Source: a virus
Strand: one strand, 5' to 3'
IMG/VR virus record: IMGVR_UViG_3300008050_007538
Location: 1 to 28,737 of that record
Length of the DNA stretch: 28,737 nucleotides
Below, in pieces: positions 1-28,737 of this stretch. Every line of letters begins with the position of its first letter. Position 1 is the first letter of the stretch. A program made the translations under genes and the position numbers. The notes beneath the pieces were generated by a model. The model worked only from the letters and a program-made list of their open reading frames with translations. It had not been told where the DNA came from and made no database searches.

Positions 1-456
1 ATTGGAAGCAAGCTCGCCCGTGTCTCTCACTGAGAGCGATTCAATGATTCGCTTCTTTCCCAGTAGTGCTTCAGTAGCTGTTCCTGACGCTGTAGCTGCG
101 GCCTTAGCGATGCTATTTGAGACCTTCTTTGTCACATCTGAGCTGAATGACTTTGTTACTCCTTCTCGGGCTCTCTCGTTTCGTGCCTTTCGATTGGATG
201 AGCGATGAAGTAGATTCTTGAGTACATCTTGTGGGCTCTTGCCACCATTAGCTGAAAAGACACCTGGTGAACCCGAATCCTCCATTGAGCGAATCTGGAT
301 ATCAACTGTTGAGACACCCGTGCGAATTGCCTTCACAAGGTCAATATCGTACTTCATGCGCAGGGAAACAGTGCCCTTTGATGATACGCTTGTGACAGTT
401 ACATTTCCAGAGTCGAATGAAATGAGGTTGTCACCAGACTTTCCCTTAGTGATCAT
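1..456 (-). CDS. Hypothetical virion-module protein, C-terminus cut by window edge
   Basis: An open frame of 152 codons starts at an ATG (bases 456-454) and runs off the left edge without a stop. The start lies 7 bases after the stop of the preceding gene and has GAGGA a few bases upstream, so it is well supported. The N-terminal third looks beta-rich (residues about 10-60, alternating polar and hydrophobic residues around SFDSGNVTVTSVSSKGTVSL). The part from about residue 85 is basic and helical, rich in Lys, Arg, Ala and Ser. No signal peptide or membrane segment is visible. I do not recognise the family. Its place at the end of the baseplate/virion run suggests a structural or tail-assembly role, which is inference only. 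Apparent plus-strand reading frames over this region are shadows of it. Confidence 0.75.
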   Translation of the reverse strand, partial: MITKGKSGDNLISFDSGNVTVTSVSSKGTVSLRMKYDIDLVKAIRTGVSTVDIQIRSMEDSGSPGVFSANGGKSPQDVLKNLLHRSSNRKARNERAREGVTKSFSSDVTKKVSNSIAKAAATASGTATEALLGKKRIIESLSVRDTGELASN

Positions 457-463
457 TCTATCC

Positions 464-1369
464 TCAGTCAAATACGATGGTGAAAATGTTGACGAATGTG
501 TTCATGTCGTTGCTATCTTCAAAGACCTTGCCGACAAAGTAGACTTGCTTCGACGGTCGATCAGCATCTGCTGTAGCAAATTCACCAAAATCAATGATGT
601 CTAGCTTCTGTAGTCGTCCAGCAGAGAGTTCAAAAATTTGCGAGACGAGATTTCCCTCTCTCGAAGTATCGTAGAATGTCACCGGTGCTACTTCCAGATT
701 GCTCAAATGCCGGTCAATTTCTGCATATGACAATGGAACTGCCTGCCCCTCGCAAGGAAACTGGCCCAGAGACCGTGTAGTTTCAAAGACTACTGGCGGC
801 AGATGCTGAAAGTTTGGAATGTGGCCGAGACGCTTATCCTGGAAGAACGACTCTACGTCATCGATTGAAATAGACGTGACTTCTTCTTTGACGCTGAGAG
901 GTGTTGACGGTGAAATAATGAACGACGCAGCGTTCATGCTCATGCTGAACCCCTCTGCGTCACGAAAGGGATCATCTGTGCCGAGAAGGTACAGGTTTCG
1001 ATAGTTGTCGATTGAAGATGCTAGCAAATCTGCAGATAGACTTGCAAATCGATCGCCAGGCGGAATAATGACAGAAGACGAGATGATCTGGCCATCCCGA
1101 ATGACAAGAGAGCTTCCGTTGTACGGGACCAGCTTACCCTCATCATCAGTCTCAAACGTGATCTGATCTTGTCTTCGAGATGTTGCTTCTAGGAAAAGGC
1201 GCCGAGAAGCATCATCAGATCCAGATACTGAGTCAGCCTGATAGAAGGTGTGTCCGTCTGTAAACGACACAAACTTGATTTGCAACTCGCCTGTAGCGAG
1301 CTGTCGTCGCCCTTCTTCTGTAATAACTGTGTCGAAGATTCGAGTCTTCGTGTCCAGGATGCCGGCCAC
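464..1369 (-). CDS. Virion structural protein of unknown function (301 aa)
   Basis: The start is a GTG (1369-1367) preceded by a strong AGGAGG at 6-base spacing; there is no competing ATG close by. The protein opens with GILDTKTRIFDTVITEEGRR, an N-terminal pattern I associate with conserved virion proteins of large myoviruses in which a short helix carrying 'T.EGR.QLA.G' is followed by a 'FVSFTD..TFY' strand; that association is from memory and gives no function. The rest is soluble, mixed alpha/beta, with several Ser/Thr-rich turns. No transmembrane segment or enzymatic motif is seen. It sits 30 bases after the 926-aa structural gene and 7 bases before the partial gene, so it is almost certainly in the same transcript. 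A tail or fibre-network component is likely, but this is not shown by the sequence. Confidence 0.7.
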   Translation of the reverse strand: MAGILDTKTRIFDTVITEEGRRQLATGELQIKFVSFTDGHTFYQADSVSGSDDASRRLFLEATSRRQDQITFETDDEGKLVPYNGSSLVIRDGQIISSSVIIPPGDRFASLSADLLASSIDNYRNLYLLGTDDPFRDAEGFSMSMNAASFIISPSTPLSVKEEVTSISIDDVESFFQDKRLGHIPNFQHLPPVVFETTRSLGQFPCEGQAVPLSYAEIDRHLSNLEVAPVTFYDTSREGNLVSQIFELSAGRLQKLDIIDFGEFATADADRPSKQVYFVGKVFEDSNDMNTFVNIFTIVFD

Positions 1370-1399
1370 CTGTGCCTCCTGCTAGTAAGTAGGCGAAAG

Positions 1400-4180
1400 T
1401 CAGTTTGTCGCGGTGTTGTCAAAATAAGGAATTGACGACGTTGCTGCAAAGCTGTGATTCGATGAATCTGATGCACTATTGGGCGGGACATGAAGTCCGC
1501 CAGAAACGAACTTGACAGACACAACAGACATCTTCTTTCCACCCGAAGAGCGCGACTGTCCCTTGACGGCTCGAGCAGTATCAGTAGCATCAAAGAATGT
1601 GCTGAACTGTCGCTGTTCGAGCATATCGCGAAACTGGCCGAATCTGTTATGTCGGAATACTGCTCTCGAATGCACCGGCTTGTTAGAGATCATACCGTAA
1701 CGGAATCCTTGTGAACCCGTAATGTGTGCATGAAAGAAGTCTCCATCAACTGTGCCCGATGGTCCCTTTCTCTTTTGACCGCGACGGAAGAGAGAATCGA
1801 TGAGAAGATCTCCTTCAATTGTGTCATTAAAAGTGACAGAGAAGGCACCGGCCTTCTTAATGTAAAGTTTTCCACTGTCGCTAATGACCCGTGATGGATC
1901 CCCGCTGTAAGGGAAAGGCATCCTGAATGCATCCGCGCCCGAATTTACCTCTCTAAACTTTCGTGTAACTGATCCGTTCAAATCGATCCTGCCCAGAACG
2001 TAGACATTCTCGCCGAGCTCGCCTGACGATCCTGTTGACGTTATGCGCACGCCGCCAGCGGCAACGATATATTCTCCCAATCTTGGAGGAATACTATCGT
2101 AAAACATCTCCTGCGGTGACCAGAATGAAGAGTGCCGTCCAATAGAGCCCGTCAATCCATCTGAGCCTGATGTAACAGATCCTGCAATCCCGCGAACCCC
2201 GTCAAGTGCCAGAGACGTAATTGAGCCCGTCATGATATTGTCAATGAACGAGCCGCTGTAGGCTTCGCGAGGGTGAATCTCGTACTGATCAACAGTTGGG
2301 TTGTCGAAGTGCAAATCTTCGTGAACTGCCTCAGAAGTAAGATTCTGATTTAGTGTGTCGTGGAATTCGACCCCATCACGAACGAGTGAACCGTATAGAG
2401 ATACAGAGCAAGGCGTCCCTTCAGGAATTCTGAAGAGCGAACCGGTGAGTTCATTTGAACGCTGGCGGTCTCTGAGTCCCAGTAAACTGTCCATTCCAAT
2501 AATAAGCTTGTCTGTGGGTAGCAGGAGATAGGGGCTGTCAGCAATGGGTCCTGGCACTCCACTCTCAAACGGACCGCCTCCCTTGCCCATCATAGCATGT
2601 GCGCGAGGGTCAAGCTTTGTGATGCTCATGTCTCTATGCGTTGTTAGCAGAGAGCCGCCATTGTACTGCACATACGTGAATTCGCCCATCGAGGGAGCCG
2701 CAAATGAAACTGATACTCCAGGCCCCTGCTCTCGGCCGGTAAATACATCAGGAAGGAAAGCCTGAGAGACTGTGCCACCCGGCCAATAGTTGTAGATTGA
2801 CGTGTTTACTGTGTTTGCAAGCAGGCTCGGCGACGCGGCTGTACCAGTTACTCGGAACCAACCTGACAATGACGGCCCAACAGTTTGAGCAGGGCCTCTC
2901 AGCTGGACTGACCCCGAAAATTGTGCAACTGTGGGAACTGTTGTGTGTGCAAAGTTGTAAGAGAATGCCGGCGAATGAAGAGGAGAGAAGGAATCAGTCA
3001 GCTGCGATGTCGATGCAGTTCTTTTAACGACTGCATTGTAAAAGCACATCGATGCGCTAAAGATGAGATGCCGCTCACTACCTGTGACATCTTGTGCTGA
3101 ATCTGTCTGGTGTTGCGTATTTCGCTGTCGGTACAGGAAGAAAGTGTAATCGTCACCATAGCGCTCAGCAGACTGATTCTGAGATGCTGCCGGACTATTT
3201 TGCCAGTTAGCAATTCGCTGCGCCTGGACCTGGTGACGAGTGTTGCCCAGAGTGACAACTACCTTTTCCAAGAGGAACGGATGATTGATATGATCACCCA
3301 TGTGAATAGCTTGTGATGCTGTAGCATGGTATCGATTTGCGAATGGAGCCTGCATCGTTACAGTAGGGCGAGCTACTTGCCTCAGGTTCGTCAGAGATTC
3401 TCGATCTCGCTGTAGTTCGACATTTTCCATGTCAGCAGCTGTGAATTGCTGACACCAGGTCTCTGTGCCAGAGTTGACCAACCCAACATTAACGCCCAAA
3501 ACGGGAAGAACAGTGTCTTCAACAGACCACTGGAAGCTCGACAATGGTGCTTCGACTCCGGTAACCGGATCAGTTAAGCCAATGTCTTCCCATCGCTGCA
3601 TTGTGTGATTGAAGTATGCAAAGCCAGATCGCCTCTCGCCGAACATAGCGCCTGCGGGATCATCAACGTCGTGGCGCGCAGGATTGCGGGTCCAGACATG
3701 ATCGCGAGTCGGTGAAATGTCAAACCGAATGATTGTCTTACTCTTCAAAGGAGAAGAAAAGCCGGGAAGTACTGCTGCTGATGTTCCTGTCATGAAGAAA
3801 GCACCAGAGTTTGACTGTTCAGGAAGCTTATCCTCGATGAACGGGCCCACATCCTGCTTACTTGATGAGAAGACAGCGAGGTGATCACCCAGTCCAGGCC
3901 GCAGGACTGCGTATGAGCTAATTGATCCTGTTCGAGGGCGATCAACTAAATGAGGAGATGATACAATGAGCATCTCAGGGTAGTTTGTAAGACGACCCGG
4001 AGAATTCTCACTCTGTGTCTTCGTATAAAACGTAATTGTATCTGTATCGTCAAACCGTACTGGGAATTTACCGGAGCGATTTGCGTCGCCTGTACGGGCA
4101 ATCGTAGGATAGGAACCCGTTGCTGAGTCCTTCTCACGAAGACGAAGCCTTACGGGCTCATCTAGAAAACGTGTAGACAC
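1400..4180 (-). CDS. Large virion structural protein of unknown function (926 aa)
   Basis: The start is GTG (4180-4178), overlapping the stop of the upstream gene as TAGTG, with AGGAGAGG just before it. The protein is long, soluble and rich in Ser, Thr and Gly, with many GS and TGS turns (for example around residues 650-680), typical of beta-rich tail-fibre or decoration proteins. The stretch near residues 540-630, with LLPTDKLIIGMDS and later EFHDTLNQNLTSEAVHE, resembles conserved segments of large-phage virion proteins as far as I recall, but I cannot name a family. No signal peptide, membrane segment or catalytic signature is visible. Its place downstream of the baseplate wedge genes points to the baseplate periphery or tail fibres. 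The abundant Ser/Thr could serve as glycan acceptors for the nearby glycosyltransferases; this is inference. Confidence 0.75.
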   Translation of the reverse strand: MSTRFLDEPVRLRLREKDSATGSYPTIARTGDANRSGKFPVRFDDTDTITFYTKTQSENSPGRLTNYPEMLIVSSPHLVDRPRTGSISSYAVLRPGLGDHLAVFSSSKQDVGPFIEDKLPEQSNSGAFFMTGTSAAVLPGFSSPLKSKTIIRFDISPTRDHVWTRNPARHDVDDPAGAMFGERRSGFAYFNHTMQRWEDIGLTDPVTGVEAPLSSFQWSVEDTVLPVLGVNVGLVNSGTETWCQQFTAADMENVELQRDRESLTNLRQVARPTVTMQAPFANRYHATASQAIHMGDHINHPFLLEKVVVTLGNTRHQVQAQRIANWQNSPAASQNQSAERYGDDYTFFLYRQRNTQHQTDSAQDVTGSERHLIFSASMCFYNAVVKRTASTSQLTDSFSPLHSPAFSYNFAHTTVPTVAQFSGSVQLRGPAQTVGPSLSGWFRVTGTAASPSLLANTVNTSIYNYWPGGTVSQAFLPDVFTGREQGPGVSVSFAAPSMGEFTYVQYNGGSLLTTHRDMSITKLDPRAHAMMGKGGGPFESGVPGPIADSPYLLLPTDKLIIGMDSLLGLRDRQRSNELTGSLFRIPEGTPCSVSLYGSLVRDGVEFHDTLNQNLTSEAVHEDLHFDNPTVDQYEIHPREAYSGSFIDNIMTGSITSLALDGVRGIAGSVTSGSDGLTGSIGRHSSFWSPQEMFYDSIPPRLGEYIVAAGGVRITSTGSSGELGENVYVLGRIDLNGSVTRKFREVNSGADAFRMPFPYSGDPSRVISDSGKLYIKKAGAFSVTFNDTIEGDLLIDSLFRRGQKRKGPSGTVDGDFFHAHITGSQGFRYGMISNKPVHSRAVFRHNRFGQFRDMLEQRQFSTFFDATDTARAVKGQSRSSGGKKMSVVSVKFVSGGLHVPPNSASDSSNHSFAATSSIPYFDNTATN

Positions 4181-4926
4181 TAGCCTCTCCTGAATCCGCC
4201 GAACGCGATAGAGTCAACGCCCAGGTGATGATGGGGGAACGTGAAGCCCTTTCCCGCACTTCGATGATCATTGCGCATATAGTTGGCCGTCGACGAACCC
4301 GTCATTGCATTTAGAGCGTTGAGCATGTCCTGTCCCATGGGAACTTGCTCAAATACCTGGGCCGATGTCTGATCATCATGAAACGGCGCAAACGTCTTCT
4401 CTTCGTCTGGGAAGAGGCCCGGGATCTTTACTGCTGCTGAGATTGCGCTTCCCATTCTATCGTCGGCGTCAATAAACGGATCAATTGTGGGTGCATCCGT
4501 GAAGGGAAATTCGCTCACAATCTGATCGCTCTTGAGCAATGGATCTGTGTTCCCAGCTGCGAAAATTGCCTTGATACCCTTAGCAGGATATGGAAACTCG
4601 GTGGTTGTAAATGCAACGATAGAGCGAATGGTGAACGGCTCAATTGCTCCATCATCCTGCTCAGGATCAGCAATGTCAACGTTGCCAATAATTGCCGGAT
4701 ACATCGAGCCAGCATCTTCGAGATACACGGCGGCCTGGAACTTTCCGAGATCATCGAAGGGAGTACCATCCGAGAAAGTCTTAGGTTGTCCAAACGTTGT
4801 CTGGACAATAATGCTGCTCGTAAGTGAAGGCCCAAGAACCGGCGTGATTCCTCGACGGGAATAATGCCCTCGAGCGTAGATTCCCTGCCTAAACTGATCG
4901 TATTCGGTTGTATCGATGATGCTCAT
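4180..4926 (-). CDS. Virion-module protein of unknown function (248 aa)
   Basis: The ATG (4926-4924) overlaps the stop of the LamG-containing gene as ATGA, a sign of translational coupling. The product is soluble and acidic, with several PF.D/DP.I turns in the middle (around residues 85-160) and a Gly/His-rich C-terminus containing FPHHHLGVDSIAFGG. The three consecutive histidines (near residue 232) could bind metal, but nothing else supports that. No domain is recognised. It lies between a tail-protein-I-like/LamG protein and the 926-aa structural protein, with overlaps at both ends, so it is probably made together with them as part of the same tail substructure. The C-terminal GGFRRG ending is reminiscent of short structural connectors, but that is speculation. 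Confidence 0.7.
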   Translation of the reverse strand: MSIIDTTEYDQFRQGIYARGHYSRRGITPVLGPSLTSSIIVQTTFGQPKTFSDGTPFDDLGKFQAAVYLEDAGSMYPAIIGNVDIADPEQDDGAIEPFTIRSIVAFTTTEFPYPAKGIKAIFAAGNTDPLLKSDQIVSEFPFTDAPTIDPFIDADDRMGSAISAAVKIPGLFPDEEKTFAPFHDDQTSAQVFEQVPMGQDMLNALNAMTGSSTANYMRNDHRSAGKGFTFPHHHLGVDSIAFGGFRRG

Positions 4927-7900
4927 CTACTCACTGTTCCGTCTGAGTCGAATACCGTACCTGCTGTTGTTGATCGTCGAAGATCTTCATCCAGGTAGAG
5001 GTCAGAGTTCAAGTATCGGACCTTGGGCCTTTCTAGCATGTGAGACTCGATCACGAAGTTTGTGCCCAGGTAGTTTGTCTTTCGAGGAATGATCTGCTCA
5101 ATGAACATGCCGATCGATGAGTCGAACCACTTAAAGAACTCAAAGAGCGCCTTGAGATTCATTCTATCCGTCAGACGATTGAAATATACCTCTCGGAGCT
5201 CTGCAAGCTTAGGATAATCCTCTGCGAATCGCAATTCAGGACTTCCCAGAGTGTTGTCTAGATCGTCAAGAGTTGAAAAGATGCTGATGATGTCTTCATC
5301 GAGAGCGTCAACTACTGAGAAGTCGATTGTGAAGCGAGTGTCGTCGTTAGGCTTTTCGCTCGGCGTGATCACGTGAACGGGGGCGTTCTCGGCTCCGAAT
5401 TCATCAACATTCTCTGCTTCCAGAAACCCTCGCACGCGGACCTTGTTGTCGGTGCCAGCTTCATCGAATCGAGGTGAAAGATGACTGAAGTAGAACGTTT
5501 CTGGCTTGACGACCTGAGTGCTAAGCTCAAACCCCGAACCGGACGTCAAAAGGCTATTCTGAGAGAAGTCAGTGAGTACAATCTCGCCCGCCACATTAGA
5601 CTCAGTGGTAATCTGGTCTGTTGACATATCGAGCCGGATTCTCTCAAATGCTCCGGTGACAGCTGTCGTGAAATTGAAATTCGACCGAGGATCCTCAACG
5701 CCTACTGACTTGAAGTTTCGAGCATGCTCTTTCCATTCTCCGACTGTAAGAGCCTTAGACCAGAATCTAAGTTGGGCGAGCCTTCCGCTGAATGTGGTGA
5801 CTCGAGCTTCGGGGTTGGTTACCACTGACGTTGAGTTCAAGTACCGAGTAGAAGTTGTCATTCCCAAACTTTGGGATCCCACCGTAATGAATGAACCTGA
5901 CGCATTGTGATTATCTGTCCGTGCAGACCAGATGATTCGGTCGACATTCCCATCGGGATCTTCAAGATAGAATGAAGACGTAGTGTATGACTCAGCAAGA
6001 TCACCAAATGACTGCCTTGCTGCTCGGAGAAAATAGCTAGCAGATGGATGATTGCCAGACTCAGCAGCAGTTACTCGACCTGCAGCAATGCTCCATACGT
6101 GACCATCGAAAATGTTGACGCCCGTCAAAGGGAGCTCAAGGAATGAACCACCTGTCCCCTGCGTTGGACGTGCAAAGAGCTTAATACTTCCCGTGCTGTT
6201 ACCTGATGCTTCAGAGCCTGAGATTGCGACGACGTTGAAGAGGACACGATGTGGCTCTGGAGTCGTGACACTTCCCGTCACATTAACTCGAACAAGGCTT
6301 TGTGTCACAGGATGAGATCCGGAAAGCTGCTTCTGGAACTTATACAAAGCCTCTACGGTGAAAGAGCCCGATGTGAACTGGCCGTCATCCCTGCTGTTTG
6401 AGATTCCATGCGGCGGGAACATCCCGGGATTGACCCAGGCACCTTGAATTGGCGGGAATCCCGTCTCGATTCGGCTAGCAGACAAAAAGTTAGTCTGCAA
6501 AAAGGGCTTGTTATCTGGGATGCCCTGTGCGTCAAGAGTGGAAGCAACTGGTGCCATCGTCCCCGACATGTCAATCATTGTTGACACTTCGGTTTTTGTT
6601 ACTCGAGCATCACTCAGATTTCGAGTTGTCTTCCCACCGAACTCTCGAATTCGCAGTGTTGAATCTGGATTGATGCCGACAGCTCTGATCAGAGCCTTCA
6701 CGCCGTGGACTGTTCCCTTAGAGTTGACAATCTCACGAACGTTCGTGAGAATACGACGCCAGATCTGGTTCTGGACGTGTTGCAAAGAGAGATTAGATGT
6801 GCTAACGTCAACGCCTAAATTTTCTGCCTCAACAAACTGCTCTACAGATGCGTTAGAAAAGAAGCTGGGTGCATCAAAGCCGTAGTACTTGAACAGCTGA
6901 GGGAGAAATTGATCTGATACGGTGCCGTCATCATCGTAATCAACGTGCAAAGTGTTCGACATCTGATCGAGCATAATCTTCTGTTCGTCGAAGAACTTAG
7001 CCCAAACGTAGAGGAACGATGCAAGAAGCTGAGGGCTTCCCATTTCACCGGACCCAGGGATTCCCTGGCCCGCGTAAGCATCTCCAATCGTACCCTCTTC
7101 ATCTTCGAATCCTTCGAAGACCTGACCCTCCTGCAAGTAATGCTGCGGGATCAGGTTCGTGATGAGGTTCGGATTAACGACGTCGTAGTCGCTTGCCGAT
7201 GACAAGAGATCAGTGTTGAGACTGACGACAGGGGCGAACGCTGGGAAGAGAACTGGGTTGAGACTCATCTTCTCATGAGTCATCGGAACAGCAAGGGAGC
7301 TCGTAATGCGCTGAGCGTGATTGAAGTTTGTGACTCGGCTGTGGAGTGAGTTTCCCGATGAGTCAAGAATCAAGCTGCTCAAGTTTCCAAGGCTACCTGT
7401 TGGCTCATTGAACTTGAAGTACAGAGCCATCTCATCGCTGGCAAAGATTCCCTTTCGAGCGTACCTTTCCTGTTCGTCTGTGCTTCTCACATCATGAAAG
7501 ATTCGAAGCTCATCAATGGCGCCTGACAGCGACGTAGCAGGAATGAAGGATGTCCCAACTACAAAATCGATGTTTGATCCGGAGCCAATTGTGAGCGGTG
7601 AAACAGGGAATCCAAAGGCACCAAATTCTTGGGTCTCTGATGATGTAGAAGCCAGGACAGAACCACTGTAGAACTCAATACGGTGGTTACCAGGGGTCCG
7701 GTTAAGAACAACTCCCACATGATTAAAGACGCCCTTAGTGAGTGCCATTGATGCAGTGAGAAAAGATGATCCAGACGCTACCAGAAACTGCAAATCACAC
7801 GCGGACGGCGATGCTGATTCTGAGATTGCAAGTGTGAAGCCCTGATCAGAGCCACTCAGCTTTTGCACTACGATAGCATTGCTGTTAGCTTCTGCCGGCA

Positions 7901-8459
7901 CCATCAGATGCAATTCGATTGTCATCGACTTTGCGCCAGGATCAAGAACTGTTCGGCCGCTTCGGTCCTTTGACAGTGAAGGGTGCTCGCCTCCTGCGAA
8001 ATCGCTCACCTTGATAAAGGTTCCGCCCGCTGGAGCAGCTGATCCAGAGAAGAACAAGTAACCCTTGTTCTTCGGGAACTGATCGTAGACGTACTTCTCA
8101 AATCCGGACAGTGTATCGAAGAAGTCTTCAACTTCTGTTCGGGTCCCGTCGAAAGGATAGCTGTTGATGATCTTCTCAAAAGCCACGTTGACGTTAACTT
8201 CAGCACTGTTGAAGAACGTGTGATTCTCAAAACGACTGTAATCAAGAGGAATCTGCTGCGTAGATCGAATTCCCTGCCCAGGCGGATCATACCTGAAGGA
8301 TGCTGTGCTTCCGATGTTGGTGTCTGCCAGATCATTGCCCGACGTTTGCACAGTTGTGCCCTCGCCGTTTGTGATCTGCCTAGTGTAAGCAGACGCGAAT
8401 AGCTTGGGTCGCTTAAAGCTAAGCGCCGTCTTAGACGGTGAGATCTTGGTTGTAGGCAT
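4923..8459 (-). CDS. Tail-protein-I-like baseplate protein with two LamG-like domains (1178 aa)
   Basis: The ATG (8459-8457) shares its A with the upstream TAA (TAATG). Three parts can be seen. Residues about 135-375 look like a LamG/concanavalin-A-like jellyroll: a strand with MTIELHLMV, then HVGVVLNRTPGNHRIEFYSG, and the typical closing pattern SGAIDELRIFHDVRS. Residues about 470-610 resemble phage tail protein I (P2 gpI type): QIWRRILTNVREIVNSKGT followed by VKALIRAVGI and IREFGG. Residues about 695-915 form a second, more diverged LamG-like unit (SFTVEALYKF; GRLAQLRFWSKAL). Gene order gp25, gp6/J, then this gene parallels the W-J-I order of P2-like phages, which supports the gpI part. It probably joins the baseplate to fibres and may bind surface glycans through the LamG units; the binding role is inferred. 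LamG is fairly secure; gpI similarity is moderate. Confidence 0.72.
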   Translation of the reverse strand: MPTTKISPSKTALSFKRPKLFASAYTRQITNGEGTTVQTSGNDLADTNIGSTASFRYDPPGQGIRSTQQIPLDYSRFENHTFFNSAEVNVNVAFEKIINSYPFDGTRTEVEDFFDTLSGFEKYVYDQFPKNKGYLFFSGSAAPAGGTFIKVSDFAGGEHPSLSKDRSGRTVLDPGAKSMTIELHLMVPAEANSNAIVVQKLSGSDQGFTLAISESASPSACDLQFLVASGSSFLTASMALTKGVFNHVGVVLNRTPGNHRIEFYSGSVLASTSSETQEFGAFGFPVSPLTIGSGSNIDFVVGTSFIPATSLSGAIDELRIFHDVRSTDEQERYARKGIFASDEMALYFKFNEPTGSLGNLSSLILDSSGNSLHSRVTNFNHAQRITSSLAVPMTHEKMSLNPVLFPAFAPVVSLNTDLLSSASDYDVVNPNLITNLIPQHYLQEGQVFEGFEDEEGTIGDAYAGQGIPGSGEMGSPQLLASFLYVWAKFFDEQKIMLDQMSNTLHVDYDDDGTVSDQFLPQLFKYYGFDAPSFFSNASVEQFVEAENLGVDVSTSNLSLQHVQNQIWRRILTNVREIVNSKGTVHGVKALIRAVGINPDSTLRIREFGGKTTRNLSDARVTKTEVSTMIDMSGTMAPVASTLDAQGIPDNKPFLQTNFLSASRIETGFPPIQGAWVNPGMFPPHGISNSRDDGQFTSGSFTVEALYKFQKQLSGSHPVTQSLVRVNVTGSVTTPEPHRVLFNVVAISGSEASGNSTGSIKLFARPTQGTGGSFLELPLTGVNIFDGHVWSIAAGRVTAAESGNHPSASYFLRAARQSFGDLAESYTTSSFYLEDPDGNVDRIIWSARTDNHNASGSFITVGSQSLGMTTSTRYLNSTSVVTNPEARVTTFSGRLAQLRFWSKALTVGEWKEHARNFKSVGVEDPRSNFNFTTAVTGAFERIRLDMSTDQITTESNVAGEIVLTDFSQNSLLTSGSGFELSTQVVKPETFYFSHLSPRFDEAGTDNKVRVRGFLEAENVDEFGAENAPVHVITPSEKPNDDTRFTIDFSVVDALDEDIISIFSTLDDLDNTLGSPELRFAEDYPKLAELREVYFNRLTDRMNLKALFEFFKWFDSSIGMFIEQIIPRKTNYLGTNFVIESHMLERPKVRYLNSDLYLDEDLRRSTTAGTVFDSDGTVSR

Positions 8460-9967
8460 TATGGCTCTACCCTAAACCGACCCCCGACATCAGTGAACAC
8501 CTGATCAATACCTCGCTCTCTTACGAGAACGTCGATATTGTAGACTCTGCCTGGTGGCAGTGAGTCCATGTAGAAGTCGAAGTACATACCGTCAGAATCA
8601 GTCGACATTCTTGTGGAATAATCCACGAAGTCGAACGGGACGATAATGTCGTTGCTGTGGAAATCGCGAATCTGATAGTGCATGTCGCGGAAAATGATGC
8701 TCTTTGCCTCTACGGGAACACGAGAGGTCTTGTAATCGTCGGCAGTATCGTAGTCGAAAGCATAGACTGTGAACCTTGCCTTATCCTGCTTTCGATAAGC
8801 AGCACGCGTGTTAGTCACAGACACTTCAAGGCGTCGCTGTCCTCTGACTTGTGCTGTTGGAGTAATTGCATTGATGACAAGCGTACCGGAGAAGTACGGA
8901 ACTGTTCCATCGAGGCTCCCCCACACTTCTGTGAACGTAGCTGAGCTTGCGTTTCTGATTTCTGTGATAAGCTCGGCATGATTAGAGGGTAATGCAAACG
9001 TTGCTGAGTAGACGCCTGCGATGTTGTTCCCGCCCATCTGATGCTGTGAGGCTGTAAAAGACTGCGAGAACGTGCCCGAGACCAGAGTAACCAGCAAGCT
9101 GTTCAACCCCGAGATCTCAGAGAGGCTGGACCCAGAGACAATGTTTGCTGGGAGACCGCGCTGATTGTTGTTCAGGAAGAGACTTCCCGAGAGATCAAAG
9201 AAGAAGTTCTCGTGGTCATCCTGAATGGAGTCATCGAATGTGACTCGAATCTTGGGTGTCTTGCGTGTATTTGTGGAGTGTCTGGAGTAGAATCGCTTGA
9301 CGAAGCGCGTCTTGGCGTCAGTCTCCTGACTGCCCGTGAAAGCAATCCTAAGTCCGTGATCTGGGATTATCCCTGCTACTGTCGCTGAGACGATGGTCGT
9401 GATATCAATTCGAAGATCTTCTTCGCCTGTTGCAAAGACCTGCGTTCCTTCGAGTGAAACTACACCAGCGCCAAGATTGCCCTCTTCCATGACGTCGATT
9501 CCAGCGTCATTCAGGGCACCGATCCCATTGGCACCCGTTACTGCCCAAGCATCCAGACCTGATGACTCAGATGCTGTAATCCAGTTAGCAACATCTAGAT
9601 CCTGGAACTCAACTAAGTCTCGACCAAAACCTTCGTCAAAGGAGCGGCTAAGTGGCATTGCAGTGACAGTATAGTTCGTAGGAACGGTCTGTCCACCGTA
9701 GACATCTGAGAGATGGAGAGTTGCGCGGAAGTTGTTGAGGTCTAGAATGCTCGCTGTGAGTGCCCGAACAGGCTCCACATCAAACTTAAGCAAAAGCCGT
9801 GAGATTTCAATGGGAGTCGATGACCCAGAAATGGATGACTCATCGTAGAGCTTGAAAAGATCAAGAGTACCTGCCTGCCCGACGTTTCCATCAGTTGCAC
9901 GGAAGGTATTTCGAATGATCTTGTCTGTGATGTAGCAATCTCTACTCGCTGTCAGAATCCTGTACAT
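8459..9967 (-). CDS. Virion protein with N-terminal DNRLRE-like beta domain (502 aa)
   Basis: ATG (9967-9965) with AAGGAG a few bases upstream. Residues about 1-245 have the layout of DNRLRE-type (CBM96-like) beta domains: an opening RILTASRDCYITD, then EISRLLLKFDVEPV, and a closing FYSRHS...KIRVTFDDS (this family typically has 'R.lLkFD' near the start and 'F.SRE...P.L.V.Y' near the end). The C-terminal half is beta-rich, ending with VLVRERGIDQVFTDVGGRFRVEP, which looks like a final immunoglobulin-like or fibre-attachment domain. The gene lies between gp6/J and the gpI/LamG gene, so the product is probably a baseplate-associated wedge or fibre-anchoring protein. DNRLRE domains in cellular proteins are extracellular and often linked to polysaccharide contact; a glycan contact here is inference. 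Confidence 0.7.
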   Translation of the reverse strand: MYRILTASRDCYITDKIIRNTFRATDGNVGQAGTLDLFKLYDESSISGSSTPIEISRLLLKFDVEPVRALTASILDLNNFRATLHLSDVYGGQTVPTNYTVTAMPLSRSFDEGFGRDLVEFQDLDVANWITASESSGLDAWAVTGANGIGALNDAGIDVMEEGNLGAGVVSLEGTQVFATGEEDLRIDITTIVSATVAGIIPDHGLRIAFTGSQETDAKTRFVKRFYSRHSTNTRKTPKIRVTFDDSIQDDHENFFFDLSGSLFLNNNQRGLPANIVSGSSLSEISGLNSLLVTLVSGTFSQSFTASQHQMGGNNIAGVYSATFALPSNHAELITEIRNASSATFTEVWGSLDGTVPYFSGTLVINAITPTAQVRGQRRLEVSVTNTRAAYRKQDKARFTVYAFDYDTADDYKTSRVPVEAKSIIFRDMHYQIRDFHSNDIIVPFDFVDYSTRMSTDSDGMYFDFYMDSLPPGRVYNIDVLVRERGIDQVFTDVGGRFRVEP

Positions 9968-9976
9968 CCCGTCTCC

Positions 9977-11824
9977 TTAGGAAGCAATGCCGACGATGTC
10001 GACATCAGGGTACTTGACTTCGAAAATAGTGCCCGGGTCACCGATAACCAAGCCCTTCACTGTATTTGCCGACACATTAAAGCTAGCGTCGGAGTATTCG
10101 CGATCCACGATAGTACCAGTCTTGTTGGTCACTTCCAAGTCGATGACCGAAACCACACCAGTGCTATTGATGATGATGTTCTGAACTTCAGACATATTGA
10201 TCGGAGAATCGATTTGGAAATTTCTGATGTCGAAGTATGACTTGAGATCTGAGATAACACCCTGAATGACTGTGCTCTTGTTAGCAGAGGGATCTACTGC
10301 CACATGGAAGCTCACACCCATGTTGATCACTTGCGTGTCAAGAATGTCGATGGCGTCTGAGATGAGGCGAAACTGATTCAAGTAGATTCGCAAGTTCTTC
10401 TTCAGGCTGTCGGGCGAAGTGACAAGAAGCTTGTCCTTGTCTCGGCTGATAATGTAGAGCTGTGTAGCCAAAGGGTTGTTCGGGTTAGAACGAATTCCGG
10501 CCCGGAATACTCGACCGAAGTTCGAGGGCATCGTATAGACTCGAGCAAGCAGATCTTCCCGAGTAACAATGCGACTCTGTGCATTGCGCGCTGCGGGCAC
10601 CTTGTCTCGCAATTCGTCTAGTGAAGGTGCGTCGTCACCGCCTTCAGCTCTAGAGCTGTTCTTCACGTCGATAGAGCTTCGAACTGTCTGCGCTGTGCCT
10701 GGAGTAACACCGCCAGGAAACTTGTATCGAAGTCTGCTAACTGTTCGAATAGTCTCAGCAGCGACATTGTGGTTGAGCCCGCCGCCGTAACGATACTCAA
10801 CTGAGATTGTCGTGTTGATCGGTGCAATTCCAAGAGTCTGAGTCTTGAGTAGACTACCCGGATCGATGGAAAATCTAGAGAAAGTTCGCTTTCCGTAGAG
10901 TGGAAGGGCCAGCTCGCTGGGATCTGGAATGATGTCGTCATCCAGGGTTGCTGCACGACCTCCTCCAAATTGAAGTGACGTCAAGCCCGTTTGGAAACTT
11001 GTGTCGCGAGTGTGGCGGTATGGTGCTGGGAGGAGTTCCATGTTCTCCTTGACCAACTCGTTGTCATCGTCCCTGTTCAGAATCCCCTTGAAGACAGTGT
11101 CCTGCGTGAGTGATGTGACTTCATGATAGTCGTTACCCAAGGAGTCAGTGACACTTACAATCTCAGTTACGTCTTCCTGCGCAAGTGTAATCTTCCTGAA
11201 TGGAACGAACGCGTCTGGAATCCGGAACGTCTGTGTAGTAACAGCACCCGAGATACACGCACCAACGAGACTGAGAATGTAGGATGTCGGATTTCCGTCA
11301 GAGTCGGTTGCAGCAATTACGGTTGTTGCTTCAAGCGCGCCTTGCGAATCTACTGATGCAAAATCAAGCTCTTCTGTGAGCTCAAAGGACACTCCATTAT
11401 TAGCCTTGACAACAGTCCCCTCTTGCACGACAAGGAGCGCTGACTCTTGCGGCTGGATACTGTCAGTTGCAGTTGTCTCGGCGGGCACCTCAATGAAGAA
11501 CTCTACTTCAACGACAGCTGGAGCTGCTCCCGTAATTTCGACTCCTGCTGCTCGAATATGCCTCTCGACATTCTTTGTCTCAATGGCAGTCTCGACATTC
11601 AACTCATTGAACTGATGATCGAGGTAGAAAGCATTCGTATCTCCGACAAATGCTGCCATGTCTAAGAGAAGCCCACCAAGTGATGCTTCGGAGAAGTCCT
11701 TAATTCGATTAGGGAAGTAGACCTTAGCATATCGAACAAGCTCAGCACGCAAGGAATCAAAGTCCTTGTTGAGATATGAACGATTCCGTACTGGACGGAT
11801 CTTCTTCTTGACGTCAAGTCCCAC
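9977..11824 (-). CDS. Baseplate wedge protein, T4 gp6 / baseplate J-like (615 aa)
   Basis: GTG start (11824-11822) preceded by AAGGAG at 5-base spacing. The first 90 residues carry the pattern of gp6/J-like wedge proteins in T4-type myoviruses: a basic start with YLNKDFDSLRAELVRYA, then FSEASLGGLLLDMAAFVGD and the 'YLDHQFNELNVETA' helix. The central part is beta-rich and the C-terminal 250 residues show the J-like sequence (TREDLLARVYTMP, FRLISDAIDILDTQVI, then a globular end). In T4, gp6 forms the inner baseplate ring with gp7 and gp53 and drives the dome-to-star change. Length is close to the T4 protein (about 660 aa). It follows gp25 by 9 bases, the usual order for this module. The assignment is secure at family level. 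Confidence 0.9.
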   Translation of the reverse strand: MGLDVKKKIRPVRNRSYLNKDFDSLRAELVRYAKVYFPNRIKDFSEASLGGLLLDMAAFVGDTNAFYLDHQFNELNVETAIETKNVERHIRAAGVEITGAAPAVVEVEFFIEVPAETTATDSIQPQESALLVVQEGTVVKANNGVSFELTEELDFASVDSQGALEATTVIAATDSDGNPTSYILSLVGACISGAVTTQTFRIPDAFVPFRKITLAQEDVTEIVSVTDSLGNDYHEVTSLTQDTVFKGILNRDDDNELVKENMELLPAPYRHTRDTSFQTGLTSLQFGGGRAATLDDDIIPDPSELALPLYGKRTFSRFSIDPGSLLKTQTLGIAPINTTISVEYRYGGGLNHNVAAETIRTVSRLRYKFPGGVTPGTAQTVRSSIDVKNSSRAEGGDDAPSLDELRDKVPAARNAQSRIVTREDLLARVYTMPSNFGRVFRAGIRSNPNNPLATQLYIISRDKDKLLVTSPDSLKKNLRIYLNQFRLISDAIDILDTQVINMGVSFHVAVDPSANKSTVIQGVISDLKSYFDIRNFQIDSPINMSEVQNIIINSTGVVSVIDLEVTNKTGTIVDREYSDASFNVSANTVKGLVIGDPGTIFEVKYPDVDIVGIAS

Positions 11825-11833
11825 AGATTCTCC

Positions 11834-12298
11834 TTAGCCGCCGATGAAGAACGAGAGCTCGATGCCCTTGTTCGAGACATTCAGTCTCGGGATGTTGTAA
11901 ACTATCTTGAGTCGCATCTTGGCCGTATTCTGATTTTGACTGGTATCGACAGTGTACTCAAATGTTTGTAGATCTAGATAAGGCATGTACTTGGCTGTGG
12001 CAGCCTTGATACGTCGCATAGCCTCGGCTTCAAATTGCTCTGCAGCGAGCTCCAGTGTGAGCTCTCTGAGATTTGCACCGAAGTCATGGAATCCCAGCCG
12101 CTCTCCATGATTTGTCAGTAGCAAGTTCCGGAAATTATCCTGGATCTGATTAGCAAGACTAAAGTGCATTGTGAAAACGCCGTCAGACTTTTGGCCCAGG
12201 GACAGGGGTGTCTTGATCCCGACAGGAATCTCATTGGGTGTCGTCTGGAACTTTCTGTCAGTAGAGAGTTCGCCTACACTTTTGAAGCTAACGGGCAC
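11834..12298 (-). CDS. Baseplate wedge subunit gp25-like (GPW/gp25 family)
   Basis: The start is GTG (12298-12296) with AAGGAG at 5-base spacing; the codon before it gives no better ATG. The 154-residue product has the gp25/GPW layout: an N-terminal region that directs the product into the baseplate, then SLANQIQDNFRNLLLTNHGE followed by RLGFHDFGANLRELTLE, the family's diagnostic 'GER...pdfG..L' motif (residues about 77-95), and a final beta-sheet with VYNIPRL. The family is lysozyme-like in fold but in baseplates acts structurally, nucleating sheath assembly at the inner ring. It precedes gp6/J directly, the conserved order W-J in contractile systems. Confidence 0.93.
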   Translation of the reverse strand: MPVSFKSVGELSTDRKFQTTPNEIPVGIKTPLSLGQKSDGVFTMHFSLANQIQDNFRNLLLTNHGERLGFHDFGANLRELTLELAAEQFEAEAMRRIKAATAKYMPYLDLQTFEYTVDTSQNQNTAKMRLKIVYNIPRLNVSNKGIELSFFIGG

Positions 12299-12323
12299 TC
12301 AGACTCCTTGCGGTCATCGGTAA

Positions 12324-12352
12324 GTATCCCAAAGCTTGATCTCAGGAGATAC
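12324..12352 (-). other. Intergenic hairpin between the 80-aa gene and gp25
   Basis: On the transcribed strand GTATCTCC and GGGATAC pair over 7 base pairs with one bulged T around a 14-base loop. It overlaps the TGA of the 80-aa gene and precedes the AAGGAG of gp25. It has no U-tract. It is short enough to be chance, but its layout is like the hairpin at 19596-19630. Confidence 0.35.
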
Positions 12353-12584
12353 TGCCTGTGCCCTTGCCTTCAACAGTTGCTCCGTCAGTCGTCACAGCAT
12401 CGATAGTTGTTGACACCGTGCCCGTCTTGACAAACGAACTAATGGCTGTTGAAAGCTTCTCAGAAAGCTTTTGCATTGTGGCTTCTGCATCTGATCGCGC
12501 TTCTTCGGGAAGATCACCGCTGATCATGCTCTCGAAGGCGCTGTAGATGTCAGCTTGAAGGGCTTCCTTGTTAAGCGTTCCCAT
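12342..12584 (-). CDS. Small baseplate-module protein of unknown function (80 aa)
   Basis: ATG (12584-12582) with GGAG at 7-base spacing; that GGAG lies inside the end of the upstream hub gene. The first 55 residues look helical and acidic (EALQADIYSAFESMI, then ATMQKLSEKLSTAISSF). The last 25 residues are Thr/Gly/Val-rich (TGTVSTTIDAVTTDG, ending GKGTGSIS) and look like a short beta tail. Small proteins with this helix-then-'FVKTGTVS...GTGSI' layout occur beside baseplate genes in other large phages as I recall, but no function is known to me. The position between the hub protein and gp25 suggests a baseplate component or assembly factor. Bidirectional shadows on the plus strand here are not genes. 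Confidence 0.72.
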   Translation of the reverse strand: MGTLNKEALQADIYSAFESMISGDLPEEARSDAEATMQKLSEKLSTAISSFVKTGTVSTTIDAVTTDGATVEGKGTGSIS

Positions 12585-12585
12585 G

Positions 12586-14088
12586 TCATTCTCCGAAAAT
12601 TCGAGTTGATGCAGCGTTGTCGAGCTTAGCCTTCAGCACTGCGAGATCTTTGATTGCTGATGCGACACCGCCGTCGTTGGCAAGTGCCGCTGTCAAAGAT
12701 GGGCTTGGACCACCCGTCGTGGGTGGATCTGGAATTGGGAATGTTGCTGTGAATACTGCCATCAAAGAGTTCACGATTCCGATGAACTCTTCCATTTGGG
12801 ACTTGTACTCACTGAACTTGATGTAAGGCTCTGAGCCCGATTCTCCAGGACCCGACCCGCCAGGTCGACCAATGTAAATTACACTTCCGTCGATTTGAAC
12901 TGTCCCGTCTGGAAGCATCAAGAAGGCTGCTAAATCTTCGCCGTTCTTGCCTTCCTTGATGATTCGAACGCTGCCATTGATATCATTGGCTTCGTCCTTT
13001 CTCGCGATGATGCGAATCTCATCAGACTTGACAATGACGAACGGGACACCAGACTTTGCATCTGCCTTGGCCTTGAAGGCGTCTGGATAATTCCCTTCAA
13101 GTCCAAAGTTCGCATCTCCATCAGTTTTCATGCTCACGAGAACACGAGAAGCATCGTTGATGAAGTCAGGATCGCCCTCAGTAGAACTCTCTTCGGCACC
13201 AGACGCAGCTGGATTCTTATCAGTCTCCAGATTGCCTCGAGAATTCTCGATAACACGAGCAGCTGTTAGCTCAGGGTCTTCTCCGGCCCCTGGAGCGAAT
13301 CGTCCGCGGCCGGCGACCATATCGATTGCGCCAGCTGCCGTTTTCTGTTCATCGTCTGTCTTCGTGGCACCAGCTGTTCTGTCCTCACCAAGAACAATGA
13401 GCGCATTGTTTGAGCCCTGAAGAACTGTGTCGCCGGGACGCTTTGTATACCGTGGAACTGCTTCGGGAGTGAAAGACTTATGCGAAGCCGACTCGTCGAC
13501 GATCTTCTCATAGTCGTCGGCACCGTAAAGTGTTCGAGATGCTGCCGTCCCGCCACCATTGGGAAATCCTGGCGTTGCGTCTGTCCCGCCGGCAGCCTTC
13601 TCGCTCGTTGACAAATTACCAGACTTGTCGAACTTTCTGTCTGAGTGCGTGTAGTTGAGATCGTCAACGTGATCAGGCTCAGAGATTCTCCACAGCCAAT
13701 ATCCCAGACGAGTAGACACACCAGCGTTCTCGAACATCACCCAAACATGCTCACCAGCCTTAGCTGGAAGGCTAAAGTACGGAGGCGTGAACGGGTAGCA
13801 AACGATAGGTGAGCTATTCTTTCGATCTCGAGCATTAGAGACGATACGAACGATTGTGCTATTGCGAGGCACATTCGTCAAGAACTCGGGATTGACAACT
13901 GACAGTTTAAGTGCAGCTAGTCTATCGTCGTCGATAGCAGAAAGGTCATTCAAGACCTCAACTACTACTGCTCGATAAAAAGACGCAGGCGGAGCGGACC
14001 TGCGAAGATCCTTGATCTCCTGGTCAAAACCCGTTGCTGGATGAAGAATCCGGCGACGAGAGTCTGTTCCTCGCTTGCTAGTACTCAT
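12586..14088 (-). CDS. Baseplate hub/spike-like protein with N-terminal OB-fold (500 aa)
   Basis: ATG (14088-14086) sharing one base with the stop of the upstream gene. Residues about 35-140 look like the OB-fold of gp5/VgrG-type proteins: RAVVVEVLND, then AKAGEHVWVMFEN and STRLGYWLWRI, where the strand 'GehVWVmFe' is typical. A long polar linker follows (about 145-330, rich in Ser, Gly, Glu and Asp). Then come short beta repeats (VPFVIVKSDEIRIIARKDE and MLPDGTVQIDGSVIYIGRPG), which fit a small beta-helix or spike stalk. The C-terminus (about 420-500) is a helical segment with a Pro/Gly-rich loop. The protein probably forms part of the central hub that holds the puncturing tip. I see no lysozyme domain in it, unlike T4 gp5. 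Family-level confidence is good, exact equivalence is not. Confidence 0.75.
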   Translation of the reverse strand: MSTSKRGTDSRRRILHPATGFDQEIKDLRRSAPPASFYRAVVVEVLNDLSAIDDDRLAALKLSVVNPEFLTNVPRNSTIVRIVSNARDRKNSSPIVCYPFTPPYFSLPAKAGEHVWVMFENAGVSTRLGYWLWRISEPDHVDDLNYTHSDRKFDKSGNLSTSEKAAGGTDATPGFPNGGGTAASRTLYGADDYEKIVDESASHKSFTPEAVPRYTKRPGDTVLQGSNNALIVLGEDRTAGATKTDDEQKTAAGAIDMVAGRGRFAPGAGEDPELTAARVIENSRGNLETDKNPAASGAEESSTEGDPDFINDASRVLVSMKTDGDANFGLEGNYPDAFKAKADAKSGVPFVIVKSDEIRIIARKDEANDINGSVRIIKEGKNGEDLAAFLMLPDGTVQIDGSVIYIGRPGGSGPGESGSEPYIKFSEYKSQMEEFIGIVNSLMAVFTATFPIPDPPTTGGPSPSLTAALANDGGVASAIKDLAVLKAKLDNAASTRIFGE

Positions 14089-14474
14089 TACTTCTTCTCA
14101 AGCTGTGCCCAAATCTCATCCTCACTAACAGATTCACTCTCTTCCTGCGCCTTCTGGATCAGTTCAGCCAGCTTGAGAATTTGGTCATTTGCCTTCGACA
14201 TTCTCTCAATGTACTTCGCCATGACGGGTCCGTTGAGATGGTGCTCTGCTGTGTTACCCTTGATTCCGCCAATGAGCTCAAAGAGGAGAGCATAAGAATT
14301 TCGTCGATCCTGGAGTGCGTTCTCGTAGATGTGAAGCCACAAAATCTTCTTCTTGTCTTCGAGGGTCGACATTGAGTCGAGCATCCCCTTGAACTCCTGA
14401 AGACGCTGCTCTTCTCTTTCGAGACCGGCATCGACGCCGACTCCCATTACATGTTCGACTTCAGTCTGCTCCAC
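14088..14474 (-). CDS. Helical protein of unknown function (128 aa)
   Basis: The start is GTG (14474-14472) after AAGGGG at 6-base spacing. The protein is almost wholly helical and charged. It contains DKKKILWLHIYENALQDRRN in the middle, then a KYIERMSKANDQILKLAEL helix and an acidic tail (SESVSEDEIWAQLEKK). No membrane segment or cysteine cluster is seen. The pattern 'LW..IYENA..DR.NAY.LF ... KYIERM.K.NDQ..KLAELI' is, in my memory, a conserved small phage protein that is sometimes compared with small terminase subunits, but I cannot confirm this and would not name it. It lies between the sigma factor and the hub gene, with a 9-base gap upstream and a shared base downstream, so it is cotranscribed with both. 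Confidence 0.7.
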   Translation of the reverse strand: MEQTEVEHVMGVGVDAGLEREEQRLQEFKGMLDSMSTLEDKKKILWLHIYENALQDRRNSYALLFELIGGIKGNTAEHHLNGPVMAKYIERMSKANDQILKLAELIQKAQEESESVSEDEIWAQLEKK

Positions 14475-14483
14475 GAGTACCCC

Positions 14484-15215
14484 TTAAAAGATTCCAAAGT
14501 CGTCTGTCCTGGACAGCTCACGGTAGTGGCGACGAATCACTGACATAGCAATGGACAGCTTCTTGGGAGTCAAGCCAGAGATTTCTCTCAGGTACACGAA
14601 GATGGCACGCTTATTGAGGAAGTCGAGGTCATCTACGCGGTCAAAGATCTCAAGGATCGAATCGATGCACTTGAGCTCGTTTTCCTTTGTGACGCGAGTT
14701 CGAATCTCCTTGAGGAGAATCTGAATCTCGGCAGGTCGGTGGGCTGCCATCATGATTTCGTCGGGAGCTGGCATGACCTTGTGGCTCTCGACCATCTTCT
14801 TCTCAGCGTAGTTGAGCGACGCATCGTCGTCCAAGCTGATGTGACGAAAGAAGTTCTTCTTTCTCTTCTTCGTCTGGATGATGAGATAATGCTTGGCTAC
14901 GACATTGTAGTACGAGAAAGCCTTTGTCCCTCGAGAGGGATCCCACTTCCTGAGCGCTTCGTACAGGTGCGTGATGCAGTCATTCTTGAGGGACTCAAAA
15001 TCTGTACCCTTCGCAAAGCCGTGCATGAAAATGAGATTCTCAGTTAGCTTTGTGAATGCCGGCAAGATCTCAATGTTGTACAGCTTCTCCTTCTGTGCAC
15101 GATCATCAGTGTTCTGCCAAGCGACGATAGCGTCTTGCGTGCCCTGATGGAAGTAGAGATTCTTCTTGGCTCCCTTCTTCTTCCTGACACGGCGGCGCTT
15201 CTTGACGATTGCCAT
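14484..15215 (-). CDS. T4 gp55-like late-transcription sigma factor (243 aa)
   Basis: ATG (15215-15213) with GGGAGG just upstream. The first 20 residues are strongly basic (VKKRRRVRKKKGAKKN). Residues about 45-120 hold a sigma-70 region-2-like helix bundle: LTENLIFMHGF, then LKNDCITHLYEALRKWDPSR and GTKAFSYYNVVAKHYLI, where 'kwDpsrGtkafsYf..vakhyli' is the region-2.2/2.3 core also present in T4 gp55. No region-4 DNA-binding domain is evident, as expected for gp55, which replaces it by contacting the sliding clamp. The last residues (RTDDFGIF) are acidic then hydrophobic, a possible clamp-binding tail by analogy with gp55/gp33. It would direct host RNA polymerase to late promoters, probably including those of the virion genes downstream. 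Length exceeds T4 gp55 (185 aa), partly from the basic N-terminus. Confidence 0.88.
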   Translation of the reverse strand: MAIVKKRRRVRKKKGAKKNLYFHQGTQDAIVAWQNTDDRAQKEKLYNIEILPAFTKLTENLIFMHGFAKGTDFESLKNDCITHLYEALRKWDPSRGTKAFSYYNVVAKHYLIIQTKKRKKNFFRHISLDDDASLNYAEKKMVESHKVMPAPDEIMMAAHRPAEIQILLKEIRTRVTKENELKCIDSILEIFDRVDDLDFLNKRAIFVYLREISGLTPKKLSIAMSVIRRHYRELSRTDDFGIF

Positions 15216-15541
15216 TATGCCTCCCTTTCATCAGAGTCGATTGCATTAGTATCTATCGACGCGAGTGTATTGGCGACGAAGAGAACAGCTTCTCTTGACG
15301 CCTGAATCGTTCCTACGGCCTGGCGAACTTCAGGACTGTCAAAGAAGATCTCTTTTTCAGTCAGCTTCGACAGCTCGTTGTACGATATGTCAAGCACATC
15401 AAGTGACTCTTCAACAGAGTCTTCGACGTACAAAATGATCTGCGCAAATCGCCAGTTATAGCGAACTGAAATGATCAATGCAATGGCAAGAAGAGCTGAT
15501 GTGCCTCCAAAAAACATTGCGAGCATTACAGGAGTTGTCAT
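15215..15541 (-). CDS. Single-span membrane protein, conserved phage type (108 aa)
   Basis: The ATG (15541-15539) overlaps the preceding stop as TGATG. Residues about 4-26 form one hydrophobic span (MLAMFFGGTSALLAIALIIS), probably leaving the N-terminus outside and the polar 80-residue tail in the cytoplasm. The tail begins RYNWRFAQIILYVEDSVEESL and contains the segment FFDSPEVRQAVGTIQASREA, which I recall as recurring in short membrane proteins of large phages; no function is known to me. It sits between a glycosyltransferase and the sigma factor, with one-base overlaps on both sides. A role in membrane attachment of a sugar or replication complex can be imagined but nothing in the sequence shows it. 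Confidence 0.75.
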   Translation of the reverse strand: MTTPVMLAMFFGGTSALLAIALIISVRYNWRFAQIILYVEDSVEESLDVLDISYNELSKLTEKEIFFDSPEVRQAVGTIQASREAVLFVANTLASIDTNAIDSDEREA

Positions 15542-16704
15542 CAGACGTACCTCCCGAGGGCCTCAGTATAGAGCTGATTAATGGCACTCTGTGAAAAAGT
15601 CTCACGAATCACCGGCCCAGAGTCTGTTGCCCACTTCTGTGGGATTGAGGGCTTATCGCGAAACTTCTGAAGCTTCTTCTTGGCATCGGCTTCGACCGGC
15701 TGCGCCCACTTGGCACCCTTGACAAAGATGGTATTGTCCACTCGAGACGCCGGAATCTCGCTCAAAATGTAGTCAACGGGAATGAATCTTCCCTTACTGA
15801 GAAAGTCAAGATGACCCGACCAATTTGTAGCAATGACAGGCAAGTCTGATGCCGCTGCCTCAAGAATCGGAAGACCCCAACCTTCGCCTCGTGTAAAGGT
15901 GACAAGAGCTTTGACAGATGGATGTCGATAAAGCGAAGCCATCTCCTCGGCCTTCATCTCACCATGAAGCATGTAGATTCGAGGAAAAGGTCCCTTGCGA
16001 ACTTGCTGAATTGCCGCTGAGAGAGACCGTCGGGTTGTATGCTTATCGATGGCTGTGCTTCTGGCACTGTTCGTCTTGATAACGATCCCGACGTTAGGAT
16101 CATCCTTGAACTGCTCACACATCCACTTCAAAGCAAAGAATGTGTTCTTTCGGTCGGTATCGGGACTGTTTCCCGTGATTTGCCCGACCATTAGAAAGTT
16201 GAAGTCAGTCTCGACCTCAATCGGAAGAACGGGAAGCTCTGGCTCCAGGACTTCGCTAATGAACGCTTCAGGAACCACGTAGAGGGGAACTGTTACTTTT
16301 CCCGACTTCTCAATGACGCTGCGTGTGAACTCTGACGGAACCACAATGGCCGACATCCGATTGGCTGCCTGAATCCATGTTGGGTTACAAATATCTGTCT
16401 CAACCCACGCGCTGAACCCGATATTCACCTTCGCCAGCGAAGGATCCCACTCATTGGGAAGCTGGACTTGAATGCTGACATCGGCCTTAGTCTGAATCTC
16501 CTCGGGAGCACGAGAATGTGACATGATCTTTCCGATCAATCCATTCTCCATGTCAGGATTGACCATCCAGGACGTGTTACCCCAGGAGACAACCTGCGTG
16601 ATTAATGCAATGTCCTGCTCCAAAAGCCAGCGAAAGACCTGTCGAGAGTGAACACCGTATCCGCTTAGGGACAAGAGAGGTGCTCGTAGAATTACTGTCT
16701 TCAT
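15541..16704 (-). CDS. GT-B fold glycosyltransferase, GT4-like (387 aa)
   Basis: ATG (16704-16702), with GAGG upstream inside the end of the previous gene. The N-terminal domain begins with a basic strand and LSLSGYGVHSRQVFRWL (residues 11-27). The C-terminal domain has MVGQ at the start of its sheet (172-175) and the GT4 signature RGEGWGLPILEAAASDLPVI (272-291), with the E-x7-E pair E274 and E282 that contacts the donor sugar-nucleotide. Length is normal for the family. The acceptor and donor cannot be read. It follows another GT4-like gene by 10 bases, and both share a similar N-terminal start, suggesting a duplication. They are set apart from the main sugar cluster by the nuclease and YkuD-like genes. 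Confidence 0.88.
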   Translation of the reverse strand: MKTVILRAPLLSLSGYGVHSRQVFRWLLEQDIALITQVVSWGNTSWMVNPDMENGLIGKIMSHSRAPEEIQTKADVSIQVQLPNEWDPSLAKVNIGFSAWVETDICNPTWIQAANRMSAIVVPSEFTRSVIEKSGKVTVPLYVVPEAFISEVLEPELPVLPIEVETDFNFLMVGQITGNSPDTDRKNTFFALKWMCEQFKDDPNVGIVIKTNSARSTAIDKHTTRRSLSAAIQQVRKGPFPRIYMLHGEMKAEEMASLYRHPSVKALVTFTRGEGWGLPILEAAASDLPVIATNWSGHLDFLSKGRFIPVDYILSEIPASRVDNTIFVKGAKWAQPVEADAKKKLQKFRDKPSIPQKWATDSGPVIRETFSQSAINQLYTEALGRYV

Positions 16705-16714
16705 TAGAAATGCC

Positions 16715-17965
16715 TCACAGGGTCTCGCATGTCCACCGAGTCTTGCCCGAATGGAAGCGTGCTAGTGTCTCATTGAGAGAATCGTGCCAGTCGTCAATGG
16801 TCTTCTGTAGTGTAAACTCAGACATGACGTAGTCACGTGCCTTTTGACCTAGTGCCTTGCGAGCATCAGGTCCCATCTCATACATCGTCAGGTATGCTTG
16901 TGCGATAGTCTCGATGGAGACGTAATCTTCGTAGATGTACGGAACTTGCTGACTTCCTACGATTGTCTGTAGCTCAACGTCAAGGCCGATTCCATTCTCA
17001 GTCCCGTCACGATGATCAACAACTTGACGAGTCATACCGCCGGTCTTGGTGCAGACAATAGGAACACCACACTGCATCGCTTCAAGCGTTCCCAGGCCGA
17101 AACCCTCAGCGAAGCTGATGTTTGTGTAAATGTCGGCCAGATTATGGAGAACATTGATCTGTTCGAACTGGAGCCTGTCACGTGAGAAGTAGACATTGTT
17201 GATGATGCCCAGGTTCTCAGTCGTGACAAAAAGGTTGGGCCCTTCTCTATCGAGTGGATCTGTGTGCATCAGAAGTGTTGCCTTCTGATGGCCATGCTTC
17301 TCCTCTAGAAGCTCCAGGAACCTTGCCCAAGCCGCTAGCAGATCATTGGGCCGCTTTCGCTTCGCGTTCCGGTTGATCCAAAAAGCAACGAAATGATCTT
17401 CGCGCTCGGCTCCAAGGACTGCTCGTCGCTGTCGCTTAATCTCTTCGTCAGGAAGCGGAAAATAGATCTCTGAGGGCAATGCGTGCGGGATGAACCGCGT
17501 CTTTTCGGGAAAGCCCTCTGAGCACATCTCGTATGTGAGATGCGAATGACAATTGATTGCGTCAGTCGATTCGTAAAGTGGGTAGTTGTACTTGGGAATC
17601 GGGTAGTTGTCCCAAACGTGCCACCAAACGATAGGACAAACCTGGTGGACTTCATCTTCCATCTCAAACAGCCAGATGAAGAACCGCGGATCTGTGAAAA
17701 TGAACAATACATCGGGCTTCTCTTGAGCGAGAAGCATTCGCATCATGTCACGATTCCCAAACCCGTCAATGGGCTTGATGATAAAGTCTGGATTGACCTG
17801 GACGACGTTATAGTCCGCGTGCTTGATGGCAGCACCAAGTTGACGGACTGTCCACTCTCCCTTCTCAATCAAACCGTTGATCAAGTGTCTCGACTGGACC
17901 CCCACTCCCGATGTGGAAAGTGCGTGGTCGGAGATCATCAAGATCTTCTTCTTAGCGTCTGGCAT
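16715..17965 (-). CDS. GT-B fold glycosyltransferase, GT4-like (416 aa)
   Basis: ATG (17965-17963), with AGGGA a few bases before it. The N-terminal domain begins KKKILMISDHALSTSGVGVQ (residues 5-24), a typical nucleotide-independent acceptor-domain start with a flexible Gly-rich loop. The C-terminal domain carries FAEGFGLGTLEAMQCGVPIV (285-304), containing the E-x7-E pair E287 and E295 that marks GT4 enzymes. A WWHVWDNYP segment near residue 115 lines the presumed active cleft. The product should transfer a sugar from a nucleotide donor to an unknown acceptor in the cytoplasm. It is the first gene after the PD-(D/E)XK nuclease, separated by a 67-base spacer with nested inverted repeats that could partly cover its ribosome-binding site. 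Confidence 0.88.
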   Translation of the reverse strand: MPDAKKKILMISDHALSTSGVGVQSRHLINGLIEKGEWTVRQLGAAIKHADYNVVQVNPDFIIKPIDGFGNRDMMRMLLAQEKPDVLFIFTDPRFFIWLFEMEDEVHQVCPIVWWHVWDNYPIPKYNYPLYESTDAINCHSHLTYEMCSEGFPEKTRFIPHALPSEIYFPLPDEEIKRQRRAVLGAEREDHFVAFWINRNAKRKRPNDLLAAWARFLELLEEKHGHQKATLLMHTDPLDREGPNLFVTTENLGIINNVYFSRDRLQFEQINVLHNLADIYTNISFAEGFGLGTLEAMQCGVPIVCTKTGGMTRQVVDHRDGTENGIGLDVELQTIVGSQQVPYIYEDYVSIETIAQAYLTMYEMGPDARKALGQKARDYVMSEFTLQKTIDDWHDSLNETLARFHSGKTRWTCETL

Positions 17966-18032
17966 TCACGTCCCTACGGGTTGCAGTGTCTCTTAGTTTC
18001 ATCTTACTCGACACCGGGTGGACGTTAATGTG
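17966..18032 (-). promoter_or_regulatory. Intergenic spacer with nested inverted repeats over a ribosome-binding site
   Basis: Read on the minus strand, the spacer carries ACGTCC near its start and GGGACGT at its end, immediately before the glycosyltransferase ATG, and between them GTGTC and GACAC. The outer pair can fold so that the AGGGA ribosome-binding site lies in the stem. The inner pair is short with a long loop. No U-tract follows, so this is not a canonical terminator. I see no convincing promoter. Folding is predicted by eye and unproven. Confidence 0.3.
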
Positions 18033-18890
18033 TCAGAGATTAAGCTTGCACTTGTCAGTTCCCTTGAACTCGCAGAAGGTGCACTCATAGCGATTCTTGA
18101 GTGTTCTCTCTGACTCGACCATCTTAATCATGCTGCGCAGCCACTTGAGAGCACGAGCAACTGTCTTAGGGCCGGCGGAGACTGTAAAGAGACCAATTCT
18201 GCTTGTCTTCTTTTTAACGTCACGCCTGAGAATGACGTAGCCGCATCGAGCATCTCGAAGCGGAATGTTGTTCTTCGTGGTCCAGAAATGCTTGTAGAGC
18301 ACAACCTGCATTGTCATGAAGAAGTCGGTGCGCTTTCGCTTATCCCAGCCTCGAGCGCCTGAGGTCTTCCAGTCAAGGATCCAGTAGATGTACTTGCCCT
18401 TCTTGTTCTTGACCTTGATGATGGCGTCGATGTATCCTCTGAATCTGAGCGGGAGGCCATCCATCTCTTCATTCAGCTCGGCTTCGGCTTCTACGAACTC
18501 CCATCCCGGGAATTCATTGTCGAGCCAATCCGGAATGACTGCGAGGATTTCACGACAATTGTCGAGCCAGCTCTCTAGCTCAGGATCCGCGTAAGACGGC
18601 CAATCGTCGGGCCACTTAGAGTAGACTCTCTTCTTAAGAGTGACATCAGGGAATTGACGCTCCTCTTCGGGGATATCTGGATAACCTCTCTCGACCCAGA
18701 TGTCCTTGATTTTTTGGGCTGCGCCATCGACGTCCATCACCCCGGTGCGAAGATACCCTTCTGCAGTGTCGTGAATGATGGTTCCGAAGTCTGTATAGAT
18801 GGTGTCACCGAACTCTCGTAGATCAAGGACATAGAGAAGCCAATGTCTCCAGGAACACTTGGCCCATGTCTTGAGTTCAGAGAACGACAT
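18033..18890 (-). CDS. PD-(D/E)XK nuclease, RecB/Cas4-like with probable Fe-S cluster (285 aa)
   Basis: I chose ATG at 18890-18888 rather than the in-frame GTG at 18920: the GTG lies inside a predicted hairpin, while the ATG gives the usual family start MSFSELKTWAKC. Visible motifs are GTIIH (H40), GYIDAI (D155), the catalytic LDWKT (D173 and K175) and QVVLYK (Q195-x3-Y199), i.e. motif order H...D...DxK...QxxxY of RecB-family exonucleases. Four cysteines, C12 near the start and C270, C273, C281 at the end, are arranged as in Cas4/AddB enzymes whose 4Fe-4S cluster closes the nuclease domain. The protein probably degrades or processes DNA ends in recombination, replication or host DNA breakdown. 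A Cas4 role is not implied: there are no CRISPR genes here. Confidence 0.85.
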   Translation of the reverse strand: MSFSELKTWAKCSWRHWLLYVLDLREFGDTIYTDFGTIIHDTAEGYLRTGVMDVDGAAQKIKDIWVERGYPDIPEEERQFPDVTLKKRVYSKWPDDWPSYADPELESWLDNCREILAVIPDWLDNEFPGWEFVEAEAELNEEMDGLPLRFRGYIDAIIKVKNKKGKYIYWILDWKTSGARGWDKRKRTDFFMTMQVVLYKHFWTTKNNIPLRDARCGYVILRRDVKKKTSRIGLFTVSAGPKTVARALKWLRSMIKMVESERTLKNRYECTFCEFKGTDKCKLNL

Positions 18891-18918
18891 GTGTTCTCGA
18901 TTTGTCGGGTAAGTATTC

Positions 18919-18951
18919 ACATCAACATCATACAGCGTGATGTGTCGATGT
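18919..18951 (-). other. Intergenic hairpin before the nuclease gene
   Basis: On the transcribed strand ACATCGACACATCA is followed by a 7-base loop (CGCTGTA) and TGATGTTGATGT. The arms pair over 12 base pairs including one G-U, with a 2-base bulge (CA). It lies between the YkuD-like gene and the nuclease gene. There is no following U-run, so it is unlikely to be a simple terminator. It covers the alternative GTG start and so favours the downstream ATG. A role in mRNA processing or stability is possible but unproven. Confidence 0.5.
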
Positions 18952-18965
18952 TCTGCTTACTTTCG

Positions 18966-19583
18966 CTAGACTAAGTCGCTCTGCTTGAGAAGCGTGTAAG
19001 TGAAGCCATTTCCGTACTTCTTCGCTGAGTCTGCGCAGAGACCCATGAACTCGTCAAATTCGCCAGCATTCTTGAAGACCTGACATCCTGCGGACCACTT
19101 TCCGACAGACGAACTTTCGCCGCTCTTTCGCGAGCGGTGAATGTTGATGCCATAATAGCCTTCGTACTCGGTACCTTCTCCCCAATCAAGAACCAAATCC
19201 TTGTCCGCGTCACGCCAGACCTTTACTGCTCCCTTGTGCTGAACGAGCGCAGCATAGCCCTTATGCTTCCCGATCGTGTAAGTAGTGCGATACTGATCTG
19301 GTACAAGAATTGCAGTGCCAGTGACCTTCAGCGGGTTTCTGAGGTAGTAGCTGCCCGGATCAGTTGTGATCCGGTAGCTGTACACTTCCCATTCCTTACG
19401 AGTGTTTCGCTGCAGGACAAGGAGCATGTCGTCAAACTTACCGGGACGCGTGCTTGATCCGCGAACACCGACGATGTTCATGTTGGCGGGACGACCATCA
19501 TCAAAGAAAACGTAGTTCTTTGACTTTAGAGCAGCCTTAACTTGAGCGACTAGAATTTCGGCGTGAAGCCCGATGATCTTCAT
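18966..19583 (-). CDS. YkuD-like (L,D-transpeptidase-type) protein, putative (205 aa)
   Basis: ATG (19583-19581) with AGGAG at a good distance. The C-terminal half carries YGINIHR (H149), then 14 residues, then SAGCQVF (S164, C167). This matches the L,D-transpeptidase (YkuD) signature, in which a His is followed after about 14-17 residues by [S/T]xGC with the Cys as nucleophile. Such enzymes cross-link or edit peptidoglycan. There is no signal peptide or LysM domain. The N-terminal 90 residues (NYVFFDDGRPANMNIVGVRG, then WEVYSYRITTDPG) are family-like but unassigned. A phage could use it in cell-wall modification during entry or release, or the fold may have been reused in the virion. It lies between the split dehydrogenase and the nuclease. 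The usual final HGChN is SAGCQV here, so the fold is likely but activity is open. Confidence 0.65.
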   Translation of the reverse strand: MKIIGLHAEILVAQVKAALKSKNYVFFDDGRPANMNIVGVRGSSTRPGKFDDMLLVLQRNTRKEWEVYSYRITTDPGSYYLRNPLKVTGTAILVPDQYRTTYTIGKHKGYAALVQHKGAVKVWRDADKDLVLDWGEGTEYEGYYGINIHRSRKSGESSSVGKWSAGCQVFKNAGEFDEFMGLCADSAKKYGNGFTYTLLKQSDLV

Positions 19584-19595
19584 GGGTTCTCCTGT

Positions 19596-19630
19596 ATGCT
19601 CTAGTAACTATCTGCTTCAACTAGAAGCAT
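19596..19630 (-). other. Intergenic hairpin after the dehydrogenase C-terminal gene
   Basis: On the transcribed strand ATGCTTCTAGT and ACTAGAGCAT can pair over 10 base pairs with a single bulged T and a 14-base loop. A competing 6-bp stem, TGCTTC with GAAGCA around a 5-base loop, uses the same left arm. The structure begins at the TAA of the split-dehydrogenase C-gene and ends before the AGGAG of the YkuD-like gene. It has no U-tract. Alternative folding suggests possible regulation, but this is only visual. Confidence 0.45.
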
Positions 19631-19920
19631 TACTCGGCTGAGACTGCTCGACCGATTTGGCCCTCCCAATCACGATTATCACGGACTTCATCATTCTTGT
19701 CCCAAACGCCCTGCAGTACTATGGGTTCAACTCCCACTTGTCGAGCGACGAACATGATTGCATTGAGGTCTTTCGGAAAACAATTGTGATGAACAAGACC
19801 TGTTCCATCAATGACGAACAAATCATCGCCATAATCAGGCGATGATTTAAGATGGAGATTATAAACCTTTCCACTGAATGTCGTTTGATTGATTTTCTTG
19901 ATCTTCACTGTCCTAGTCAT
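19630..19920 (-). CDS. Split-intein C-half fused to C-extein of UDP-glucose-type dehydrogenase
   Basis: ATG (19920-19918) lies in the last codons of the endonuclease gene and has GGAG upstream at 8-base spacing, so it is translated on its own. Residues 1-46 are an intein C-terminal half: block F with KVYNLHLKSSPDYGDDLF and block G ending GLVHHN, where penultimate His45 and terminal Asn46 are the cyclisation residues. Residue 47 is the +1 Cys. Residues 47-96 are the C-extein, beginning CFPKDLNA, the active-site motif of UDP-glucose/GDP-mannose dehydrogenases (Cys260, with Lys and Asp of PKD, in Streptococcus pyogenes numbering). It ends DWEGQIGRAVSAE. The extein has no UDP-binding C-terminal domain. 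The codons are A/T-rich compared with neighbouring sugar genes. Function requires trans-splicing with the product of 20718-21845. Confidence 0.93.
   Translation of the reverse strand: MTRTVKIKKINQTTFSGKVYNLHLKSSPDYGDDLFVIDGTGLVHHNCFPKDLNAIMFVARQVGVEPIVLQGVWDKNDEVRDNRDWEGQIGRAVSAE
19783..19920 (-). other. Split-intein C-terminal fragment (IntC), 46 residues
   Basis: This is the coding stretch for IntC within the C-gene. It ends HHN followed by C-extein Cys, with His45 and Asn46. The length (46) is close to the 35-45 of known split-intein C-halves. Boundaries are read from the HHN|CFPKD junction at 19782/19783. Confidence 0.9.
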
Positions 19921-20686
19921 TCAAGATTCTCCGTTGTCTTAACTCATCACCAAAAATGATCCGGATTGTAATGTCTGGATGCTGCTCACGCAAGAGTTCA
20001 AACTTCTTTTTCTGTGACTTGAAATGATATCGATTCTTGATGTCAATATACATGTCCTCGTCGATCAAGTAAAAGTCTGGATAGTAGCTTCTCTCGTTTC
20101 CATCGATAATGTAGGGAATACGACCTCTATGTGCTACAAACCTAATCTCTTCGCGAATGAGATACTCAGCGTATGCCCTCTCCCATGTTCCCTGGACTTT
20201 GATTGATGTTCCATTAGGGTGCTCTAGGGTAAACCACTTGCATCGACCCACAGAAGCCCCGTCATACTTCCCTTCTTTCCAGGCCTTGCTCACAGCATCT
20301 GCTACTGCTTGTCTATTTTCGGGATTGCTAAAGTATTCTACTCTGGCTTTTGATACTCGCTGACGAGCTTCAGGTTGTTTCATCCCGTTTTTGTCGCCTC
20401 GATTGATTCCAGCCTTTGACAGCCTCTGCATATCGGCCCAGTCAGGATTTTCGTACTTCGCACTAATCGATTCTGACATTCGCTCTTTGTATGCAGATCT
20501 GTTATTCAAGATTTTTCGCCAACACTTCGGGCAATAATCTTTGTCGTAAAGAGGACTTGATTCCATTTTGATCTGAGACTGGTTGATTCTCGTGAATTTT
20601 GTCGAGCACTGATCGCAAATAAGATGAACAACAGATTTCGTTGTTACTCTGCCGTCTCGGCCCAATTTATCGTAGCTAATCTTCAT
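19913..20686 (-). CDS. Homing-endonuclease-like protein of the split-intein element (257 aa)
   Basis: I start at ATG 20686-20684; the preceding TTG is not needed and GGAATCTTG precedes the ATG. Residues 24-27 (CDQC) and 52-55 (CPKC) form a CxxC...CxxC zinc-ribbon. Residues about 65-145 carry Ser/Lys/Arg-rich short helices (MSESISAKYENPDW; KARVEYFSNPENRQAVADAV) like NUMOD-type DNA-binding repeats. Residues about 165-225 form the nuclease core: WERAYAEYL (E169), YYPDFYL (D204) and YIDIKNRY (D215, K217), a PD-(D/E)xK pattern related to very-short-patch-repair-like homing nucleases. It overlaps IntC by 8 bases. Sampled rows in the gene hold fewer G+C bases than neighbours (mostly 22-27 per 60, against 30-35). 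The gene probably spreads the split intein by cutting intein-less alleles; cleavage is not shown. Confidence 0.85.
   Translation of the reverse strand: MKISYDKLGRDGRVTTKSVVHLICDQCSTKFTRINQSQIKMESSPLYDKDYCPKCWRKILNNRSAYKERMSESISAKYENPDWADMQRLSKAGINRGDKNGMKQPEARQRVSKARVEYFSNPENRQAVADAVSKAWKEGKYDGASVGRCKWFTLEHPNGTSIKVQGTWERAYAEYLIREEIRFVAHRGRIPYIIDGNERSYYPDFYLIDEDMYIDIKNRYHFKSQKKKFELLREQHPDITIRIIFGDELRQRRILND
19921..19929 (-). repeat. Direct repeat copy 2, at the end of the endonuclease gene
   Basis: GAATCTTGA on the minus strand, immediately before the IntC ATG. An identical copy lies 765 bases away at the start of the endonuclease gene. It lies in the last codons of the endonuclease. Confidence 0.55.
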
Positions 20687-20694
20687 CAAGATTC
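20686..20694 (-). repeat. Direct repeat copy 1, at the start of the endonuclease gene
   Basis: GAATCTTGA on the minus strand, its last A being the A of the endonuclease ATG. It matches copy 2 exactly. Both copies sit between a GGA-type ribosome-binding site and a start codon, so shared function is an alternative to a shared origin. Confidence 0.55.
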
Positions 20695-20717
20695 CAGGGT
20701 CAGTGGTTCCTGATTAA

Positions 20718-21104
20718 CTATGGACCTGGGTCAAAAAACTCATCTGAGATATAGAGTTCGTCATCCATTGAGATGTCTTTTGCCATAACGATTGACATTT
20801 CTCCGTTTCTCTTGACGGGAAGAAGATGCTCTGGTGTACACTCGAAAGTTCGCTCTTTTCCGTGCGAGTCGAAAACGAACTCAATCATTGGGCCGTTGTA
20901 TTCTCGACATTCGACACCCTCTACAGCTTTGGAACCTCTACTAGAGAGAGTTGAATCGTAACTTCCCAGGTAGCCTGCCATGACGATACTTCCAGGGCTT
21001 TTGTACGATGCATGAATCTCAGCAGTTGTCCGAACATCCTTAATTGGAGACCAGGGCCCAGACAAGTCATCATCGACTTTGACAAGTCGATCTCCCTTGA
21101 CACA
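20718..21104 (-). other. Split-intein N-terminal fragment (IntN), 128 residues
   Basis: Coding stretch of the intein half including its stop. Block A starts at Cys248 and block B at CTPEH. At 128 residues it is longer than the roughly 88-105 of well-known split-intein N-halves, the extra length lying between A and B. Confidence 0.88.
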
Positions 21105-21845
21105 ATGACCACCGAAGCCGTAGCTTCCGTCGGGGCCTGGGACCGATAGATGCGTCTTTCCGATACGAGGATCATGGAGACCGTACTCGAGCACCTTATC
21201 GTAGTCGATGTCCAGACCGTTACAGATCTGGAACATCTCATTAGCGAAGCTCACCTTCGTGGCCAGTAGCGCATTGGTAAAGTACTTGACGGTCTCGGCG
21301 ATGGTAGACGATGTCTTAATGATCTTGACAGCTGGAAAGGCCTGCCGAAAGATATTCTTTACCGTCGTCGATGCTGGCCGAGGACCACCCACCACAATAC
21401 GAGTCTGATCTCGCATATCGTTCACCGGATTGGCTTCAGTGAGGAACTCGGGGTTAAAGACGATAGTAAGACCCGAGTCTCTATACTCAGCATTCCAAGA
21501 TTCTGTCGAGCCAGGTGGAATAGTTGACTTGACGACAGCGATTCGCTTGCCAGGCATACTAGCAAGCTCGTCAAGAACACCAGTAACAATGGAGAGATCA
21601 GCCTCTCCTGACTTGCGCATCGGAGTAGGAAGACAGACGAAGATAACCGGCACCGTGTTCTTTTCAGCTACACAGCCGACCATCTCTTCTAGCGATTCCC
21701 GAGGTAAAGTGTCAGGCACTGCTACCCCAGCTTTGTCGTAGGTGTACACCTTGAATCCCTGTTCGGCAAACACCTGGGCGAGGCTACCTCCTACGAATCC
21801 CTGTCCGACAACTCCGATGCTAGGCTTGTCATGTACTCGAGTCAT
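20718..21845 (-). CDS. N-terminal part of UDP-glucose-type dehydrogenase fused to split-intein N-half
   Basis: ATG (21845-21843) with AAGGA upstream. Residues 1-247 are the N-extein: the NAD-binding GVVGQGFVGG (11-20), VKSTIPPGST, NPEFLTEANP (131-140) and AETVKYFTN with K187 and N191, equivalent to the catalytic Lys204 and Asn208 of Streptococcus pyogenes UDP-glucose dehydrogenase. The extein stops at GFGGH. The intein then begins with Cys248 (CVKGDRLVKVDD, block A). Block B is FECTPEHLLPV (T337 and H340). The fragment ends with DISMDDELYIS and a TAG stop (IntN is 128 residues). The gene alone would give an inactive half enzyme that lacks the active-site Cys. It follows the carbamoyltransferase with a 17-base overlap. 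The mature enzyme would oxidise a nucleotide sugar (UDP-glucose or a relative) to its uronate. Confidence 0.93.
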   Translation of the reverse strand: MTRVHDKPSIGVVGQGFVGGSLAQVFAEQGFKVYTYDKAGVAVPDTLPRESLEEMVGCVAEKNTVPVIFVCLPTPMRKSGEADLSIVTGVLDELASMPGKRIAVVKSTIPPGSTESWNAEYRDSGLTIVFNPEFLTEANPVNDMRDQTRIVVGGPRPASTTVKNIFRQAFPAVKIIKTSSTIAETVKYFTNALLATKVSFANEMFQICNGLDIDYDKVLEYGLHDPRIGKTHLSVPGPDGSYGFGGHCVKGDRLVKVDDDLSGPWSPIKDVRTTAEIHASYKSPGSIVMAGYLGSYDSTLSSRGSKAVEGVECREYNGPMIEFVFDSHGKERTFECTPEHLLPVKRNGEMSIVMAKDISMDDELYISDEFFDPGP

Positions 21846-23460
21846 TGTCTTCCTTTTGTGTCACCAGCAATCCCAGCTCAGGGAACCACAAGTGATCAAT
21901 CTCAGTTCTAAGAAAGCATTCAACTGCGTGCTCTACTGTCTCGCAGATAGGCTCACGATCGTTAAAGCTGGTGTTGAGGAGAATGGGAACACCCGTCTTC
22001 TCAAAGAAAGCTGCAAGGAGGCTGTAGTATGTCGGGTTGTCTGCCTCCCGAACAGTCTGAAGACGAGCTGTGCCATCGAGATGAACTACTGCCGGAACTT
22101 GATCAACTACGTCAGGCTTGAACTTGATAACGTGGCTCATGTAAGGACTTTCGATGTCCTTCTCAAACCACTCAGCTACATGCTCCCGCATGATAGACGG
22201 TGCAAACGGGCGATACCACTGACGATGCTTGACCTTCTGATTGATGAGGTCCTTCATGTCAGGAGACCGAGGGTCTGCCAAAATGCTTCTGTTTCCGAGT
22301 GCTCTTCGACCGGACTCTGACTGCCCGTGAAAGATTGCCACGATCTTCTGATCGATAAGCAAATCTACAACTTCACTCTCTGAGATTTTCTCTGTTGTCA
22401 CCTTCGATGCAAGGAATGGCAACAGTTCTTGTTCGAGCTGCTCGACTGAGCGCGGCTCGCCCAGATAGGGAGACATATTGGCTGCCCACTCGACACGAGG
22501 GTTGCCCTCAATGCAGTGGTAGGTGTACTGGGCTGCGCCGATAGAGAGTCCACCATCGTACGGGACAGGCGGTACGAAAATCGTCTCAACAGTAGGGAAC
22601 CAATCTAGAGCCTTTCCCATTGCTACTGAATTTAGTGAGACTCCACCTGCCACGCAAATATGCTTGACATCCGGGAATGCAGCGAGTCCTGCGGCAAAGA
22701 TAGCCTTGATCATGTCTTCAGTGGCTGCCTGAAGTCCTGCGGCAAGATCATACTTCGTCTGATCGTCGGTGTCGGCTAGATCGGTGTATGGTCCCAAGTA
22801 ATCGTGGCGAGGATCGTTTCCAGTATAAGCACCGACAGGCTGGTCCTTTGGCTTAACAGACGCGGGAAGAATGTCAGTAGTGAGCATCTTAGCAAAATCG
22901 TCGTAGAACCGCTCACGATCACCCATAGCAGCCATTGCCATAACTGAGCCTGCCTGGTGTCCTCGAGGCCATCCGTTTTGCAGACGAAAGATGTATCGAG
23001 TAACTCGAGTCCAGAGACCGCCGATGTTCATCTCGTGTGAAGGCCAATACTTGATGGGACGAATCTTTGTGCCCTCGCCCAGCCAGACTGTGGTCGCCGT
23101 CTCAGCACCCTCAGATGTCTCGACTCCACCTCCATCGAGAGTGAAGATGAGCGCCTTGTCAGCGTGTGAGCTGTAGAAAGCATGTGCTGCGTGAGCACAG
23201 TGATGACCAATCCACTGAACGCTGCGGTCACCCAGGAAGTCCGTGGGAGTTCTTTCTAGCAAAGACCTAGGGAAACATGAAGCGAGTTCTTCAATGTCTT
23301 CTGGGTCACCCAGCACATCTAGAAAGAATCCTGCAGAGTCTCCCTTGGGCTCCTTTTCGCGAATGTATCTCTCCAGCTCAGCATGGATAGTCGGGATTCC
23401 ATCCTCAAGCACACAAAAAGAGCAGTCGTGCCCTGACCAAAGTCCGGCAATCTTCTTCAT
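21829..23460 (-). CDS. Carbamoyltransferase, NodU/CmcH family (543 aa)
   Basis: I chose ATG 23460-23458, which overlaps the previous stop as ATGA and gives the family start MKKIAGLWSGHDCSF; the in-frame ATG at 23472 is the alternative. The N-terminal domain has GHHCAHAAHAFYSS (residues 85-98), where the His residues bind metal, and LDGGG (108-112). The middle carries VAGGVSLNSVA, and the C-terminal YrdC-like-adjacent part carries QSESGRRALGNRSILADP and ILLNTSFN. These are the hallmarks of carbamoyl-phosphate-dependent O-carbamoyltransferases (NodU, TobZ, CmcH). The enzyme would carbamoylate a sugar hydroxyl. It sits between a GT2-like gene and the split dehydrogenase, so the acceptor is presumably a sugar built by this cluster. 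Confidence 0.94.
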   Translation of the reverse strand: MKKIAGLWSGHDCSFCVLEDGIPTIHAELERYIREKEPKGDSAGFFLDVLGDPEDIEELASCFPRSLLERTPTDFLGDRSVQWIGHHCAHAAHAFYSSHADKALIFTLDGGGVETSEGAETATTVWLGEGTKIRPIKYWPSHEMNIGGLWTRVTRYIFRLQNGWPRGHQAGSVMAMAAMGDRERFYDDFAKMLTTDILPASVKPKDQPVGAYTGNDPRHDYLGPYTDLADTDDQTKYDLAAGLQAATEDMIKAIFAAGLAAFPDVKHICVAGGVSLNSVAMGKALDWFPTVETIFVPPVPYDGGLSIGAAQYTYHCIEGNPRVEWAANMSPYLGEPRSVEQLEQELLPFLASKVTTEKISESEVVDLLIDQKIVAIFHGQSESGRRALGNRSILADPRSPDMKDLINQKVKHRQWYRPFAPSIMREHVAEWFEKDIESPYMSHVIKFKPDVVDQVPAVVHLDGTARLQTVREADNPTYYSLLAAFFEKTGVPILLNTSFNDREPICETVEHAVECFLRTEIDHLWFPELGLLVTQKEDNDSST

Positions 23461-24473
23461 GAATTCATCCATTCCAGGAGTTCTGGATCATCTGGGATTT
23501 TGATGTCAGGGATTGGCGAAAGAGTCTTGCCAAGAGTGACGTAATCGCTAGCCTGAGCTGTTTCGGGTCGAATGGGATTCTTCAACCAATGTCCATTGTC
23601 ATCGATGTACTTCGGGAATCCCACGGGCTGAACCATTTCCTCGATTCCCACTGGGTACTTACGCCCAGCACACTGCTGTGTGGCGTGAGAGAATTCGATC
23701 ATCTCATAGTAGCGATAATCGTCTTCCTTGGGTGCCCAGTAATCGCCGTAACGGCGATTCTGTCGAACGCGAGCATTCGTGCCTCGAGCGTCCGTGTAGA
23801 TAGCAATCGCCGGAGGAATGATCGGTGTTACACAACGCCAAGGGAGCTCACCACTTTTCGCGAGAGCTTGAACCTTCTTGAGCATTGCCGTTTCAGAGTC
23901 ATCGCCACCCTCATGACTGAGGTTCTTGATGTGCCACGGGTAGATAGCATCGATGACAGCCCTTGGGTAGAAGACGTCAGCTGCGCCTGCTACGGGGTCT
24001 CGGGACACATCTACGACGAACTGGTAGTCGGTCTCGTATTCTTCATTCATGGCGAACTGGTTACCGCTATTTGTGACAGTTCGCTGAGCATCTAGCAGAA
24101 TGCATCCGACGAGATTCTCGTGGGCTTCGGCGTACTTGACATACTCTGCAAGCCAGCCCGTCTTAAGCACAAACTGCATGTCACCCTGAAGCGGGACGAC
24201 GAAGTCTCCCTTGGCGAGTTCGCAAATAGTGTTGAGCCCCATAGCGAACTCATTGGAGGGATCACGTGCCGGTCGTCGGATGACCGTAAAGCCTCGGCTC
24301 TCGAGAGTAGCGAGATAATCTTCTGTTCCTTCCTCAACTGACGCGTTATCGATGACGATAAGCTCCTTGTCAGGGAAGTCTTCAGTAGAGATCAACAGGG
24401 ATTCAATACAGCTCCGCAGGTAGAAGAGTCGGTTGCAGTTGACGAATCCGAATGTGACCTTAGGGCTGCTCAT
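23457..24473 (-). CDS. GT-A fold glycosyltransferase, GT2-like (338 aa)
   Basis: ATG (24473-24471) overlaps the previous stop as ATGA. The N-terminus VTFGFVNCNRLFYLRSCIES has the GT2 nucleotide-binding start, followed by ELIVIDNAS (residues 37-45). The metal site region reads LQGDMQF (95-101), with D98 in the position of the DxD aspartate; the second Asp is replaced by Gln, as in many GT2-like enzymes. The segment NLSHEGGDDSETAMLKKV (about 184-200) may hold a catalytic base (EGGDD). The C-terminus is rich in aromatic and basic residues. It should transfer a sugar to an acceptor in the cytoplasm. It is flanked by sugar-nucleotide enzymes, consistent with a role in making a short glycan. Confidence 0.87.
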   Translation of the reverse strand: MSSPKVTFGFVNCNRLFYLRSCIESLLISTEDFPDKELIVIDNASVEEGTEDYLATLESRGFTVIRRPARDPSNEFAMGLNTICELAKGDFVVPLQGDMQFVLKTGWLAEYVKYAEAHENLVGCILLDAQRTVTNSGNQFAMNEEYETDYQFVVDVSRDPVAGAADVFYPRAVIDAIYPWHIKNLSHEGGDDSETAMLKKVQALAKSGELPWRCVTPIIPPAIAIYTDARGTNARVRQNRRYGDYWAPKEDDYRYYEMIEFSHATQQCAGRKYPVGIEEMVQPVGFPKYIDDNGHWLKNPIRPETAQASDYVTLGKTLSPIPDIKIPDDPELLEWMNS

Positions 24474-25549
24474 GCTGATTCCTGATGTGCTGATACCATC
24501 TCTGTGATCATATCACGCAAATCAAACTGCGGTTCCCAATCTGGAAAGTGACTTCTAAACTTGGTCATGTCTGAGATGTACCACTTGTGATCACCCTTTC
24601 GAGCCTCGTCAGAGAGAGTGTACTGCAGACGCTTACCCGAAATCTCCTCAATGAGATCAATGACCTCAAGAATTGAGGCACTATTCTTTCGTTCGCCGCC
24701 GATGTTGTAGACTTCGCCCGGTCGTGGGTTTTGAATGTAGGCTTCGAATGCGGAGACGACATCCTTGCTATGAATCTGGTCTCGGACCTGCTTTCCCTTG
24801 TAGCCGAAAATAGTGTAAGGACGATCTGTCAGTGCACACTTGACGATGTAAGAAAGAAATCCATGCAGTTCGACGCCCGCATGAGTAGGACCCGTCAAAC
24901 AGCCGCCTCTGAAGACTCCTACATTGAGCCCGAAATAGCGGCCGTACTCTTGTGCCATGATATCGGCGGAAAGCTTAGAGGCACCGAAGAGAGAGTGTAA
25001 ACACTGGTCAATTGCAAAGTCTTCATTGATCCCATCGAACCACAGACCGATTGGTAATTCATCGCCAATATCCGGGTACATGTTAGGCTCCCATCTAGTG
25101 CCCCAATCGACAAACTTAAGATGGTTTGGGCCGTCGCCATAAACCTTGTTGGTGCTCACATGAACAAACGAAGACTTCTCTGGAGTGTACAGGCGAAACG
25201 ACTCGAGCAAGTTAACTGTACCGACTGCATTGATGTCGAAATCTCCAAACGGAATGTCAGCTGCCTTGTCATGAGAAGGCTGCGCTGCGCAATGGATGAT
25301 TGCCTCAGGTCGAATCTGGCACATGAGTAAGCTGACTCGAACTCTCTCTCGAATGTCAACGTAGTGATGAGAGTAGTTCTTGTGGGATTCTAGCGAAGAG
25401 ATCCCACCGGAAACATCGGCTTCCTTGCCAAAGAGACACATTCTCGTGTTGTTGTCAATTCCGTGGACTTCCCAGCCTTGTGCAAGAAAATGGCGGGCGG
25501 CTTCACCGCCAATCAGGCCGCCAGTCCCTGTGATAAGAATCGTCTTCAT
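24470..25549 (-). CDS. NAD-dependent epimerase, CDP-paratose 2-epimerase-like SDR (359 aa)
   Basis: ATG (25549-25547) overlaps the previous stop as ATGA. The extended-SDR Rossmann motif is TGTGGLIGG (residues 7-15). HCAAQPSHDKAA and VSTNKVYGDGPN (131-142) and the run HSLFGASKLSAD, EYGRYFG, FRGGCLTGP (213-221), LHGFLSYIV and FGYKGKQVRDQIH (248-260) are characteristic of the CDP-paratose 2-epimerase (RfbE-like) group. The usual YxxxK has Phe at 188 (FGASK) with Lys192 kept; I think this is common in this subgroup, but it deserves a check. In O-antigen synthesis the enzyme converts CDP-paratose to CDP-tyvelose, but the substrate here is not fixed by the sequence, and no CDP-glucose enzymes are visible in the window. 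Confidence 0.85.
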   Translation of the reverse strand: MKTILITGTGGLIGGEAARHFLAQGWEVHGIDNNTRMCLFGKEADVSGGISSLESHKNYSHHYVDIRERVRVSLLMCQIRPEAIIHCAAQPSHDKAADIPFGDFDINAVGTVNLLESFRLYTPEKSSFVHVSTNKVYGDGPNHLKFVDWGTRWEPNMYPDIGDELPIGLWFDGINEDFAIDQCLHSLFGASKLSADIMAQEYGRYFGLNVGVFRGGCLTGPTHAGVELHGFLSYIVKCALTDRPYTIFGYKGKQVRDQIHSKDVVSAFEAYIQNPRPGEVYNIGGERKNSASILEVIDLIEEISGKRLQYTLSDEARKGDHKWYISDMTKFRSHFPDWEPQFDLRDMITEMVSAHQESA

Positions 25550-26523
25550 GATGAAGCCTTGTTGAACTGTTCAGTGACCATCTCATGGATCATCTCTTCA
25601 AACGAAGTCTCTGGTTCCCACCCGAGAATACGCTTAGCCTTCGAGGCGTCTCCCATGAGAGTATGGACCTCAGCAGGTCGAAAGAACTTTGGATTGACCT
25701 GCACGAAGTCGTCAGGGTTGAGATTGACAAGCGGATGACTAAACGCCGCGGCAAGGAGATCACGAATTGAATGACTCTTGCCAGTTGCCAAGACAAAATC
25801 GTCCGGCTCAGTGTGTTGGAGCATGGCGTGCATACCGCGAACATAGTCTCGGGCATGTCCCCAATCTCTCCGGGCATCGAGGTTTCCGAGCTCTAGTACA
25901 CTCTGATCACCAAGAGCAATCTTTGCTGCGGCCTTACACACCTTCTGTGTGACGAAGTTGTCACCTCGGCGCGGTGACTCATGATTGAAGAGAATCCCCG
26001 AACATGCGAACATGTTGTAACTCTCTCGGTAGACCCGAACCATGTGATGAGCGAAAAGCTTGCTCACTGCGTAAGGAGAGCGAGGGTGAAAAGGTGTAAG
26101 TTCATGCTGAGGTGACTGTTCAGCATTTCCAAAGAGTTCACTAGTCGATGCTTGGTAGAACTTCGAATAGAAATCCGACTGGCGGATAGCTTCAAGCAAA
26201 TGGATGACACCCATTGCAGTGACGTCAGCTGTAAATTGCGGGTACTCAAAGGACTTGCCGACATGGGACTGGGCCGCGAGATTGTAGACCTCATGAGGCT
26301 TGATCCGGCGGATGATCCTGCTGACGGCCATTTGATCTGTAAGATCACCTTCGATGATTTCGATGTCATCAGAGAGATCTGTCAAATTAGGGCAACCGTC
26401 GCGGGTTGTACTGTATCTGACTAGACCGTAGACTTTGTAGCCTAGTCCGTGGAGATACTCAGCCAGGTAACTCCCGTCTTGCCCTCCAATACCTGTGATG
26501 AAGGCTCGCTTCTGATCACTCAT
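25546..26523 (-). CDS. gmd: GDP-mannose 4,6-dehydratase (325 aa)
   Basis: ATG (26523-26521). The Rossmann motif GIGGQDGSYLAEYL (residues 11-24) is the classic GMD start. Other landmarks are NLAAQSHVGKSFEYP (81-95), ASTSELFGN (125-133) with the catalytic Thr/Ser and Glu129, SPYAVSKLFAH (149-159) with Y151 and K155, FNHESPRRGDNFV (179-191), LGNLDARRDWGHARDYV and the C-terminal RPAEVHTLMGDASKAKRILG. The reaction is dehydration of GDP-mannose to GDP-4-keto-6-deoxymannose, the first step to GDP-fucose, GDP-rhamnose, GDP-perosamine and GDP-colitose. No fucose synthase or perosamine aminotransferase is in the window. Length is slightly short of cellular GMD (about 345-370) but all core residues are present. 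It overlaps the next upstream glycosyltransferase by 8 bases. Confidence 0.96.
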   Translation of the reverse strand: MSDQKRAFITGIGGQDGSYLAEYLHGLGYKVYGLVRYSTTRDGCPNLTDLSDDIEIIEGDLTDQMAVSRIIRRIKPHEVYNLAAQSHVGKSFEYPQFTADVTAMGVIHLLEAIRQSDFYSKFYQASTSELFGNAEQSPQHELTPFHPRSPYAVSKLFAHHMVRVYRESYNMFACSGILFNHESPRRGDNFVTQKVCKAAAKIALGDQSVLELGNLDARRDWGHARDYVRGMHAMLQHTEPDDFVLATGKSHSIRDLLAAAFSHPLVNLNPDDFVQVNPKFFRPAEVHTLMGDASKAKRILGWEPETSFEEMIHEMVTEQFNKASS

Positions 26524-27448
26524 TCGTCTGTAGTCTGCTGAAGAAGTTGCGGAAAGGCGTGAACCCGTCTGGTGTGAGAAGTGGTGACACTGTCAAATCT
26601 GCATGCTCAATGCAGGTTTGTGCATCAAGCGCGGTTCTTTCGACACTTGGATCAAAGAGACTCTCGGGAGCGAGAATCTGCGTTGCAAGTCCCACATCTG
26701 TTGAAATGACTGGAGTTTTAGTAGCTGCACACTCGACAATGGCTTGCGGACCACCCTCAAAGCGCGAGGCTACGATATAGAGATCGAGGCAGTTATACAT
26801 CTCGTTGAGATGCTGATTCACAGGCCGATCAACATATGTGAATGGGATTCCTGCATCCTTGAGACGCTTCATGACGTACTGGCGTCGCCAAGCCCCGAGA
26901 AGAACGTGAACGTTGTCCTTGCCCTGAGCGATGAGTTCAACAGCATCACAAAACTGATCTGGCCCCTTTTCCAGTTTGGGAGAGACAAGGTCATGTCCTT
27001 CCGTGTCCCTCTGGAAGCTTCCGATGACGAAAAAGTTCTCGTCCAGGCCATACTTCAGCCTGAGTTCTGTCTTGTTCTCCATAGGGAACCAGATGTCACT
27101 GTTGACCCACGGGAGCTGGGACCAGATGGGCTTCTGTGTTCCTGCCAGCTGGCTGATCTGCTCCTTCGACTTGACAGAGGGCGCATGGTAAAAATCGACG
27201 TAGTATTCCCTTAGATCCCATTCAGCCTTGTTGAACTTCTCTGGGACGAGATGCCAAACTGTGCAGACAACCGTCTTCTCTAGGAGAATTTGGGGAGGAA
27301 TCTGATTCCAGCACCAGTCTGCAAGAAGCCAGATGACGTCGGCGTCTTGAATGTTCTGTGTACTGATGTCCGAGTTTGACTCGTACCATTCCTGGACGAA
27401 GCGATCCACGATCCAGTTTTCACGTGGAGCGAGTACAAAGACCTTCAT
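26516..27448 (-). CDS. GT-B fold glycosyltransferase, GT4-like (310 aa)
   Basis: ATG (27448-27446) overlaps the previous stop as ATGA. The N-terminal domain is short (KVFVLAPRENWIVDRFVQEW), with a Trp-rich stretch VIWLLADWCWNQIPP (38-52). The C-terminal domain begins VIGSFQRDTEG (141-151) and contains SRFEGGPQAIVECAATKTPV (228-247), with E231 and E239 as the E-x7-E pair of GT4 enzymes. Length is at the low end for GT-B proteins but both Rossmann-like halves are present. The donor is unknown; GDP-sugars are a reasonable guess because the next gene is gmd. No membrane segments are seen, so it probably acts on a soluble or protein acceptor. Confidence 0.87.
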   Translation of the reverse strand: MKVFVLAPRENWIVDRFVQEWYESNSDISTQNIQDADVIWLLADWCWNQIPPQILLEKTVVCTVWHLVPEKFNKAEWDLREYYVDFYHAPSVKSKEQISQLAGTQKPIWSQLPWVNSDIWFPMENKTELRLKYGLDENFFVIGSFQRDTEGHDLVSPKLEKGPDQFCDAVELIAQGKDNVHVLLGAWRRQYVMKRLKDAGIPFTYVDRPVNQHLNEMYNCLDLYIVASRFEGGPQAIVECAATKTPVISTDVGLATQILAPESLFDPSVERTALDAQTCIEHADLTVSPLLTPDGFTPFRNFFSRLQTNE

Positions 27449-28356
27449 GCATCTCCTCGAAAAACGGCTTCATACTTGTCAGCGACGAGTTGAATATTGA
27501 ACCGTTCAGCGTTGACCACGGGCAAAGCAGGAAGAGCAAAGCCTTCCATGTTGACCCTGGGAGGATTATCGTAGTCTGTCAGCTGGAACTTGTATTCCTG
27601 CAACTCTGGGAGAACAATTCCGTTGCCGCCTGCCGCAAGCTCTTTTGTTCCGCCGTCAGCGGCACAAATGACGGGACAGCCCTGCGAGATTGCTTCGATG
27701 ACCACATTTGGACAATGATCAAGCCACGCCAAATGAATCATCCAATCGGCTCGCTTAAAGAGTGCAAGACACTGCTCATGATCAAGACTTCCTAAGCAAA
27801 ACTCTCCCAGGGTTCGATTAGTGAGATGTGTTGCTGGATTTGAACCAAGAATGAGCAACACATCATCGAGACCGCGGATCTGTCGATACAGTCGAATGTT
27901 CTCAGCAAGGCGCTTTTGTGGGTGCCAGTTAGCTGAGCAGATGAACATTTTCCCATTGTCAGGAAGATCCCATTCGACCTGTAGCTGGGGCTCTCGAATC
28001 TCAATGCCGTTGTGAATGACTGAGCCTTCCCGCTCTCCCCAGTGATGAAACGCCATTTGCTGATCGAATTCAGACTGAAAAATGACGTGATCACATGCGT
28101 CGAAAGTGGCTTTGATGACCTGATTCTTTGGAAGGAAATCCTCGGGCTTGAACCAGATGCCATCAAGACGCTGAATGAAACGACTGCCGGGGCGTGGCTG
28201 TGAAGCCGGCTCGATGAAAGCTAAGAAAACCTCATAGTCCTCATCAGCTGTAACAATCTTGTGTCCTCGAGAAGTCAGTTCGTTCGCAAGGCGGCCAGCA
28301 AAAGAGTTCGGTCCTGTGCGAGAAGAAAAATTGACGTTGGAAAAGTGAATCTTCAC
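27445..28356 (-). CDS. GT-B fold glycosyltransferase, GT4-like (303 aa)
   Basis: The start is GTG (28356-28354), overlapping the previous TGA as GTGA. The N-terminus KIHFSNVNFSSRTGPNSFAG (residues 2-21) has the Gly-rich acceptor loop typical of the family. The second half starts FICSANWHPQKR (138-149), a common GT4 entry, and includes WLDHCPNVVIEAISQGCPVI (211-230) with E221 of the E-x7-E motif; the first Glu of the pair is replaced (position 213 is Asp), a conservative change. The C-terminus ends with a helix packing across the domains. It is coupled to a methyltransferase gene upstream and another glycosyltransferase downstream. Confidence 0.87.
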   Translation of the reverse strand: MKIHFSNVNFSSRTGPNSFAGRLANELTSRGHKIVTADEDYEVFLAFIEPASQPRPGSRFIQRLDGIWFKPEDFLPKNQVIKATFDACDHVIFQSEFDQQMAFHHWGEREGSVIHNGIEIREPQLQVEWDLPDNGKMFICSANWHPQKRLAENIRLYRQIRGLDDVLLILGSNPATHLTNRTLGEFCLGSLDHEQCLALFKRADWMIHLAWLDHCPNVVIEAISQGCPVICAADGGTKELAAGGNGIVLPELQEYKFQLTDYDNPPRVNMEGFALPALPVVNAERFNIQLVADKYEAVFRGDA

Positions 28357-28737
28357 AAGGCTCTCTCAGCTACTTTCTGTCGAAGCTCGGGATCGAATCG
28401 AACGAAGACTGCTTCATAGTCACTTCGCTTCTTTGTGATCTTGCGGTCGGGCTGCCAAGTGGATGGCTCTCCAGCAAAGCTAAACTCGCCCTCTTTGAAA
28501 ATCTCTCGGATGTATCGCTGAACTCCGAAATCTAGACGCCAGAAGTCATGGAAAAACACTGTGAACTTCTCTGCTTTGTTCTTCTGGAGAATCTGCCTAA
28601 AATCTGTCTTGACCCCCTTGTAGGTGTGCAGTGCATCAATGTCGCAAGCAGTTACTTTCGCGAATGCATCACAAATTGACAGAGTCGTGTAACCTTGATC
28701 ACACCCAATCTCAAGGAAGTGAGACGCTGACTCATCG
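28353..28737 (-). CDS. Class I SAM-dependent methyltransferase, N-terminus cut by window edge
   Basis: The frame is open to the right edge, so the start is outside the window; an internal GTG at 28559 is not the true start. The 127 visible residues begin DESASHFLEIGCDQGYTTLS, where LEIGCDQGYTT is motif I (SAM-binding glycine-rich loop), followed by ACDID, the end of strand 2 with the acidic residue that contacts the ribose of SAM, and VFFHDFW, a motif-IV-like strand (HDFW). The C-terminal part (SDYEAVFVRFDPELRQKVAE) is helical. Sugar-cluster methyltransferases of this kind methylate a sugar hydroxyl or a phosphate; substrate cannot be read. It is coupled to the next glycosyltransferase by a GTGA overlap. 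Confidence 0.82.
   Translation of the reverse strand, partial: DESASHFLEIGCDQGYTTLSICDAFAKVTACDIDALHTYKGVKTDFRQILQKNKAEKFTVFFHDFWRLDFGVQRYIREIFKEGEFSFAGEPSTWQPDRKITKKRSDYEAVFVRFDPELRQKVAERAL

What the first reader, a model, noticed from the sequence alone, without database searches (positions are those of the whole stretch)
19913..20686. Endonuclease with zinc-ribbon, NUMOD-like repeats and PD-(D/E)xK core, richer in A+T than its neighbours
Seen: CDQC/CPKC at residues 24-55, Ser/Lys/Arg-rich helices at 65-145, then E169, D204, D215 and K217. Rows of 60 bases counted by eye in the gene hold mostly 22-27 G+C (one 30), against 35 in sampled rows of the carbamoyltransferase and GT2-like genes. 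Known: free-standing homing nucleases of fractured genes are Vsr/PD-(D/E)xK relatives. Inference: the combination of modules may be a variant of that family and a recent arrival. The presence of Lys in the DxK position differs from the EDxHD pattern I recall for I-Bth0305I-type enzymes.
Basis: partly seen in the sequence, partly recalled or inferred. Interest (0 to 1): 0.6.

Follow-up and report, generated by a model that had tools for sequence, protein, structure and literature searches.

The report
Resolvase-like homing nuclease in fractured gene
A small virus gene encodes a DNA-cutting enzyme related to phage T7's endonuclease I that appears to spread itself, with or without a protein-splicing split intein, into the active-site region of sugar-nucleotide dehydrogenase genes, and near-identical virus pairs seem to catch the transfer in the act.

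Summary
It lies between the two halves of a UDP-glucose dehydrogenase (UGDH) gene broken by a split intein at the active-site Cys codon, the arrangement known as a 'fractured gene'. The core is PD-(D/E)xK, but by sequence it belongs to the phage T7 endonuclease I family, not the Vsr/EDxHD (I-Bth0305I) family previously tied to fractured genes. The fold does resemble both.

IMG/VR holds about 25 fractured dehydrogenase loci with this nuclease, all inserted at the same codon. At least 16 more loci have an uninterrupted UGDH with the same nuclease directly 3' of it. One near-isogenic pair with and without the nuclease (97.8% and 99.6% identical flanks) differs only by a block that starts 28 nt 5' of the Cys codon and carries the nuclease. 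Two contigs that differ upstream become identical 37 nt 5' of that codon and stay so for 1.8 kb. Intact UGDHs beside a nuclease nearly always carry an altered active-site motif.

Best reading: a homing endonuclease that cuts UGDH near its active-site codons and moves with a split intein or with a resistant UGDH 3' end. Cleavage and splicing are inferred, not shown. New variant of a known kind.

The parts
19913..20686 (-). Homing-type endonuclease ORF (257 aa), T7 endonuclease I-like core
20522..20617 (-). Cys4 zinc-ribbon-like module, residues 24-55 (C24, C27, C52, C55)
   Evidence: invariant in 35 of 35 relatives; no zinc-ribbon Pfam model over cut-off
20276..20497 (-). Helical linker, residues 64-137, with GDKNGMK motif; probable DNA-contacting region
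   Evidence: AlphaFold2 model; motif conserved; weak NUMOD3 in 2 of 35 relatives
19916..20242 (-). PD-(D/E)xK catalytic core, residues 149-257: E169, P203-D204, D215-x-K217
20718..21845 (-). N-terminal half of UDP-glucose dehydrogenase fused to the N-part of the split intein
   Evidence: Pfam UDPG_MGDP_dh_N and UDPG_MGDP_dh
21105..21845 (-). N-extein (247 aa), ending ...VPGPDGSYGFGGH
20721..21104 (-). Intein N-part (128 aa), begins CVKGDRLVKV, contains CTPEHLLPV
   Evidence: family profile matches solved inteins: MJ0781 (E 5e-11), NrdJ-1 split intein (E 4e-5)
19630..19920 (-). C-part of the split intein fused to the C-terminal end of UGDH
19783..19920 (-). Intein C-part (46 aa), ends ...GLVHHN
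19633..19782 (-). C-extein (50 aa), begins at the active-site Cys: CFPKDLNA
   Evidence: UDPG_MGDP_dh weak match
19783..21104 (-). Inserted unit: IntN + nuclease + IntC (1,322 bp, 43.6% G+C)
   Evidence: compositional step; clean insertion against an empty allele in relatives

Best explanation
The gene encodes a homing endonuclease with a T7 endonuclease I-type PD-(D/E)xK core and an N-terminal zinc-ribbon plus helical DNA-binding part. During co-infection it is expected to cut an uninterrupted nucleotide-sugar dehydrogenase gene near the codons of the active-site Cys. Repair from the donor then copies in the unit IntN-nuclease-IntC. The two half-proteins are joined by trans-splicing, so that the catalytic Cys is the +1 extein residue. 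Once interrupted, the gene no longer offers the site. A sister group of the same nuclease moves without an intein: it sits just 3' of an intact dehydrogenase and carries over a dehydrogenase 3' end with an altered active-site motif that presumably resists cutting. Shown by sequence: anatomy, family, precise insertion point, patchy presence, block replacement in near-isogenic pairs, motif association. Inferred: double-strand cleavage, cut position, resistance, splicing.
For: (1) T7 endonuclease I family by Pfam and PDB profile search; catalytic residues kept in 35 relatives. (2) The same insertion codon in about 25 fractured loci in two dehydrogenase types, FPKD and HPRD. The intein is real: profile matches to solved inteins. 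(3) The same nuclease lies directly 3' of intact UGDH in at least 16 loci. (4) Near-isogenic pair L041/L085: 97.8% over 1,106 bp and 99.6% over 3,017 bp, differing only in a block from 28 nt 5' of the Cys codon to the last UGDH codons, which brings the nuclease. The 35 kb record of L085 has no copy. (5) L165/L166: about 20-30 differences per 100 nt in much of the UGDH 5' part, last difference 37 nt 5' of the Cys codon, then 1,846 nt identical through the nuclease and beyond. (6) L051/L099 shows a weaker step 34 nt 5' of the Cys codon. (7) With/without pairs diverge more 3' of the site than without/without pairs (median excess 0.152 vs 0.069; nominal p 1.4e-5, pairs not independent). (8) Altered motif in 18 of 19 intact UGDHs with the nuclease vs 16 of 61 without; independent pairs 7:0, p 0.016. 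(9) Nuclease presence needs 16 changes on the UGDH tree, as many as shuffled labels. (10) Empty allele L281 against fractured L279/L280: same gene order, insertion exactly at the Cys codon. (11) Decay stages: L138 with a nuclease remnant, L135 with none.
Against: No biochemistry. Near-isogenic transfers were found only for the intact-neighbour branch, not for the window's own branch; the fractured/empty comparison is at 75-85% identity. Transfer boundaries could reflect ordinary recombination at the conserved VPGPDG codons. The altered-motif class was defined after seeing the data, and 16 UGDHs without a nuclease also carry it. T7 endonuclease I itself is a structure-selective resolvase, not a site-specific enzyme. 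Foldseek E-values for the whole model are poor.
Confidence: 0.82

Rival explanations
1. A Vsr/EDxHD (I-Bth0305I-type) homing nuclease, as in the fractured genes already described, with a divergent active site.
For: Same genomic arrangement; predicted fold aligns with I-Bth0305I (Z 7.5, 21% identity) and Vsr (Z 6.7).
Against: Sequence profiles match T7 endonuclease I, not Vsr. The second half-motif is DxK with an invariant Lys, whereas Vsr has FxH there (PMC1189080). TnsA ranks above both in the fold list.
Confidence: 0.08
2. A phage Holliday-junction resolvase or DNA-processing enzyme that happens to lie in the split intein and serves replication or recombination, not homing.
For: T7 endonuclease I and its phage relatives are resolvases (established knowledge); the core is homologous.
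Against: Presence is patchy and unrelated to UGDH descent; whole records lack it; it carries a conserved N-terminal module absent from the matched T7 core; it is repeatedly tied to one codon of one gene family.
Confidence: 0.06
3. Boundaries and motif association come from ordinary recombination at conserved active-site codons that drags a hitch-hiking gene; the nuclease is inactive or acts elsewhere.
For: VPGPDG codons are among the most conserved in UGDH, so crossovers there are likely anyway; some UGDHs without a nuclease have the altered motif.
Against: Without/without pairs show much less excess divergence past the site; catalytic residues are conserved across deep divergence, which needs selection for activity; insertion of the intein unit is codon-exact.
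Confidence: 0.1

Closest known systems
Fractured genes (Dassa et al. 2009, NAR 37:2560)
   Same: Enzyme gene broken by a split intein with a free-standing nuclease gene between the halves; stand-alone copies of the same nuclease also exist (from memory; full text not held).
   Different: From memory, those hosts were DNA synthesis and repair enzymes, and the new nuclease family there was Vsr-related; here the host is a nucleotide-sugar dehydrogenase and the nuclease is T7 endonuclease I-related.
I-Bth0305I / EDxHD homing endonucleases (3r3p)
   Same: Homing-type nuclease; similar predicted core fold (Z 7.5).
   Different: E...PD...DxK active site with invariant Lys; no significant sequence match.
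T7 endonuclease I (PF05367; 1m0d, 1fzr, 2pfj)
   Same: Catalytic core by Pfam over cut-off and by PDB profile; PD...(D/E)xK aligned.
   Different: Adds an N-terminal Cys4 module and helical region; linked to one target gene instead of a fixed phage gene; junction resolving untested.
F-CphI (DHHRN family) and collaborative homing in cyanophage psbA (PMC6083498)
   Same: A resolvase-related core used as homing endonuclease; a free-standing gene next to the gene it attacks.
   Different: F-CphI uses the T4 endonuclease VII (beta-beta-alpha metal) core and partners a group I intron; here a PD-(D/E)xK core and a split intein, with the nuclease gene inside the split.
Intein in haloarchaeal UDP-glucose 6-dehydrogenase ('udp', PMC4071816)
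   Same: An intein in UGDH.
   Different: Listed there among archaeal inteins, no split intein mentioned; insertion site not compared here.

Membership tests
PD-(D/E)xK superfamily | PD-(D/E)xK motif on the restriction-enzyme fold | tested here: met
   P203-D204, D215-x-K217 with E169; model core pLDDT over 90 aligns with TnsA, I-Bth0305I and Vsr
T7 endonuclease I family (PF05367) | Match over the curated Pfam cut-off | tested here: met
   37.3 bits vs 29.1, E 2.6e-9; 18 of 35 relatives match at E up to 1
T7 endonuclease I family (PF05367) | Acidic, PD and (D/E)xK catalytic residues in register with the T7 enzyme | tested here: met
   HMMER alignment to 1m0d puts D204 and D215-x-K217 on the T7 PDF and ExK segments; the alignment starts at profile position 170, so the leading Glu (E169) lies just outside it
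T7 endonuclease I family (PF05367) | Domain-swapped dimer; resolution of four-way junctions | not testable with these tools
   single-chain model only; no biochemistry
Vsr / EDxHD homing endonucleases | EDxHD catalytic pattern (no Lys in the second half-motif) | tested here: not met
   DxK with Lys invariant in 35 of 35
Vsr / EDxHD homing endonucleases | Vsr-like fold | tested here: inconclusive
   Z 7.5 to 3r3p and 6.7 to 1cw0, but TnsA 9.2; middling Z
Fractured gene (split intein plus free-standing nuclease) | Conserved enzyme gene split by IntN and IntC with a separate nuclease ORF between | tested here: met
Fractured gene (split intein plus free-standing nuclease) | Trans-splicing of the halves | not testable with these tools
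   splice residues Cys1, TxxH and HN/Cys+1 are present
Homing endonuclease gene | Mobility: presence/absence at one site among close relatives with block transfer | tested here: met
   L041/L085, L165/L166, L279-L280/L281, none of them the window's own record
Homing endonuclease gene | Site-specific cleavage of the empty allele and not of the occupied one | not testable with these tools
   needs an assay
NUMOD-containing nucleases | NUMOD domain over the curated cut-off | tested here: not met
   no NUMOD hit for this protein; NUMOD3 in 2 of 35 relatives, best E 0.029

The most novel reading that the evidence does not exclude
A separate origin of homing endonucleases from a T7 endonuclease I-type core, in which one nuclease lineage has switched at least twice between moving alone beside an intact gene and moving inside a split intein at the same target codon. 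This would show how fractured genes and their split inteins arise from neighbour-type homing. The fractured clade L024/L037/L178 lies within the intact-neighbour clade with good support (98/92), but the root, and so the direction, is not settled.
Probability: 0.45. Interest if true: 0.75.

Novelty: new variant of a known kind. Interest (0 to 1): 0.62.

Why it matters
It adds a T7 endonuclease I-type core to the cores used for homing. It also shows, in one nuclease family, both the intein-associated and the free-standing life style at one target codon. The natural with/without pairs make two open questions testable: how fractured genes and split inteins form, and whether viruses become immune by mutating the enzyme's own active-site codons. 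About 25 related split inteins at one splice site are also candidates for protein ligation.

Tried and rejected
Vsr membership: rejected by sequence, fold similarity kept as a caveat. NUMOD: not supported. Foldseek on the full model gave no E under 0.001; T7 endonuclease I is absent from both fold lists, perhaps because it is a domain-swapped dimer; no conclusion drawn. Named bacterial and archaeal genomes: no relative. Sequenced phages: only relatives up to about 38% identity, none covering both modules well. No IntC match in sequenced phages. No close relative of the window's own UGDH (best 61%), so no near-isogenic pair for the window. First version of the pair-divergence test failed through gapped columns and was redone. 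L051/L099 first looked like a clean pair but its UGDH 5' part differs by about 10%, so it counts as weak. Search for a second copy of the UGDH tail after the nuclease: clear only in L023 and, as a short tail, in L041. Published T7 endonuclease I-type homing enzymes: none found in the open-access library, which lacks most subscription papers.

Full report
Observation. The gene is A+T-rich relative to its neighbours, but the trough is wider than the gene. The whole unit from the intein's first codon to its last (19783-21104) is 43.6% G+C, against 50.0% for the rest of the record and 52.1% and 49.7% for the two exteins. The composition step therefore marks the insertion, not only the nuclease. 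Related nucleases are lower in G+C than their flanks in 30 of 37 loci (mean -4.5 points), so low G+C is a family habit and says little about recency.

Setting. The window is an IMG/VR virus record of 28,737 bp. Upstream of the nuclease is the N-terminal part of a UDP-glucose dehydrogenase (Pfam), ending VPGPDGSYGFGGH and followed by an intein N-part (CVKGDR...CTPEHLLPV). Downstream is an intein C-part ending VHHN and then CFPKDLNA, the rest of the dehydrogenase. A profile of 16 such intein N-parts matches solved inteins, including the split intein NrdJ-1. The Cys after the insertion is, from established knowledge of UGDH, the catalytic Cys. This is the fractured-gene arrangement.

What the protein is. 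Pfam's T7 endonuclease I model matches residues 169-246 over its cut-off. A profile of 35 relatives finds T7 endonuclease I structures at E 3e-7 to 7e-6 and no other nuclease with significance. Among the 35, the four Cys, E169, P203, D204 and K217 are invariant, and D215 nearly so. The AlphaFold2 model has mean pLDDT 88.7, with a confident Cys4 part, a less certain helical middle and a confident core. Fold comparison places the core near TnsA (Z 9.2), I-Bth0305I (7.5) and Vsr (6.7), all PD-(D/E)xK enzymes.

Relatives. Scans of IMG/VR gave about 25 distinct fractured dehydrogenase loci with this nuclease between the intein halves. All are broken at the same Cys codon, in two types of dehydrogenase: one with FPKD after the Cys, one with HPRD (both UDPG/GDP-mannose dehydrogenases). 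At least 16 further loci have an intact dehydrogenase with the same nuclease immediately 3' of it. Dehydrogenase-led scans also found an interrupted gene with only a nuclease remnant (L138) and one with none (L135), and many empty genes. No relative turned up in the named bacterial and archaeal genomes.

Transfers. L041 (with nuclease) and L085 (without) are 97.8% identical over 1,106 bp upstream and 99.6% over 3,017 bp downstream. Within UGDH the first 728 nt differ at 5 positions; divergence then sets in at nt 729, 28 nt before the Cys codon at 757. The replaced block runs to the last few UGDH codons and includes the nuclease, whose last residues (SKKPKG) are the recipient's own UGDH tail. 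L165 and L166 differ at roughly 15-33 positions per 100 nt through most of the UGDH 5' part, with fewer in the last 200 nt. The last difference is 37 nt before the Cys codon, after which they are identical for 1,846 nt through the nuclease into the next gene. L051/L099 has a weaker step 34 nt before that codon on a background of about 10% difference. For the fractured state, L279 and L280 share gene order with the empty L281 over several kb at 75-85% identity; the unit is inserted exactly at the Cys codon. None of these events is in the window's own record, whose nearest relatives are 46% (nuclease) and 61% (UGDH N-extein) identical.

Resistance. Intact UGDHs without a nuclease mostly read GG(H/S)CFPKD at the active site. 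With a nuclease next door, 18 of 19 deviate, against 16 of 61 without; independent pairs on a tree built without the site columns go 7:0 (median p 0.016). Four of the ten columns most associated with the nuclease lie within four residues of the Cys (hypergeometric p 9e-5, not corrected for kinship). The motif class was defined after seeing the data, so this is suggestive, not a test.

Trees. Presence of the nuclease needs 16 changes on the UGDH tree, no fewer than shuffled labels, so it does not follow descent of its neighbour. On the nuclease's own tree, fractured and intact-neighbour states need only two changes. The HPRD-type fractured loci form one supported clade (100/100), and the fractured trio L024/L037/L178 is nested within the intact-neighbour clade (98/92). 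The root is not fixed, so the direction of change is open.

Mechanism. Best reading: a homing endonuclease that cuts near the active-site codons of an uninterrupted dehydrogenase. Repair copies either the split-intein unit or a resistant 3' end with the nuclease behind it. Steps shown by sequence: anatomy, family, insertion point, mobility of relatives. Steps inferred: cleavage, its position, resistance, trans-splicing, and that the window's copy is active.

Relation to known systems. It works like the fractured genes of Dassa et al. 2009 and like the collaborative homing of F-CphI, itself a resolvase-type homing enzyme (PMC6083498). It differs in its catalytic family and host gene. The Dassa paper could not be read here, so its details are from memory; later papers confirm its title and the EDxHD/Vsr link. 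An intein in haloarchaeal UGDH is already listed (PMC4071816), so UGDH as an intein host is not new.

Noticed in passing
L062, L064-L071, L074, L075, L081-L083 (nuclease 3' ends): Distant relatives of the core end inside the 5' end of a tRNA-Phe(GAA) gene, overlapping it by 10-36 nt (mostly 22) in about 14 loci; L079 does the same with tRNA-Leu(tag) and L058 abuts tRNA-Leu(taa). A tRNA-linked sister branch of these nucleases.
   Followed up: partly
19630-21845 and L041, L050, L085: These viral UDP-glucose dehydrogenases are short (about 280-330 aa) and seem to lack the C-terminal UDP-binding domain (PF03720 not matched in L041), whereas the HPRD-type paralogue in L110 (445 aa) has a weak match.
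   Followed up: partly
18033-18920: RecB-like PDDEXK_1 nuclease gene; a similar gene directly follows UGDH in many related viral contigs.
   Followed up: partly
L110, L121, L124, L131: An HPRD-type dehydrogenase and an FPKD-type UGDH lie within about 2 kb of each other; each type is a target of this nuclease family in other viruses.
   Followed up: no
L026: Nuclease followed by what looks like a decayed UGDH C-terminal piece (KVRKNRDWEDMK) with no UGDH N-part seen upstream.
   Followed up: no
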